Below, piece after piece: positions 1 to 64,000 of a stretch of 64,000 nucleotides of DNA (positions are counted from its first letter, which is position 1; the number at the start of each line of letters is the position of its first letter). Origin of the DNA: Prosthecobacter sp. (lineage in GTDB: Bacteria; Verrucomicrobiota; Verrucomicrobiia; Verrucomicrobiales; Verrucomicrobiaceae); contig JAIPJY010000005.1 of NCBI GenBank assembly GCA_021733925.1, positions 62,001 through 126,000 on the forward strand. Direction: 5' to 3'. The notes beneath the pieces were generated by a model, which was not told where the DNA came from, ran no database searches, and saw nothing but the letters and a program-made list of their open reading frames with translations. The position numbers and the translations under genes were made by a program.

Positions 1-382
1 GCGCGATGTAATCGACCAGATCACTCGCGATGGACCACAAGGCCATGGAGACAGCGGCGACGCTGACCGGAAACATGAGGCGGCGCAGATCACCCCAGCG
101 GCGCCAGATCACGATCAGCAGCACCGGGACACCCAGCCTGACCCACAAGTTGAGGTAGGGCAGCACGCTGGAAAGCACCAGGATGCCCTGCGGCACATCC
201 ACCTGCGCCACCTGCGCCTGCTGCAGCGCGACACCCACCGCGTCATCCGGGTGCGTGCGGTGCCAGCCCATCAGCATGGAGATGATCAACAGGGTGATGG
301 CCACGGCAAATGACCCCCGTCCCAAATAGGGGAGTTCACGCGCCTTTTGCCAGGCCTGGTTCACACGGTTCAGCCACTTCAT
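1..382 (-). CDS. Membrane protein, N-terminal part only (runs off the window)
   Basis: An open frame starts at ATG 382 and runs off the left edge, giving the first 127 residues (MKWLNRVNQAWQKARELP...). Hydrophobic segments lie near residues 24-39, 66-92 and 103-122, so this is an integral inner-membrane protein. Short Arg/Trp-rich stretches (IWRRWGDLRR) sit between them. I do not recognise a family and the 3' end is missing. It is transcribed in the same direction as the PQQ-propeller gene upstream, but a strong hairpin terminator lies between the two, so it probably has its own promoter in the 383-445 gap. Confidence 0.6.
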   Translation of the reverse strand, partial: MKWLNRVNQAWQKARELPYLGRGSFAVAITLLIISMLMGWHRTHPDDAVGVALQQAQVAQVDVPQGILVLSSVLPYLNLWVRLGVPVLLIVIWRRWGDLRRLMFPVSVAAVSMALWSIASDLVDYIA

Positions 383-445
383 GCCAGAGAGAGAGCCCTG
401 AGAGTCGGTTAGAGCTCCCGATGCGTCAAGGGTGCACGGACCCCG

Positions 446-482
446 AACAAAAAGAAGCCCGGAGATATGAGCTCCGGGCTTC
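446..482 (-). terminator. Rho-independent terminator of the PQQ-propeller gene
   Basis: A perfect 11-bp stem (454-464 with 472-482, GAAGCCCGGAG/CTCCGGGCTTC) has a 7-base loop. On the minus strand it is followed by CTTTTTGTTC. It lies 29 bases past the stop codon of the propeller gene. Confidence 0.85.
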
Positions 483-510
483 GAATGATTAGACTGGGTG
501 CCGGGTCGAA

Positions 511-1773
511 TCAGTTCACATCCAGGCACACGCCTTCGGTCGTGCTGCGGGCGAAGATTTTGCCATTGGCCAGGATCGGATAGCTCCAGACCTTGCCATC
601 AAGCACGTCTTTGCGGGCCACTTCCTTGTATTTGTCCGGGCTCGCTTCGACGACGACGATTTCGCCCTTGTCGCTGGTGGCAATGATCTTGTCGCCAGCG
701 AGGATGACCTGACCGGGGCCGAAGCCTTTTTCAGCCCATTTGTCTTCGCCTGTGCGGATGTCCACGCAGGCCAGGGGGCCGGCGCCGTATTCCTTGAAGC
801 TGAACATGCCGTAAAGGAAGCCGTCTTTGACAACGGGCGTGCTCCAGTGGTTGAAGCACTGGTTTTCACGACGCCAGATCTGGGTGGCTTCGAGCTTGCT
901 GCCTTTCTTGCTGATCTTGAAAGCACCGGCACCCACGCCGTACCCGGCGGAACAGTACACGATGTCTTCATACACCACCGGGGAGGCGGCGGTGCTGACT
1001 TTGTAAGGGAAGGGGGCACGCCAGATGACGCTGCCCGTTTGGGGATCCACAGCGACGAGGCCGGTCTGCGTGAAGAAGATGGCCTGATGCACGCCGAGGA
1101 TGTCTGCCAGCACCGGAGTGGCGTGGGTCATCTTGTCGTCTTCAACCTTCCACCCGACTGAACCGGTGTTCTTGTTCATACCGAGGAGCGCCTGTCCTTT
1201 GCCACCGCCGGCGAGCAGAAGAACATTGCCGTCGATCACCGGAGAAGCGGCGTTTTCCCATTTGATCTGCACACCGTCGTTGTCCTTCATCACGTCGTGC
1301 TTCCAGAGTTCCTTGCCCGTGGCGGCGTCGAAGCAGAAGACGCCCAGCATGGAGTCAATGGCGTACACTTTGCCAGCATTGACGACCGGTGTGGAGCGGG
1401 AGCCGTCGCCGCCTTTGTTGTCAGGTGTGCCGGAGTCACCGCCGCCATCGTATTTGGGGATGACGCTAAGAGGCTTGCTCCACAGTTCTTTGCCGTTCTT
1501 TTCATCGAGGCAGACGAGCATCTCACCGCTGTTGCCGTCGCTTTCGCCCGTGACGAGCGTGTACACTTTGCCACCCGCCACCGCAAAGGAGCTGAAGCCG
1601 AGGTTCGTGGGCGATTTCCAGACCTGCTTGAGGCTCCATTTGGCATTCGCCATGGCGGGGACGATGCCATTGCCGGAAGGACCACGGAAGGTACCCCAGT
1701 CGGTGGAATCAGCGGTGAAGGCGGTCGTGGCCAGTGCCAGACCGAGTACGGTGGTGAGATGAGTGCGTGTCAT
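511..1773 (-). CDS. Secreted PQQ-like beta-propeller protein
   Basis: 420 residues. An N-terminal signal peptide (MTRTHLTTVLGLALATTAFT) is followed by WGTFRGPSGNG, a start typical of exported PQQ-binding-like propeller proteins of Planctomycetes and Verrucomicrobia. Blade motifs of the form D-x-x-T/N-G-x-x-x-W recur (CLDEKNGKELW, CFDAATGKELW, AVDPQTGSVIW, CVDIRTGEDKW). That fits an eight-bladed PQQ/BamB-like propeller in the periplasm. The catalytic calcium and cysteine features of true quinoprotein dehydrogenases are not evident, so an enzymatic role is not supported. The gene stands alone, followed by a strong terminator. The family is clear; the substrate is unknown. Confidence 0.85.
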   Translation of the reverse strand: MTRTHLTTVLGLALATTAFTADSTDWGTFRGPSGNGIVPAMANAKWSLKQVWKSPTNLGFSSFAVAGGKVYTLVTGESDGNSGEMLVCLDEKNGKELWSKPLSVIPKYDGGGDSGTPDNKGGDGSRSTPVVNAGKVYAIDSMLGVFCFDAATGKELWKHDVMKDNDGVQIKWENAASPVIDGNVLLLAGGGKGQALLGMNKNTGSVGWKVEDDKMTHATPVLADILGVHQAIFFTQTGLVAVDPQTGSVIWRAPFPYKVSTAASPVVYEDIVYCSAGYGVGAGAFKISKKGSKLEATQIWRRENQCFNHWSTPVVKDGFLYGMFSFKEYGAGPLACVDIRTGEDKWAEKGFGPGQVILAGDKIIATSDKGEIVVVEASPDKYKEVARKDVLDGKVWSYPILANGKIFARSTTEGVCLDVN

Positions 1774-1857
1774 GAGAAGGAAGTGAAAACGGCTGACGCC
1801 GGAGGGCTCTTTCGGTTCAACGGGGTCCGCACAAAGTCGGCAGGTGCGATTCCCGCG

Positions 1858-2430
1858 CTATTCCGTGGGCCTGCGGGAGCGCGGCTCGCGCGTCACGGTG
1901 TCGCCGGTGCCTGCACTGGTGACGAAGGGGCCGTCCGCCATCGGCGCGGTCTTGGTGAAGCCGACGTCGGGCATGTCGCTGGGCTTGCCTTCAAGAGGGA
2001 AGTCTTTGCGCAGCGGGTGGTAGGGGTAGCCTTCCCACATCAGGATGCGGCGCATGTCGGGATGGCCGCTGAACTTGATGCCCATCATGTCGTACACCTC
2101 GCGCTCATGCCAGTCGGCGGTGGGCCAGATGTCGCTGACGGTGGGGACTTCCACATCCTCGGCCACAGCGGCACGCACACGCAGATGCTGCAGATGGCCG
2201 TAGCCGTAGAGTTCATACACCATCTCAAAACGCGGCTCCCTGCCCAGGTAGTCGAGGCTGGAGACATCGACGAGGTAGTCGAAATTCAGTTCATCGCGGC
2301 AGTACGCGAGCAACGGCTTGGCGCTGACGAGTTTGACGACGAGCGTGTGTTCACCACGAAACTCCTTCGTTTCCAGCACGGCATCACCGAATTTCTGCTT
2401 CAAGGCTTCAACCATTTGGGCGGCGGTCAT
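1858..2430 (-). CDS. nuoC: NADH-quinone oxidoreductase subunit C
   Basis: 190 residues, the usual length for a stand-alone 30-kDa complex I subunit. It has the family signature around residues 108-146: HEREVYDMMGIKFSGHP, then RRILMWEGYPYHPLRKDFPL. NuoC sits in the peripheral arm next to NuoD and NuoB and helps hold the quinone-reducing module. It starts 12 bases after the nuoB stop, so the two form a transcription unit. The residues after about 165 (GTGDTVTREPRSRRPTE) form a disordered tail. nuoD, which usually follows, is absent here. Confidence 0.93.
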   Translation of the reverse strand: MTAAQMVEALKQKFGDAVLETKEFRGEHTLVVKLVSAKPLLAYCRDELNFDYLVDVSSLDYLGREPRFEMVYELYGYGHLQHLRVRAAVAEDVEVPTVSDIWPTADWHEREVYDMMGIKFSGHPDMRRILMWEGYPYHPLRKDFPLEGKPSDMPDVGFTKTAPMADGPFVTSAGTGDTVTREPRSRRPTE

Positions 2431-2442
2431 GGTCGTAAAAAA

Positions 2443-2979
2443 TTAAGCGGTGAATTCGGCGAGGAGTTCCTTCTTCTGCTCGGTGAAGGAGTGCTCGGTT
2501 TCGATCTTGCGCTGCAGGCGCATCATGCCTTCAAGCAGCGCCTCGGGGCGCGGAGGGCAGCCGGAGATATAAACGTCCACCGGGATAAGCTGATCAATGC
2601 CCTGGAGCACCGCGTAGCTGCGGTACATGCCGCCGCTGGAGGCGCAGGCACCCATGGCGATGCACCACTTCGGCTCCGGCATCTGATCCCACACGCGCTT
2701 CACCGCGAGGGCCATCTTGTAAGTCACGGTGCCGGCCACGATCATCACATCGGCCTGGCGGGGCGAGAAACGCATCACTTCCGCACCGAAGCGGCTCAAG
2801 TCGTAACGGCTGCAGGCAGCGGCCATCATTTCAATGGCGCAGCAGGCGAGGCCCATCGGCATCGGCCACATGGAGTTCTTGCGCATCCAATTGATGGCGG
2901 CGTCCATCTTGGTGAAGATGATATTGCCTTCGACTTTCGAGTCGTAAGCAGCAACGGAGGAATCAGCGGGAGCGACCAT
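2443..2979 (-). CDS. nuoB: NADH-quinone oxidoreductase subunit B
   Basis: 178 residues from ATG 2979. A longer in-frame start at 3126 would add 49 residues with no family similarity, so I reject it. The protein binds the terminal Fe-S cluster N2 of complex I and hands electrons to quinone. Candidate cluster ligands are visible: adjacent Cys46-Cys47 in [10 protein letters not shown], Cys112 in GACASSGG and Cys141 in [12 protein letters not shown]. It is followed closely by nuoC. The usual upstream neighbour nuoA is not present; the 149-base gap to the next gene is non-coding and includes a 14-bp palindrome (3017-3030, CCCCTGCGCAGGGG). Confidence 0.94.
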
Positions 2980-3128
2980 GGGAGTCAGAGGGATTTTGGG
3001 ACCTTGAGAATTACGCCCCCTGCGCAGGGGCGGCAATAGGATTGTGAAACTTTTCACAAGGTCGCTTAGCGCCAGACTTGCGGGATCGTCAGCCCTCGTT
3101 ACCGAACCGCCGGACTGTCTCCGCATTG

Positions 3129-6100
3129 CTACTGCCCTACAGCGGTGGTATTGGTCACCCGAATTCGAGTGAACAGCCTCGTTGCCGGCACACTGGAACT
3201 AACCCGGTAAGTCACACGCTCAGTCTGCCTCGCCACATTGGGTTCTGGCGGAGCGGCAAGCTGTAAAATGACGTTGTCAGCCGACCATTGCACGAGATCG
3301 TAACTCCCTTCGATTTCGTACAGAAGTCCCGGTTCGTTTTTTCTGCGAATGAAGGTAAGCAAGAAGCCATCCAGGACCGTCGTGGTCACAGGCTGGGTGG
3401 AGTCAGCAGGTGAATTCGGGTCCGCATCAAAGGCATAGGACAGCAGCAGACTGCCACCATTGGGCGCAACCCCCCCCCGTCCAGTCCATTGGCGACCTCC
3501 CAGTCATCGGGGATGCCGTTGCTGCGCGTATCGGCTATGCACAACACCGAGACCGTCTGCGCTGCCTGATTCGGAGGCGAGGCATTGTCCCAAGCAGTCA
3601 GGGTCATGATGTTCCATCCTTCAGCAAGAGAGAACGCGGCAGTGAAAGCCCCGCCGCTCCCCAAAGAAACCGGCGATCCATTGACTGAAAAACTGCTGAT
3701 GCCATGAGCATCCGTGATGAAACCATTCAGAGTCATGCTGCTGGCGATCGTCCGCAAAACAGCCCCCCCATAGCCTGCCAGGGGACTACCGAAAATGATG
3801 GCCGGGGGCGTGGCATCTTGCACTGCGGAGATGACGTTGCTCCATGGGCCGAGGATCTCCGTGCCCCCGGACAACCAGTGGGCGCGCACCCGGAACCAGG
3901 TGGTCTGCGCATCGGCCAGACCGGTGATGGTGATTTGGGTGGCATTGATCCAGCCTGAAGACTGGGGCGCGGGAAAATCGCTCGTATGATCCCACTGAAC
4001 CTCGTACGCCGAAGCCCCCTGGGTGGCACTCCAGCTCAGGGGAGCGGAACTGCCCCCGAGGAAGGGAAGCGGTGCGTTCAACACCGGAGCCGGCACAGTC
4101 GAGGGCTTGACATCAAAGGGGCTGCTCTGGCCGCTAAGGGCACCACTGGCCTTGATGACTACATTGGTGCCGCCACCGTTGACAGTGAGCGCCCCGGTCC
4201 AGACACCGCTGGTCAGAGCCGCGGTCGTGGCGGGGGAAACGCTCAGCAAGTTGCCAAAGACCAGACGCATGGCGGGCCGGACACTCAGAAGAGTGGGCGC
4301 CGGGCCGACGGTGCTGGACCAGGTGGCAGGATCAGGCAGCGTGGAGGCCCCGCTTGCCATCATCATGAATCCCGACTGATAGGCACCGACTTCCGTCCGC
4401 GAAACCGTTCCTGCTGCATCGGACATGACTTCGATGATCAAACTTGTGCTGCCATCGCAGAAATACGGCGTGTTGAAGGGGATGAAGAACCAGCCCGTCG
4501 TGTTCGCACTGGCGAAGGAACCGCTGCGCACGGTGGTCCAGCCAGTGGAATTGTCGAACTGCGGTGAGGCTTGAAAACTGCCCAGCGTGGTGGGGCGGAT
4601 GCGAATCGTGTAGTTGGTGAGGGAAAAGCTGGAGCCGAAAGCCCCGTAAAGTTCAATGCCCTGCAGCAATCCACCCGTTCCAATATCCTGAGCAGGCACG
4701 ATCAAGTTCGTTCGGTACTTGGCCTTTGCCGTCCCCACCATCCCGCTGCCGTACGAACCATTGAGAGCGCCTGAAGTCCGTGTGACGGCATCCGCATAGG
4801 CCGAGAGCGACGCCGCAGCACTCGTGCTCGCGACAGGATTGCCGCTGGCATCGGTCACGCGGACGGTGGCGGGGAAAGACGTGCCGCTCGTCTGCGGGCT
4901 GGTGATCGGATCGAAAGTGAGCTGAGCCGCGGGTCCGACGGTAAGGTTGAAGGAGTTGCTGGTGACCGAGATCCCGCGATAAGTGGCCGTGACGGTGATG
5001 CCGGTATCAGCTTTGGCAATCAAGAGGGAGCCGCTCCAGTTGTTGCCAGACCAGGCGGCATTGGGCGTCTGGTTGACCACGGCGATCGTGCCTCCGGCTC
5101 CTTGCGCTGTAAACGTGGGGGCGCCCGTCATTCCAGAGGCTGCGTATCCGTCAAATCTTGCGGCGGCCACGTTCACATAGCTTATCGGGCCAGCAGCCTG
5201 ATTCGAAAAACTGGAAAGGGTCAAAGTGGAGGGGTCGTTGTCATTGACCGTGATCGAGCTGGTGGCACTGAGAAAACCAGAGGCGGAAACAGTCACTGAC
5301 ACCGAAGCCGCCCCATCCGCCACATCGTTTTCAGGAGCGGCCAGATAGATATAGCCCGTGTAGCTACCAGCCGAAATGGTCACTGTCGTGGGAACGGCAA
5401 GGCGTGAAGGATCGCTGCTGGTGACGTTGACAGTAATGTCAGTGGCTGCAGCGCCAGACAGACCCACGTAGAAAAGGCTGCCACCACTGGTCGTCGTGCC
5501 TTCTGTGATGACGCCATAGGACGAAGTCAGCGTCAGTTGCGTACTGCCAGAGTCGTTGACAGTCACGCTGCCCGTGGCGGCTGACCACCCAGGCACGGAC
5601 GCCGTGATGTTCACGGCCAGATTGCCGTCGCTTTTGCCGTTGCTCGTGCTCGTCAGTGCAAAGGTGGTGCTGGAACTCCCGGCGGGAATGGTGACCGTCG
5701 CCGGCACGGAAAGGCGCGTTGCATTCGAGGAAGCTAGATTCACCGTGAGGGAAACTGCGGCTGTGCTCCCGAGACTCACCGTGCCCGTGATCCCGGTACT
5801 CCCTTCTAGGAAGCTGTCAGGCAGGCTCAAAGAGATGCTGGTTGCTTCATCGTCTAAAATCACACAAGTGCCCGAAATCGGAGTCAGGGCCGCACCGGAT
5901 TCTGCCGCAGTGATGGTCACCGTGCGGGCACCGTTGACGATGGAGTCATTGGTGACGGTGATGTCAAACGAGGCGCTGAGCTGCCCGGAAGGGATCACCA
6001 CCGACGCGGGCACCTGCACCAAAGCCGGTGCCGAGGACAGCAACGTCACGGTCAAATCATTCGGCAGCGGCTTCAGCAGCGTCACCGCACCCGCTTGAAC

Positions 6101-9100
6101 CGCCACTCCGGCGTTTTCCGCCAGCTGCGCGGGGACTTGCACCACCAAAGGCGGGTCTGGCACAATGGACGCGGTTGAATTCGTCAGATACAGCTTCCCA
6201 TTGCTGCCATTGGCCGCCAGTCCATAGGTTCCCCAGCGCACCAAGGAAGAGCTGACGGCTGAGGCACCATCCCCGAATCCAATGGAACCCTTTGCTGCGA
6301 AAGTCAGGCTGTCAAAGGCGGCAATGCCTCCCGCATTCTGAACGTAGAGCCGAACATTGCTGGGATCAGGTTCGGAGCAGTGGCCCGTCCCCCCCGCCTT
6401 CAGCACTCCTCCAGTGACCGCATCCACCACCACGCCACTGGAGCCATAAATGCGGCCATTGGCATATTTGATGGCTGAGCCATTGGAATAGTCGGATGAC
6501 TTCGAGGAAACGCTGACGCTGAGCGAGCCCATACCCCCAACCATGAACTCATAGACAGGACTGGTCCCCCCTTTCACCCCGTAAACATGTCCAGGAGTGC
6601 CGGCTGGACACAGAGCATTCACGCCGCCTGTAAGGACCGAGCTGTCCACGGCGAGTAGCACGCCATTCTGCAATGCAATCAACTGGGACGGGCTGTTACT
6701 GCCAATATAAGCCACCAAGAGCGTCTTTGAATCGGTTCCCAAAGGGCACAAATCTGTGACAGTCGGCAACCCCGAAAATGAGCCATTCGGACACAGCCAG
6801 GCTGCTTCGCGTGAGCGTGAACTCAGGGTCCATTTTTCGATCATTCCCGTATAGCCCTTGCTGATGTAGAGGGACTGTCGGTCATCCGTGAGGCGCATGT
6901 GGGTGGGATTTCCCGGGGCATCAAACAGCGGAGTGACGGCGGCGCTGCTGGGGTCAATGGCCACCACCATGTTGGCAAAGGTGGCCGACTTCGCCCCTAC
7001 AAGGGCATAGAGCTGGTCGGAGACCGGATCATGAACGACGTCCAAGATGGTCAGCGCAATCGTCCGCACCGAAGATGTCGTGGGCGTCACGGTGGCGGCG
7101 GCATAGGCGGAATTGTTCGCCGGATTGGAATCGTTGGAGGAAGTCACCGTCGCCGTATTGCCAAAACTTCCCGCGCTGGCGGCCGTGCCGGAGATCTGCA
7201 CCGTGCACCGTGCTCCTGGTGCCAGCGTGCCCAATGCCACATCGATCTGGGCACCATGGACGACCGGAGTTCCCTGCGAGCTGGACACGCCGCTGATGAC
7301 CACGGATGGGTTGAGCAGGCTCGAAAGCGTGACGTTCTTCGCGGGATTCGGGCTGGTATTTCGCACCGTGACTGTGTAGTTCAGCGGCTGGCCTGTCCCT
7401 GCTTGTTCTGGAGTGGCCAGCTGCTCCACCTGCAAATCCGCCCCCTCCCAGGACGGCACCAAGGGAGTGCTCACCGCCAGAATCTGTGTGCCCGTGCGGA
7501 ATGCCAGACCATGCGCCCCCCAGCGCAGCAACTGCCCGGTCGGCGCGCCGGTAAAGGCAGGCAAATCAACCACCCCCACGCGGTTATACTGATAGGTGTC
7601 ATAAGCCCATAGTTGGAAACTCGTGCCATTCGACCCCACCGCGTAAATTCTCGCCAAGTTGCTCTCTGGCACCGCGCTGGTCGCTCGCACCGGAATCTGA
7701 CCGGTCACCGCCACCTGGTTCGGATCCAACACATAGGTCGTGGTGCCTCCTGCAATGGCGAGAAGTTTCCCATCGCTGGCGCTCTGCCCGCCAGCATTGG
7801 GCATCGAGTAACTCGCGGGCGAGGATGCCAGATGCAATCCATCTGCAAGGAGGGAAAAAAACTGCAAGCTGGCGGTATACCCGGAGAGAACGCCGTAAAA
7901 ACTGCCCGAATTCGCTCCAGGAATGACCCGAATATCGTTAAATATTGGATTGGCCACAGGACGGGCCACTCCGGCATCGTACACGGTTTGGTTCACCATC
8001 ACCGACATCGGCCTGCCCGGCAGGGCCAGCAGTTGCTTCACCAGGGTATTGCCCGGCATGTTGAAGGTCTCCGCCGGGACACGAGTTGCCATAGGCACCC
8101 GGCGGACACTGTAGCCTCCGTTCACCCCCACATAGAGCTGTGAGCCATCGTCTGACAACGCCATGACTCCCGCGTAAGAGGGATCCACCACGATGGGAGC
8201 ATCCTGAACACCATTCACCGGATTGATGGGAATGATGGTCCCGGAAGAGGTACTCACATACAGCCGGCCGCGGAAGGCGTCATAGACCATGTCATTGTTG
8301 CTCAAATTGACCTGCACCGGTGCGGTGGGCTGGACGACGTTGAAAATGTTGGACGCGCCTGAAAGCGCCATCCCCCACGCCTGGACTGTCAGCCTCCAAG
8401 CCCCCGGGGTCGCGATGCTGATAGGGCTACGCCAGACTCCTTGGGTCATGAGGAACGAATAGGGGACGACGGGGGTTGTCGTCGTCGAACCATCGTCCGC
8501 ATTAAGCCAGAAGTTGTTGCTGAAGCCGGAAGCCACCTCGCCGTTAATATCCAGCGCCGTGATCTGCACCGCGAAGGGCTGCGAGGCGTATTGGGTCGGC
8601 CCGGTCAGAGTGAAGCCAATGCTGGCGGGATTGCCGTCCGCCACCCGGAGGGACGCCGTCGTCGTCGCCATGCCGTTGGCAGTCGCGGTAAAAGTCACCG
8701 TGCGCCTGCCTTGCGTTTCGTAATCGCTGTAGGGCGTGATGGTGAAGGTGCCGGTGGTGGAGCCTGAATCGATGAACACGCTGCCCGCCACGGCCACGCC
8801 CGGATCGGAACTCGTCAGAGTAACAATGACCGGAGAACTGCCTGCTGGCCGGTTGAGACGGACAAACCCGGTCACTCCGCTGTCGCCTTCCGAAACCAGT
8901 TCGGGAAGCACAATGCTCATGTCCGCCGAAGTGTCGCCCAGCACCGTCACCGGCTTCACATCCCCGGTCCAGCCGCCGACTGCGGCGCTCACCTGCACGA
9001 CCGCATCCGCTTGCAGCACCGTGCTGCGTGGAAAGTGAACGGTAAAACTCGCCGAGGTCTGCCCTGCTGGAATCGTCACCATTGCGGGCACATTGAGTCG

Positions 9101-11995
9101 GGCAGGATCGCTCGAAACAAGCGGCACCTGCACATCCACCGCAGGCGCGGCAGAGACCGCGACACTTCCCGTGGCGGGCGGTCCTCCCGCACGAGCCGAA
9201 CTGGGAAGAGACAGCGTAAGCGTGGCCGTTTCATCATCGTTGACGATCACCGTCACTGGCACCCCGAGGTATCCCGAGGATCTGGCAGCGAGGGTGACGC
9301 TGGGCGAGCCATCAAGCAGGGCATTGTTGACCACTGTCAGCGGCACCTGGACCTGGCTCGTGCCAGCAGGCACAGACAGCGACGCGGGCACGCTGACACG
9401 GGAGGGCACGCTGGAGGTGAACTGCAGCGTCGTCGCAGTCGTGGTCGCTGGCGTCAGGCGCAGGGTGGCCTGCACTGTCGCCGGACCGGCCTCGTTCAAG
9501 GTGGCCACGGGATCGAATTTCAACCCCTGAATGGGCTGCCCGAGAATCTCGATGTCGTCGATGTTCCAGCCTGATTGCGGATCCGCCCCGTTCAAGTTCC
9601 GCGCAATCCACGTGATGTAGATGGCCGGATGATGATCCGCCAGCGCGCTGATGTCCACATAGTGGTCCACCCAGCCGGAGTCATGGATCGCTGCCGTTTC
9701 CACCCACACAATGTTCTGCCTCGGATTCGCTGGGTCAGTGCTGATGGCGATTGAGGCACTGGCAAACGGCGGGCGGTCGGTGTTCAGCCAGCGCTTAAAA
9801 TGGAGGCGGGTGTTGATCAATCCGAACAAATCAATTTTCTGCGTGGTCAGCAAGGAGTCGTCATTGATGTTACCCGCATAGTTTCCCGCTGGACTGTCGG
9901 TGAACACATTCGGTCCCGTGGCTCCGCTGACGGGATCTGGATAACCCAGAGGGCTGCTGCCACCACCACCAATCGGCTGGGCAAAAGCCCACCCTCCTGT
10001 GCGAGTCCAGGAAGCACCGGGATCTGAATCAAGCGGAAACCGGTAAGCAACTGTGGCAAGCACGTCGAGAGTCACCGACATCGTCTGCGAGGCGTTCAAT
10101 CTCTGGTCCAGCAGCGTCAGCGTGCCGGTTTGCAGTCCGATGGGCAGCGCACTGGCGCTGCTGTTCACATTGAGTGTCACATCCGTGGATGTGCCTGGGG
10201 CAAGAGTGCCGCTGGTGGCGCTCAAGTTCAGCCACGAGGCCGTGCTGGCGATGCTCCACCCAGTGGAGGCCGCTGAATTGTTCACGATGTGAAGCGTGGA
10301 CGAGGCATTCACAAAAGGTCCGCCGGGAGGCCCGCGCGCATCCAATCCACCGCTCCAATCCACCCGCTGCACCGAGAGCAGCGCCTTGTTGACGTTCAAC
10401 CGCCCGCCGGAGGCGCACATGCTGGCCAGAGCGGGAAGCGCATCCACATTTTGCATGACAGCCTGCTTGACCTGCTGCGCCGTCAGCAAAGGCCGGTAGG
10501 ACTTGAGCAACGCACAGGCGCCCGTCACCATGGGAGTGGACATGGAGGTGCCGCTGAGCTGCTGATATGCGCCCCCAGGCATGGTGCTCAGAATGTTTAC
10601 CCCCGGTGCGGCCAGATCCACCATCGAAGTACCGCGGTTCGAAAAACTGGCGAGCGCATCGTTTTGATCTGTGGCAGCTACCGTGATCTGCACCGGATTG
10701 CGATAAAACGCCGGTGTCGGTGCGAAGGATGAACCGATGGTGGTGCCATCGTTGCCCGCTGCTCCGACAAACAAGATTCCGGCACTGCAACTTGCGTCCA
10801 CGATCTCCTGCAGCGTTTGAGAAGTTGCGTAACTCTGCCAGGAGTTGTTGGTGATCGCCACCTTCATGAGCGTGGCATAAGCCAGGCCTTCGGACAGGTC
10901 TGAGGACGTGCCGTTGCTTTGGGTGTCGAAGCACTTCACCGGCAAAAGCTTCACCTGCCAGCACACTCCCGAGACGCCGGTGAGGTTGTTTCCAGTCGCG
11001 CCGATGATTCCTGCGACATGTGTGCCATGCCCCTGCGTCGAGTCATCCTGCGGATCGGCGTCATTGTTCACAAAATCCCACCCGCGCACGTCATTGGCGT
11101 ATCCATTGTGATCGTTGTCTGTGCTGTTGCCGGCCACCTCGCCCGGATTGGAATAGATGTTGGCCGCCAGGTCGGGGTGCGTGTAATCGATGCCGCTGTC
11201 GATCACCGCCACAACGACATTGCTGGATCCGGGGTGCGTGTCCCATGCCGCCGTGGCGCTGATGTCCGCTCCGGAAGTTCCTCCTGTCTGGCCGGTGTTG
11301 CTCAGGGCCCATTGCTGCGCAAATTGCGGATCGTTGGGTGTCACGGCAGCATGCACCAAATAGTCCGGTTCGGCGATATGAACGAGTTGTGTTTGCTGCA
11401 TCAAGGCCATCCCGGTGAAAACCGTGTCCAGCCCTTGGTAAGGAAATTCAATGATCCATATCCCGCTCAGCGGCTGCTGCTGCCTTACCACGCCTCCCAT
11501 TGCCTGCACTCTGGCCCTGAAGTCCTGATCCAGCACCCCCTGCACCGGCTTGACTAGAACGTGATCCGCCACCATGGCCACCTGCCGCATGAGCCTCGTC
11601 GGCTGGCCTTGGTCATCCGCAGCGAAGACTTCCTCCAAGCGCAGCAGCGGATATTTGAACGGAGCTCTGATGATCCGCGCCCGCCGCCACCAGCCATCCC
11701 CGGCAGGCTCCATCGGTGAAACTTCCACCTCCGCAGCGCCCCTCCACCGGTCAGCGACCTGCGCTGCTCCCACTTTTGGGCTGGGTGACTCCGGGTTTGG
11801 CGGAATGAACGACGACGACCACCGTTGTTTTTCCCCAGGCTGCGTGGTGGCTGATTTCACCCTATCCAAATCCAGCCTGTCGCTGCCCCACCAGTGCAGG
11901 CCAGCTAAACACAGCCAAACAACTGCAATTATACCTAATAAATACTTAAGCAAAGGCCACAACCTGGTCAATATATGGCATAGTGAATTGAACAT
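3129..11995 (-). CDS. Giant secreted subtilisin-like multidomain protein, frame broken near the 3' end
   Basis: As sequenced, the frame from ATG 11995 stops at 3386 after 2869 residues. The last 27 residues look like out-of-frame text that follows a run of nine G (3470-3478). Adding one G joins it to the open frame ending at 3129 and gives 2955 residues with a sensible end ([14 protein letters not shown]...). Domains by eye: membrane anchor or signal 14-33; subtilase S8 about 225-545 with Asp266 (VIDSGID), His323 (GHGTHVAG), Asn415 (GAAGNDG) and Ser484 (SGTSMSTP); BACON-like about 546-648; jelly-roll-like 650-818; several Calx-beta-like repeats; two propeller-like regions around one DUF11 repeat; more Calx-beta-like repeats; FN3; and a GIPDDWE calcium-type motif. 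It is probably a surface or secreted protease/adhesin. It is divergent from dnaK. Confidence 0.8.
3470..3478 (-). repeat. Homopolymer of nine G (minus strand) at the frame break
   Basis: Nine C on the plus strand, read as GAC-G9-TTG by the giant subtilase gene. Upstream of the run the frame reads [13 protein letters not shown]. Downstream the plausible protein continues only if the run holds ten G (or seven). It is either a sequencing slip, a slippage hotspot or a true mutation. Confidence 0.9.
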
Positions 11996-12164
11996 AGCTG
12001 AAGCAGATGGCGCTACTTTGTTTTAATGATCGGACAAGAATGGTACCATACGTAAATGCTAGTAAAAACGTAATGTTCAACCGGCATGTCAGCAGCAGGA
12101 AACGATTGAAACAGCCATCAGCATTGCTGCAAATACGCATTTATGTAACAGCAACGTTTATAGC

Positions 12165-12218
12165 GTGCCAATTGTGCCAAGTGCCAGCGCAAGTGTGCCA
12201 AATTTGGCACTTTGGCAC
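12165..12218. promoter_or_regulatory. Cluster of GTGCCAA/TTGGCAC words upstream of dnaK
   Basis: The 370-base gap between the divergent giant protease gene and dnaK contains no gene. It holds GTGCCAA at 12165, 12174 and 12195, GTGCCA at 12181, and the inverse TTGGCAC at 12204 and 12212. The pair 12195-12210 forms a perfect 16-bp palindrome (GTGCCAAATTTGGCAC). Such a cluster looks like an operator for a dimeric regulator acting on dnaK, the protease, or both. It is not a CIRCE element. I could not place convincing -35/-10 boxes. Confidence 0.5.
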
Positions 12219-12320
12219 AAGTCGTGACCTTGTGACATCCAACCTCTAGACTCCGCAAATCACTCACAATCAGTTCATTGTGTTTCAAAAAGCCCACTTG
12301 GCACGCGATTAGCCAAGTAA

Positions 12321-14309
<1,989 letters not shown>

Positions 14310-14353
14310 TTGATCACGAGAATGTCAGGAACGACGACAGCAAAGACAGCTTT

Positions 14354-14382
14354 TGGAATGGCGACGATTCGTCGCCATTCCA
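14354..14382 (+). terminator. Hairpin downstream of dnaK
   Basis: A perfect 12-bp stem (TGGAATGGCGAC/GTCGCCATTCCA) with a 5-base loop (GATTC) lies 44 bases after the dnaK stop. The bases after it (GTCGTCTCGTTGTTATT) are only moderately T-rich, so termination efficiency is uncertain. Confidence 0.65.
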
Positions 14383-14437
14383 GTCGTCTCGTTGTTATTG
14401 AATCGTCGGCGTTTCCCATCTCAACCCTGATTTCACG

Positions 14438-15022
14438 ATGAGTTTGGAAGCACTCAAGGAACTGTCAGCACTCGACGGGGAGGCCAAGGGCCTTCTCGCG
14501 AAGCATGATGAGCTCCTGCTGAAGATGCGCCGCACTTTTCTCCACAAGATCGTGGAATGCTTCTCCGGGCTGACCGAGGCCGAGGGCTTCCGCATCACAC
14601 GGGATCCCATGGGGGCCACCGCCCGTCTCTCTGAGACGGAACTGATGATCAGCTGCACGGACCCCTCCCACACGCTGGTGGATTCGCAGGCGAAGTATTC
14701 TGTAACCTGCTCACTGGCGCAGAACAAGGCCTACGGCATCCTGCTGTGCCGCCAGCCACTGGTGCAGTTCACGAATCAAAGCGCCGACACGAACGACCAG
14801 ATCACGAACAAGAAGCTGGAGATCGAGTATCTGAAATCGCTGATCGAAAACCAAGGGGGTGATCAGTGGTTCGTCATGGGCCGCCTGGAAAACACCTCCG
14901 ACATGCGCGGTATGACCGGCATGCTGGGCTCACCGTATGAGTCCTTCTCATCCTTCGACCTGGCCGTGAAAACAGCGCTGCGTGAAATCTCCAACGCAGC
15001 CATCGCCCCCCGCGCCGCATGA
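14438..15022 (+). CDS. Hypothetical cytoplasmic protein, 194 aa
   Basis: 194 residues with no signal peptide or membrane segment. The N-terminal 40 residues are charged and helical (LKELSALDGEAKGLLAKHDELLLKM), likely a short coiled coil. The remainder looks like a mixed alpha/beta domain, with a QWFVMGRLENTSDM stretch and a SFDLAVKTALREI helix near the end. I recognise no family. Its stop codon overlaps the start of the next gene (ATGA, 15019-15022), so translation of the two is probably coupled. It lies between dnaK and groES, but nothing in the sequence shows a chaperone role. Confidence 0.7.
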   Translation: MSLEALKELSALDGEAKGLLAKHDELLLKMRRTFLHKIVECFSGLTEAEGFRITRDPMGATARLSETELMISCTDPSHTLVDSQAKYSVTCSLAQNKAYGILLCRQPLVQFTNQSADTNDQITNKKLEIEYLKSLIENQGGDQWFVMGRLENTSDMRGMTGMLGSPYESFSSFDLAVKTALREISNAAIAPRAA

Positions 15023-15621
15023 AAACGAACACGCTTCTCATCATGACGGCACTGGCACTCGCCTCCTGCGGTAAATCGCCTGAGGCTGCCAAGACGACGG
15101 CAGCTCCGAAGCCAGCCGCCGTTCCTGATGCACGCCTCGAAGCAGAAATCTCCAGCGCGCTCACGCCTGCGCCTGAGACAAATGCCCCGCCAGCAGACAA
15201 TGCTTTGAAGAGTGAAGCGGACAGCATCATCGCACAGTACCCCGGCAAGACTGCCACCGAGCTGCTGAACACGCCGGAAGTGAAGGACAAGCTGGCCGTG
15301 GCGATGAAAAAACTCAGCGCTGACCCCGTCCTGCTGAAGCGCGTGAACTCCACGGTGGATCTCGCCGCACAAATCAAAGGCCTCGAAGGTGCCGCGAAGC
15401 TTGACCTGGACATGAAAGGCTACGATCAGGCACGCACCTCACGCATGCTGCAGTCCGTGCTCTCTGAAGAGCCGCAGCGCATCGTGGACTTTCTCGTCAG
15501 CGAAATCGGCGAGGCGTCTCCCGATCTCAGCTATGGCGGCCTGGAGCGCGCTCCGAACGGCGTCGCCATCCTCCCGAACACCATTCCCTCGCCAGCCGCT
15601 GCGCCTCCTCCGGAGGAATGA
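15019..15621 (+). CDS. Putative lipoprotein, 200 aa
   Basis: A lipoprotein signal is visible at the N terminus (MKTNTLLIMTALALASCGK, lipobox LASC with Cys17). It is followed by an Ala/Pro-rich linker to about residue 70 and then a helical domain (ATELLNTPEVKDKLAVAMKKL, SRMLQSVLSEEPQRIVDFLVSEIG). The C terminus is Pro/Ala-rich. The start overlaps the previous stop (ATGA), implying an operon. No known family is recognised. The stop codon lies inside the left arm of an intergenic inverted repeat, so the repeat begins exactly at the end of this gene. Confidence 0.75.
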   Translation: MKTNTLLIMTALALASCGKSPEAAKTTAAPKPAAVPDARLEAEISSALTPAPETNAPPADNALKSEADSIIAQYPGKTATELLNTPEVKDKLAVAMKKLSADPVLLKRVNSTVDLAAQIKGLEGAAKLDLDMKGYDQARTSRMLQSVLSEEPQRIVDFLVSEIGEASPDLSYGGLERAPNGVAILPNTIPSPAAAPPPEE

Positions 15622-15753
15622 CGAAACCAGAATTAAGAATGACGAATCAAGTTCCAATGACGAAATCCCAAACCGCCGCGATGCCGCTGCGGAGCAGCTT
15701 CGTGCTTGAAGCTTCGTCATTCATTCGACATTCCTCATTCTGGTTTCGTCATT
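15617..15753. repeat. Imperfect inverted repeat of the ATGACGAA family, copy 1
   Basis: The arms AATGACGAAACCAGAAT (15617-15633) and its exact inverse (15737-15753) enclose further degenerate copies of GAATGACGAA and TTCGTCATTC. The whole could fold into a long imperfect hairpin in RNA. A second element with the same words lies at 18567-18712, so this is a dispersed repeat. The rest of the gap up to groES (15754-15920) shows no gene. Confidence 0.8.
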
Positions 15754-15920
15754 TTTCCGTCCGCAAACACGCTGACTCCCTTTCCCAGCAGCACGACTTT
15801 CTTTCCTAGCACCCCTTTCCGCCCGGCCAGCCGGCACACCAACCCGTGTGACAGCAGGCCGGGCAGACAACCCGAACCAAACCAGAACCAGCAACCCTCA
15901 AAGCATAAAGCAGACCAACT

Positions 15921-16217
15921 ATGGCCACCTCCATCACACCCCTCGGACGCCGCGTCCTCGTCAAGCGTTCCACCAGCGAAGAAAAGACCGCTGGCGGCAT
16001 CTTCCTTCCTGACACCGCCAAAGAAAAGCCACAGGAAGCTGAAGTGCTCGCACTCGGCACCGGCAAGGACGACGAAGGCAAAGACGTCTCCACCCTCTTC
16101 ACCGTGAAGAAGGGCGACAAAGTCCTCATCTCCAAGTACGGCGGCACAGAAGTGAAGCTCGACGGCGAAGACGTCCTCATCATCAACGAAACCGACATCC
16201 TCGGCATCATCGGCTAA
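15921..16217 (+). CDS. groES: Co-chaperonin GroES (Hsp10)
   Basis: 98 residues, typical. It opens with [33 protein letters not shown], which contains the mobile loop (TAGGIFLP) that docks on GroEL. The roof and C-terminal beta strands follow ([20 protein letters not shown]). It forms the heptameric lid over the GroEL cavity. It lies 46 bases before groEL in the classical order. No CIRCE inverted repeat was found upstream, so HrcA control is not supported by sequence. Confidence 0.98.
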
Positions 16218-16257
16218 TCCCCTCTCAGAAACCCCACACTCAACTCACACTACTTAA

Positions 16258-17889
<1,632 letters not shown>

Positions 17890-17948
17890 TCCTTTTGACC
17901 GCTGCGTGACCCAACCCCCGCAGCGAATCAAAACCCAAAACCCCCACG

Positions 17949-17981
17949 CGGCCCGGAAGTGATTCCGGGCCGTTATTTTTT
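17949..17981 (+). terminator. Rho-independent terminator of groESL
   Basis: A 10-bp perfect stem (CGGCCCGGAA/TTCCGGGCCG) with a 4-base loop is followed by TTATTTTTTGT. Confidence 0.93.
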
Positions 17982-18035
17982 GTACTCGTGTTGTTACAAA
18001 AGTTTCGTAGAATTACGACGCCTCACTCCCTTATC

Positions 18036-18548
18036 ATGAAGAGGTTTCACACCGCCCTCCGCCATCTGTCCGTTCTCGCCGCTGCATTGGTACTTTCCAA
18101 CTGTGCCACCCACACGCCCAACGCCGTCTACATCAGTCCTCTCACGGCGGTCATCAGCCAAGGCGACGGCGTCAGCACTCGGGTGAGCACCACGGACTCC
18201 CGAATGTCCGAAGAAGAGCGCCAGATGCTCGGAGACCGAATCACTCAGGCGGTGCAGACTCTCGCACAGCCCGGCTCAGGAGCCGCCAACCAGTATGAGC
18301 TGGAGGTCAACATCACCCGCTACACCAAAGGCAGCGGCTTCGTGCGCACCGCCATGCCCGGCATGGGACAGATGCATCTGGATGGTGTGGTGACGGTTTA
18401 TCAGATGCCCAAGCGGGTACCCGTCGGTCAGTTCATGATCAACAAAGCCTTCGCCATCGGCGGCCTTTACAGCCTGGCGGTGAACATGAACACCATCGCC
18501 AACACCTACGCACAGGCAGTCGCTAAGACGGTGTGTCAGGTCCGGTAG
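18036..18548 (+). CDS. Putative DUF4410-like lipoprotein
   Basis: 170 residues from ATG 18036; an upstream in-frame start at 17988 lies in the groEL terminator region and is rejected. The lipoprotein signal ends at LSNCATH (lipobox LSNC). The mature part has YELEVNITRYTKGSGFVRTA followed by a Gly/Met-rich turn and VDGxVTVYQ-type strands. This resembles the DUF4410 family of outer-membrane-associated lipoproteins, though I am not certain. Its function is unknown. It is a monocistronic gene followed at once by a dispersed inverted repeat. Confidence 0.65.
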   Translation: MKRFHTALRHLSVLAAALVLSNCATHTPNAVYISPLTAVISQGDGVSTRVSTTDSRMSEEERQMLGDRITQAVQTLAQPGSGAANQYELEVNITRYTKGSGFVRTAMPGMGQMHLDGVVTVYQMPKRVPVGQFMINKAFAIGGLYSLAVNMNTIANTYAQAVAKTVCQVR

Positions 18549-18566
18549 GAGATGGTTGTGCAATGA

Positions 18567-18712
18567 CGAATGAGTAAATCCGAATGTCTAAAGAATGACG
18601 AAGCACGAATAACGAACTTTGAATGCAGCGTGTTTGGTGAGCAATGCGAGTTCGTTCCACCCTTCGAGCTTTGTCATTGGTCATTATTTCGTCATTCGGA
18701 TTTACTCATTCG
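18567..18712. repeat. Inverted repeat of the ATGACGAA family, copy 2
   Basis: Perfect 20-bp arms CGAATGAGTAAATCCGAATG lie at 18567-18586 and, inverted, at 18693-18712. The interior contains more AATGACGAA-type words (for example AAGAATGACGAAGCACGAAT and the inverse GTCATTATTTCGTCATTC). It shares its word composition with the element at 15617-15753 but not its arms. Short reading frames inside it are not credible genes. Confidence 0.85.
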
Positions 18713-18802
18713 TGCTTTGGCTGGTTCCCTGCACGGGCGATTTTTCGCGTAAAGCTAAAATCTACCGCGAGGACGCATGCGCTCCGGCGTTCCCATCGTC
18801 CC

Positions 18803-20170
18803 ATGATCCGACCCATCGCTCTGCTTCTGTTTGCCTGCGCACTCTCCGCTTCCGCCGCCGGCCAGCCCAATCTCATCTTCATTCTCAGTGACGACCTCGC
18901 TCAAGGCGACGTGGGCTGCTACGGGCAGAAGCTGATCCAGACGCCGAATCTCGACCGCATGGCGAAGGAGGGCACGCGCTACCTGCAGGCCTACTGCGGC
19001 ACGAGCGTCTGTGCGCCTTCGCGTTCGACCTTGATGACCGGTTTGCACACGGGGCACTGCCCGATCCGGGCGAACCGAGAGATCGGCAAGGAAGGCCAGA
19101 AGCCGCTGCCTGCGGGCACCATCACCGTCGCGCAGATTTTGCATGATGCGGGCTATGCCACCGCCTGCATGGGGAAGTGGGGCATGGGCATGTTCGACAC
19201 CACGGGCAGTCCGCTGAAGCTCGGCTTTGACCACTTCTACGGCTACAACTGCCAGCGCCACGCGCACAGCTACTTCCCCACCTATCTCTACAACGACGAC
19301 CAGCGCTTTGACCTGCCCGGCAACACCGGCAAAGGCGTGGGCGCAACCTACGCGCAGCAGCTCATCTCCGATGAAGTCCTGCGCTGGGTGCGCGAGCACA
19401 AGTCCGGCCCCTTCTTCCTGTATTACTCGATCACGCTGCCGCACGGCAACTTCGAGATCGACGACCAGGGCATCTACAAGGACAAGCCGTGGACCGAGAC
19501 GCAGAAGAACTACGCCGCCATGGTCACCCGTCTGGACAGCGATGTGGGCCGCCTGCTCGACACACTCAAGGAGTGCGGCATCGATGACAACACGCTCGTC
19601 ATGACCGCAGGTGACAACGGCTCGTCCTTTGATCCCAAGTCCGAAATGGGCAAGCTCTTCGAGCAGGCCTCCAACGGCCTGCGTGGCTACAAGCGCGGCC
19701 TGTATGAAGGTGCTCTGCGGCAGGCGGCGCTGGCCCGCTGGCCCGGTCAGGTGCCAGCCGGGCGCGTGACGGATGAACCCTGGGCGTTCTGGGATTTCCT
19801 GCCCACCGCCGCCGAACTGGCAGGAGCGAAGATTCCCGCCGCCTGCAAGACCGACGGCCTCTCACTGGTCTCTTTCCTCAAAGGCGGCCCGGCACCGCAG
19901 CGCGATCACTTTTACTGGGAACTGCACGAAGGAGCCTCGCTGCAGGCGGTGCGCTTTGCTGACTGGAAAGCCGTGCGCAACGGCCCGGAGAGCCCCATCG
20001 AACTCTACGACCTCAAAGCCGATGCGGCAGAGGAGCATGACGTCGCCAAAGAGAAGCCCGACCTCGTGGCCCAAGCTGCTGCACTGATGGAATCCTCCCG
20101 CACGGCTGATCCCGACTGGCCGCTGGTGCAGAAGCGGGCAGGGCAGGGCAAGAAAAAGAAGAAGCCCTGA
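18803..20170 (+). CDS. Secreted sulfatase (arylsulfatase family)
   Basis: 455 residues from ATG 18803, chosen because it begins directly with a signal peptide ([20 protein letters not shown]). The sulfatase fold follows: [21 protein letters not shown] supplies metal-binding Asp30/Asp31, and Cys70 in [11 protein letters not shown] is the residue converted to formylglycine by a sulfatase-maturing enzyme not encoded here. [15 protein letters not shown] and TAGDNGS complete the active site. It probably removes sulfate esters from polysaccharides in the periplasm. Such enzymes are abundant in Verrucomicrobia. The C terminus is Lys-rich (GKKKKKP). Confidence 0.92.
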
Positions 20171-20395
20171 GGTCACCTGCGCTGTTTTTCATCCTCTTGC
20201 TCCCTGGGTTTTCTATCTGCTGGAGGATTCGAGAAGGAAGCGAAGAATTCCATGTGCGCTTTCCTAAAGATCCATTTACTGTGCGGCTAAACTTAAAAAT
20301 TTAAGTAGCGAAAAGGGCAATATTTTGAAATTCTATAGGATTGAGAGTGAAGAAGACTTGATTATTTATGGAAATTTTAATAGATTTGAATTTGA
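20171..20395 (+). other. AT-rich gap with possible gene remnant
   Basis: This stretch is clearly richer in A and T than its surroundings, mainly 20275-20395. One frame without a standard start codon reads EKGNILKFYRIESEED then LIIYGNFNRFEFE, and stops at 20399 overlapping the next ATG. Another frame just upstream reads EEFHVRFPKDPFTVRLNLKI and stops. The two could be halves of a frameshifted small gene acquired from a lower-GC source. No intact gene can be supported. Confidence 0.3.
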
Positions 20396-20854
20396 ATGAG
20401 CCCCCAATCATCCAACGCCACTCTGCCGCCCGGTCTGCCTGTTCGTTCAGGCGACCTATTTGCCCATGAGCTGGCCGCCCTAGTGCAGGACATTCAGCGC
20501 ACTCGGGAGTGGATTAACACTCAGCTCGATGCCCAGCTCGCCAGCCTGAAGCAACTCTGTGCCGCCACGCGTGCGGAGGAGCCGAAGAGCTCTCTTTCGA
20601 TGGCAACACTGTTCGAAGCACCACGTCCAGTGACGATGGAACCTGCGCCCGCAGCCGCAGCACCGACTCCCGCAGCACAACCACCCGTGGCAGCCGCGAA
20701 GCCGATTTCGACGGTGCATCAGGCAATCATCCTGCCACCGACTTTGACGGCCACGCTCGACCCGCAGCTCGAGCAGGCGACTCTGCATGAGCTGAACAAC
20801 GCCCTGACGCGCGCATTTTCAGAAATCTCCGCCCGCGGCGGAATGATCAGCTGA
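20396..20854 (+). CDS. Hypothetical protein, 152 aa
   Basis: 152 residues. A helical N-terminal part (ALVQDIQRTREWINTQLDAQL, about residues 27-47) is followed by an Ala/Pro-rich linker (about 77-103, PAPAAAAPTPAAQPPVAAAK) and a short C-terminal helix (TLHELNNALTRAFSEI). There is no signal peptide and no known family. The start ATG overlaps a stop in the AT-rich upstream stretch. Codon composition matches the genomic background, so it is probably real although short. Confidence 0.55.
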   Translation: MSPQSSNATLPPGLPVRSGDLFAHELAALVQDIQRTREWINTQLDAQLASLKQLCAATRAEEPKSSLSMATLFEAPRPVTMEPAPAAAAPTPAAQPPVAAAKPISTVHQAIILPPTLTATLDPQLEQATLHELNNALTRAFSEISARGGMIS

Positions 20855-20930
20855 ATTCAGCCGCACATCGTCCTCTGAGACGATTCTTCGGCAAGCTCCA
20901 CGGCTCCAGCTACGTACATGAGTGTTCCGC

Positions 20931-22445
20931 ATGAACACCATTACCGACCCTGCCACCGCGTCACGGCGCGAATTTCTCAAAACCACCACGAAGACCGCCG
21001 CCGGTCTGTCCGTGCTCTCCGGCATCAGCCTTCCTTATGTGCACGCCGCCGGCAGTGATGAAATCCGCACCGCTTTGATCGGCTGCGGTGGCCGTGGCAC
21101 CGGTGCTGCGAGCAATGCCATGGGCATCCAGAAGCGTGTGACCCGCCTCGTGGCAATGGCGGACGTTTCCGAAAAACGTCTCAAGGGCAGCTTTGAAGCG
21201 CTGAGCGCCAAGCACCCCGACCGCATGTCGGTGTCCGAGGACAACAAGTTCATCGGCTTCGATGCTTACAAGAACGCCATCGACACTCTGCGCAAAGGAG
21301 ACGTGGCCATCTTCACCACGCCGGTGGCTTTCCGCTGGGTGCATTTCAAGTACGCCATCGAGAAGGGCGTGAACATCTTCATGGAAAAGCCGATCTGCAC
21401 CGATGGCCCCACCGCACGCCGTCTGCTGGCGCTGAATGAAGAGGCCAAGAAGAAGAACCTCAAAGTCGGCGTGGGCCTCATGTGCCGCCACTGCCGCGTC
21501 CGTGGCGAACTCTTCAACCGCATCCAGGATGGCGAGATCGGCGATCTGCTTCTCATGCGCGCCTACCGCATGCAAGGCCCGGTGGGCTCCGCGTTCACGC
21601 TGCCACGTGATCCGAAAGTGGACCCGAGCGAACTGGCATGGCAGATCCAGCGCTTCCACAGCTTCCTCTGGGCCAGCGGCGGTGGTTTCAGCGACTTCAA
21701 CATTCACAACATCGACGAAGCCTGCTGGATGAAGAACGACTGGCCGGTCGAAGTGCAGGCCAGCGGCGGCCGCAGCGACCGTGGCGACTACATTGATCAG
21801 AACTTCGACCACTACAGCTGCGAGTACACCTTCAAGGACGGCGCCAAGCTCTACCTCGAAGGCCGCACCGCCATCGGCACGCACAACCAGTTTGCCACGC
21901 AGGTGCATGGCACGAAAGGCAGCGCCATCGTCTCCACCGCCGGTCACTTCCCCTCCAAGGCGATGACCTTCAACAGCCAGAAGATGCAGCGCGCCAACAT
22001 CATCTGGCGCGGCAAACAGCCGGAGCCGAATCCGTATGACTTGGAGTGGCAGGATCTCATCGACGCCATCGTTGACAACAAGCCCTACAACGAAGTGGAG
22101 CGCGGCATCAAATCCAGCGTCACCACCGCCATGGGCCGTGCCGCTGCGCACACCGGCCAGGTCATCCGCTACGATGACTATATCAACAGCGCGTTCGAAT
22201 TCGCTCCGGGTGTGGACAAGCTCACCCTCGACGGTCCTGCACCGATCATCGCTGACGCGAACGGCAAGTATCCTGTGCCACAGCCTGGTATCCTCAAAGA
22301 TCGTGAGTATGCCATGGAGCCGCAGGCCAATCCCTTCCCGCTCATCCCGATGCCTCCTGCCCCTGTCGAGGAGCAGCTGTCTCCGCCAGAACGGCCCAAG
22401 AAGCCCGCCGTGAAGGAGAAGGCGAAGGAGAAAGCCAAAGTTTAG
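20931..22445 (+). CDS. Tat-exported Gfo/Idh/MocA family oxidoreductase
   Basis: 504 residues from ATG 20931; a GTG at 20922 is also possible. A twin-arginine signal is obvious (SRREFLKTTTKTAAGLSVLSG), so the protein is exported folded with its cofactor. The Rossmann nucleotide-binding site follows (ALIGCGGRGTGAASNAM), then the family's FMEKPICTDGPTARRLL with the conserved EKP motif. The C-terminal alpha/beta domain carries SGGGFSDFNIHNIDEACW. Members oxidise or rearrange sugars with NAD(P). The last 50 residues are Pro/Lys-rich and probably disordered. It is a single gene followed by a strong terminator. Confidence 0.9.
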   Translation: MNTITDPATASRREFLKTTTKTAAGLSVLSGISLPYVHAAGSDEIRTALIGCGGRGTGAASNAMGIQKRVTRLVAMADVSEKRLKGSFEALSAKHPDRMSVSEDNKFIGFDAYKNAIDTLRKGDVAIFTTPVAFRWVHFKYAIEKGVNIFMEKPICTDGPTARRLLALNEEAKKKNLKVGVGLMCRHCRVRGELFNRIQDGEIGDLLLMRAYRMQGPVGSAFTLPRDPKVDPSELAWQIQRFHSFLWASGGGFSDFNIHNIDEACWMKNDWPVEVQASGGRSDRGDYIDQNFDHYSCEYTFKDGAKLYLEGRTAIGTHNQFATQVHGTKGSAIVSTAGHFPSKAMTFNSQKMQRANIIWRGKQPEPNPYDLEWQDLIDAIVDNKPYNEVERGIKSSVTTAMGRAAAHTGQVIRYDDYINSAFEFAPGVDKLTLDGPAPIIADANGKYPVPQPGILKDREYAMEPQANPFPLIPMPPAPVEEQLSPPERPKKPAVKEKAKEKAKV

Positions 22446-22470
22446 TCTCGGGAAGCACCCAGCTCACCCC

Positions 22471-22503
22471 AACCGCTGCTCTTCATCGGGCAGCGGTTTT
22501 TTT
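22471..22503 (+). terminator. Rho-independent terminator of the oxidoreductase gene
   Basis: A stem AACCGCTGC/GCAGCGGTT (22471-22479 with 22490-22498) is followed by TTTTT. The remaining gap to 22728 is AT-rich near 22620-22700 and shows no gene. Confidence 0.9.
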
Positions 22504-22728
22504 ATGCCCTGGCGCATCAAATCAGCTGCTATGCCCGGAGGGTTGAAATGATCGTGGCCGCAGGTGAAGCCCGCACGATGGTCATGCTCAGTTTTGCCGC
22601 CCTTTTGTCTTTTCCCAACCCCACTAAATGCAATTAGTATGGAATACTTAAGTATCTAAGGTAGATCTGATGCGATTCTGAATGGCTATTTAGAAGCCAA
22701 ATTCAGACTCGTCCTATAACTTTCCACT

Positions 22729-23310
22729 GTGGACAAGCAAGAGGATGACACCCCCATACCAGAATCTCTGAGTGACACGCCCGAAGCCGAATGTGTGCGG
22801 CAGTTGGGCGGGCGTAGGCACTGGATGAAACTGGGAATGTGGGGTGCCTTGGGCACGATTGGAGGAGGTATGGGCTATTACATGGCGCCTCCTGCAATCG
22901 TGCCACTGTACTTCAATGGAGTTTACGCCTTCGCGCATGAAACCCATCCTGCCGTGGTTCATCAATTGTTGGCCGCCGCCAATGAACTCGTGGGCAAGCC
23001 CTACAAGTGGGGTGGAGGTCACAAAGTTCTCTTTGATAACGGCTTCGACTGCTCCGGCTCTGTCTCTCACGTGCTCTACCGTGCCAAGCTGCTGGACAAG
23101 CCGCTCAGTTCCTCGGCCTTTTCTCGTTACGCCTGGCCTGGACCTGGGAATTACGTCACGCTTTTCGTCAAACCCGGGCATCACGTTTTCATGCAGATCT
23201 GCGGCCTGCGTTTTGACACTTCGGGGACGCAGACCGGCGAAGGCCCCCGCTGGCGTGCTTCCAGCCGTTCCTACGACGGTTTCTACCCGCGTCATCCCGC
23301 CTGGCTCTGA
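22729..23310 (+). CDS. NlpC/P60-family cysteine peptidase, membrane-anchored
   Basis: 193 residues from GTG 22729; ATG 22825 would start right before the membrane segment and is an alternative. One hydrophobic segment (about 34-52, KLGMWGALGTIGGGMGYY) anchors the protein. The peptidase core shows GKPYKWGGGH, catalytic Cys108 in FDCSGSVSHVLY, His151 or His152 in KPGHHVFMQI, and a late His in PRHPAWL. NlpC/P60 enzymes cleave peptidoglycan stem peptides in the periplasm. The GGH...FDCSG spacing is normal. The gene is followed by small lipoprotein genes in the same direction. Confidence 0.85.
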   Translation: MDKQEDDTPIPESLSDTPEAECVRQLGGRRHWMKLGMWGALGTIGGGMGYYMAPPAIVPLYFNGVYAFAHETHPAVVHQLLAAANELVGKPYKWGGGHKVLFDNGFDCSGSVSHVLYRAKLLDKPLSSSAFSRYAWPGPGNYVTLFVKPGHHVFMQICGLRFDTSGTQTGEGPRWRASSRSYDGFYPRHPAWL

Positions 23311-23395
23311 AACAGCGCTGGCTCCACTCTGCATAGCCCCGCACACGCACGGTATGTGGGCTTGTGATCCATGCCATACGCATGGAAGCTCGCCC

Positions 23396-23611
23396 ATGAA
23401 CACCCCGCTGCTGGCACTCAATCTTCTCCTCGTGACGGGCCTGACGGCATGCCACAAACAATCCGGAGCTGCCCTGGCAGACATGGATGCTGAAACCCGA
23501 CTAAAAGCCATCGCTATCAGGGCTGCCGCCGACAAAGAAACTGCGGCGACCAACGAGGCCGCTATTCTCCAAAAGATTGAGGCCAGAGAATCGCCGACTC
23601 CGCTGAAGTAG
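23396..23611 (+). CDS. Small lipoprotein, 71 aa
   Basis: 71 residues from ATG 23396. The signal MNTPLLALNLLLVTGLTACHK has lipobox LTAC, with Cys19 as the lipidated residue. The mature part is a single charged, Ala-rich helix (DMDAETRLKAIAIRAAADKETAATNEAAILQKIEAR). It is too short for family assignment but is a credible small outer-membrane lipoprotein. The 96-base gap to the next gene shows nothing certain. Confidence 0.6.
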   Translation: MNTPLLALNLLLVTGLTACHKQSGAALADMDAETRLKAIAIRAAADKETAATNEAAILQKIEARESPTPLK

Positions 23612-23707
23612 TGGTGGTGCTTGAAGCCGCATCATTCGTTTTAAGATCGAAGTTAGGACGGATGCTGTTTGACAGCGCCGTTGCTCTGCGGGCAAAATGC
23701 GCGCCGT

Positions 23708-24226
23708 ATGAAAACTCCCTTCCCGGCCATCTTGTCCGTCTTTCAACGCATGCAGTCCTGGCTGCTGCAGGCAGCGGCGCTGGTCGTGCTGGCATCCTGC
23801 GCAGTGCCTGCCGGCAATGGTGGACTTACCGGTGCCGCTACTCCCAATGTGCAAGGCATCTACCAGGGCTCCTACACCTACGGCGGCGCCTATCAGAAGC
23901 TGGCCGGTCAGACAGTCTCCTTTGAAATCTCCCTCCAGCAGGCGCGTGGTTCCAGCAAGATCAAGGGCGTCACCAAGGAAAGCTACACCGGCTTTGGCAC
24001 TCTGAAGGATGGCTTTGTCTGGGCGGACATCACTGGCACCTGCGAAGATGAGGATGGCTTTACCCATCTGCAGTTCACCAAAACCTACCGTCATTCCAAG
24101 GAACCTCCGGTGGCTTATCGCGGCTCACTTCCACCGGGCTCCAGCCTGCTCGCGGGTACCTGGTACTTTCCAAGCAAACCGAGCGACAGCGGCATGTTTC
24201 AAATCACCAACATGTATCTTCAATGA
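23708..24226 (+). CDS. Putative lipoprotein, 172 aa
   Basis: 172 residues from ATG 23708, chosen over an upstream in-frame ATG (23669) because it places a proper signal peptide at the N terminus (ILSVFQRMQSWLLQAAALVVLASC, lipobox LASC). The mature domain is rich in beta strands and aromatic residues (IYQGSYTYGGAYQKLAGQ, GSLLAGTWYF style motifs), resembling small beta-barrel or lipocalin-like lipoproteins. I do not recognise a named family. Its stop overlaps the next start (ATGA at 24223-24226), so it is translated together with the peptidase-like gene. Confidence 0.7.
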   Translation: MKTPFPAILSVFQRMQSWLLQAAALVVLASCAVPAGNGGLTGAATPNVQGIYQGSYTYGGAYQKLAGQTVSFEISLQQARGSSKIKGVTKESYTGFGTLKDGFVWADITGTCEDEDGFTHLQFTKTYRHSKEPPVAYRGSLPPGSSLLAGTWYFPSKPSDSGMFQITNMYLQ

Positions 24227-24927
24227 CCGCCGCTCACACGCTCGTCTGGCTCGCAGCCCTCAGTCTGACGGGCTCAGTCTTGCAGGCACAACAGCCTGCC
24301 ATCGTTGTCAGCGGCTTTGAGCCCTTCGGCGGTCGTGACCGCAATGCCTCCTGGACTCTGGCCGGAGAAATCGCCAAGTCCTTTCCACGCGAAGTCCGCG
24401 CCTTGCAGATTCCCGTCGTCTGGGGTGCACCGCTGGCAACCATCAACAACACCCAACCACTGCCTCAGGTGTGGATCGCTTTTGGTGAAGGCACCTCGGA
24501 GTTTCAGATCGAAATCCTCGCCCACAACCAGCGTGGCCTGTACCCGGACAATCAGCAGGCCAAACCTGCCGCACCGAACATCGTCAGCGCCGCTGCCCCC
24601 GTGCTGAAACAGCAGGCGCAGGTGGCGGACCTCGCAGCCGCATTGACCCAGGCGGGATTTCCCACCCACGTATCCCAGAGCGCCGGACGTTACCTGTGCG
24701 AGGAGATGCTGTACTCGCTCCTCTACGCCCAGCAGCAGCATCCCGAGGCGCTACGCCTGGTGCTCTTCATTCATGTCCCGACATTAGAGCAGTCCCTTCC
24801 TGTTTCTCCGGCGAAACAGGGCGCGCCTGCCGCACGCAAGCAGGTGGACGCCGATCTGCTGCAGGCCTTTGGCAGGCAGCTCTTCGCCTCTCTGCGTAAG
24901 CTTGGTTTGCTGCCGCTGAAGCAATAG
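24223..24927 (+). CDS. Exported pyroglutamyl-peptidase I-like protein (family C15)
   Basis: 234 residues. The Pcp signature VSGFEPFGG is present (residues 29-37). All three family catalytic positions have plausible equivalents: Glu97 (FQIEILAHN), Cys159 (AGRYLCEEMLY) and His184 (LFIHVP). Pcp removes N-terminal pyroglutamate and is normally cytoplasmic. This protein has a signal peptide (MTAAHTLVWLAALSLTGSVLQA), so it is expected in the periplasm or outside the cell. It is translationally coupled to the upstream lipoprotein gene. Confidence 0.85.
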   Translation: MTAAHTLVWLAALSLTGSVLQAQQPAIVVSGFEPFGGRDRNASWTLAGEIAKSFPREVRALQIPVVWGAPLATINNTQPLPQVWIAFGEGTSEFQIEILAHNQRGLYPDNQQAKPAAPNIVSAAAPVLKQQAQVADLAAALTQAGFPTHVSQSAGRYLCEEMLYSLLYAQQQHPEALRLVLFIHVPTLEQSLPVSPAKQGAPAARKQVDADLLQAFGRQLFASLRKLGLLPLKQ

Positions 24928-24990
24928 GTGGGGTTCGGTGGACGCAAGCGCCGAGTACCTCGATCTCGTCTCAGTGGTGATGACCACCGC

Positions 24991-25533
24991 TCAAGCCTGC
25001 GCGTTCAGGAACGCCAATGCGGCGGAGCGCTGCGGATGCTCTGCGAGTTCCTTGCGCAGCACCTGAAGCTTCTCCAGCAGTTCCACGCCCAGCCGCTCCC
25101 GCAGCTGTGCCAAATGCACGGCGTCCAACTCCTGCTGGCGCACGGCCTTCTGCCAGGGTGCGGTGAAGATTAAATGGATCGAGTTCTGCAAGTGGCCGCC
25201 ACACAGCGCCTCCCACTCGCCACCGTCCAGCCAGATGCCGCCCGTATGGGATCGCTCCACGCGAAACGACTGCCCATGACCCACGCGATAGCGTGTCATC
25301 ACCGTGCCCGACTCGGGACACAGTTTGACCGCTCCATCATACTCGCTCACCGGCACCGCCTCTGCCGCAGGGCTATCTTCGACCACTGCCATCGCAGGCA
25401 GTGTGCTGCGCCAGCGCCAGTAGTTCTCCGCCGGGATCCAATGCCCGCCGGTTTCATGGCAGCGGAAAGCCGTCAGACCGGATTCCAGTTCGACACGTTC
25501 CAGACGTTTGTGATGAGCAAGAGGACTTTGCAT
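24991..25533 (-). CDS. Degenerate TFIIB-type zinc-ribbon protein
   Basis: 180 residues from ATG 25533; ATG 25548 would add five. The central part matches the zf-TFIIB family layout, in which CPxC...CxxC precedes GGIWLDGGE: here LCPESGTVM, then VERSHTGGIWLDGGEWEAL. Three of the four usual cysteines of this ribbon are replaced, leaving Cys72, so zinc binding is doubtful. A first half-ribbon (FRCHETGGHWIP) is also incomplete. The C-terminal third is a Gln/Leu/Glu-rich helix (RERLGVELLEKLQVLRKELAEH). It is transcribed divergently from the ATL gene. Confidence 0.7.
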   Translation of the reverse strand: MQSPLAHHKRLERVELESGLTAFRCHETGGHWIPAENYWRWRSTLPAMAVVEDSPAAEAVPVSEYDGAVKLCPESGTVMTRYRVGHGQSFRVERSHTGGIWLDGGEWEALCGGHLQNSIHLIFTAPWQKAVRQQELDAVHLAQLRERLGVELLEKLQVLRKELAEHPQRSAALAFLNAQA

Positions 25534-25659
25534 GACGAGCGCGATCATGCGCCGCGCACACGCCGCCGCCATGACATTTCCCATCCATTTATGGAAGCAG
25601 CACGCACGGCACTGCGCACCACCTCGACAAAGCGCGTACGCTGCGCATCCTCCGCCATC

Positions 25660-26031
25660 ATGGCCGCCCGTGGAAAATCCGTCGCCTTCGCCCGCATTCG
25701 TGAGGAGGTCATTCGCTTGGTCGCCTTGATCCCCGCCGGCCAGTTCACCACCTATGGCAGCATCGCCATCCACATGAACGTCATCGCCCGTCATGTGGCC
25801 ACGGTGCTGAGCCATCTCACGCCCGAAGAATCCGCCGCTCTGCCATGGCATCGCGTTGTCGCGGCGAACGCGCGCATCAGCCCGAACATGCCTGCCGAGT
25901 CCTCACGCAAACAACGCCGCCTGCTCAAAGCCGAGGGCCTGCGCATCGACAAAGACGGCTACATCCAGGATGCCGATGACCACTTTCACAACGTGGGTGT
26001 ACGTCGGGACATCCGCTGGGGTGAGGGGTGA
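25660..26031 (+). CDS. atl: Alkyltransferase-like protein (ATL), DNA-damage recognition
   Basis: 123 residues from ATG 25660; an in-frame ATG at 25591 would add 23 residues without family similarity. The protein matches the DNA-binding domain of O6-alkylguanine-DNA alkyltransferases: IPAGQFTTYGSIA, a helix-turn-helix with ARHVATVLSHL, and the active-site loop. In that loop the acceptor Cys of PCHRV is replaced by Trp (PWHRVV, Trp63). Trp there is the hallmark of ATL proteins, which bind O6-alkylguanine without repairing it and recruit nucleotide excision repair. It is a single gene. Confidence 0.88.
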   Translation: MAARGKSVAFARIREEVIRLVALIPAGQFTTYGSIAIHMNVIARHVATVLSHLTPEESAALPWHRVVAANARISPNMPAESSRKQRRLLKAEGLRIDKDGYIQDADDHFHNVGVRRDIRWGEG

Positions 26032-26189
26032 AGAACTCTCCAAGCTTCATGAAGCCCGCGTCAACGCAGATCATTCATGCCTGAAATTCAGCCATGCGAA
26101 ATCTGCAAGGTATGAGAAAACAGAGGAAAAACATATGCCGTCCATCAGACTTTACTTGCAGTAAATTCCCGACATGTAGATCGTACCCG

Positions 26190-27017
26190 ATGGCACGACG
26201 CTACCAGACATCAAACGCCCTGATAGATCTTTTGTTCAAGCTTCCACCTTGGGTGTGTTTAACCCTCGGAGTGGTAAGCTATGTTGGTATGGAATGGTTT
26301 CAACGGACTCACGTGGCCACCAAGGGAGACCTGCTCTTATCCATCGCCACCAGTTCTTATCCGCCCATGGCACTCGCCTTCTTCGTGGCATTCGCCGCTG
26401 CCAGTGCTGTACATCGCGTTCGTCGGGAGAAGCTGGTGGATCAGCAAACAGGATTGGACTCTCTGCGTCATACGCCATGGAAAGCGTTTGAGTATTTGGT
26501 GGCGGAGGCCTTTCGAAGGCAAGGATATGCCGCCGACTACTCGCTCGACCAAGGGCCCGATGGCGGCGTGGACATTGTGTTGAAGAAAGAAGGTCAGACT
26601 TCACTGGTGCAGTGCAAGCAGTGGAAGAACGGCAGTGTGGGCGTGGCTGTCGTGAGAGAGATGCTGGGCATTCTGCATGCCCGTCAGGCGCATGGAGTTT
26701 TCATCATCACCACAGGCGGCTTCACTCCGGACGCGCTGGCCTTTGCGAAGGGAAACCCCATCACACTGATCGACGGTGCCAAACTCTGGAACATGGTGGC
26801 TGCGGTTCAAGCTCAGCCCAGCTCCGCCGCCAAAGTCATGCCGGCTGCAACCGCACCAGCGACACCCGAGTGTCCCAGATGTGGTGGGGCGATGTTGAAG
26901 GTCACTGCAAAACAAGGCCGCACTGCAGGAACCACATTTTGGGGCTGTTCACGCTATCCCAACTGCCGGGGAAATGCGTCCATCCAGGGAGAACTGCGTC
27001 CGCAAGTGATAGCATGA
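26190..27017 (+). CDS. Membrane-anchored Mrr-type restriction endonuclease with topoisomerase zinc finger
   Basis: 275 residues from ATG 26190, chosen because upstream in-frame sequence is not protein-like. Two membrane segments lie near 20-36 and 58-76. The nuclease domain follows (about 95-200), with the PD-(D/E)xK-type Mrr core: AFEYLVAEAFRRQGY, GPDGGVDIVL (Asp128) and VQCKQWK (Gln141/Lys143). A C4 zinc finger of the topoisomerase type ends the protein (Cys228, Cys231, Cys253, Cys259). Such proteins cut foreign or modified DNA at the membrane. Its stop overlaps the next start (ATGA), so it is coupled to the PIN-like gene. Confidence 0.85.
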   Translation: MARRYQTSNALIDLLFKLPPWVCLTLGVVSYVGMEWFQRTHVATKGDLLLSIATSSYPPMALAFFVAFAAASAVHRVRREKLVDQQTGLDSLRHTPWKAFEYLVAEAFRRQGYAADYSLDQGPDGGVDIVLKKEGQTSLVQCKQWKNGSVGVAVVREMLGILHARQAHGVFIITTGGFTPDALAFAKGNPITLIDGAKLWNMVAAVQAQPSSAAKVMPAATAPATPECPRCGGAMLKVTAKQGRTAGTTFWGCSRYPNCRGNASIQGELRPQVIA

Positions 27018-27622
27018 CTCGGAACAATTACATCTTTGTCGATTTCGAGAGCGTGCAGGACATCGACCTGACGCTCATCGAGAACAAACCCGTGAAGGTG
27101 TTTCTCTTCATCGGCGAACAGCAGACTAAGACGAGTGTGAAGCTGATGATGCAAGCACTCCAACTCCATGACCAGGTTCGGGTCATCAAGCTGAAGCGCG
27201 GTGGCAAAAACGCGCTGGACTTCGTACTTGCACACCACACCGGAAGGCAGGCAGCGGCGGACCCGAACGGTTTCATCCATATTCTGTCCAAAGACAAAGG
27301 CTTCGATGCCTTGGTGGCTCATCTGAAAGAAGACAAAACCGGTGGGGCTGAACGGAGCGCAGTGTTTGCTCAAATTCCGGCGCTTGTGAATGCGCACAAA
27401 GCAACCTCAAGGGATCGATTGGAGGAGGTGAAGGCCCACTTCGGTAAAATGAAAAAGGGGGACACGGACAGCCGCCCTAAAAAACGCAAGACGCTCTGCT
27501 CCAAGATTCAGGAAGTCTTTCAAAAACAACTCAGTGATGAGGAGGTGCAGGCGGTGATCACCGGTTTGGAGCAGAAGCACTGGATCGCGATTTCCGGAGA
27601 TAAAGTGGAGTATCGGTTCTGA
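27014..27622 (+). CDS. PIN-like domain protein coupled to the Mrr-type nuclease
   Basis: 202 residues from ATG 27014. The N-terminal domain reads as a PIN/NYN-like fold: NYIFVDFESV with Asp10 and Glu12, a strand VKVFLFIGEQQ, a second acidic site GKNALDFVLA (Asp69), and ILSKDKGFDALVAHL (Asp94, Asp98). This arrangement is expected of a metal-dependent ribonuclease. The C-terminal part (about 160-202, LSDEEVQAVITGLEQKHWIAI) looks like a small winged helix. The ATGA overlap with the Mrr gene indicates a two-gene module. The nuclease activity is inferred. Confidence 0.75.
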   Translation: MTRNNYIFVDFESVQDIDLTLIENKPVKVFLFIGEQQTKTSVKLMMQALQLHDQVRVIKLKRGGKNALDFVLAHHTGRQAAADPNGFIHILSKDKGFDALVAHLKEDKTGGAERSAVFAQIPALVNAHKATSRDRLEEVKAHFGKMKKGDTDSRPKKRKTLCSKIQEVFQKQLSDEEVQAVITGLEQKHWIAISGDKVEYRF

Positions 27623-27685
27623 CGCCCTGCCTCCGCGCTTGCCTTCCACCGCGCCTTCCGCTTTCATCCGGCAACCGCCCCAGCC

Positions 27686-28999
27686 ATGCCCCGACTTCCC
27701 TTCCTCTTTCCCCGGCTGGCTGTTTTGGCTGGCACACTGCTGTTTCAATCCGTGGCAGCGCTGGCCGCTGATGCCAACACCCGCACACCGCAGGAACAAG
27801 CGGCTGGGTGGAAGCTGCTGTTTGATGGTCGCAGCACCGCCGGTTGGCACACGTATGGGAAGAAGCATGTGACGGCCGGGTCATGGAAAATTAAAGACGG
27901 CTGCCTCATCCTTCCTCCGGGCAATGGCCGCCCCAATGGCACCGGCGGCGATCTCGTGACCAATGCGATGTTCACGAACTTCGAGTTCGAATTCGAGTGG
28001 CGCGTTGGCCCCGTGGGCAACAGCGGCGTGGAGTATCTCTTCACCGAAGGAGAAAAACGCACGGCCAACTTTTATCCCGGCGACACCGGCGACAGCCCGG
28101 TGGGCTTTGAATACCAAGTGCTCGATGACGCTCCGCACGCGAACAACGCAGCCAACCGGCTCGCCGCCTCCATCTACTCGCTCGTCACGCCTGTGGGCAA
28201 AACGCTGCGCCCCGTGGGCGAGTTCAATCAGGGCCGCATCGTGGTGGATGGCAATCACGTGGAGCACTGGCTCAATGGACGCAAGGTGGCGGAATGCGAG
28301 CTGGGCAGCCCCGAGCTGCAGCGCATCATCGCCAGCAGCAAGTACAAGTACTACCCCGGCGTGGGCGTGAAGCGCGCCACCTCCATCGCTTTGCAGGATC
28401 ACGGCGCGGAGGTGGCCTACCGCAACCTCAAGCTCCGCGAGCTACGCGCCTCCGCCAGCAGCGCTCCGACCATCGCAGCGCCACCGACTTCATCACCCAC
28501 GTCGTCACCTTCCATGACCGCAAGCAAGGTCCCGATGCAGGCCGCCGACTGGCGTGTCTGGTGCTGGTCCAAAGCCGACAACCGCTGGGTGGAGCACCCG
28601 CTGGACAAGATGACCGTGCAGATCCAAGACGGTGTGCTCAGCGCCCGCAACACCACCCACAGCAACTGGCCCCGCGCCATCCTCGTCTATCGCGGCACCC
28701 TGCTCGACGGCGACTTCATCGTCTCCGCCGACTACCGCGGTCAGCTCGAATCCTTCGACCTCCAGTCCGCCGATGGTGGCAACCAGCGCCTCTCCTGCCT
28801 GAACCCACCGCAGGACAACCAATGGCACACCGCCCTCCTCGCCCGCAAACAAGGCCAGTACACCGCCCGCATCGAAGAAGCCCCCGTCCAAGTGCAGAAC
28901 GGCAAAGCCTCCTCTGGTATGAAGGGCTATTTCTGCTTCAAGCTCCGACCTGGGGAGGCGATGGAGGTGAGGGGATTGGTGGTGCAGACGGCGAGGTAG
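27686..28999 (+). CDS. Secreted DUF1080 (3-keto-disaccharide hydrolase-like) protein
   Basis: 437 residues. The signal peptide is MPRLPFLFPRLAVLAGTLLFQSVAALA. The DUF1080 domain spans about 38-250: GWKLLFDGRSTAGWHTYGK, GSWKIKDGCLILPPG, DLVTNAMFTNFEFEFEWR, GNSGVEYLF. This LamG-like jelly roll is typical of Verrucomicrobia and Planctomycetes and binds or cleaves sugars. After a Ser/Thr/Pro linker (about 255-280), a second beta-rich domain (about 285-437) looks like a diverged copy of the fold (WSKADNRWVEHPLDKM, DGDFIVSADYRG). It lies in the same direction as the PIN-like gene, 63 bases downstream, but is probably unrelated to it. Confidence 0.87.
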   Translation: MPRLPFLFPRLAVLAGTLLFQSVAALAADANTRTPQEQAAGWKLLFDGRSTAGWHTYGKKHVTAGSWKIKDGCLILPPGNGRPNGTGGDLVTNAMFTNFEFEFEWRVGPVGNSGVEYLFTEGEKRTANFYPGDTGDSPVGFEYQVLDDAPHANNAANRLAASIYSLVTPVGKTLRPVGEFNQGRIVVDGNHVEHWLNGRKVAECELGSPELQRIIASSKYKYYPGVGVKRATSIALQDHGAEVAYRNLKLRELRASASSAPTIAAPPTSSPTSSPSMTASKVPMQAADWRVWCWSKADNRWVEHPLDKMTVQIQDGVLSARNTTHSNWPRAILVYRGTLLDGDFIVSADYRGQLESFDLQSADGGNQRLSCLNPPQDNQWHTALLARKQGQYTARIEEAPVQVQNGKASSGMKGYFCFKLRPGEAMEVRGLVVQTAR

Positions 29000-29046
29000 C
29001 CTCTACTTCACTAGAGGAGGGAAAGCACCGTCAGGAGAAGGCAGCG

Positions 29047-29547
29047 TCATGGGAGGAAGCGGGCCGATTTCGTATCTGGAGGCTCGGTTTCATCCTCAAC
29101 AAAGTCAAAGGTGAGTAGGTCCCCAACAGTTTCGATTTCCTTGCCACGAGCATAACGATCTCCGCTGACTTCAGATTTGATCAACTCGGGAAGAGGATGG
29201 TGAAGCGAAAGAAGCTCGCTCGGAATCGGATCCTCAACAAATTTAGCACAGAGGTAGTGAAGCATGTCGATTGCTGCCAACCGCTGGAAGTCGTCGTCTG
29301 AATCGAGGACGGCTATAAGAAACCGGTAGCCATCGCGGAACTTGCTGGCGAACTTGTAAGCCAATGATTTTCCCCACCATGGCGTGTAACTGGGACGACG
29401 CACATTGCGCGGATAATCCTCGATCCGACCTCGTTCGCGCCAAATAGGCAGACAACGGTTCCAGGCCTCGTCAATCGTTCCTGCCAGGTAAGGCGTGCAC
29501 TTGGCCGTTAACTTTTGCTGCCATTCTTCTTCGCTTTGCTCACTCAT
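29047..29547 (-). CDS. Hypothetical protein, 166 aa
   Basis: 166 residues, soluble, with many aromatic and charged residues (WNRCLPIWRERGRIEDYPRN, YRFLIAVLDSDDDFQRLAAI). The C terminus is acidic (FDFVEDETEPPD). I do not recognise a family. Base composition is lower in GC than the neighbouring DUF1080 gene, as for several genes up to 31.7 kb, which suggests transfer. It faces the DUF1080 gene tail to tail. Confidence 0.6.
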   Translation of the reverse strand: MSEQSEEEWQQKLTAKCTPYLAGTIDEAWNRCLPIWRERGRIEDYPRNVRRPSYTPWWGKSLAYKFASKFRDGYRFLIAVLDSDDDFQRLAAIDMLHYLCAKFVEDPIPSELLSLHHPLPELIKSEVSGDRYARGKEIETVGDLLTFDFVEDETEPPDTKSARFLP

Positions 29548-29570
29548 CTGCAGTCTAAAGACGTTAGAAT

Positions 29571-30077
29571 TTATTCAACAGCCACAGTGATCGGCGGTAG
29601 TGCAGCCGTGGCAAATGCTGCTGCAGTACTTGAGCCGATCAACTCCCGCAAGGTCGCCATCATGGGATGTTCCTTGATGCTCGGAAACCGCGCGGGCGGA
29701 ATGAAGGTCACGGAGGAGCCGATGGGAGTCGGCTCGGAGAGGTCGAGGGTGATTGTCTCGGGGTTCAGACCAAGTCTGCCCCGGATGCCGGCGATGGAGG
29801 AGACGGGGATCGAAACTTCCCGCCCGTGGCGCCGGACGCGCAGCGCACCGTTTTCATAGACCACCGAGTCGGCAGCATAATATACCATATTCTGGTAGAT
29901 GATGTAGTACACCAGGCAGACGATCAGCTGGATGGTGGCTGCGATACCGATCACCTTAAGCGGTGCCGGACGTGGAATGAGCAGGCTGAGAAAGACGCCG
30001 ACATTGAGGGCGATCATGAACGCGGGGACGACCCGCCGCTGCATCACGGTCTGGAAGGAGGAGTGCAATTGAGTCAT
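29571..30077 (-). CDS. Membrane protein with PH-like C-terminal domain
   Basis: 168 residues from ATG 30077. An in-frame GTG at 30134 would add 19 residues and overlap the upstream stop (GTGA), so coupling from that start is possible. Two membrane segments lie near 19-32 and 41-61 (VVPAFMIALNVGVFLSLL, LKVIGIAATIQLIVCLVYYIIY). The rest is beta-rich (SVVYENGALRVRRHGREVSIPVSSIAGIR), in the manner of bacterial PH-like membrane proteins. Its function is unknown. A run of eight C lies immediately before the ATG. Confidence 0.6.
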   Translation of the reverse strand: MTQLHSSFQTVMQRRVVPAFMIALNVGVFLSLLIPRPAPLKVIGIAATIQLIVCLVYYIIYQNMVYYAADSVVYENGALRVRRHGREVSIPVSSIAGIRGRLGLNPETITLDLSEPTPIGSSVTFIPPARFPSIKEHPMMATLRELIGSSTAAAFATAALPPITVAVE

Positions 30078-30130
30078 GGGGGGGGATCGTTTTGAAATTG
30101 CTTGGGGCGAGAACTGTAGCCTGCGTCTGC

Positions 30131-30580
30131 TCACTTCTTGAGATCCAAAAAGCGTAAGACGACTGTCACAGGCTGCGTCCGCCAGTTCTCGGTGATGAAC
30201 TGCTTTCCCAGCTTCTTAGCGGAACCTTGCACGGACAGGAGGCTCCAAGTCTTTTGATCGTTGCTGGCGGAGATGTGGTAGCCGATGGAAGTCGGATCTC
30301 CGGTTGGAACGTGTGCACTGGCACTGAAACGGGCATCCATACGAAAGGTCGCCGTGTCGAAGTTCATGGCTAGCCCGCCACTGTACCATCCATGCGCAAC
30401 GCTGACTTCAGCAAGCTGCGTCCTGGATAGAGAGTCGAGAGCCGCATCGGTCGGAGCGAGTTTTGTCAGCTTGGAAGTTTCGATGGCGAAAAATTCCGTG
30501 GATGGCGCGTCGGCGTGAGACAAGCCAGAAAAGCCAAGCGCCATCCAAAGAATCAGGGCAAGCAGTGGATGTGAGTGCAT
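30131..30580 (-). CDS. Secreted hypothetical protein, 149 aa
   Basis: 149 residues with a signal peptide (MHSHPLLALILWMALGFSGLSHA). The mature part looks like a small beta sandwich (TFRMDARFSASAHVPTGDPT, IGYHISASNDQKTWSLLS) ending LRFLDLKK. There is no known family. It directly precedes the PH-like membrane protein gene in the same direction and may share its transcript. Confidence 0.6.
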   Translation of the reverse strand: MHSHPLLALILWMALGFSGLSHADAPSTEFFAIETSKLTKLAPTDAALDSLSRTQLAEVSVAHGWYSGGLAMNFDTATFRMDARFSASAHVPTGDPTSIGYHISASNDQKTWSLLSVQGSAKKLGKQFITENWRTQPVTVVLRFLDLKK

Positions 30581-30693
30581 GGCCGCTCATTAAATCTGAA
30601 ATCCTCCACCGGTGCAATTTCTAAGCGATTCCGACAGAAGGTCAGAGAAACTGGGTGAAGGATGACTTTGCTGGCTGGTGGCTCAGAGAATGT

Positions 30694-30846
30694 TCATGCA
30701 GGCCGCTGACAGCAGGTGAAGATGGCTTCCTGATGGCTGCCGATGGCTTGGATGAAGACTTGGTTATTGAAGCCGGGGAGTTGCTGCATTCGGGCCAGGA
30801 GCTCGGTATCTTCCCTTGGTGCCTCGAATACAGCAAGCCAATGGTT
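30694..30846 (-). pseudogene. Possible gene fragment in the 30581-30909 gap
   Basis: The 329-base gap has no complete gene. One minus-strand frame between stops, without a start codon at its head, reads WLAVFEAPREDTELLARMQQL then PGFNNQVFIQAIGSHQEAIFT and stops at 30694. Its composition looks protein-like, so it may be the tail of a decayed gene. I cannot name the family. Confidence 0.3.
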
Positions 30847-30909
30847 TCAGGGCGAAGGAGCCCTCGTTTGTGTTGAGCACCGGCACTAGTCGAAGAGATA
30901 CCGGTATGG

Positions 30910-31686
30910 CTAGCAACCCTTGTCTATGAGGTCATCTTCAAATTTGAACGTATTAAGACTCAACTTAACCTTGGTGACCATCCATGTTGCTTTTCTGCGC
31001 TTCTTTATCTGTAACACAGTATTTAGCAATGCTTGGCTGCTGCGGTAACCGAGAGTCACCTTCAGAATGCTTGCACTATCAATCGGTAGGAAAGCTTTGA
31101 ATTTGTCTCCTAAAAGTCGGAGCTCTGCCTTGTCTGGCTCATCCGGTTGTGTTTTGAAATAACAGTTTTGAGCTGGCAGAATCCAGCGATACTCGGACTC
31201 AGCTCCCCAATCTGTACCCTTGTGGGTAATGATTCCTTCAAAGATTTTCGCACGATCCTCTTCAAGTGATTCACCAAGCAATCCAAAGCGTTTTTGGTCG
31301 GTGTATTTAACTGGTAAGACCCATCCGCGATATCGGGCCAGTGTGCCTCCAAAATCCAAACTAATCATCAATCCTTGGTGCCTATCAGAGTAATGGTCCC
31401 ACATTCTGACGTTGTGTTCTTTATCTGTCATCGAAAGGATGAATGAGTTTAAGCCATAGTGCCTCACTAACTTTTGCGCCTGATAGGCTCGTTCCTCACC
31501 ACAAGACTCTTCATTGCAGGGTGTTAGGCAGGGAAGAAATTCGAATGGGTCATTGAAATCAGCAGGGTTACTGAACATCAATTCCAAGTTTTCCAAGACC
31601 TTGATGCCTCCAGCATCTAAGTGTTTGAAAAGAACGTTTGGCACCTCCTGTGACTGTGCTTCCTGCTTTTGAACTTTGTTGTCCAT
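30910..31686 (-). CDS. DUF2971 family protein
   Basis: 258 residues. Features of the DUF2971 family are visible: LFKHLDAGGIKVLENLELMFSNPADFNDPFE, a mid-protein MTDKEHNVRMWDHYSDRHQGLMISLDF, and a YRWILP segment. The family is widespread in variable genomic regions and its biochemical role is not established. The gene is notably lower in GC than mnmG next to it, which suggests horizontal acquisition. It is encoded alone, with a start 57 bases from the mnmG end. Confidence 0.82.
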   Translation of the reverse strand: MDNKVQKQEAQSQEVPNVLFKHLDAGGIKVLENLELMFSNPADFNDPFEFLPCLTPCNEESCGEERAYQAQKLVRHYGLNSFILSMTDKEHNVRMWDHYSDRHQGLMISLDFGGTLARYRGWVLPVKYTDQKRFGLLGESLEEDRAKIFEGIITHKGTDWGAESEYRWILPAQNCYFKTQPDEPDKAELRLLGDKFKAFLPIDSASILKVTLGYRSSQALLNTVLQIKKRRKATWMVTKVKLSLNTFKFEDDLIDKGC

Positions 31687-31743
31687 ACACTGTTACCAAA
31701 AAGTAAAAAGAAGTAATGTAGGCAGCCGCAGCCAATTTGCCTC

Positions 31744-33687
31744 TTACAAATCTGCTGCTCCCAATCCCTCAGCTTCCTTGCTGCCGCGTTTCAGCATTAC
31801 CGCCAGCAGGGCAATGTCCGCAGGATTCACGCCCTGGGCTCTCGCGGCCTGGCCGAGGGTGGCGGGGCGGAGGGCGGTGAGGCGGTGTTTGGCTTCGGTT
31901 TTGAGGCCGGGGATGGCGTGGTAGTCGAAGTCGGCGGGGATCATCTTTTCCTCCATGCGGGAGGTTTTGGCGACCATGTCTTCCTGCCGGGTGATGTAGC
32001 CGGCGTATTTGACGTCGTTTTCGACAAGGCTCCAGACCTCGGGGGTGAACTGGGAGTAGATCTCTGCGGGGAGCTGTGAGGGAATGCTTTCGGGGCGGCG
32101 CAGCCATTTTTCGAGGGTCACGCCGTCTAGGCGGACCTCCTGCAGCAGGCTGCGGGCGGTGGCGAGAGCGGTGGATTTGGCCTCGCTGTGCCGGATGCGG
32201 AAGGGGGAGGCAAGACCGATGGCGGCGGCAAGGGGGGTGAGGCGGAGGTCGCAGTTGTCCTGGCGGAGGAGGAGGCGGTACTCGGCGCGGGAGGTGAAGA
32301 GGCGGTAGGGCTCGGTGGTGCCTTTGGTGACGAGGTCGTCGATCATCACGGCGAGGTAGGCCTGACTGCGCTGCAGCAGGAAAGGGGGCCGGCCTTGGGC
32401 CTTGAGCGCGGCATTGGCTCCGGCGATGAGGCCCTGACCGGCAGCCTCCTCGTAGCCGGAGGTGCCATTGATCTGCCCGGCGAAGTAGAGGCCGGAAATG
32501 CGCTTGGTTTCCAAGGTGGCGTGGAGCTGGGTGGGAGGACAGTAGTCGTACTCCACGGCGTAACCGGGGCGGACGATCTCGGCCTTTTCGAGGCCGGGGA
32601 TGGAGCGGATGAAGTCATACTGGACCTCGAAGGGCAGGGAAGTGGAGACGCCATTCACGTAGAATTCGCGGGTGTGGCGACCCTCCGGTTCCAGGAAAAT
32701 CTGGTGCCGTTCCTTCTCCGCAAAGCGCACCACCTTGTCCTCCACGGAGGGGCAATAACGTGGTCCGACCCCCTCGATCCGACCGGAATACATGGCCGAC
32801 TTGTGGATGTTGGCCCGGATGATGTCGTGAGTTTGGGGGGTGGTGTAGGTGATCCAGCAGGGAATTTGTTCCACGTGGAACTTTTCCGGGGCCCAGGAGT
32901 TCAGGGTGAACTGGTTCGGACCGGTGCTGGGAAGGGGGGCAGCGCCCTCGATTGGGGCCTCATCCTCGTCCTCAGGGAGGGTGCCGGAGAGGTAGCTGAA
33001 GCGCGGGGCGGGCTCGTCTCCGGGCTGGAGTTCGCACTTGGAGAAATCGATGCTGCGGCTGTTGAGGCGGCAGGGGGTGCCGGTTTTGAAGCGTTGGACG
33101 TCGAAACCGAGCTCGCGGAGGCTGTCGGAAAGGGTGGAAATGCTGTCACCCATGCGCCCGCCAGCCTGGTTCTGCTGCCCCACATGGAGGAGCCCGCGCA
33201 TGAAAGTACCGGAGGAAATGACCACCGCCTTGGCCCGGTAGATCATCCCGAGGCTGGTGCGGATGCCGGTGATGGCGTCGTTTTCGACCAGGATCTCGGC
33301 CGCATTGCCTTGATGGAGGTCGAGGTTGGGCTGGTTTTCGATCAGCCATTTCATGCGAAACTGGTAGGCCTTCTTGTCGCACTGCGCACGGGGGGCCTGG
33401 ACGCTGGGGCCTTTGCGGGCATTCAGCATGCGGAATTGGATGCCCGTGGCGTCCGTATTCCGGCCCATGACCCCGCCGAGGGCGTCGATCTCGCGCACCA
33501 CATGACCCTTGGCCAGGCCCCCGATGGCCGGGTTGCAGGACATCTGGGAGATGGTGTCGAGGTTCTGGGTGAGGATGGCTGTCTGGCAGCCCAGCCGCGC
33601 AGCCGCCATCGCCGCCTCCACCCCGGCATGACCGGCTCCACAAACGATGACGTCATAGTGCTTGGGGAAGGTGTAGAGGGAGCTCAT
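31744..33687 (-). CDS. mnmG: tRNA uridine-5-carboxymethylaminomethyl modification enzyme MnmG (GidA)
   Basis: 647 residues from ATG 33687; an in-frame ATG at 33744 adds only low-complexity sequence. The FAD-binding site is [23 protein letters not shown]. Family motifs follow: [23 protein letters not shown], the FKTGTPCR segment with a conserved cysteine, and [16 protein letters not shown]. With MnmE it installs the cmnm5 group on U34 of tRNAs decoding NNA/NNG codons. A parS-like palindrome lies inside the coding region at 32867-32882 and another upstream at 33756-33771. No mnmE, rsmG or parAB is in the window. Confidence 0.97.
32867..32882. promoter_or_regulatory. parS: parS-like ParB-binding site inside mnmG
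   Basis: TGTTCCACGTGGAACT contains the perfect 14-bp palindrome GTTCCACGTGGAAC (32868-32881), the core of ParB-binding parS sites (consensus TGTTTCACGTGAAACA; Pseudomonas-type TGTTCCACGTGGAAC). A location in mnmG is usual near the origin of replication. Confidence 0.65.
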
Positions 33688-33755
33688 GGAGGGGTCGGAA
33701 TGGCGAATGGAGCCGGGAAGGGCAGGGGACGAAGAGGATAGCACGGGCGCGAAAT

Positions 33756-33771
33756 TGTTCCATGTGGAACA
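33756..33771. promoter_or_regulatory. parS: Second parS-like site upstream of mnmG
   Basis: TGTTCCATGTGGAACA is palindromic except for the centre and differs from the site at 32867 by the central C/T and the last base. It lies 68 bases upstream of the mnmG start. Two such sites about 890 bases apart make a chance match unlikely. Confidence 0.55.
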
Positions 33772-33852
33772 ATGGTGGAGCCTCCGTGGGGTAAAGCAGT
33801 TGGGATTTGCGGAGGGAGCCCCAGTGTATTAGAGGGGTGACCACTGCTCTGC

Positions 33853-34350
33853 ATGAAGTTTTTTGGCTGGCTTTACCTCGCACTTTTGGTGGCGGTTCAA
33901 CTGATCGGCTGGTACGGCTATGGTCGACCTGCCGTCTGGAAAGCGCTGATGGTGATCGTCGTTCCCAGCTCAATCCTGTCAGGGGCCGCCTTCTTTGGCT
34001 TCTTTTATTGGATCCGGGCCTCCGCTGCCCTTCCTCTCGTGCTGCTGATGTTCATCCAAATAGGTGTGAGTTCCTCCAGCAGGTATGCCCCTCGCTCAGC
34101 CTTGCTGTGCCATGCGATGTCCGAATTTCTCGAGAAAAAGGTAGGCAGTTGGGAGGCTTATTTCGGCGGGACGGTGCTGCTCTGCTGCATGTTCTTATTG
34201 GGGGCCGTCACGGCTTTTGCCACGGCTGAGGTTTATCGCCTCGTCACAGGCCGTGAGAAACGAGGCGGCATGGCCTTGTGCAGGGAGGAGGGTCGAAGCT
34301 TTGCACGTTGGGATAAAAAGGTGGCGGGAGGGAAAGACAATGAGGCCTGA
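33853..34350 (+). CDS. Hypothetical membrane protein, 165 aa
   Basis: 165 residues with about four hydrophobic segments (near 2-20, 29-52, 56-74 and 104-124) and a hydrophilic, Lys/Arg-rich C terminus (REKRGGMALCREEGRSFARWDKKV). No family is recognised. It overlaps the start of the following DUF3592-like gene by 11 bases, so the two form an operon. It is divergent from mnmG. Confidence 0.65.
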   Translation: MKFFGWLYLALLVAVQLIGWYGYGRPAVWKALMVIVVPSSILSGAAFFGFFYWIRASAALPLVLLMFIQIGVSSSSRYAPRSALLCHAMSEFLEKKVGSWEAYFGGTVLLCCMFLLGAVTAFATAEVYRLVTGREKRGGMALCREEGRSFARWDKKVAGGKDNEA

Positions 34351-34877
34351 AAAAAGCACCCTGCCACCACGCGGATACGGCCCTTTCCTTGTCGTGGGGG
34401 CTCTGGGCATCGGGGGATTGGCACTGCTGGCAATGGGCATCTGGGAGCTGATTCCTGCTCTGAGATCCAATTCATGGCCCACTGTTCAGGGGGTCATTAC
34501 AGGCCACCGGATCGAGAGCAGCCGTTATCAAAAAAAGATGCACTACGACTACGAGGTGGGCGTGAATTATGTCTATGAGGTGCAGCGCATACGACACACG
34601 GGGCACAGCTTTTCGCATGCCACAGACACCCTGCCACTGCCCTCCTATTGACAGTCGTGAAGCCGCCGAGGCAGCCTATGCATCTGACCCGAGTTATCAG
34701 GTTTGGCAGGCGGGAAAGGCAGTCACCGTGTCTTATGACCCGCAGGACCCAGCAGACTCGGTTTTGCAAAAAGGTGCCGACCGACTCGCCTTGGCCATCT
34801 GTCTGTTAGGCGCAGGCCTGCTCGGGATAGCAGCGTGGGAAGGCTGGAAGCTCAGGCAGCGGCCTGCCATTTCCTGA
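34340..34877 (+). pseudogene. DUF3592-like membrane protein gene with a frameshift
   Basis: From ATG 34340 the frame gives a membrane segment (FLVVGALGIGGLALLAMGIW), then SWPTVQGVITGHRIESS, a DUF3592 hallmark, and stops at 34651. The second half of the family (EAAEAAYASDPSYQVWQAGKAV, then VSYDPQDPADSVL and a final membrane helix) continues in the next frame up to 34877. The break is near 34640-34650 (CTGCCCTCCTATTGAC), where one base appears extra. It is either a recent pseudogene or a sequencing error. DUF3592 proteins have two membrane helices flanking an extracytoplasmic beta domain; their function is unknown. Confidence 0.75.
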
Positions 34878-35154
34878 GGTGGGCCATCAATTCGGAAAGG
34901 GGGAAGGAGGAGCAGGTGGGGTCTTGGACAAAGAACCAATACTCTCCCATGGGATTGTTGACGGAAAATTGCTGACCAAAGTACCGGAAGTCGAGCCAGC
35001 CCTCCACAACGCCATCGGTTATGAATTGAAGGACCTCCACTCCATACAACCGTTCCAAATGATGGCGCAAATCAGCCCAAGAGATTCGGTCTTGGGTGAT
35101 GGCAAACAATCGCGAGCCATCTTCCATGCGCTGGTCCAGATACTCCACCTTCAT
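34852..35154 (-). CDS. Hypothetical protein, 100 aa
   Basis: 100 residues, soluble, mixed alpha/beta (MKVEYLDQRMEDGSRLFAI, WADLRHHLERLYGVEVLQFI, WLDFRYFGQQFSVNN). No family is recognised. The last 26 bases overlap the end of the DUF3592-like gene on the other strand. Codon usage fits the genome and the amino-acid text is protein-like, so the gene is probably real. Confidence 0.6.
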   Translation of the reverse strand: MKVEYLDQRMEDGSRLFAITQDRISWADLRHHLERLYGVEVLQFITDGVVEGWLDFRYFGQQFSVNNPMGEYWFFVQDPTCSSFPLSELMAHLRKWQAAA

Positions 35155-35300
35155 GAGGACCCTTTAGCACATCATCCCGGCAGAGTAAAAACGCCAAATG
35201 GGCATGTTCACCGAAGGGCACCAAACAAGCACCCGCCGCCTAGTCTGTCCAAACACCCTGCTTGCTTCCGGCATGCAGCAAGCTAGTATCGCCCTACCTC

Positions 35301-36386
35301 ATGGCCACCGCAAAAGCCCCCTCAAACGCCCTGGCGAAACACGCCGCCGACCCCATCAATCAGAAGCTCACCGCTGCCGACAAGGTGGGATTTTATCGTC
35401 AGATGGTCCGCATCCGCCGCTTCGAGCAGGTGTCCCTCAAGGAATATCAAGCCGGTAAAATGGGCGGATTCCTCCACCTTTACATCGGCCAGGAATCCGT
35501 GGCCGTGGGCACGGTTTCCGTGATGGGCAAAAACGATCACGTCATCACCGCCTACCGCGACCACGCGCACGCCTTGGCCGTGGGCATGGGCATGAACGAG
35601 TGCATGGCCGAGCTCTATGGCAAGGCCACCGGTTGCTCACGCGGCAAAGGCGGCTCGATGCACTACTTCGCTCCGGACAAAAACTACTGGGGCGGTCACG
35701 GCATCGTGGCCGGCCAGACCCCGCTGGGCCTCGGCCTCGCCTTCGGTTTGAAATACCGAGGCCTCAAAGGTGCCGCTCTCTGCTTCCTCGGCGACGGAGC
35801 CGTGAACCAAGGTGCCTTCCATGAGTCCCTGAATCTCGCCGAGCTTTGGGATCTGCCGGTGGTCTATGTGATCGAAAACAACGGCTACTCCATGGGCACC
35901 AGCCAGCAGCGCTCCTCCGCCTACACCGACTTCCTCGCCAAGCGCGCTGAAGCTTACGGCATGGCCTGGGAGCAGTTCAATGGGGCAGACATCTACGAAG
36001 TCCGCGCCGGAGTCAACAAGGCCATCGAACGGGCTCACACCCAATCCAAGCCAAGCATCATCGAAATCGCCACCTACCGCTGGGAAGGGCATTCCGTCGC
36101 TGACGCCAACAAGTTCAAGTACCGCACCAAGGAAGAAGTCGAGCAGTTCCAGAACGAGCACGACCCAATTCAGGTCTGGAAGCGCAACCTCCTCAACGAA
36201 GGCATCGCCACCGAAGAAGAGCTGAAGAAGATCGACAAGGAAGCGCAGAAGGAAGCGGAAGACTCCGCCGACTTTGCCAAGGACAGTCCTTACCCAGAAC
36301 CCGAGTCCATCTTTGAAGATGTGTACTGGGAAGTGGATAACAAGACCGAAGCCGGCCAGACCGGACGTCACTTCTTCAACGACTAA
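35301..36386 (+). CDS. pdhA: Pyruvate dehydrogenase E1 component, alpha subunit
   Basis: 361 residues from ATG 35301. Thiamine-diphosphate E1-alpha features are clear: YRQMVRIRRFEQ, GFLHLYIGQESVAVG, YRDHAHALAVGM, the GRGxGGSMH-like CSRGKGGSMHYF, and the ThDP motif GDGAVNQGAFHESLN ending in ENNGYSMGT. The substrate side (pyruvate rather than branched-chain oxo acid) is inferred from overall similarity. The beta subunit and E2 genes, usually adjacent, are not present; the next gene is on the other strand. No terminator hairpin is evident. Confidence 0.92.
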   Translation: MATAKAPSNALAKHAADPINQKLTAADKVGFYRQMVRIRRFEQVSLKEYQAGKMGGFLHLYIGQESVAVGTVSVMGKNDHVITAYRDHAHALAVGMGMNECMAELYGKATGCSRGKGGSMHYFAPDKNYWGGHGIVAGQTPLGLGLAFGLKYRGLKGAALCFLGDGAVNQGAFHESLNLAELWDLPVVYVIENNGYSMGTSQQRSSAYTDFLAKRAEAYGMAWEQFNGADIYEVRAGVNKAIERAHTQSKPSIIEIATYRWEGHSVADANKFKYRTKEEVEQFQNEHDPIQVWKRNLLNEGIATEEELKKIDKEAQKEAEDSADFAKDSPYPEPESIFEDVYWEVDNKTEAGQTGRHFFND

Positions 36387-36659
36387 AGTTAAGGCGGATC
36401 TCTCCGGAGAGCACCGTCCGTGAGGGAGGATAGGCCTCCCCGGCCTGTCTCTGGGATTGGGTTGTCCCGAATGTTTATGTTTATCTTAGAAGCTGTAGGC
36501 GGAGACGGCTCAGGCAGTGGTCAGGCCAGAGGTCTGACCTCCCAGAGATGATTTCACCATAACTCATTCATCACCAATGCGATAGATCGATCCCCCCTGC
36601 TGTGTTTCCACCACGGAGGTGTGCTGAGTTACCACAAGTCAGGCTGACAGCCTTGTGGG
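36387..36659. other. Intergenic gap with small hairpins
   Basis: No gene is seen. The gap contains a stem-loop CCACAAG...CTTGTGG (36632-36658) just past the end of the minus-strand gene at 36660, possibly acting as its terminator, although no T run follows. Other short GC-rich inverted words (AGGCCTCCCCGGCCT near 36434) are present. Confidence 0.4.
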
Positions 36660-37232
36660 CTACTTCGTTTCCACCGCAGAGGTGATCGTGTCGGCCTGAC
36701 TGGTCAGAATCACGGCATGCTTGTCATAGGTCGCTTTGGCTTCAACGAGCTGCGTCACGTAGTTCAGCGCCTCATCCAAGGGAACGTTGGCGAGTGACAG
36801 GCTGAGCTTGCGCTTCCCCAGTTCCTCGCCCTTCACGATCACATTGGGCATCACCTTGCCGCCGCTCGCATTTTTGGACAGTGCCCGCAAACCCTCGATG
36901 GCTTCGGTCAGCGTCACGTCATCCATGGCCACTTTCGGCAGAATGACAGCGGCGTACTGAGTTTTGAGCGAGGTGTCCTTCGGCTGGTAGTTGGCGCGGA
37001 TGTAGGCCAGCATGCTCGCCGTCTGGGCATGCTTCGGATTCGCCGCCGCCACGCGGGAGAGCAGGCGCTGCGCTGTTTCCAAGTCGCCTTTATAATAAGC
37101 GGCACGCCCTTGCTCAAACACAGCATTCAGATCTTCCGCCTTGGCGGAGAAGCCCGCAGCAGACATGAACAAGGCAGTTGTTAGAAGCACGACCGCCGTC
37201 GAAACCCTGGACCCAATCAATGAAGTTTTCAT
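36660..37232 (-). CDS. Exported TPR protein with secretin N-domain-like region
   Basis: 190 residues. A signal peptide (VSTAVVLLTTALFMSAAGFSAKA) is followed by a tetratricopeptide-type helix pair (FEQGRAAYYKGDLETAQRLLSRVAAANPKH, about residues 39-68). A region resembling the STN/secretin N-terminal fold comes next: DDVTLTEAIEGLRALSKNASG, then LSLSLANVPLDEALNYVTQL. Similar proteins in Verrucomicrobia carry this domain outside secretins. The role is unknown, perhaps envelope assembly. Confidence 0.7.
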   Translation of the reverse strand: MKTSLIGSRVSTAVVLLTTALFMSAAGFSAKAEDLNAVFEQGRAAYYKGDLETAQRLLSRVAAANPKHAQTASMLAYIRANYQPKDTSLKTQYAAVILPKVAMDDVTLTEAIEGLRALSKNASGGKVMPNVIVKGEELGKRKLSLSLANVPLDEALNYVTQLVEAKATYDKHAVILTSQADTITSAVETK

Positions 37233-37340
37233 AGGATGATGGTTGTATTTGCCCTGATTTCACCAAATCGCCGGGCGTATGTCAAGATCGCACACGCCGT
37301 GAGGCTTGATGCCATGCGCATCCTGCTCCATCGGTGAAGC

Positions 37341-38465
37341 ATGCCGCCGCCGAAAAAACCCGCTGCCAGCCAGTTGAATGTCTTCATTGGCAGCGATGAA
37401 GCGCGCGTGAAGGAAGCCGCTCTCATGCTCGTGCGCAGCCTCACTCCACCGGATGCCGGAGACTTCAGCAACGACATCATCGACGGCACCGCTGACAACG
37501 CCGAACACGCAGGCAACATCTGCTCGAACGTGTGCATGGCGCTGCAGACGCTGCCCTTCTTTGGCGGCAGCAAAGTGGTATGGCTCAAGAACGCCAACTT
37601 CCTCGGGGACTCCGGTGCGGGCCGTGGCCAGGATGCGGTGAACGGATTCGAACGCATCCTCGATGTGGTCGAACGTGGCCTCGGCAGTGATGTGAGCTTC
37701 GTCATCAGCGCCACCGGCATCGACAAACGTCGCAGCAGCTACAAGCGCATTTCGAAAATCGCCACCTTTGAAGTCTTCGACAAGCCCGACACTTCGCGTG
37801 CCGGATGGGAGGGCCCGGTGCTGGCCATGGCATCACGCAAGGCCAAGGAACTCGGCATCACCTTTGAAAGCGGTGCGTTGGAGCTGCTCGTACAGATGGC
37901 CGGCGACGACACGCGGCAGATGGAGAACGAGCTCGAAAAGATTGATCTATATCTCGGCGAACGCCGCCGTGCTGGACTCAAAACCGTGCAAAACATGGTG
38001 TCCATGAGCCGCGCCGGTGTGCTGTGGGATCTCGGCAACGCCATCGGCAAACGCGATCTGCCACGTGCGCTCGAACTCCTCAGCACGCTCATGTATCAGG
38101 GGCAGAACGCCATCGGCCTGCTGCTCGCCGCCATCGTGCCACGAGTGCGCAGCCTGCTGCTCATCAAGGACCTCGGCTCACGCCACAAGCTCAACAAGTT
38201 CAACTACTCCGGCTTCTGCTCCTCGCTCGAAGGCCTGCCTTCCACGGCCACCTCCCATCTGCCGCGCAAGAAAGACGGCACCGGCTTCAACGCCTATCCG
38301 ATGTTTCTCGCCATCCCCGAAACCGGCAACTTCTCACTCGAAGAACTGCACGCAGGTTTCAAAGCCTGCCTCGTCGCCAACTCCAAGCTCGTCACTTCAT
38401 CGCTCGATCCCAAGCTCGTGCTTGAGCGCCTGCTCGTCGGCCTGCTCGCCAGACAATCCCGCTAA
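37341..38465 (+). CDS. holA: DNA polymerase III subunit delta
   Basis: 374 residues. The layout is that of HolA: an N-terminal AAA-like domain without a P-loop (LNVFIGSDEARVKEAALMLV, FFGGSKVVWLKNANFL), a middle helical part with LELLVQMAGDDTRQMENELEKIDLY, and a C-terminal collar domain with WDLGNAIGKRDLPRALELLSTLM. HolA opens the beta clamp within the clamp loader. The 7-base gap to the following transporter gene suggests co-transcription. Confidence 0.88.
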   Translation: MPPPKKPAASQLNVFIGSDEARVKEAALMLVRSLTPPDAGDFSNDIIDGTADNAEHAGNICSNVCMALQTLPFFGGSKVVWLKNANFLGDSGAGRGQDAVNGFERILDVVERGLGSDVSFVISATGIDKRRSSYKRISKIATFEVFDKPDTSRAGWEGPVLAMASRKAKELGITFESGALELLVQMAGDDTRQMENELEKIDLYLGERRRAGLKTVQNMVSMSRAGVLWDLGNAIGKRDLPRALELLSTLMYQGQNAIGLLLAAIVPRVRSLLLIKDLGSRHKLNKFNYSGFCSSLEGLPSTATSHLPRKKDGTGFNAYPMFLAIPETGNFSLEELHAGFKACLVANSKLVTSSLDPKLVLERLLVGLLARQSR

Positions 38466-38471
38466 TTCATC

Positions 38472-38843
38472 ATGTCCACCGCCACCCTTCTCACCTGTCT
38501 CGCCATCGGCATCGTCAGCGGCATCGTGGCTGCCTTGTGCGGCGTCGGCGGTGGTGTCGTGATGGTTCCCGCGTTTGTGTTCTTCCTCAAGCTGCCTCAT
38601 AAAACGGCTGTCGCGACTTCGCTCGCCATCATCATTCCCACCGCCTTGATGGCCACCACGCAGAATGCCAAGCATGGCTATGTGGAATGGAAAGTCGCCG
38701 CCATCACCGCAGTCTCCGCGTCCATCTTCGCCTACTTTGGTGCAGGCTGGTTGAAGTCCATGAGCAACGAAACGCTCACCCGCATCTTCGGCACCATCCT
38801 CGTCATCTTTGGTGCGCGCATGCTCCTGGTGGGCAAGGCTTGA
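38472..38843 (+). CDS. TauE/SafE-family membrane protein (short form)
   Basis: 123 residues with four hydrophobic segments and the family motif GIVAALCGVGGGVVMVPAFVFF (residues 18-39, which contains the GxGGG core), followed by HKTAVATSLAIIIPTALMA. Full TauE/SafE anion exporters have about eight helices formed by two such halves; this one is half-length and may work as a dimer. The substrate (sulfite, sulfonate or other anion) is not predictable. Confidence 0.8.
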   Translation: MSTATLLTCLAIGIVSGIVAALCGVGGGVVMVPAFVFFLKLPHKTAVATSLAIIIPTALMATTQNAKHGYVEWKVAAITAVSASIFAYFGAGWLKSMSNETLTRIFGTILVIFGARMLLVGKA

Positions 38844-38970
38844 AAAGTAGTCCTCTCGCTCCGCGAGAGGTACACAGCGCTGCCGCAAAGCTCTCCATCG
38901 CGATAACATACGAGCGTTCCGTGTTCGCGGTCACGCTCAGCTCGTCTCGACGGAGCGAGACGGCTACTTT
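38844..38970. repeat. REP/MITE-like inverted repeat element
   Basis: The ends are imperfect inverted copies: AAAGTAGTCCTCTCGCTCCG at 38844-38863 and the inverse of AAAGTAGCCGTCTCGCTCCG at 38951-38970. Each end contains its own short hairpin (CCTCTCGC/GCGAGAGG and GTCTCG/CGAGAC). This is typical of a non-autonomous repeat. It fills almost the whole gap between the convergent TauE/SafE and DUF456 genes. Confidence 0.7.
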
Positions 38971-38977
38971 GCCGGCA

Positions 38978-39526
38978 TCACCACACCAACGCGTCGAGAA
39001 AGAAAGTGGCCACCATGGCCACCACCAAGATCAGGCGCAGCACCAGTCCCACGCCCGTACCTAGCAGCGATCCCCACGCTGATTTCGCCGCAGGATGCAG
39101 CTTCATCTTGGCAAAGATCAGTTCAAAGGCCACACCGCCGATCAGCGGGCCCAGCACCAAACCAAAGGGGAAGAAGAACATGCCCACGATGCCGCCGATG
39201 AACACCCCCGCGACCCCCCAACGGCTCGCACCAAACCAGCGTGCGCCCATCGCACCGCTGGCGAAATCAACGACATAGGATAGCACCAGCAGGAGCGATA
39301 AAATCACGAAGCCCCAGGTGCTCATGCCAGACTCCGGCCGCAGCACCGTATGCAAAATGCCTGCCGCAAAAATCATCAGCGGCCCCGGCAGAAACGGCAC
39401 CACCGAACCGATGATGCCCACAATCAAGAGGCAGATCGTCAGCGTCCACACACTCCACATCTGCCACGGCATCGCGGTGAAAAAATGAGCCATCGCATTC
39501 CAGGCATGGGTGAGCCACTCAGTCAT
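38978..39526 (-). CDS. DUF456 family membrane protein
   Basis: 182 residues from ATG 39526. There are several glycine-rich membrane segments (about 25-50, 65-90, 95-125 and 155-178) with the family-like motifs GIIGSVVPFLPGPLMIFAAGIL, ASGAMGARWFGASRWGVAG and FGLVLGPLIGG. The function is unknown. The start overlaps the nitroreductase stop by 8 bases, so the two are co-transcribed and probably translationally coupled. Confidence 0.82.
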   Translation of the reverse strand: MTEWLTHAWNAMAHFFTAMPWQMWSVWTLTICLLIVGIIGSVVPFLPGPLMIFAAGILHTVLRPESGMSTWGFVILSLLLVLSYVVDFASGAMGARWFGASRWGVAGVFIGGIVGMFFFPFGLVLGPLIGGVAFELIFAKMKLHPAAKSAWGSLLGTGVGLVLRLILVVAMVATFFLDALVW

Positions 39527-40121
39527 CGCACCATTGGGTTTTGGATTCGACCGGCTGCCGCACACTCTTCGGCCACTTCAATCCCACACGCGGCCAGCCG
39601 AGATAAATGAGACCCACGCAGCGATCTTCCGCGCCGATTTGCAACCTGTCGGCAAACTCACGCGTGCCCAGCAGCGGCGGTGATGACCAGTAGCATCCCA
39701 GACCACCCGCCGTGGCGGAGAGCTGCAGATTTTGCAGCGCACAGGCCACCGCTTCGATCTCTTCTACTTCAGGAATCTTTTCACCACCGCGCCGTTCCAT
39801 CACGCAGGCAATCACCACGGGTGAGAGCAGCGGGTTCTCACCCATCTTCTTCATCTTGTCCTCGCGGAACTCATTCTCAGGTGTCGTCTCGCGATAAACA
39901 CGCTGCATCGTCTCAGCAAGCCGCTGACGCGCCGCACCTTGATGCACGATGAATTTCCACGGCTCCGTCAATCCATGCGTCGGCGCCCACGTCGCATCTT
40001 CGAGCACCTGCGTGAGCAGCTCACGTCCCACCACGCGCATCGCATCCATGTCCACCGGCTTGATGGAACGACGATGGCGGATGAGCGCGCTGAGCTGTGG
40101 ATGCGTGGCGATGTCAGACAT
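39519..40121 (-). CDS. Nitroreductase family protein
   Basis: 200 residues from ATG 40121. Flavin-binding nitroreductase features are visible: LIRHRRSIKPVDMD (RRSIR-type FMN phosphate contact), EDATWAPTHGLTEPWKFIV, and ATAGGLGCYWSSPP in the C-terminal half. It has the size and order of short YdjA-like enzymes that reduce nitro compounds or quinones with NAD(P)H. The natural substrate is unknown. It is the first gene of a two-gene unit with the DUF456 gene. Confidence 0.87.
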   Translation of the reverse strand: MSDIATHPQLSALIRHRRSIKPVDMDAMRVVGRELLTQVLEDATWAPTHGLTEPWKFIVHQGAARQRLAETMQRVYRETTPENEFREDKMKKMGENPLLSPVVIACVMERRGGEKIPEVEEIEAVACALQNLQLSATAGGLGCYWSSPPLLGTREFADRLQIGAEDRCVGLIYLGWPRVGLKWPKSVRQPVESKTQWCDD

Positions 40122-40136
40122 GAGCAAGAGTTTCTT

Positions 40137-40162
40137 ACACCATCGGCAGCACTTTGCTCAAG
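40137..40162 (-). repeat. 26-bp relic identical (one mismatch) to the 3' end of gntP
   Basis: ACACCATCGGCAGCACTTTG plus CTCAAG here matches 42310-42335, the final codons of gntP, with one difference. Read on the minus strand it ends LSKVLPMV-stop, compared with LSKVLPLV-stop in gntP. It is probably the remnant of a second gntP gene or a recombination scar. The rest of the gap to 40339 shows no gene. Confidence 0.6.
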
Positions 40163-40339
40163 CTTTGAAGCATCGGGTTTGTTGCGATGCCACCGGGTGC
40201 GGCACAGAACGAAGCTGCTGCCAGACCGGGTCTCAAACAGTTGAATGTGATTGACGCCTCCTCAGGCATCTTGTTAAAAAGCAGACGCAGGCCATGCCAT
40301 TCGGTATTCGCACGTCACTCGAACTCGCTCCCCATCATC

Positions 40340-41599
40340 ATGCCTCTCTTCTGTTGCGGTCATTGCGCACAATCCATTGATGCTGACGATGCGCTTGCGG
40401 GCACAGAAGTCGGCTGCCCGGGCTGCCACGCCGTGATTCAGGTGCCAGCCTGTGCCCGCCATGAGCCTTACCAGCCCTATCAGCCGCCAGCGTTTTCTCA
40501 GACACAGGCCACCTCTCATGCCGGTCACTCGGACCCCTGGCTTCTCCGCGCGCCCCTGCTGGGCACGGGGGCCGCATTCGTGCTGTGCTTTGTCAAAAAA
40601 CTCGTCGAGCCCGTCTCGAGTCTGGATGCCGCGATGGGCAACGTGGGCCCCGTCATGACTTTCGCAGGAGCCATTGGTTACACGCTGGCCGCAGGCATCT
40701 TCGCGCTGGTGGCAGCTCTTGTGATCGCGGGCATTGCAGCGGCACGCCGAAAACCCTTTTCTTCCACACTCGCACGCAGCTATGGCTTTGCCGTTGTGGC
40801 CTTTGCGCTGTTGATGATGGCAGGGGCTTTGTTGCAGCCGCGCAGCTTCGCCGGAGCACCCTCTTCCGCGCCTACATCGCCCTCTTCTTCCCAAGTCACC
40901 GAGAACACCCGCCAAGAGCTGAACAAGCTCCAGGCCGACATCGAAAAAATGCAGCAAGGAGAAGCGCCCGGAATCGACGCCGCACCCGCAAAACCGCCGA
41001 CCACGCCGGCGGAACCCCCCGACGATTTGGGAAAGTTCCTGCTTATCTCGCGGCAGTATTTTGAAGAGGTCGCCGCTTTGCAAAAAGCCTACACCGACGA
41101 TATCGCCAAGATCGGCTTTTTACGGGTGCTGGACGGAGAACGAATCCTGAAGGACACAGACTCCAGCGAGGCGTATGATCTGCTGGCGCGCGCACGGGTG
41201 CTGCTGAAAAAATACGGTGCCAGAATGCGTGAAGCGGTGGCCAGCCTCCCTGCGAAAGTTCGCGCCAGCAACATCAGTGCCGCAGCCAGGGAAGGGCACG
41301 CTCGCAGCGCCGAGAAAGGAGTAGCGGAGGCCCTGAAGACCTTTGACGAAAATTGGGCCCTCGAGGCGAGCGCCGTTGACGAAATTCAGACCATCATCGA
41401 CCTGCTGGGCAGACGACGCGGCAAATGGCGAATGAGCAAAGGACTCTTCATCTTCGACGATGAAGGCGATCTGGCGGCATTCAACGCGTCCATGGCCAAA
41501 ATCACCGCGGTTGTCGCACGTCAGAATGAAATTAAAGAACAAGGGCAGCGGAACACCGGGAAGATGTTTGATGACCTCCGCACCGCCCTGCCCAAGTAG
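40340..41599 (+). CDS. Hypothetical membrane protein with N-terminal zinc ribbon
   Basis: 419 residues from ATG 40340, where an N-terminal double-CxxC ribbon begins (LFCCGHCAQSI, GTEVGCPGCHAVIQVP). Three hydrophobic segments follow (about 74-90, 102-132 and 145-163). A Pro/Ser linker leads into a long helical region with coiled-coil character (TRQELNKLQADIEKMQQ and onwards to the end). Verrucomicrobia have many such ribbon-plus-helix proteins of unknown role. It is the first gene of a plus-strand pair with the M50-like gene. Confidence 0.7.
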   Translation: MPLFCCGHCAQSIDADDALAGTEVGCPGCHAVIQVPACARHEPYQPYQPPAFSQTQATSHAGHSDPWLLRAPLLGTGAAFVLCFVKKLVEPVSSLDAAMGNVGPVMTFAGAIGYTLAAGIFALVAALVIAGIAAARRKPFSSTLARSYGFAVVAFALLMMAGALLQPRSFAGAPSSAPTSPSSSQVTENTRQELNKLQADIEKMQQGEAPGIDAAPAKPPTTPAEPPDDLGKFLLISRQYFEEVAALQKAYTDDIAKIGFLRVLDGERILKDTDSSEAYDLLARARVLLKKYGARMREAVASLPAKVRASNISAAAREGHARSAEKGVAEALKTFDENWALEASAVDEIQTIIDLLGRRRGKWRMSKGLFIFDDEGDLAAFNASMAKITAVVARQNEIKEQGQRNTGKMFDDLRTALPK

Positions 41600-41629
41600 A
41601 TCCTCGTTCCCCTCGTTAAGTCGAATCCG

Positions 41630-42274
41630 ATGAACGGTATCTCCACGAAGGAAAACACCTCGCCAGGGGAAGGCTCCATGCTGCATGAGATTTGGACCTT
41701 TATCAGACGTCACTGGCTGCATGTGCTCCTGGCTCCACCCGGTGCGCTCCTTGTGACGCTGCTGCATGAAGGCGCTCATGCCGTCGCCGTGTGGGTTCAG
41801 GGTGGGACCATCCATGAATTCGTGTGGCTGCCTACCAAGGAGCGCTGGGGGCATGTCAGCTACGATCCTCCCGCGCAGAGCAGCTTTTCAGCATTCTTCG
41901 TCTCCATCGCCCCCTATCTTCTCTGGCTCCTCCTGGCCGCTGTGGCAGCCGGGCTCTCCCAGAGACGCAGACCCTATGCCTTCGCCGTGGCGTCTTCGGT
42001 GTACTTCTGGCTGTTCGTCGTGCCGCTTGCAGACGTGGCCAATGCCGCCTTTCCTTACCTGGCCGGCAGCTCCACAGACTTCCTGCACGCCTTCGGTCCT
42101 CCATCCCTGCCGATCCTTGTCGCGTTCGTCCTTCTGAGCATGCTGGCCCTGATCGCCGGGTATCCGGTACAGCGGTGCCTTTACCGCACGCAGTCGCTTC
42201 GACTGCGCAGCTATCTGGTGCTCAGCCTGGCAGTCGTGTTTTTCATCGTGGGCCTCACCGTCAGGATCTTGTGA
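41630..42274 (+). CDS. Membrane protein with HExxH motif (M50-like)
   Basis: 214 residues; ATG 41678 is an alternative start. The first membrane region contains LLVTLLHEGAHAVAVWVQGG, with His46-Glu47...His50 forming an HExxH zinc-site motif as in site-2-type (M50) proteases. Four more hydrophobic segments follow. No PDZ domain or clear NPDG motif is visible, so peptidase activity is an inference from the motif alone. It follows the ribbon protein gene by 30 bases. Confidence 0.6.
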   Translation: MNGISTKENTSPGEGSMLHEIWTFIRRHWLHVLLAPPGALLVTLLHEGAHAVAVWVQGGTIHEFVWLPTKERWGHVSYDPPAQSSFSAFFVSIAPYLLWLLLAAVAAGLSQRRRPYAFAVASSVYFWLFVVPLADVANAAFPYLAGSSTDFLHAFGPPSLPILVAFVLLSMLALIAGYPVQRCLYRTQSLRLRSYLVLSLAVVFFIVGLTVRIL

Positions 42275-42307
42275 ATCCTTCAGCCCTTCACCAAACAGGG
42301 CCTCTCA

Positions 42308-43801
42308 TCACACCAGCGGCAGCACTTTGCTCAAGGTGAGTGTCACCAGCAGTCCGATCACCGAATCCGCTGTGAGCTGCACAGACCAGGTGCGCAGGGT
42401 TTCTTTTTCGGTCATGCCGCTGAGGCGGTTCACCACCCAGAAGCCGCTGTCATTCATCCAAGAGCCGCACATCGCGCCAAAGCCGATGGCCGTGAAAAGA
42501 TAGATGGAATGGCAGCCGAGCGAGCCGCCCGCCACCATCGGCGCCATGATGGAAGCACCCGTCAGCATGGCCACGGTAGCGGAACCTTGTGCCACGCGCA
42601 CCACGGCAGTCACGATCCAGCCAAGCACAATCAGGTTGAGGCTGTAATCCTTCGCCAGACTCTCCACCGCACCGCCCACGCCTGCCTGACGCAGCGCGTA
42701 ACCGAAGGCTCCGCCCGCACTGGTGATCAGAATGATCATGCAGGCCGTCTCCAGCGGCGGTCCCATGAGTTCTTCGACCTTCTTCAAGCCGAAGCCACGC
42801 TGTTTGGCCAGCACCACGATGGAAATGAACGCACCGATGATCAGCGCGATGTTCTTGTGCCCGATGAAATCCACCCAGGCGCGCACCGCAGCAAATCCAT
42901 CCTCACCGCCAAAGGCGTTCACCATCGACAGACCCCAGCCGGCACCTTTGGCCGCGCCCTCATGCGCGAGTTCAAAGACCGTCGTGAGACTGATCAAAAT
43001 AATCGGCAACACTACTGGCATAATGCTCCAGAAGAACGAGGGCAGTTCACTCTCCGGCTTGCCACTGATGCCCTCAAGGTCTGAGAGCGAGACACCGCCC
43101 TTTTCACGCAGCGGCACGTCGGTGCGCGCATTGAGCCACTTGCTCACGAGGAAACCAAAGAAGCAGGTGATGGCGCCGATGACCAGCCCGCCCACCAGCG
43201 ACTCGCCCACATTCAGGTGCAGGCTCTCCACCACCGCCACGGGTCCGGGATGCGGCACCAGCATCGAATGCGTCACCGTGCCACCGCAGCAAATCGCCAT
43301 GAGATAGAGCGTGTAGTCCTTGCCCGTGCGCATGCGCAGCGCCATCGCCAGCGGCACCATCAGCATGAACATCGTGTCGAAAAAGATCGGAGCGCTCAGG
43401 ATGAAGGTGCTCCACAGCAGCGCCCAGCCCGCACGTTTTTCACCGAAGAACGCGAGGAAACGCCGCACCACTTTGTCAGCACCGCCGCTTTCCATCAGGC
43501 ACATGCCAATGATGGCCGCCAGCGCGATTGAGATCGCAATGTCACGCGCCGAATCCCCCAGGCCCTTGGACACCATCTCCACTGCTCCTACCAGCGATGA
43601 CATCGCCTTCATCTTCCCATCCTTCTGCACCACATCCCAGGAATCCTTCCCCGCCAGCAGGCAGGCCAGCAGCGCTGCAAGCACCAGCGCGAGAAACGGA
43701 TGCATGCGCAGCTTGCTGATCGCAATGATGATGAAAGTCACGCTGACAGCGAGAACGACGAAGGGCCAGTAGCTGGCCGTGGTTGCGGCAAAAAGAAACA
43801 T
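42308..43801 (-). CDS. gntP: GntP-family gluconate/H+ symporter
   Basis: 497 residues with about twelve membrane segments. Family features include KLRMHPFLALVLAALLACLLAG near the start, IGMCLMESGGADKVVRRFL, SAPIFFDTMFMLMVPLAMAL and the VTHSMLVPHPGPVAVVE motif. GntP carriers import gluconate or related sugar acids with protons. No gluconate kinase or dehydratase is adjacent, so the exact substrate is open. The gene's 3' end has a 26-bp near-copy upstream of the nitroreductase gene. Confidence 0.9.
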   Translation of the reverse strand: MFLFAATTASYWPFVVLAVSVTFIIIAISKLRMHPFLALVLAALLACLLAGKDSWDVVQKDGKMKAMSSLVGAVEMVSKGLGDSARDIAISIALAAIIGMCLMESGGADKVVRRFLAFFGEKRAGWALLWSTFILSAPIFFDTMFMLMVPLAMALRMRTGKDYTLYLMAICCGGTVTHSMLVPHPGPVAVVESLHLNVGESLVGGLVIGAITCFFGFLVSKWLNARTDVPLREKGGVSLSDLEGISGKPESELPSFFWSIMPVVLPIILISLTTVFELAHEGAAKGAGWGLSMVNAFGGEDGFAAVRAWVDFIGHKNIALIIGAFISIVVLAKQRGFGLKKVEELMGPPLETACMIILITSAGGAFGYALRQAGVGGAVESLAKDYSLNLIVLGWIVTAVVRVAQGSATVAMLTGASIMAPMVAGGSLGCHSIYLFTAIGFGAMCGSWMNDSGFWVVNRLSGMTEKETLRTWSVQLTADSVIGLLVTLTLSKVLPLV

Positions 43802-43861
43802 GGCCGCGATGCTGGCGGTTCTTCGCGAAATGATCCAGCCGAAAATTCCGCTGCGCAGGCT

Positions 43862-44518
43862 TTATCGCCAGTTCTGCAACTGCTCCACAAACATTCGCAG
43901 ACTCGGAGACGCTTCCATCGCCGGTTCCAGTGGCTGCTCGGCAGCAGTCCAGAACAGGTGCAGGTGATCCACGCCACGCTGCTTCGCCTCTTCATCGCGC
44001 AAGTCCTTGAGCTGCGGTGGCGGCGTCTTGCCGTAATAGAGATGGGCCAGTTGCGACGCCTCGCTAAATGGCGGCAGCTCTTCACGTTGCGGATTGAGAA
44101 GCAGCAATACCCAGCTCTCGATCATCTCCACCGGCACTGCCAGTGCCACATTCACTGGCCACGCGGAGACATCCTCTCCCATGTCCTCAGTGAGCATGTT
44201 TTGCAACGCAGCATACCGAGGTGCCTTATTCTGATCAAACCTATGCAATGCACGCGGATACTGCTTGCCGCCGGGATGATTTGGAGCCCGATCATTGTCC
44301 ACGGCAATGATGACGGCGACGTTCTGTTTCTCTTTCCAATGCTTGAAGCGGCTGACTAGCAGTCTGGCTTTCGCCATCGCTGTCTTCCAGTTTTCGCCAG
44401 GTCGGAGACGAAACTCCTCGTCTCGCAGAAAGGTCTGGCCAGTCACCCGCTCGGCGAGACATTCATAAAACATCTCGTCCAGTTCCCCCTCGCTGAGGAT
44501 GTATAGCTGCTTCGCCAT
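43862..44518 (-). CDS. TOPRIM-like nuclease candidate paired with an AAA ATPase
   Basis: 218 residues from ATG 44518. The N terminus reads YILSEGELDEMFYECL (Glu9/Glu11) followed by a strand NVAVIIAVDNDRAP (Asp73/Asp75). This E...DxD order is that of a TOPRIM catalytic centre as found in OLD-type nucleases and in partner proteins of defence ATPases. Later VNVALAVPVEMIESWVLLLL resembles the substrate-binding part of such partners. No exact family is identified. It starts one base after the ATPase stop, so the two are one cassette. Confidence 0.65.
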   Translation of the reverse strand: MAKQLYILSEGELDEMFYECLAERVTGQTFLRDEEFRLRPGENWKTAMAKARLLVSRFKHWKEKQNVAVIIAVDNDRAPNHPGGKQYPRALHRFDQNKAPRYAALQNMLTEDMGEDVSAWPVNVALAVPVEMIESWVLLLLNPQREELPPFSEASQLAHLYYGKTPPPQLKDLRDEEAKQRGVDHLHLFWTAAEQPLEPAMEASPSLRMFVEQLQNWR

Positions 44519-44519
44519 C

Positions 44520-45530
44520 TCAGCCTTGTGGACGACGGTTGATCGGACGCGGGACACCTCCCACAAGGCCGGAGAACCACAAATTTCCAAGGGGCATGTC
44601 ATCCGGATCCACCTTATCGTAATCCAGATCCTTCACGCGATCCGCCAGTGTGCTCAGCGTGCTGGCACCGTCCTTCTTCTCCACAATGATTACTGCTTCC
44701 TTGTCATCTTGAAAGCAGTCCACGAGGTAGGGATTGTGCGTTGTCGCGAGAATGTTGATCTGATGTCGCTCTGCGATGTCTTTCATCAACGGAGCCATGA
44801 ATTCGAACAATCGTGGATGCAGACCTCGGTCGATATCTTCGAGCAATATGACTGGTGGTGGCTTCTCCTGGTGAATAATCGTCAAAATAGCGAGCACCAA
44901 CCGAGTACCTTCTGACAGCTCTGTCGCAGGAAGAATGGCGTTTCCCAGTCCCTTTTCACGAACTTGAATCTGCTTTTTTCCTTGTTGAACAGTACGCAGG
45001 CTTAGCTTCTCAACCTCTGGCACATAACGAAAAAAATGTTCTTCAATGCTATCAAAAAGATCTTCTCGATCACCGCTTTTCAACATCTCTAATACTTGTG
45101 CTGTTCCCGAGCCATCGGCACGGACCTCCGAAGATGCAATCACATCCTCGACGCCAGATATTTTTTTGGGATCGAGATTGAAGACCGGAAAGGGGACCAT
45201 CCATGGTGCTTTGTCTTGATGTGCAAAAAGCGTCCTTCCACTAATGGATTGCGCGGCACAAGCGATAGGCTTCATGCCATCACCCTCCAGTTTGATATAA
45301 GCCGGTTTACCTATATTTCCTACATGCTGGTTCCATTCCACATCAAGTGGAATCCAATAGAGTCCATTTATCTGGTGCCTAGCTAATGCTTTAGCGCTCG
45401 TTCCAGCAATTGCAGATAAAACATTGCTCTTCCCCGATCCATTCGCTCCCACGACCAACGAGAAGGGTCGGAGTTTCACTTCGGCATCGACGAAGGAACG
45501 GTAGTTCTGGATTTTGATCCGGGTAATCAT
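44520..45530 (-). CDS. AAA ATPase of the OLD/RecF-like (AAA_21) type
   Basis: 336 residues from ATG 45530. The N terminus ITRIKIQNYRSFVDAEVKLRP is diagnostic. Walker A is GANGSGKSN (Lys34, Ser35), the ABC-like signature is ATELSEGTRLVL, Walker B is PPVILLEDIDRGLHP, and the H-loop lies in LATTHNPYLVD. The C-terminal LGNLWFSGLVGG motif is common in ATPases that travel with TOPRIM-like partners. Expected role: a damage- or phage-sensing ATPase that controls the downstream nuclease. It is divergent from the MMPL gene. Confidence 0.88.
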   Translation of the reverse strand: MITRIKIQNYRSFVDAEVKLRPFSLVVGANGSGKSNVLSAIAGTSAKALARHQINGLYWIPLDVEWNQHVGNIGKPAYIKLEGDGMKPIACAAQSISGRTLFAHQDKAPWMVPFPVFNLDPKKISGVEDVIASSEVRADGSGTAQVLEMLKSGDREDLFDSIEEHFFRYVPEVEKLSLRTVQQGKKQIQVREKGLGNAILPATELSEGTRLVLAILTIIHQEKPPPVILLEDIDRGLHPRLFEFMAPLMKDIAERHQINILATTHNPYLVDCFQDDKEAVIIVEKKDGASTLSTLADRVKDLDYDKVDPDDMPLGNLWFSGLVGGVPRPINRRPQG

Positions 45531-45644
45531 CTTGGCGGAGAGCCTACGCTGCGGCCTGTGTGAGCGCAACAAGGCAGCAGATCGTCCTAGCCTTCAAGCG
45601 CTTTGGCGTGGACTTCCCGCCTGACTCCGCTTCTTTCCGCGCAC

Positions 45645-48026
45645 ATGAAACCTGCCTCGCTTCGCCTGTTCTTTATCCTGCTCGTCATTGTGGCGGGAGC
45701 GTTCGGTGTTTCGCGGCTGGATTTCGATGTCGATCCGCTGAGCCTGCTGCCACAAGAACTTCCGGGACTGCAGGGCACACGCCTGCTGCGCGAGCAGAAA
45801 CGCAATCTGCTCCTCATCGCCGTGCAGGCAGATGATCCGGCACTCGTCGAAGTCACCGCAGATGCACTGGCAGAACATCTTGCCGCGAATCCCGAACTGT
45901 GCGCCAGCGTGCGCAGCAAATCCCTGCTGCAATCCGATCCCGCAATCATCGCTGAAGTCGTCGCCTACCTCTGGTTCAATGCGCCGCCGCAGGAAGTAAC
46001 AAAGCTCATCGCCTCACTCGATCCCGCGTCGATCACGGCCCTGCTCGCTAAATCCAAAGAGGCGGCAGGCTCTTCGCTTGATCTGCAAAACGCCACGCTC
46101 AGCGGCTACGATCCACTCGGCCTCGCACGCGGTGCGTTGTCGCAGATGAGTGGGGGAGGGGACATGAGCAGCCTCATGGGAGATGAATTCAACAGCGCCG
46201 ACGGCACGCTGCGCCTTCTGTTTGTCACACCTCCAGGCAAAGCGCTCGCTGACTATCGCGCAGCCAACACGTGGCTCACGGAGATCAAAAAAGCAGTGCG
46301 CAAAGAATGGCTGCCACAGCAAGGCGAACTCACCGGTGTGAAGATCGGCTTCACCGGCGACCCGGCGTTTCAGGCAGAAATCGCGACCGGAATGGAAGGG
46401 GACATGCGGCAGTCCATCGGAGCTGTCACCTTCATCGTCGGCTTCCTCTTCTGGCTGCTGCACCGCAGTGTGAAGCCGCTGTTCTGGCTGCTGCTTGCCA
46501 TTCTCTGTGCCAACCTGCTCACGCTCGGCACAGCGGGTGTGATCTATGGTTCTCTCAATGTGATGTCGATGGGCTTTGCAGCGATCCTCACCGGCTTGAT
46601 CGAAGACTTTGGCGTCTACGGTCTCCATGTGGCACGCGAGCATCCTGGTGAACGTTTTGGCAGCATCTGCCGGCGTGCACTGCCGAGTGTCACGTGGTCT
46701 GCCGTCAGCATCGCCGGCATCTTTGCCATGCTGGGCCTCAGCCAGCTTCCCGGTGTCGCACAGCTTGGGGTGTTGTCGGCGCTCGGTGTGTTGATCGGCG
46801 CAGCCGTCATGATCTTTGGCTTTCTGCCCCTGGGCATGACCACGGGTAAAATCGAAGAGCATCATGGCACCATTCGTCTGGCCATGCGGATGCAGGGCGT
46901 GATGGTGTGGCTCGTCTTGATCGTACTGGTTGCCGCCACTGCTGTGGTAGGCTGGAAGGGCCTGCCGAAAATGGACTTCGGCTCTGCGGTGCTGCGTCCC
47001 GACAAGAGCGAGGCCTTCGATGTTCTGGAAGACATCGAGCAACGCATGCTCAACACCAGCAACGAGCCGGGGCGCAATGTGCCCGTGGTCTTCGCGGCCC
47101 CAGATGCCACCGCCCTGCGCCAGAGCATCCTCGCAGCCCAAAAGACCCTGAAAAGCGACGAAGTGGAAGCACAGTTGCTGCCACTCGCATTGGTTCCCGA
47201 TGCAGACGCGCAAAAGGCCAATCTCGCCGCCCTGCTGTCCCTCACCACACGCGAAGACGCACTCAAACAAGCCGTCGATACCGCCGGATTCACCGACATC
47301 GCCTATGCCCTGACACAGAATGTCTTCAAGCAATGGCGTGAATGGGCCGTGGCAAAAACAACCCTGCCGCTGTGGCCCAAGCCCATCGTGCTTGAAAATC
47401 TCGGCGGCATTGTTTCACAACACGACAAACATGGAGTAATGGCCATGGGTTCCATGCGCCTTGCCGAGGGGCGCACCTTGGAGAACGCACCGGTTTTGCA
47501 TGAACTGGAAAAGATTCCCGGCGCCCATCCTGCCGGCTGGGCCTTTCTGCGCACTTCACTCGAACCCTTGCTGAAACGTGAGATCCTGCATGTCTGCGTG
47601 CCCACCGTCGTCATCGCCTGCATTCTGTTTCTGCTGGTGTTTCACGGCTGGCGCGAGCGCATGTACGCCTTCTTCACCCTTGCCGCCAGCGGCTGGATCC
47701 TCCTCGGCGGCATGTCGGCCTGGGGTCTGACTTGGAACCTCATGAGCGTCGGTGCCGTGCCTCTCTGCCTCGGTCTGGGTCTCGATTTCACCATTCATGT
47801 GATGCATTCCCTGCGCGAGCCCGGGATGACCCGCGAACGTGTCGCCTCGTTGGGCCGTTCGCTCGCCTACTGCGGACTCAGCACCGGTCTGGGCTTTGGC
47901 GCCCTGGCCATGGGCAGCAATCGCGGCCTCATCACCCTCGGCATGACCGCCATGATCGGCGTGATCACCGTGCTGATCACCGCCGCCTTCGCCCTCCCTT
48001 GGGTCTGGTTCCGGCGGAAGGGCTGA
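45645..48026 (+). CDS. MMPL/RND-family exporter
   Basis: 793 residues from ATG 45645. It has the two-fold RND layout: helix 1 (SLRLFFILLVIVAGAFGV), a first extracytoplasmic domain of about 240 residues, a block of membrane helices with GSLNVMSMGFAAILTGLIEDFGVY, a second periplasmic domain and a second block ending GAVPLCLGLGLDFTIHVMH. Such proteins move lipids or hydrophobic compounds to the outer membrane (HpnN-like or MmpL-like). The substrate is unknown. No membrane-fusion partner is adjacent. Confidence 0.87.
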   Translation: MKPASLRLFFILLVIVAGAFGVSRLDFDVDPLSLLPQELPGLQGTRLLREQKRNLLLIAVQADDPALVEVTADALAEHLAANPELCASVRSKSLLQSDPAIIAEVVAYLWFNAPPQEVTKLIASLDPASITALLAKSKEAAGSSLDLQNATLSGYDPLGLARGALSQMSGGGDMSSLMGDEFNSADGTLRLLFVTPPGKALADYRAANTWLTEIKKAVRKEWLPQQGELTGVKIGFTGDPAFQAEIATGMEGDMRQSIGAVTFIVGFLFWLLHRSVKPLFWLLLAILCANLLTLGTAGVIYGSLNVMSMGFAAILTGLIEDFGVYGLHVAREHPGERFGSICRRALPSVTWSAVSIAGIFAMLGLSQLPGVAQLGVLSALGVLIGAAVMIFGFLPLGMTTGKIEEHHGTIRLAMRMQGVMVWLVLIVLVAATAVVGWKGLPKMDFGSAVLRPDKSEAFDVLEDIEQRMLNTSNEPGRNVPVVFAAPDATALRQSILAAQKTLKSDEVEAQLLPLALVPDADAQKANLAALLSLTTREDALKQAVDTAGFTDIAYALTQNVFKQWREWAVAKTTLPLWPKPIVLENLGGIVSQHDKHGVMAMGSMRLAEGRTLENAPVLHELEKIPGAHPAGWAFLRTSLEPLLKREILHVCVPTVVIACILFLLVFHGWRERMYAFFTLAASGWILLGGMSAWGLTWNLMSVGAVPLCLGLGLDFTIHVMHSLREPGMTRERVASLGRSLAYCGLSTGLGFGALAMGSNRGLITLGMTAMIGVITVLITAAFALPWVWFRRKG

Positions 48027-48125
48027 ACCGCTGGGCGCGTTTGCCACCGGACACTTTGCCCACCCCTGATTTTTCACTGGCGCAATCGCTCCGCCCGAGT
48101 ACTATGCTCGACTCTCGGTAGAGAT

Positions 48126-48201
48126 GGTGGCCGTAGTTCAACGGTAGAGCCCCAGATTGTGATTCTGGTTGTTGCGGGTTCGAGTCCCGTCGGTCACCCC
48201 A
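48126..48201 (+). tRNA. trnH: tRNA-His (anticodon GUG)
   Basis: A full cloverleaf can be folded. Acceptor stem GTGGCCG/CGGTCAC has the extra 5' G (48126) opposite C73 that marks tRNA-His. The anticodon stem CCAGA/TCTGG encloses TTGTGAT with anticodon GTG. The T arm is GCGGG-TTCGAGT-CCCGT. The CCA end is encoded (48199-48201). Confidence 0.95.
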
Positions 48202-48249
48202 CTTTTTTCATGGAGTGCAGCCGGAATTCCGGCTACAAAAGAGGCACAC

Positions 48250-48981
48250 ATGGAACCGTTGGAACACGTCATTGGTCATACATTTCGCGACCCCGCGCTG
48301 CTGCAGCTCGCACTCACGCACGGCAGCGTCGCGTATGAAAACCAACGCGCGCATTCCGACAACCAGCGCCTCGAATTCCTGGGCGATGCCGTCCTGCAGC
48401 TCGCCCTGTCCCATCTGCTTTATTCACGCCTACCTCAGGCAGACGAGGGCGTACTGACCCAGGCACGCGCCCAGCTCGTCTCCACCAAGGCGCTGGCTCG
48501 CATCGCCCGACGTATAGGACTTGGCGCCTACCTGCACCTCGGGCGTGGTGAGGAGGCCAACGGCGGCCGGGACCGCGAATCCACCCTCGCCGATGCCCTC
48601 GAAGCCGTCGCAGGTGCCATCCACCTCGATTCCGGCACCGCAGCCGCACATCCATTTGCCGAACGGCTCTTCGCCGAGGATCTCGAAGCCCTGAATCGCG
48701 GCCCGTTGGACGCCAATCCCAAGGGACAGCTGCAGGAACTCATTCAGGCCGTGGGTGTGGAGCCACCCCTCTATGAGATCGTCGGCGCCGAAGGGCCGGA
48801 TCACGCCAAAAACTTCGTCGCCACAGTCTCCTGGCAGGGCACCCAGCTTGGCCGCGGCACTGGCCGCAGCAAAAAAGACGCGGAAGTGGTGGCTGCGCAG
48901 GCCGCACTCGACAATCCAGCCCTCCGAGAATTGCTGCGAACAACTCGTGCACAACTGGACCAACAAAACCGCAAGGTATGA
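48250..48981 (+). CDS. rnc: Ribonuclease III
   Basis: 243 residues from ATG 48250, which lies after the tRNA; upstream in-frame codons would overlap the tRNA. The catalytic signature is NQRLEFLGDAVLQLALS (Glu42, Asp46) with the second acidic pair in LADALEAVAGAI. A double-stranded RNA-binding domain follows from about residue 155 (NPKGQLQELIQAVG, GRGTGRSKKDAEVVAAQAAL). It processes rRNA precursors and other duplex RNA. The next 250 bases show no gene. Confidence 0.96.
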   Translation: MEPLEHVIGHTFRDPALLQLALTHGSVAYENQRAHSDNQRLEFLGDAVLQLALSHLLYSRLPQADEGVLTQARAQLVSTKALARIARRIGLGAYLHLGRGEEANGGRDRESTLADALEAVAGAIHLDSGTAAAHPFAERLFAEDLEALNRGPLDANPKGQLQELIQAVGVEPPLYEIVGAEGPDHAKNFVATVSWQGTQLGRGTGRSKKDAEVVAAQAALDNPALRELLRTTRAQLDQQNRKV

Positions 48982-49231
48982 GAGCAAAGGCGAACAGTCC
49001 GGGTTGTTCGAGTTCGCTCACAATTCCTGCCGGATCGGTTCACAGCCCGACTGCCCGTGGAACCCCTGTATTTTCAAAGGGGAACGCACTTGTTGCGCTT
49101 GTTCGCAGTACTTACGGATATGAGTAATTTAACAACCTAGTTAACCCCAATCATAAGAGCTGGGAACAACTCAGCTTTGGATGAGTTTACCATCCTGATC
49201 GACTCCTTAAACGAGAGAGGCTTCCGCCAGA

Positions 49232-50995
49232 TTACTTCAGCGGCCAGAACATCGGCACCATGGTCAATATGACGATGAGCATCACCAGGGTCAGGCCACC
49301 GCCGACTTTGATAAAGTCGGCGAAGCGATATTTCCCGGGGCCATAGACAAGGATGCAGCTGGGCTCAAACGGCGTGAGCATGGATGCGGAGGCACTAAGC
49401 ATGACCCCGATGGCAAAGGTGCGTGGATTGGCCCCCATGGTAGTGGCGGCCTGCAGAGCGACTGGCAGCACCACCAGTGCGGCAGCGGCGTTCGACATCG
49501 GCTGGGTGAGCAGCATCGTCAGCAGGCAGAAGCCGGCGAAGACCGCAAAAACACCCATCGGTTGCAGCCAGTCGATGATGAAGTTGGCGATCATTCTTGA
49601 GGCACCGGATATCTGCATCGCTTCGCCAAATGCCATCATGCCGCCAATCAGGATGAGCAGCCGCCAGTCAATGTTGGCGTAGGCATTCTCCAGCTTGATG
49701 CAGCGCATGAAGACAGCCAGCATGGCAACCATGACGAAGGCGACGGTGTCAGGCACCCAGCCGAGGCTGCTGGCGATCACGGCGAGAACAAAGGCACCCA
49801 GCAGCATGAAACCGCGCCGGCGTGTTTCCGCACTGAACTGGTACTGGGTGATGACAATCATGTCATTGCCTTCTTCAAAGGCGCGGAAGCGGTCGCTTGG
49901 TCCCTGCAGCAGCAGCACATCGCCCGCGCGCAGTTTTTCGTTTGCCATGTGATGCATCAGCGAACGATCACCACGCATCAGGGCCAGCACCGAGAGACCG
50001 GTGCGCTGGCGGAAGTTGTTGTCACGCAAGGACCGCCCCACAAAGGCGGAGCGCGGCGTAAGGACGACTTCAGCGACCTGTGCATCGCTCATGTCCACAC
50101 CGGAACTGCGCAGCGTGACGTCTTCGAGAATGTCGATGCCCTCGATCTTCTTCACCTGGATCAAGTTTTCCACTTTACCAGCCACGAGCACGACATCGCC
50201 TTCCTGGAAGCGGAGTTTGGGTGCGGCATCGAACGTCTGTTCGCCCCGGCGGATTTTCATAACCTGGAACTCCATCGCGGAAAAATCCGAGTCGAAGGCG
50301 GCCTGGCTGATGAGGGGTGAACCGGGCAGCACCATGACCTCGGCGAAGTAGTCACGCATGGCATCACCGGCAAGGGCGGAGGCCTTGTCACGCTCGGGAA
50401 CCAAGTGAGTGCCAATGAAGACCATGTAGAGGATGCCGGTCAGCATGAGGACGAGACCGATCGATGTCAGTTCAAACATACCCAGCGGCTGAAGTCCCAG
50501 CTTTTTGATGGCACCACTCACCGCGACGTTCGTGGAGGTACCGATCAGCGTGCAGGTGCCGCCCATCAGCGAGGCGAAAGCCAGTGGCATCAGCAGGCGC
50601 GAGGGCGGGATGCGCAGCTTGCGCGACAGACCCATCACCGGGCCCACAAACACCGCTGTCACCGTGGTGTTGTTCATGAAGGCGGACACACCGCCCACCA
50701 CGGCCATCATGAAGCCCATGAGCCGTTTCGGATGGGTGCCGAAGGTCTGGGCTAGAAAGCCGCCCATCATGTCCAGCACGCCGGTCTCACGCAGGGCGGC
50801 GCCGATGACAAAAATCGCCGCCAGAAGGATGATCACGCGGTCGCCAAATCCGGAAAAGGCCTGATCCGCCTTCAGAATGCCACACATCACCAGCACGCAG
50901 AGCAATGACAGCGTGACAAGGTCCACGGAGATTTTCTCCGTGGCAAAAGCGATGACGGCTACGATGAGCAGTCCAATGACGATCCAAGCATCCAT
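49232..50995 (-). CDS. SLC13/DASS-type carrier with two TrkA-C (RCK_C) domains
   Basis: 587 residues from ATG 50995; earlier in-frame starts add no family-like residues. N-terminal membrane helices carry AFMNNTTVTAVFVGPVMGL and GGTCTLIGTSTNVAVSGA (the SNT-like cation/substrate loop). Two cytoplasmic TrkA-C domains follow between about 205 and 375 (EFQVMKIRRGEQTF, EVVLTPRSAFVGRSLRD), then a second transport half with LTQPMSNAAAALVVLPVAL. This layout is typical of bacterial sulfate or dicarboxylate permeases. Substrate not determined. Confidence 0.88.
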   Translation of the reverse strand: MDAWIVIGLLIVAVIAFATEKISVDLVTLSLLCVLVMCGILKADQAFSGFGDRVIILLAAIFVIGAALRETGVLDMMGGFLAQTFGTHPKRLMGFMMAVVGGVSAFMNNTTVTAVFVGPVMGLSRKLRIPPSRLLMPLAFASLMGGTCTLIGTSTNVAVSGAIKKLGLQPLGMFELTSIGLVLMLTGILYMVFIGTHLVPERDKASALAGDAMRDYFAEVMVLPGSPLISQAAFDSDFSAMEFQVMKIRRGEQTFDAAPKLRFQEGDVVLVAGKVENLIQVKKIEGIDILEDVTLRSSGVDMSDAQVAEVVLTPRSAFVGRSLRDNNFRQRTGLSVLALMRGDRSLMHHMANEKLRAGDVLLLQGPSDRFRAFEEGNDMIVITQYQFSAETRRRGFMLLGAFVLAVIASSLGWVPDTVAFVMVAMLAVFMRCIKLENAYANIDWRLLILIGGMMAFGEAMQISGASRMIANFIIDWLQPMGVFAVFAGFCLLTMLLTQPMSNAAAALVVLPVALQAATTMGANPRTFAIGVMLSASASMLTPFEPSCILVYGPGKYRFADFIKVGGGLTLVMLIVILTMVPMFWPLK

Positions 50996-51080
50996 TTCGC
51001 CGCATCTGTGGCGCAGGGACCTGCACTGCTCAAGGTACAAGCGTGCAAAGCATCTCAGCTTGCCCCGTTTGTCTGAGAGA

Positions 51081-51638
51081 TCAGGCAGCAGCGGGTTTGA
51101 GGCGCAGAATCTTGACGGCCGAGACCAAAATCGTGCCGCATAACACCAGGCGAATGCTGCTGAATAGAAACCCCTTGCCGAGTTTTGCGTCACCATGCAG
51201 CACATCCAGCAGATAACCTCCAATGTGATAAGTGGCGGCAAGACTGGCGAGGATCAGCAGGAGACAGGCGATCTTGAGAGCCTTGCCGCCACCGACTAAA
51301 TAGCCACCCCCTGCAAAACTTGCCGCGCAAAGCACGGCGATGGCGAGTTCAAGTTGTCCAGCACCGTACTTCAAGAAGTGGGGCAGCAGAGAAGAAACCG
51401 CGAAAAGACACCAGAGCGTCATCAGGATGGCTGGAATCAGCAGCCGGTTTTGCCACACACCCAGTTCAGCCTGCCTGTTTTTCTTTTCATTCACAGCGGC
51501 AAACTGGGTCTCGCACGTAGCGATCTGCTCGCTGGTCAGCACCTTCCCCTTGGTCCGATGACTCCAGCATGAGGTGCAGAAGTCATCGCGAAACTCCGCG
51601 ACTTTTCCGCAGTGGGCACACTTTTGTCTTGGACTCAT
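51081..51638 (-). CDS. Hypothetical membrane protein with zinc ribbon
   Basis: 185 residues from ATG 51638. An N-terminal ribbon has the CxxC pairs KCAHCGK and FCTSCWS, followed by four hydrophobic segments (about 69-85, 97-115, 120-140 and 155-175). No named family. It lies upstream of the DASS carrier gene on the same strand with an 85-base gap, so a shared transcript is possible but unproven. Confidence 0.65.
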   Translation of the reverse strand: MSPRQKCAHCGKVAEFRDDFCTSCWSHRTKGKVLTSEQIATCETQFAAVNEKKNRQAELGVWQNRLLIPAILMTLWCLFAVSSLLPHFLKYGAGQLELAIAVLCAASFAGGGYLVGGGKALKIACLLLILASLAATYHIGGYLLDVLHGDAKLGKGFLFSSIRLVLCGTILVSAVKILRLKPAAA

Positions 51639-51773
51639 GGGGGCTTTTCCGAGGTACTCCATAAAGAGTCAAGCAACGGTCCGTTCACAGAAGTGGAAAA
51701 CAGGGGGCATTTGCGTCTCTGCTGCTTTCCACCCTTGCCATCTAGCGTCTGTCTCCATACTCTCGCGCCCACT

Positions 51774-52082
51774 ATGAGCGAAAAATCCCCCGTGAACTGG
51801 GAAGCCCTCGAGGCGAAACCCGAATTCCGTGCACTGCTGGCACAAAAAAAAGCCTTCATCCTTCCGGCTTTTATTTTCTGCATGCTCTACTACCTCGCGC
51901 TGCCGGTGCTGGTGGGATATTACCCTGAGATGATGAAAACCAAGGTCTGGGGTGAAGTGAATGTGGCCTACGTCTTTGCGCTCTCGCAGTTCATCATGGC
52001 CTGGGTCCTGGCCTTTCTCTATGTGCGTGTCGCCGCCAAGTGGGACAAATCCGCTGCCGCCGTGATCCACGGTCACGACTAA
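51774..52082 (+). CDS. DUF485 membrane protein (YjcH-like)
   Basis: 102 residues from ATG 51774. Two membrane helices (about 27-48 and 66-87) and the motifs RALLAQKKAFILPAFIFCMLYY and YVRVAAKWDKSA fit the DUF485 family, which is encoded next to acetate permease genes (yjcH-actP in E. coli). The gene ends 51 bases before actP, so the two form an operon. Its role is thought to be accessory to transport. Confidence 0.9.
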   Translation: MSEKSPVNWEALEAKPEFRALLAQKKAFILPAFIFCMLYYLALPVLVGYYPEMMKTKVWGEVNVAYVFALSQFIMAWVLAFLYVRVAAKWDKSAAAVIHGHD

Positions 52083-52133
52083 TCCCTGCACAGCTGCTGC
52101 ATCTCCCTTTCCCATTTGCTCCTTTCCCTCTCG

Positions 52134-53705
52134 ATGAACACTCCCCTGATCATGTTCCTGGCCTTCGTCGGCCTCACGCTCCTCATCACCTTCTGGGCGG
52201 CCAAGAAAAACACCGGCGCCAGCGCCTACTTTGCGGCAGGCCGCAGCATCACTGGCTGGCAGAACGGCCTCGCTGTTGCCGGTGACTACATGAGCGCCGC
52301 CAGTTTCCTGGGCATTTCCGGCATGATCTACGTCGCGGGTTATGACGGCTTCATGTACTCAGTGGGCTTCCTGGTCGCCTACATCACAGTCCTGCTCATC
52401 GTCGCCGAACCCCTGCGCAATGCGGGCAAATACACCATGGCAGACCTGCTCGCCTACCGGCTCAAGCCGCGCCCAGTGCGTGCGCTCGCATCCCTCAGCA
52501 CGCTTGTTGTGTCCACGTTTTACATGATCGCTCAGATGGTCGGCGCAGGTGCCATCATCAAGCAGTTGATCGGAGTCAGCTTCGAACCGGCGGTGATCGG
52601 CGTAGGCGTGCTGATGCTCGTGTATGTCGTCTTCGGCGGCATGCTGGCCACCACCTGGGTGCAGATCATCAAGGCGCTTCTGCTCATGATCGGTGCATTG
52701 ATGCTCAGCTACCTGGTGATGCAGTTTCACCATTTTAGCTTCACCGAATTCTTCAATTCCGTCGCTCATGCCGACTACGGTGGCAGCGAGACGCCGAAAA
52801 ACCTCATGGATCCGGGCCTCAAGTTCGGCGTCGCCGTCGCCGGCCCCTGGGGACCGATCGACCTCATTTCGCTGTGCATCGGCCTTGTGCTGGGCACCGC
52901 CGGTCTGCCGCACATCCTCGTGCGTTTTTACACCGTGCCAGATGCTAAGACCGCACGCTCCAGCGTGGTGTGGGCCATGGCCATCATCGGTCTGTTCTAC
53001 ATCATGACCACCCTCTTTGGGTTCGGTGCTGCGACCATTATCGAAAAAGCCCAGCTCACCACTAACGGCAAGCTGGATGTCAACATGGTCGCCCCGATCC
53101 TCGCCAAGGTGCTAGGCGGCGAGTTCTTCTTCGCCTTCATCAGCGCTGTTGCTTTCGCCACCATTCTTGCAGTCGTCGCCGGTCTTACCATGAGCGCCAG
53201 CGCCTCCTTTGCGCATGATTTCTATTCGAACGTCATTCATCACGGCAAAGAGAACCGCCCCGGCGCGGAAATCCGCGTCGCCCGCATCACCGCCTTCTGT
53301 GTGGGCGCCGCCAGCATTGGGTTCGCCATCTACCTCGGCCCCACCGTGAATGCCGCCTTCCTCGTGGGTCTTGCGTTCTCCGTCGCTGCTTCCGCCAATC
53401 TGCCGGTCATCGTGCTGAGTGTGTTTTGGAAACGCTTCAACACCACCGGAGCCGTCGCCGGTCTGGCCGTTGGTCTGGTCGCTTCCATCGTCCTCATCCT
53501 GCTCAGCCCCAGCGGCATCTACGGCAAGGAAGGCGCTCCTTTCCCCCTGAGCAATCCGGGCATCGTCAGCATTCCCATCGGTTTCCTCGCCGCCTGGCTG
53601 GGCACCATCCTCAGCCCCCGCGATCCTGAGGCCGAAGCCAAATTTGCCGAGCTCAAAGTTCGCGCCCACACCGGCCTTGGTTCGGAAAAGGCGACCTCAC
53701 ATTGA
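52134..53705 (+). CDS. actP: Acetate/cation symporter ActP (SSS family)
   Basis: 523 residues with about 13 membrane segments. Family features: FAAGRSITGWQNGLAVAGDYMSAASFLGISG, TMADLLAYRLKPRPVRA, QMVGAGAIIKQLIG and GTAGLPHILVRFYTVPDAK. ActP takes up acetate and other short carboxylates with sodium or protons. It is downstream of the DUF485 gene. It ends directly abutting the stop of the convergent HSP100-like gene (53705/53706), with no spacer for a separate terminator. Confidence 0.93.
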   Translation: MNTPLIMFLAFVGLTLLITFWAAKKNTGASAYFAAGRSITGWQNGLAVAGDYMSAASFLGISGMIYVAGYDGFMYSVGFLVAYITVLLIVAEPLRNAGKYTMADLLAYRLKPRPVRALASLSTLVVSTFYMIAQMVGAGAIIKQLIGVSFEPAVIGVGVLMLVYVVFGGMLATTWVQIIKALLLMIGALMLSYLVMQFHHFSFTEFFNSVAHADYGGSETPKNLMDPGLKFGVAVAGPWGPIDLISLCIGLVLGTAGLPHILVRFYTVPDAKTARSSVVWAMAIIGLFYIMTTLFGFGAATIIEKAQLTTNGKLDVNMVAPILAKVLGGEFFFAFISAVAFATILAVVAGLTMSASASFAHDFYSNVIHHGKENRPGAEIRVARITAFCVGAASIGFAIYLGPTVNAAFLVGLAFSVAASANLPVIVLSVFWKRFNTTGAVAGLAVGLVASIVLILLSPSGIYGKEGAPFPLSNPGIVSIPIGFLAAWLGTILSPRDPEAEAKFAELKVRAHTGLGSEKATSH

Positions 53706-55985
53706 TCAGGACCACAGCAACTGCGTTGCACCCTCAGCCCAGATGGCGGTGAGGGTCCCCGTCTGATGCCGGGGATGCGCCAGCCGCCATTTGGCCAGAG
53801 GAGTTACCACGAGACGTTCCAGCGCACGCTGGAGCGGACGGGCACCGAAACGGTGGTCGTAGCCGTCCACGACAAGCTTTTCAAGAAGCGCGGCGTCCCA
53901 CACCAGCTTCACTCCGGCAGCAGCCAGTCCTTCGCGTTCTGAGAGTTCGTGCAGCTCCTTCAACGCGATTTCCCGGACATGCTCCTTGGTCAGCGGATCG
54001 AAGGTGACGACAGCATCCAGGCGGTTGAAAAACTCAGGTCGGAAGAATTTTTTAACGGCAGTCTCAAAACCGGGTGCGACATTTTCAGTACCAAAGCCCA
54101 TCGCATCTTTGGTGCTCGCACCCAGATTGGAGGTCATGATGATGATCGCACTGCGGAAGTCCGTCACCCGGCCAAAACGATCGGTGATCCGACCTTCATC
54201 GAGCAAGCCCAGCAGCACGTCATAAACATCCGCAGCGGCTTTTTCGACCTCATCAAACAACAGCACGCAGAAAGGCTGACGACGGACCTTTTGAATCCAT
54301 GCGGCTGCATCTCCATCGGGTGCATGCAGCAGTCGGTTCGCCGCATTCCAGTCGCCATACTCGCTCATGTCCAGCCGAACGAGCCGTTCCTTTTCGGCTC
54401 CAGCACCGAAGCAAAACTCCGCCATGGCGCAAGCGAGCGCCGTTTTGCCCACTCCCGTGGGTCCGCAGAACAGCAGCACGCCCTGAGGTCGCGCGGGATC
54501 GGTCATGCCCGCCTTGATGCTGGTGATGACACGTGCTGCGGCATCCACGGCACCGACTTGGCCGATGATCTGCCGGGCCAGCGTGGCCTGCACTTGTGAA
54601 AGAGGCAGCGGCATTTCATCTCGCAGCAGCAGCTCTGGCAGACCGGTCTGCTGGATGAACAGCGCCATGATGTCGTCCGCTGAAACCTGGCGTGACGCCA
54701 CAGGCCGGCGCCCTGCCTGTTCCGCCAGTTTGCGAATGAAAGCCGAGGCCGGGCCTGGAAACGCCGCATACGGCTGGAAGCGTCGGAACAGTCGATGCAC
54801 CAAAGCCACGCTGCCGGGTGCAAATTCGATCCTGCCGGAGGTCGAACAGGCATGAACCACCCGCTCAAGCACCGAGCAGGCCTCGCGTTCATCGAAAGGT
54901 GGCACATGAATGATCTGAAACACATCGAGCAGGCCGGGCATCAGCCTGCGGCAGGCGTCCAGCTCCGCAGGTGTGGCCTCGGCGGTCATGTGCAGCTCGC
55001 GGCGTTGCAGATAAGGCAGCAGGAAGGCTCCCACGCTGTCATTGGCCTCAGCGCCGCCCACGCGCAGCAGTTCCAGCAGGTTCTCCACGCACAAGACGCC
55101 TTCGATTTCACTCAGGCGTTTGATGAATTCTTCACAGCGCTCCTCCCATTGACCGAGATACTTCATGCCGGCGATCACGCGCGCCCCGCTGCCCCGCCAG
55201 CAGCGCCAGGTCCGCATCGATTTGTCGCCATCTTCATCCGTGCTCAGCCTTGCCATGCGACGCGCTGCATCGGTGATGATCGTGCTCTTGCCGCAACCGG
55301 GTTCGCCAACGAGCAGCACGTTGGCGCGCTCGTGCTGCAGTTTGTTGAGCAAGGCCGTCACCGGACCTTCGCGGCCATAGGCGGCAGAGTGGTGGCCACG
55401 CTCATGCAGCAGCGGGTCCGCCATGGTGAAAAGCACCTTCATGTCCTCACGCTCGCGCATCGGCGTCTGGCGTGTTGAGCTGTGAACGTCACGCACGCTC
55501 AGCTTGTCCAGCCAGGCGCCCATCGGTGGCAGTTGAAGCGTCAGGTCAGCGGGCGTCTGCCCAGTGAGATGGTCCTTCACATAGTGCCGCACCAGTTCCT
55601 TGTACTGTGCCTCGTTGTGAAAATGAAAACGCAGCTCCAAACCGGGGACTTCACACACGAGCGTGCCGTTCTCCGCTTTTCCCGTCACGCAGGGTACGCG
55701 CAAGGTGCTGGTATCCGGACTCGGGATGAGGCGGTGCCCGGTTTCATCCTTGTATTGAGCCCGCACATCCACCTTCACCTCCCGCAGTTGCGGATCGAAC
55801 AGCTCGGCTCCGAGGCTCCACGATTCATGCTCCGCCCGCCAGTCCAGCGCGTCACTCAACTGCCGCAGTACTTCCTGTGAAGAACCGGCGTAGGCGGTGG
55901 CGCTGCGGTAATCCCCGACCAGCAGACCCGTGACACCGCCGCTGGCATCGCGCCAGAGCAAAACAGGATAGACGTGAGTGGCCAT
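53706..55985 (-). CDS. HSP100/Clp-like double AAA+ ATPase, third gene of the operon
   Basis: 759 residues. An unfamiliar N-terminal domain (about 1-165) replaces the Clp N repeats. AAA1: Walker A GEPGCGKST (Lys233), pore-loop-like IAGMKYLGQWEER, and Walker B VLCVEN (Glu301-Asn302 in place of Asp-Glu). AAA2: Walker A GPTGVGKTA (Lys514), Walker B LLFDEVEKA, sensor TSNLG, FRPEFFNRLD and sensor-2 GARPLQR. The usual GYVG pore loop of AAA2 is missing. MGF (629-631) sits at the ClpP-loop position. There is no C-terminal extension. It starts 3 bases after the preceding gene ends. Confidence 0.88.
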   Translation of the reverse strand: MATHVYPVLLWRDASGGVTGLLVGDYRSATAYAGSSQEVLRQLSDALDWRAEHESWSLGAELFDPQLREVKVDVRAQYKDETGHRLIPSPDTSTLRVPCVTGKAENGTLVCEVPGLELRFHFHNEAQYKELVRHYVKDHLTGQTPADLTLQLPPMGAWLDKLSVRDVHSSTRQTPMREREDMKVLFTMADPLLHERGHHSAAYGREGPVTALLNKLQHERANVLLVGEPGCGKSTIITDAARRMARLSTDEDGDKSMRTWRCWRGSGARVIAGMKYLGQWEERCEEFIKRLSEIEGVLCVENLLELLRVGGAEANDSVGAFLLPYLQRRELHMTAEATPAELDACRRLMPGLLDVFQIIHVPPFDEREACSVLERVVHACSTSGRIEFAPGSVALVHRLFRRFQPYAAFPGPASAFIRKLAEQAGRRPVASRQVSADDIMALFIQQTGLPELLLRDEMPLPLSQVQATLARQIIGQVGAVDAAARVITSIKAGMTDPARPQGVLLFCGPTGVGKTALACAMAEFCFGAGAEKERLVRLDMSEYGDWNAANRLLHAPDGDAAAWIQKVRRQPFCVLLFDEVEKAAADVYDVLLGLLDEGRITDRFGRVTDFRSAIIIMTSNLGASTKDAMGFGTENVAPGFETAVKKFFRPEFFNRLDAVVTFDPLTKEHVREIALKELHELSEREGLAAAGVKLVWDAALLEKLVVDGYDHRFGARPLQRALERLVVTPLAKWRLAHPRHQTGTLTAIWAEGATQLLWS

Positions 55986-55988
55986 GGG

Positions 55989-58900
55989 TTAGGATTCAGT
56001 CGGAGGTTGCAGCCATTCCACCAGCTCTGCGGGCAGCGGCAGCGACGGCAGATGGAAAGCGCGAAATGTGTCCGCATCTGCGTCTGGCGCCAGCAGCAGA
56101 CCCGTGCGGTGGCAGAGCAGTCGCTGGTCACGCAGCAGCGTCATGGTCAGAGATGAATCCTGCGTCGGTTCGGCTGTGCTACAAACCCGGTCTTCCGCCG
56201 CACTCAGTGCAAGGCTCACTTCCAAAGTGTGCAGCGTGCCGTCATCGTCATGCAGCAGCCAGGTTCCAGCCAGAGGCTCCAAGAGGCGCATGAGATTGAG
56301 CCCGATGGCCCGCAGACCAAACTGCAGCGGCGCAGAGGAACCGGATGCCTCGTGAATGTCCTGCACCGCAGTTCCCCCATGACCGGAGAGCAGCGCCATC
56401 ACTTGATGCTGGATCGAAGACGCCTGGCTTTCAGCGAAGGACCCTGAGGCACAAATTGTCAGATCCACCGACTCGTTCTGACTGGACTCTGCGGCCATCA
56501 GCTCCAGCAGCGACAGCTCACGCAACGCCGCAAACAACGGCGTCTCGACGATGTCGTGATCTGGCATATCCACATCGGTAAGCAGGCTTTCATGCAGCTC
56601 CGCCTCGCGCGCTCGGTCAAAGCGTGGATTGCCGCTGTAATACTGCCGCACCAGAATCTTCACCGGCCTTGCGCGGGAGACAGACATCACCCTGCCTTGT
56701 CGGGCAGGCTTCTGGTGCAAACTCGCCTCTGCGGCGTTGAGCAGGCGTTCCACCCGCTGCACCTGCTCGCGGCAGTGGTAGTAGCGTTCCTGCACGGCGG
56801 TCAGCGTGCCGAGCTCCACCGTGCCTTGCGGCGCCTGCTGTTCGACTTGCTCGATGAGCCGGTCCAGCGCGTCATTGGCTGCATCCAGCACGGTGCCTTT
56901 GTCCGCTTCTTCACGTGAGAGACGCTCGGGCCAGAACACGCTGCGTGCTGAGGGGCGCAGGGCCTGCGTGTGCAGCGAGAAGCGGTCTGCCACACATCGC
57001 AGTTCAATCCGCAGCGGAATTCCGGGCGTGCGCGCCGCCAGATCGGCCGCCAGCGGCTGCGCGACCTCGCGCTCGATCACACGCTTCAAAGCCCGTGCAC
57101 CAAGTTGCGGGTGATGCCCCAGTTCCACCAGCTTGTCCGCCGCTGCGCTCGTAAAATGGAACAGGCACTGCCGCTGGCGCAGACCATCCCGCTTCAGCAC
57201 CTCGGCGAGCAGACGGCTCGCGATGGCGGCGAGATGTTCGCGCGTCAGCTCCCGGAAAGGCAGCACGCGGTCGAGACGATTGAAAAACTCGGGCCGGAAA
57301 AATTTCTCTGCAGCTTTGACGTAGGTTGCTTCGGCCTCCGCTTCTTGCTGGCCGCCAAAGCCGATGCGAGATCCGGCCTCCCGCACACCGAGGTTCGACG
57401 TGAGCAAAATCACGGTGCTGGTGAAATCTGCCACGCGGCCCAGCGCATCGCTCAGGCGTCCCTCGTCCAGCACACCCAGCAGCATGTCGAAGACCTCCGG
57501 CGCCGCCTTCTCGATCTCATCAAAGAGCACCACAGAAAACGGCTGCCGCCGCACTGCACCCGTCAGCAGGCCGTCGGGCTGCGCCGGTGTTCCGGTAAGA
57601 CGCAGCACCGCACCCGAGTCCACCATCTCATTCATGTCAAAGCGCAGCAGCCTGTCGGCGTGGCCAAACAGATGCTGAGCCAGAGCTTTGGCGCACTGCG
57701 TCTTGCCCACACCAGTCGGTCCCAGCAACAGGAAGGCCGCCAGTGGTCGGCGCGGATCGTTCAGCCGTGCTTTCAGTTGCAGCAGCACATCGGCAAACGC
57801 ATGCAGCACGGCATCCTGCCCTGACACCTGTTTTTGCAAGGCTTGAACGATGTCTGCGCGATCAAGCGACTGAGACTGGTCAATCATCGCCAGCTGCAGG
57901 CCGCTGCGCTCACGGAATTCCTCCAGCGCCGCTGCGCGCTCGCAGGATTGGTTGGCATGCTTCACCGCCAGCCGGTGCAGAAAGCCTGCGGCCTTGCCAG
58001 GAAAGGCCGCGTCACTCACGAAACGCCGATGCAGTTCATACGCCGCTGGCACGACATCGAGCGCAAAAGTGCAGTCATGCTCGCGCTCCATCTCGCGGGC
58101 CACGCTCACCAGAATGCGCAGCGTGTCCGCTTCTCCGGGTTCCGCCACCGTCACCACATGAAACATCTCCGCCAGCGTTCGATCCCGCTCCCGCAGCACG
58201 CGCCACGACTCAGGAGTGATCTCTGCCAGCAGGCGCAGGGAGCGCTTTTCCAGCCGCGGCTTGAGCAGTTGCGCCACATTCAAATCACTGTTCGCGCTCT
58301 TCCCGGCGGTGAAAAGTCCGGGCAGGTCTTCGAGGTAGAGCACCGCATCGCTGCGCTCCACATGATCACAGATGGCCTGCACGCGGTGCTGCCACTGACC
58401 GACATGGGACATGCCGCTGATCAGCCGCATGGGTGACACCAGCCAGATGTTCCGCCGCCGTGTCCAGGCTTTGTCCGCCATCATGCGCCACACCAGTTCC
58501 TGCACGATGGCCGTCTTTCCCACCTGGCGGGGGCCCACCAGCAGAATCGCCCGCTTGTCCGGCAGGCGCAGCCAGCGCTCCAAACCGGCCACCTCGGCAT
58601 CGCGTCCGATCGCCCGTGGCAGGTCGTCAGGATAAAGCGAGTTCAGCAGCCGCCCCACCTTGCGCAACTCCGCCGCGCCATCCGGTTTCTGATCGTCCCC
58701 GCCGAAGATGGAGCTGCGCTTGACCGGCTTGGCCTTGAGCGCATTCAAGGCCGGTTTCACCTTCACTTCGATCACGGTGAGTCGCCCCTTGCCTGCGGTA
58801 GGCAGGGCATGGTCATCCAGATCTACCAGTTCACCGTTTTTTTCCAGGCTGCGAAAATGCTGGGTGAGCACCTCGACCGCGCGTTCATTCAGGCGCTGAT

Positions 58901-59267
58901 TTTTGTGCACCTCAAAGTGCAGCTCTGGCAGCTTCGGTGTGAACCACATCTGGCGTCCCAGCGCTTCATATCCCGCCATGAAAAAGCGCCGGTGGTGAGA
59001 TCCGCTCTTCAGCTCGATGCGCAGCTCCAGCGTTGTGCTGTCATAGTCTGGTAGAAGGCACCAGCGTGCCAGCTCGTCATGCCGCGTCTCACGAGACAGC
59101 TCCAGCAGCTTGGTTTGCAGATCCGCCTGCACCTGGCTCAGCGCCCGTTGCAGTTTCTCCGACTTCCGCACCGGATCTTCCTGCTGCAAGGGGCGGACCA
59201 CAAACAGCGGCGCCTCACCGCTGCCACGCGGATGCTCTTCAATGTAGATGGGCAGCGTGATGGTCAT
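55989..59267 (-). CDS. HSP100/Clp-like double AAA+ ATPase with C-terminal extension, second gene
   Basis: 1092 residues. N-terminal domain about 1-200. AAA1: Walker A GPRQVGKTA (Lys251) and Walker B VLYLED (Glu313-Asp314, order swapped from DE). AAA2: Walker A GPTGVGKTQ (Lys522), Walker B VVLFDEIEKA, sensor TSNLG, FRPEFFNR and sensor-2 GARALKR. No ClpB-type middle coiled coil and no GYVG loop in AAA2. IGF (635-637) sits at the ClpP-loop position. After about residue 780 comes a helical linker, then a domain (about 932-1022) that may be a diverged release-factor central domain. The start overlaps the first gene's stop (ATGA). Confidence 0.88.
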   Translation of the reverse strand: MTITLPIYIEEHPRGSGEAPLFVVRPLQQEDPVRKSEKLQRALSQVQADLQTKLLELSRETRHDELARWCLLPDYDSTTLELRIELKSGSHHRRFFMAGYEALGRQMWFTPKLPELHFEVHKNQRLNERAVEVLTQHFRSLEKNGELVDLDDHALPTAGKGRLTVIEVKVKPALNALKAKPVKRSSIFGGDDQKPDGAAELRKVGRLLNSLYPDDLPRAIGRDAEVAGLERWLRLPDKRAILLVGPRQVGKTAIVQELVWRMMADKAWTRRRNIWLVSPMRLISGMSHVGQWQHRVQAICDHVERSDAVLYLEDLPGLFTAGKSANSDLNVAQLLKPRLEKRSLRLLAEITPESWRVLRERDRTLAEMFHVVTVAEPGEADTLRILVSVAREMEREHDCTFALDVVPAAYELHRRFVSDAAFPGKAAGFLHRLAVKHANQSCERAAALEEFRERSGLQLAMIDQSQSLDRADIVQALQKQVSGQDAVLHAFADVLLQLKARLNDPRRPLAAFLLLGPTGVGKTQCAKALAQHLFGHADRLLRFDMNEMVDSGAVLRLTGTPAQPDGLLTGAVRRQPFSVVLFDEIEKAAPEVFDMLLGVLDEGRLSDALGRVADFTSTVILLTSNLGVREAGSRIGFGGQQEAEAEATYVKAAEKFFRPEFFNRLDRVLPFRELTREHLAAIASRLLAEVLKRDGLRQRQCLFHFTSAAADKLVELGHHPQLGARALKRVIEREVAQPLAADLAARTPGIPLRIELRCVADRFSLHTQALRPSARSVFWPERLSREEADKGTVLDAANDALDRLIEQVEQQAPQGTVELGTLTAVQERYYHCREQVQRVERLLNAAEASLHQKPARQGRVMSVSRARPVKILVRQYYSGNPRFDRAREAELHESLLTDVDMPDHDIVETPLFAALRELSLLELMAAESSQNESVDLTICASGSFAESQASSIQHQVMALLSGHGGTAVQDIHEASGSSAPLQFGLRAIGLNLMRLLEPLAGTWLLHDDDGTLHTLEVSLALSAAEDRVCSTAEPTQDSSLTMTLLRDQRLLCHRTGLLLAPDADADTFRAFHLPSLPLPAELVEWLQPPTES

Positions 59268-62200
59268 GGCATTTCCTCCACGGCCCGCTCCAGGCGTGAC
59301 TCAATGAGACGGCGCATCGCTGCCTCCATCCCGGACCGGGTCCATTCAATGTCACCTATCACATTGTCGGAGACCTTTTGTTCGTCGGCATTGAAGATGC
59401 GCCGCGGTTTGATCGCCTTGTCGGTGATCATTCCCGCACGATGGATGCCTGCGGGCGGCACGTATTCAGCGAGGTTGATCCCACCGGCCTCCACAAGGCA
59501 GAGACGCTGTACACCTTTGCTCAGATGCTTGTGCAGGCCCGTTTCGTTCATGAAGCGTGGATGAAACAGGTCGCCGCGCAGATGCATGATGGCTCCCACC
59601 CAGCCGCCGGGCGGTTTGGCCATGGGTTCAGCAGGTTTCTTGGGTGGTTCGCGGCGGGGCTTGCTCTCTGCCAGATCACCTCCGGCAGGTGGCAGTACAA
59701 ATTCAAATCCCACGAGCTTTCCGCCCAGCGCACTCGCATGCTCAAGGTAGAGGCTGATGATCTGCTGCATCCAGTCACGGTGTTCACTGTAAACGGCAAC
59801 CACGATGTCATCCGGCTGTGAAAAGCTGAAGCGGAAAAGATCGTGCTGCAGTTTCACCCGCTGGTTCTGGATCTCAGCCAGGCTTGATTGCAGGGCCGCT
59901 GCATCAAAACCTCCTGCCAGATGAAAGGTGCCGAGCGTCTCGGTCTCCAGGGCGTCCATGTCTTGCGTGAGTGCGCTCAGCTCGGCCAGCACACGCCGCA
60001 GGTGCCCCAGCCGTGCCAGTCGCGACTGCTCTTCTGGACTGAGCCAGCTGCGTTTCGCACTGCGCCGTTCCAGCATGGCCAGCAGCGGTACTTCATTCTC
60101 CAAGGCGGACACCGTGGAGCTGCGCGCCAGCTTTGACAAACGCCGGCGCAATTCCAGCACGGCATCCGCCAGCTTCAGCGCACGCTGCGTGGCGGCCGCG
60201 TCTTCTCCGGCCTGCCTCTGTTTCACATCAATGACGAGCTCATTCCTGACCAAGTTGACGGCAGCCACCAGCGGCTGGCGGTGGCGCACTTCGTTCAGCG
60301 CCTCGGCCAGCGGCACCATCAGCGTGCGTTCCAGGATACGCTTCAGCGGACGTGCTCCGTATTTTGGATCATGGCCCCGCGCTGCCAGATGTTCTTCCAC
60401 ACCGGGGCCGAGCCGCAGATCGACATCACGCAGGCGAATGCCGTCACGTTGCCGCAGGAGATCCAGATGCCGACGCGTGACGCGCAGCATGAGGTCAAGA
60501 CTCAACGCATGAAAGCGCAGGATGGCTCCAAGCCGGTTGTAAATCTCCGGGCGCAGAAACTGCCGCACCGCCTCGGCGAAGTGGCCGCCGCCATCCTGTT
60601 CCTCGCCTGTGGCGAAGCCCATGGCGCCACGCTGAAACTCACGCGCACCAAGATTTGAAGTCATGATGATCACCGTGTTGCAAAAGTCCGCCGCCCGTCC
60701 GGCGGCGTCTGTGAGACGGCCGTCGCCGAGGATTTGCAGCAGCAGGTCAAAGAAGGCCGGATCCGCCTTCTCGAACTCATCAAACAGCAGCACGCTGAAG
60801 GGTTGTTCGCGTATCCGTGCGGTGAGCAATCCCTCCGCCTGACCGGTGCCGCCGATGAGGCGCTGAACCGAGATGGAGTCGCTGAACTCACTTAAATCAA
60901 AGCGTGCCAGCCGGTTCGCACTGCCGAACAAAAACTCCGCCAGTGACTTCGCCAGCTCCGTTTTTCCGGTGCCAGTCGGCCCCACAAACAAAAACGAGCC
61001 AAGCGGCTGCTTGGGGCGGTTCAACCGCGCTTTGATCGTCGCCAGCAGATCAAGCATGGCCTCCACGGCCTCCGGCTGGCCGATCACCCGCTGCGTGAAC
61101 CAAATCCGTGTGGCATCCAGATCGAGCGGCAGCTCATCTTTGAGCAGCACCTCCGGCAGACCTGTTTCGCGAGTGAACGCGGCTGTGACTTGTTCGAGGG
61201 TGAGATGGGTTTTTTGATCTGCAGGCTGTTCAGTGACCAGGGTGGTCAGAAAGCGGATCGGACGCCCTGGATTGGCCGAATAGGTGGCGTACCGCCGATG
61301 CAGGCGATGCAGCCAGTCCAGCGCCGGCGCTGACAACGCATGATCGCTGTCCTTCCGTGCCAGATGGTGAAAGACGCGCTCCAGAATCTGTCTTGTGACT
61401 GCGGGCGCAGGCTCCTGCACACGGACGTGCATGAACGCACTCGCGATGTGCGGATCGCGCCGCTCAATGATCGCCAGCTGCTCCGGTGTGCATTCCGCGA
61501 TGGCCAGCAGCTCGCCGCGCGCGATCCAAGGCCGTAAAAAACTGGCGATGCTCTGGGCATTCGCACTGTGCTGCCCGACTTCCATCAACTCGACCAGGTT
61601 GCCGAGATGCAGCACCGCCTTCGTCTTGGCGGCTTCGCGGCAAAGCTCCCGGCACTGCTCCTGCCACTGCCCAAAGCCGGATTGTCCCGCGATGAGCATG
61701 GAGCCGCTCGTGCTCCAGATGTTGCTGTCGGCGGAGCGTGCCAGCTCGCGTACGGCCGCAGTCTTGCCCACACCCGGCGGGCCGATCAGCAGCACGCTGG
61801 CAGGCTGCCGCGCCTTCAGGGACTCGCGCATCAAATGCAGCGTGGCTTCCAAGGCAAAACCCGGCGTCGTGTTGTGCCGTGTGAGCTTTTGCGCCACTTC
61901 CCTGAGCACAGACTTGGTCTTTTTCTCGCCTTCTTTGGCCTCCTCCAGTTCACGTGGGGTTTGGATGTTCGCCGTGACGTCGAGTTCATCCACACGCAGC
62001 GCCTTCACGCACTGGGAGAGCGCCAGTCTTTTCAACGACACCTGCTTCACACGATCCACCAGCGTGAGCCGTACATGCGCCTCCACTCGTGCGGCGATCT
62101 GCTCCGGCTTGGCCGCAATGACCTGCACCCCGAGCACAGGAACGAACGCCAGATGCAGATCGTCCGACTCTGCCCAGGTGATGTAATCAAACCGCAGTTC

Positions 62201-62482
62201 CACAGGCTCCTTCCAGTCCGCACGTTTCTTCGCGGGTTCGAGCGTGAAAGTGATCTGTTCCACCCGCTCATCCTTGCCGGTCATGCGACGATGCAACGAA
62301 GCAGCAGGTACCGCCTCGGCATCTCCGAGCAGCATGGCAACCTTTGAGCGCAATCCCACTGCGGCACGCCCTGCTTTATCACCGAGACTCGACACGGTGG
62401 GAAAGCCATGACACTCCACCAGCTGCAGGTCGTCACCTAGGCTGAGAGTGACGGCATGGACATGAAACGTCTGGGCAGGCAT
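59264..62482 (-). CDS. HSP100/Clp-like double AAA+ ATPase fused to a release-factor-like domain, first gene
   Basis: 1072 residues from ATG 62482; an earlier ATG at 62527 adds no similar sequence. N-terminal domain about 1-200. AAA1: Walker A GPPGVGKTA (Lys240), but Walker B reads AVLHLGNL with Gly294-Asn295 in place of Asp-Glu. AAA2 is intact: GPTGTGKTE (Lys507), LLFDEFEKA, TSNLG, RPEIYNR and GARPLKR. A helical linker (about 765-880) leads to a region (about 890-1000) resembling the central domain of class-I release factors, with WMQQIISLYLEHA and GDLFHPRFMNETGLHKHLS. No GGQ motif. MGF is at 621-623. Confidence 0.87.
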   Translation of the reverse strand: MPAQTFHVHAVTLSLGDDLQLVECHGFPTVSSLGDKAGRAAVGLRSKVAMLLGDAEAVPAASLHRRMTGKDERVEQITFTLEPAKKRADWKEPVELRFDYITWAESDDLHLAFVPVLGVQVIAAKPEQIAARVEAHVRLTLVDRVKQVSLKRLALSQCVKALRVDELDVTANIQTPRELEEAKEGEKKTKSVLREVAQKLTRHNTTPGFALEATLHLMRESLKARQPASVLLIGPPGVGKTAAVRELARSADSNIWSTSGSMLIAGQSGFGQWQEQCRELCREAAKTKAVLHLGNLVELMEVGQHSANAQSIASFLRPWIARGELLAIAECTPEQLAIIERRDPHIASAFMHVRVQEPAPAVTRQILERVFHHLARKDSDHALSAPALDWLHRLHRRYATYSANPGRPIRFLTTLVTEQPADQKTHLTLEQVTAAFTRETGLPEVLLKDELPLDLDATRIWFTQRVIGQPEAVEAMLDLLATIKARLNRPKQPLGSFLFVGPTGTGKTELAKSLAEFLFGSANRLARFDLSEFSDSISVQRLIGGTGQAEGLLTARIREQPFSVLLFDEFEKADPAFFDLLLQILGDGRLTDAAGRAADFCNTVIIMTSNLGAREFQRGAMGFATGEEQDGGGHFAEAVRQFLRPEIYNRLGAILRFHALSLDLMLRVTRRHLDLLRQRDGIRLRDVDLRLGPGVEEHLAARGHDPKYGARPLKRILERTLMVPLAEALNEVRHRQPLVAAVNLVRNELVIDVKQRQAGEDAAATQRALKLADAVLELRRRLSKLARSSTVSALENEVPLLAMLERRSAKRSWLSPEEQSRLARLGHLRRVLAELSALTQDMDALETETLGTFHLAGGFDAAALQSSLAEIQNQRVKLQHDLFRFSFSQPDDIVVAVYSEHRDWMQQIISLYLEHASALGGKLVGFEFVLPPAGGDLAESKPRREPPKKPAEPMAKPPGGWVGAIMHLRGDLFHPRFMNETGLHKHLSKGVQRLCLVEAGGINLAEYVPPAGIHRAGMITDKAIKPRRIFNADEQKVSDNVIGDIEWTRSGMEAAMRRLIESRLERAVEEMP

Positions 62483-62544
62483 CGTTAAAAGGATCGCCCA
62501 TGCTCCCGAATGCCAGCTAAGTGGCAAGTCCCATCACACGAAAG

Positions 62545-62574
62545 CACGGCAGCGCTGCACGAAATGCTGCCGTG
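62545..62574 (-). terminator. Hairpin downstream of cydAB
   Basis: A 9-bp stem CACGGCAGC/GCTGCCGTG (62545-62553 with 62566-62574) has a 12-base loop. On the minus strand it is followed by CTTTCGTG, so the T tract is weak. It separates cydB from the HSP100-like operon. Confidence 0.5.
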
Positions 62575-62649
62575 TATTTCTTGAACGTGAAATTGAACCT
62601 CATCGCTAACGCATCGGTGCCATCTTTTTCGGGGCAGTTCTTCTTGGGA

Positions 62650-63675
62650 TCAGGGTTCACTCTTGGGCGGTGCATCCCGGTCGTTGTCCGGATGGCTGAA
62701 GAGGCGAAACAGGAAGATCAGCGCGGGCAGCAACAGCACAGCACCAGCACTCAGAGCGAAGGTGAGCAGGCGCAGCGTGGCCTCCGGCGCGGCGCTGTTG
62801 TGGAGGGTGACATCTGGCGTGATCAAATTGGGGTATTGCGCGCAACCCCAGCCGGCCAAAATCAGCGCCACCTGGGCTGCGGCAGCGATGCGGGCGAGGA
62901 CGAACCACCGCCGCCAAAGCGCCAGCAGGGCGGTCCCGGCACAAAGACTGGTGCCTGTCAGCAGCAGCGGGGCCCACCATTGGGTCAGTCCATGAAACAT
63001 CTCAGGTGCGCCAGTTTTGGAGGTGAGAAAAACAGCCAGCGCCACCGGACCGAGCGCCAGTCCGGAACCCAACGCACGCCGCCGGAAATCATTCTGCAAC
63101 GCGGGTTCGGCCCGCGTGTAAAGCGTCATGTAGGTGGCCGCGAGAAAGGTAAACAGGACGGGCGCAAACACGCCGCATGCGAAAGCAAACGGTGTCAGCC
63201 ATCCCGCGAAAAAACCGGTGGTCACCTGGCCATCCACGCAGCGAATCTGCCCCGTGGTGAGCGCGCCCATGACCATGCCCTGGAAAAACGGCGTGAAGAA
63301 ACATGCCGCACCAAACACTGCGCCCCAGCGGTGCCGCACTCCTACACCCTGGGAGTCGTATTTGCGAAAAATGAAGGCCGAACCACGCAGTACGATGCCA
63401 GTCAGCATGAGTGTGATGGGAATGTGCAGCGCCGTCATCAGCGCGGCGAACGCGGGTGGGAAGGCTGAGAACAGCAGCACAATGACGAGGATGAGCCACA
63501 CATGGTTCGCTTCCCAGATGGGACTGATGGCTGCCGCGATGGCTTTACGCTGCTGCTCTGCGCGCGGCCCGCACGCCAGCAAATCCCACATGCCACCGCC
63601 GAAGTCCGCACCGCCCAGGAGGGCGTAGAGGATCAGCGAGAGCAGCACAAAGGCGGCGATGATCAGTTCATACAT
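62650..63675 (-). CDS. cydB: Cytochrome bd-type quinol oxidase subunit II
   Basis: 341 residues from ATG 63675; an earlier start at 63768 encodes low-complexity sequence. It has about eight to nine membrane helices. Subunit II motifs are visible: YALLGGADFGGGMWDLL, PIWEANHVWLILVIVLLFSAFP and ALHIPITLMLTGIVLRGSAF. With CydA it reduces oxygen using quinol and supports growth at low oxygen. The start overlaps the cydA stop by 8 bases. The C terminus is charged (DNDRDAPPKSEP). Confidence 0.93.
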   Translation of the reverse strand: MYELIIAAFVLLSLILYALLGGADFGGGMWDLLACGPRAEQQRKAIAAAISPIWEANHVWLILVIVLLFSAFPPAFAALMTALHIPITLMLTGIVLRGSAFIFRKYDSQGVGVRHRWGAVFGAACFFTPFFQGMVMGALTTGQIRCVDGQVTTGFFAGWLTPFAFACGVFAPVLFTFLAATYMTLYTRAEPALQNDFRRRALGSGLALGPVALAVFLTSKTGAPEMFHGLTQWWAPLLLTGTSLCAGTALLALWRRWFVLARIAAAAQVALILAGWGCAQYPNLITPDVTLHNSAAPEATLRLLTFALSAGAVLLLPALIFLFRLFSHPDNDRDAPPKSEP

Positions 63676-64000
63676 GGCTGGATTCGAGGAACTGCCGCCG
63701 CAGGAGAAGGATGACGATGATGGCCAGAAAGAAATACAGCAGCGTGAATGCGACGAAGGGCACAGCAATGTAGTGCATGGGCGTCACCGCTTCCGCAGTG
63801 CGCATGATGCCCTGTATAATCCAGGGTTGGCGGCCCACTTCCGTCACGACCCAGCCGGCTTCGAGCGCCACAAAGCCCAGCGGGCTGGCAAGCACCAGCA
63901 CACGCAGCAGCCAGCCGCCGTCGGGCAGCGGGTGTTTTCTCCACCAGTGCCAGCCCGCCCACGCCGACACGCCCAGCAGCGCCATGCCGCAGCCGACCAT
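63668..64000 (-). CDS. cydA: Cytochrome bd-type quinol oxidase subunit I, C-terminal part only
   Basis: The last 110 residues of CydA; the rest lies beyond the right edge. The conserved block GWVVTEVGRQPWIIQGIMRTAEAVTP identifies it, followed by the last membrane helix (IAVPFVAFTLLYFFLAIIVILLL). CydA carries the haems b558, b595 and d. It overlaps cydB by 8 bases, a coupled operon. Confidence 0.93.
   Translation of the reverse strand: MVGCGMALLGVSAWAGWHWWRKHPLPDGGWLLRVLVLASPLGFVALEAGWVVTEVGRQPWIIQGIMRTAEAVTPMHYIAVPFVAFTLLYFFLAIIVILLLRRQFLESSHV

Follow-up and report, generated by a model that had tools for sequence, protein, structure and literature searches.

The window, a stretch of 64,000 nucleotides from Prosthecobacter sp., carries three tandem genes, here called A, B and C, which by their sequences encode co-inherited paralogues having a first ATPase module (D1) without catalytic residues, a second one (D2) without the GYVG motif and, in A, an arm derived from release factor 2 (RF2) without its GGQ domain. 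This three-subunit set appears akin to single-gene planctomycete forms that still bear a nearly complete RF2. Tentatively, with slightly less than even confidence, it is read as an HSP100 machine that is an obligate hetero-oligomer, held at the ribosomal A site by its RF2-derived arms. A full-text literature search, with subscription journals and preprints outside its scope, found no description of an HSP100-release-factor fusion or of such a triple.

Gene arrangement, co-occurrence and family placement

The genes are three consecutive open reading frames on the minus strand, with two AAA+ modules apiece by the ORF list and Pfam: gene A at 59264-62482 (1072 amino acids), gene B at 55989-59267 (1092 amino acids) and gene C at 53706-55985 (759 amino acids). 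The length of A is counted from an ATG with which the majority of homologues align, the ORF list opening this gene 45 bases upstream, at a TTG. The A stop and the B start share an ATGA overlap of 4 bases (59264..59267, minus strand), and B and C are separated by 3 bases; coordinates and Pfam thus agree with the first-pass annotation, which had described three consecutive double-AAA+ genes of these sizes and spacings. The overlap is retained in 11 of 13 A/B pairs, namely the window and 12 others in which the starts nearest to the window's were picked. The triple is bordered by genes for a sodium:solute symporter and for a cytochrome bd subunit, and RNase III, three genes off, is the sole RNA-related gene among the window neighbours scanned.

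The A-B-C order is found again in several phyla at roughly 34-49% identity, and this recurrence, together with the retained A/B overlap, indicates an arrangement that exceeds chance. Records of Verrucomicrobia, Planctomycetota and Acidobacteriota contain the triple, and a divergent triple is present in a Lujinxingiaceae and in a proteobacterial MAG. The spread is patchy, with 3/387, 23/392 and 6/396 genomes in three phyla. Co-occurrence in other genomes, on which the first-pass annotation had made its reading depend, was found under strict thresholds among 38 genomes selected because C is present: A is detected in 36, B in 34 and all three in 34. In 26 of these 34 full sets, the genes lie on one contig and one strand, in A-B-C order with gaps below 2 kb, while two sets stop at contig breaks and six have their genes apart, A, B and C being kept together even in genomes where they are dispersed. 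Moreover, their divergence is matched (r of 0.957, 0.947 and 0.949, values that partly reflect common host descent), and the congruent trees suggest stable inheritance. The earlier proposal of a single hetero-oligomeric machine is therefore partly supported, since matched divergence and retention after dispersal both argue for it. Few flanking genes are common outside close relatives; the window shares its flanks with locus L066, as L027 does with L029. Carriage as phage or plasmid cargo was ruled out, as none of the 159 matching phage records and none of the 1725 matching plasmid records reaches 80% coverage, the rows shown matching the ATPase part at about 30-35%.

Regarding the family, A, B, C and the single-gene relatives stand in the tree outside all 15 Clp-type rows with a support of 100, so that none falls inside an ordinary ClpA, ClpB or ClpC clade as represented by these rows. 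The rows are proteins taken from the window's genome, from its phylum and from the homologue-search loci; they were named ClpA, ClpB or ClpC by reading, and no named model ClpA, ClpB or ClpC protein is among them. The best NCBIfam models are ClpB (294-344 bits, cut-off 1232) and ClpA (274-330 bits, cut-off 993), all below the curated cut-offs, and no ClpC model is among the NCBIfam rows listed. ClpV, already thought unlikely, was rejected at 212-274 bits against a cut-off of 885, the symporter and cytochrome bd neighbours being in keeping with this. The Clp_N domain was not found in B, for which all 18 Pfam families are shown, nor among the matches listed for A (best 25 of 34) or C (best 25 of 33), and none is listed for 20 C N-terminal domains. 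Meanwhile, the seven loci examined from L041-L065 (L041, L043, L047, L051, L059, L063 and L065) cluster with Clp, having an intact D1 Walker B and, in all except L063, GYVG.

ATPase modules and terminal domains

Beyond the first reading, the main features of these proteins are that D1 is non-catalytic, that D2 has lost its pore-loop motif, that the N-terminal domains are predicted to be HicB-like and that the C-terminal domain derives from a release factor. Thus, gene A would encode, in order, a HicB-like N-terminal domain, a degenerate D1, an active-type D2 and a GGQ-less RF2-like C-terminal domain; gene B, a C-related N-terminal domain, degenerate D1, active-type D2 and a distant RF2-like C-terminal domain; and gene C, a HicB-like N-terminal domain, degenerate D1 and active-type D2, without an RF2-like domain. 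All features below lie on the minus strand.

In each protein, a P-loop module resembling D1 is followed by a D2 that matches PF07724 and PF10431 far over cut-off, the latter being the ClpB-type small domain, which is over cut-off in the window's A, B and C. The two AAA+ modules claimed earlier for each protein are hence present, but the hydrolysis residues of D1 are changed. Walker A is retained in the D1 of A (61223..61909), B (57918..58628) and C (54711..55397), with Walker B replaced by HLGNL in A, LED in B (FDD in the majority of its relatives) and ENL in C; the pore loops read SGFG, SHVG and KYLG, respectively, and A and B have no Arg finger. Across the family, the Walker-B DE occurs in 0/76 rows, compared to 15/15 Clp rows, and the Arg finger RRF in 1/76, compared to 15/15. 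D1 is thus, as judged from these motifs, a module that keeps the nucleotide-binding loop without the catalytic Walker-B and Arg-finger residues, and because of this alteration one working motor, not two, is expected per protein. In D2, the catalytic set is complete in A (60278..61120) and intact in B (57021..57860) and C (53766..54602), Walker A, Walker B, sensor 1, Arg finger and sensor 2 being present in 76/76 rows each. The D2 pore loop is shortened in all three, in A without GYVG, and the motif G[YFW]VG is found in 0/76 rows, compared to 14/15 Clp-type rows. A hydrophobic-Gly-Phe/Leu loop between sensor 1 and the Arg finger (MGF in A and C, IGF in B) occurs in 71/76 rows, compared to 13/15 Clp-type rows.

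The N-terminal domain of A (61913..62482, about residues 1-190) consists of two strand-rich repeats, its secondary structure being taken from an AF2 model (pLDDT 80.5, pTM 0.50), and is related to that of C (55491..55985) with an hhalign probability of 96.5 (E 7.9e-10); the domain of B (58668..59267, about residues 1-200) matches that of C at 93.1 (E 3.2e-7). In the predicted structure, similarity to the HicB fold exceeds background, which supports a HicB-like fold for the N-terminal domain. The Pfam matches of the N-terminal domains were weak and to unrelated families, with a best E of 0.034. When the complete A model was used for a structure search, AAA rows filled the list, so that a release factor or HicB could not surface and neither terminal domain was tested there.

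The C-terminal domain of A (59267..60277, residues 736-1072) aligns with RF2 at an hhalign probability of 97.5 (E 5.4e-12), and in an hmmsearch against sequences of solved structures the A tails matched RF2 at E 2.8e-9, the top 19 rows all being RF2. This match consists of two stretches flanking the GGQ domain, which is missing in between; by its sequence, the domain is RF2 minus the GGQ domain. The Pfam PCRF family is matched by 2/23 A tails only (best E 0.0012), the window's A having no match, and the window's A tail shares 16-24% identity with A proteins beyond its close relatives; across phyla, the PCRF region stays recognisable in its Gly and Glu-Gly-His core, and so does the C-terminal tail of RF2. 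The C-terminal domain of B (55992..57020, residues 750-1092) is a relative of the RF2-like domains found in A and in the single-gene proteins, with hhalign values of 96.9 (E 1.3e-10) against A tails and 96.6 (E 5e-10) against single-gene tails, and of 42.6 (E 2.6e-4) directly against RF2. No release factor was matched by B tails among solved structures, and Pfam did not find PCRF in them. Through the A and single-gene tails, this domain is probably a more distant RF2 relative.

In the single-gene relatives from planctomycetes, RF2 is present at almost full length, with GGQ and SPF missing. Their tails align with RF2 at 99.8 (E 1e-28 over 306 columns), and PCRF is over the Pfam cut-off in 4/4 tails tested, that of L073 also matching PCRF in a search where it was not the query. 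Of the single-gene tails, 17 retain the GGQ region, with the motif itself in 0/17, and 25 extend to the aligned position of SPF, all lacking it there. As negative controls against the RF2 profile, the A and C N-terminal domains and whole C gave probabilities of 0.1, 0.2 and 1.2. RF1 and RF2 are encoded by separate genes within the same genome as the RF2-like fusion. In addition, tail-less single-gene relatives adjoin the sole over-cut-off RsmG gene, for a 16S rRNA methyltransferase, in 5/5 genomes. This adjacency is another, though weaker, connection with the ribosome, and it could be chance synteny, as an aldehyde dehydrogenase gene is likewise common to those loci. No common theme was found among seven neighbours of single-gene planctomycete forms at five loci, four of the seven having no Pfam match.

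A proposed machine and its alternatives

HSP100 rings are mostly regarded as homo-oligomeric threading machines. In the proposed mechanism, A, B and C would be obligate partners in a single hetero-oligomeric ring of HSP100 type, probably a hexamer to which all three contribute, in a presumed stoichiometry. D1 would bind ATP without hydrolysis, acting as an assembly and substrate-contact ring, while D2 would be the source of ATP-driven motion, and the tandem HicB-like N-terminal domains would provide a client or adaptor platform in place of the usual Clp N-domain. The RF2-derived arm of A and the more diverged one of B, having lost the peptide-release and stop-codon-reading elements, would dock on the ribosomal A site, and ATP-driven remodelling may then clear or dismantle stalled or factor-blocked ribosomes or nascent products. 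A further step, possible although doubtful, is that this family constitutes a novel kind of bacterial machine for ribosome quality control, in which a captured, disarmed release factor would probe the A site and recruit an AAA+ motor to ribosomes that are stalled or blocked, as a covalent counterpart of the eukaryotic Cdc48-Vms1.

The absence of an arm in C counts against ribosome docking, and the loss of SPF and GGQ means that the arm might have quit the ribosome for a structural role. Hence, the one hetero-oligomeric machine could be a general remodeller with purely structural or protein-binding arms and no ribosome role, as the missing motifs of the single-gene tails, the absent GGQ domain of A and the divergence of its tail would allow; this is rather unlikely, though to be taken seriously, because the PCRF core and the RF2 C-terminal tail persist across phyla and the tail-less relatives are linked to RsmG. 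Clearly improbable is a ClpP-coupled unfoldase, fed through the hydrophobic-Gly-Phe loops and using the RF2-like arm to select substrates. The ClpP-type loop is indeed common in the family, and in the window's genome it is present in the protein read as ClpC and absent in the one read as ClpB; a full-length-type ClpP (E 1e-60 or better) occurs in 11/12 triple-bearing genomes. However, D2 GYVG is absent in 76/76 rows, the window's genome, 93% complete, yields no more than a partial match to the ClpP family (29.4 bits, 57/182 positions), and the large C-terminal arms would be expected near the ClpP-facing side of D2.

A biological-conflict system, anti-phage or anti-toxin, in which the triple would be an accessory machine answering ribosome damage or translation shut-off, has a similarly small chance. 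It accords with the patchy distribution and with the richness in conflict systems of the lineages carrying the triple, and the PADLOC families PDC-M37B (best E 2.7e-29) and DolB (best E 3.3e-25) match the D2 core; these two, the best defence matches, were set aside, as they are confined to D2 or nearly so (DolB on C includes the small domain), and any HSP100 would presumably produce matches there. The phage and plasmid searches speak against such a system, as do the congruent trees with their suggestion of stable inheritance. Ordinary ClpA, ClpB, ClpC or ClpV duplicates with solo roles can hardly account for the triple, despite ClpB and ClpA being the best NCBIfam names: scores far under the cut-offs, the fully supported position outside the Clp-type rows, the degenerate D1, the altered D2 pore loop and the lack of Clp_N in the Pfam matches listed led to their rejection, the tree and motif counts refuting them.

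The hetero-oligomeric machine with RF2-derived arms would split the usual HSP100 functions among three obligate subunits, a non-catalytic D1 ring, a D2 motor without the threading motif and translation-factor arms. If the arms bind ribosomes, it would be an unrecognised bacterial pathway in which an AAA+ machine rescues or disassembles ribosomes. The single-gene planctomycete form offers a simple test protein and may hold a record of how the release factor was captured.

Comparison with known systems

The triple shares with ClpA and ClpC the two AAA+ modules without an M-domain, the D2 small domain and the hydrophobic-Gly-Phe loop; it differs from them in having no detected Clp N-domain, no hydrolysis residues in D1 and no D2 GYVG, and in its three obligate paralogues and RF2-like arm. 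It resembles the ClpB/Hsp104 disaggregase in D2 sequence and fold, but has no M-domain, as seen by one continuous match to ClpA, which itself has none, forms its own clade and possesses the hydrophobic-Gly-Phe loop. ClpV/TssH is likewise an HSP100 double ATPase; meanwhile, the triple scores far under its cut-off and is flanked by the symporter and the cytochrome bd subunit. Unlike in the HicB antitoxin, the HicB fold is here predicted in tandem on an ATPase, with no significant Pfam match. With RF2 (PrfB), the tails have in common domain 1 with the FW motif (in single-gene tails), the PCRF core and the C-terminal tail, whereas the arm is fused to an HSP100, SPF is lost, and GGQ is lost or its domain deleted. 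The eukaryotic Pex1/Pex6 is a double-ring AAA hetero-hexamer whose D1 is inactive, as proposed for the triple, from which it differs in AAA clade and cargo. Eukaryotic ribosome quality control pairs the AAA+ ATPase Cdc48 with a release-factor-like protein, Vms1 (PMC6514570). There, the two are separate interacting proteins and the release-factor-like domain is of the unrelated aeRF1 type, whereas the triple would carry a bacterial RF2 derivative in the same chain as its ATPase.

Gene set and motif states of the three ATPases

The three genes lie in tandem on the minus strand, with A at 59264-62482, B at 55989-59267 and C at 53706-55985 (reading frames). A overlaps B by ATGA, and 3 bases separate B from C. 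Pfam finds the second AAA+ module (D2, as AAA_2) and a ClpB-type small domain in all three proteins, as well as P-loop matches, weaker than those of D2, in the first module (D1). The frames, the overlap, the spacing and the domains bear out the description of three tightly coupled tandem ATPase genes in the first-pass annotation. The triple is flanked by a sodium:solute symporter gene and a cytochrome bd subunit gene, having no visible relation to it. The window also carries an HSP70 (DnaK-type) gene at 12366-14309, about 40 kb from the triple, and a gene for a subtilase-family protein of 2869 residues with a DUF11 domain at 3386-11995.

The first NCBIfam names for A, B and C are ClpB and ClpA, with scores of one quarter to one third of the cut-off. 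A tree was built from 91 ATPase cores, 76 of the family and 15 Clp-type, the latter taken from the window's genome, its phylum and seven loci of the search with A, and named by reading, with no named model protein among them. B and C each form a single group (support 99 and 100, respectively), as does A except for one row, L151 (support 97 without it).

Motifs were counted on the same rows. The D1 Walker A is present in 75 of the 76 family rows, while the Walker-B DE occurs in none and the Arg finger RRF in one, compared to 15/15 Clp-type rows for both. In D2, Walker A, Walker B, sensor 1, Arg finger and sensor 2 are each found in 76/76 family rows; however, the pore-loop motif GYVG (Y, F or W) is absent from all 76, compared to its presence in 14/15 Clp-type rows. 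Clp proteins pull the chain with this D2 pore-loop residue, and the roles of the other AAA+ motifs are equally established. From these counts, D1 should bind ATP without hydrolysing it, and D2 should hydrolyse ATP, lacking the chain-pulling residue of Clp proteins.

The possibility that the three are ordinary Clp proteins, a placement that the first-pass annotation had left to be checked, is ruled out by these motif states, by the scores below the NCBIfam cut-offs and by the tree, where A, B, C and the single-gene relatives (HSP100 relatives apparently standing alone) are separated (support 100) from all 15 Clp-type rows. Of the family rows, 71/76 retain the ClpP-type hydrophobic-Gly-Phe loop, compared to 13/15 Clp-type rows, and a clear ClpP is found in 11 of 12 triple-bearing genomes, making a ClpP partnership possible; the remaining genome, however, is the window's own 93%-complete assembly, where only a partial ClpP-family match (29.4 bits, over the family cut-off) is seen.

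Conservation and co-inheritance of the triple

Long matches to A were found at nine loci, comprising six planctomycete, one Verrucomicrobia and two Acidobacteriota records (a Blastocatellia MAG and Sulfidibacter corallicola), most of them with the same A-B-C order of reading frames. Of 13 A/B pairs, window included, 11 retain the 4-base overlap. In one genome (G009), B and C are separated by about 620 bases (L068:11183-11803), compared to 3 in the window. The family is rare in the phylum samples: A occurs in 3/387 genomes of the window's phylum, its own counted, and C in 23/392 planctomycete and 6/396 Acidobacteriota genomes, with two candidates scored per genome for C and some positives already known from the search with A.

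Among 38 genomes picked for holding C, A was found in 36 (at E 1e-110) and B in 34 (at E 1e-115), the same 34 carrying all three, so that the co-occurrence in other genomes on which the earlier proposal depended is confirmed. In 26 of these 34, the matches share a contig and a strand and follow one another as A-B-C with gaps below 2 kb; contig breaks end them in two (G438, G714), and the genes are apart in six (G043, G435, G891, G1185, G523, G575). That genomes keep all three genes even where these are scattered is a stronger argument for one function than their linkage is. Compared pairwise, A, B and C have also diverged to matching degrees (r 0.957, 153 pairs; 0.947, 171 pairs; 0.949, 136 pairs), part of which common host descent alone would yield. 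Divergent triples occur in a Lujinxingiaceae MAG (Bradymonadales) and a MAG titled uncultured proteobacterium, one contiguous (L116:9629-18631) and the other with C 3 kb off (L118:4396-16746); both genomes also carry a single-gene relative.

Release factor 2 ancestry of the A and single-gene tails, probable for B

At its end, the tail of A (the 340 residues after D2) shows a pattern that characterises the PCRF region in class-I release factors. When the A tails were compared with an RF2 profile built from 11 proteins of relatives, the match was 97.5 over 166 columns (E 5.4e-12; hhalign, whose E-values are for single comparisons). The same profile gives 0.1 for the N-terminal domain of A, 0.2 for that of C and 1.2 for whole C, the control regions. 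When 23 A tails were searched as a profile against all solved-structure sequences, RF2 occupied all top 19 rows (best E 2.8e-9), matching in two stretches that flank the catalytic GGQ domain. Pfam, weaker than the profile tests, detects PCRF in 2/23 single A tails (best E 0.0012) and not in the tail of the window's A. As judged by sequence comparison, these matches show the RF2 ancestry of the A tail. RF1 and RF2 are also encoded by genes of their own in the window's genome, and these carry VPAT or SPF as well as GGQ.

Compared directly with RF2, the B tail scores 42.6 (E 2.6e-4), a weak match, with no release factor among solved-structure sequences and no PCRF by Pfam; it matches the A tail at 96.9 and the planctomycete RF2-like tail at 96.6 (hhalign), and is likely a more diverged copy. 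C ends 19 residues past the aligned end of D2; a hetero-oligomeric ring would therefore combine armed and unarmed subunits. An N-terminal domain with a HicB-like fold is supported by prediction.

The Pfam search for PCRF, used to collect RF1 and RF2 of relatives, also matched a single-gene HSP100 tail over the cut-off. In most of the remaining 32 planctomycete genomes of the sample scored for C, such a relative gives the sole strong match. The set analysed comprises 26 proteins with an RF2 homologue as the C-terminal domain (L181-L200, L141, L144-L147, L073), 25 from these 32 genomes and one from the window's order (L073); one of the tails is cut by a contig end. In a subset of 20, the RF2 profile directly matches 16 (best E 3.3e-34 with those proteins as the whole search set, profile positions 11-352), and six aligned tails match RF2 (99.8, E 1e-28, 306 columns) better than RF1 (99.2, E 1.5e-19). 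RF2 also leads their solved-structure matches (E 1.3e-38), and PCRF exceeds the Pfam cut-off in 4/4 tails tested. All 26 tails have the W of the FW motif, SPF is absent from all 25 reaching its position, and GGQ is found in none of the 17 retaining that region, which is missing in eight. The N-terminus is HEAT-repeat-like in three of four single-gene relatives read closely.

Single-gene relatives from Myxococcales and Lujinxingia records (L030-L040) lack the RF2-like tail, and have a HEAT-repeat-like N-terminus as read from the sequence. Beside them lies a gene for RsmG, which methylates 16S rRNA; three of these neighbours were tested by Pfam, and in 5/5 genomes no other RsmG gene passes the cut-off. 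No RsmG match was found in the window's 93%-complete assembly. This adjacency gives a second, weaker link of the family to the ribosome; it may also be plain synteny, as an upstream aldehyde dehydrogenase gene is also shared.

A candidate ribosome-acting ring and its known parallel

Beyond the observed gene set, co-inheritance and motif states, the anatomy of A, B and C fits a ribosome-acting hetero-oligomeric HSP100 ring, whose make-up, docking and remodelled target we infer. The three proteins would assemble into the ring, and the arms of A (and B), being related to a protein that occupies the A site of the ribosome, would anchor it there, neither reading the stop codon nor cutting the peptide, while the D2 motor would act on ribosome-bound targets.

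No such triple or fusion was found described in a literature search of titles and abstract starts, and words starting with Clp or HSP100 are absent from the main text of the most relevant paper found (PMC6514570). According to the text of that paper, the AAA+ ATPase Cdc48 is partnered by the release-factor-like Vms1 in the ribosome quality control of eukaryotes. Both systems join an AAA+ ATPase to a release-factor-like part; however, the triple would be a covalent and unrelated bacterial parallel of Cdc48-Vms1.
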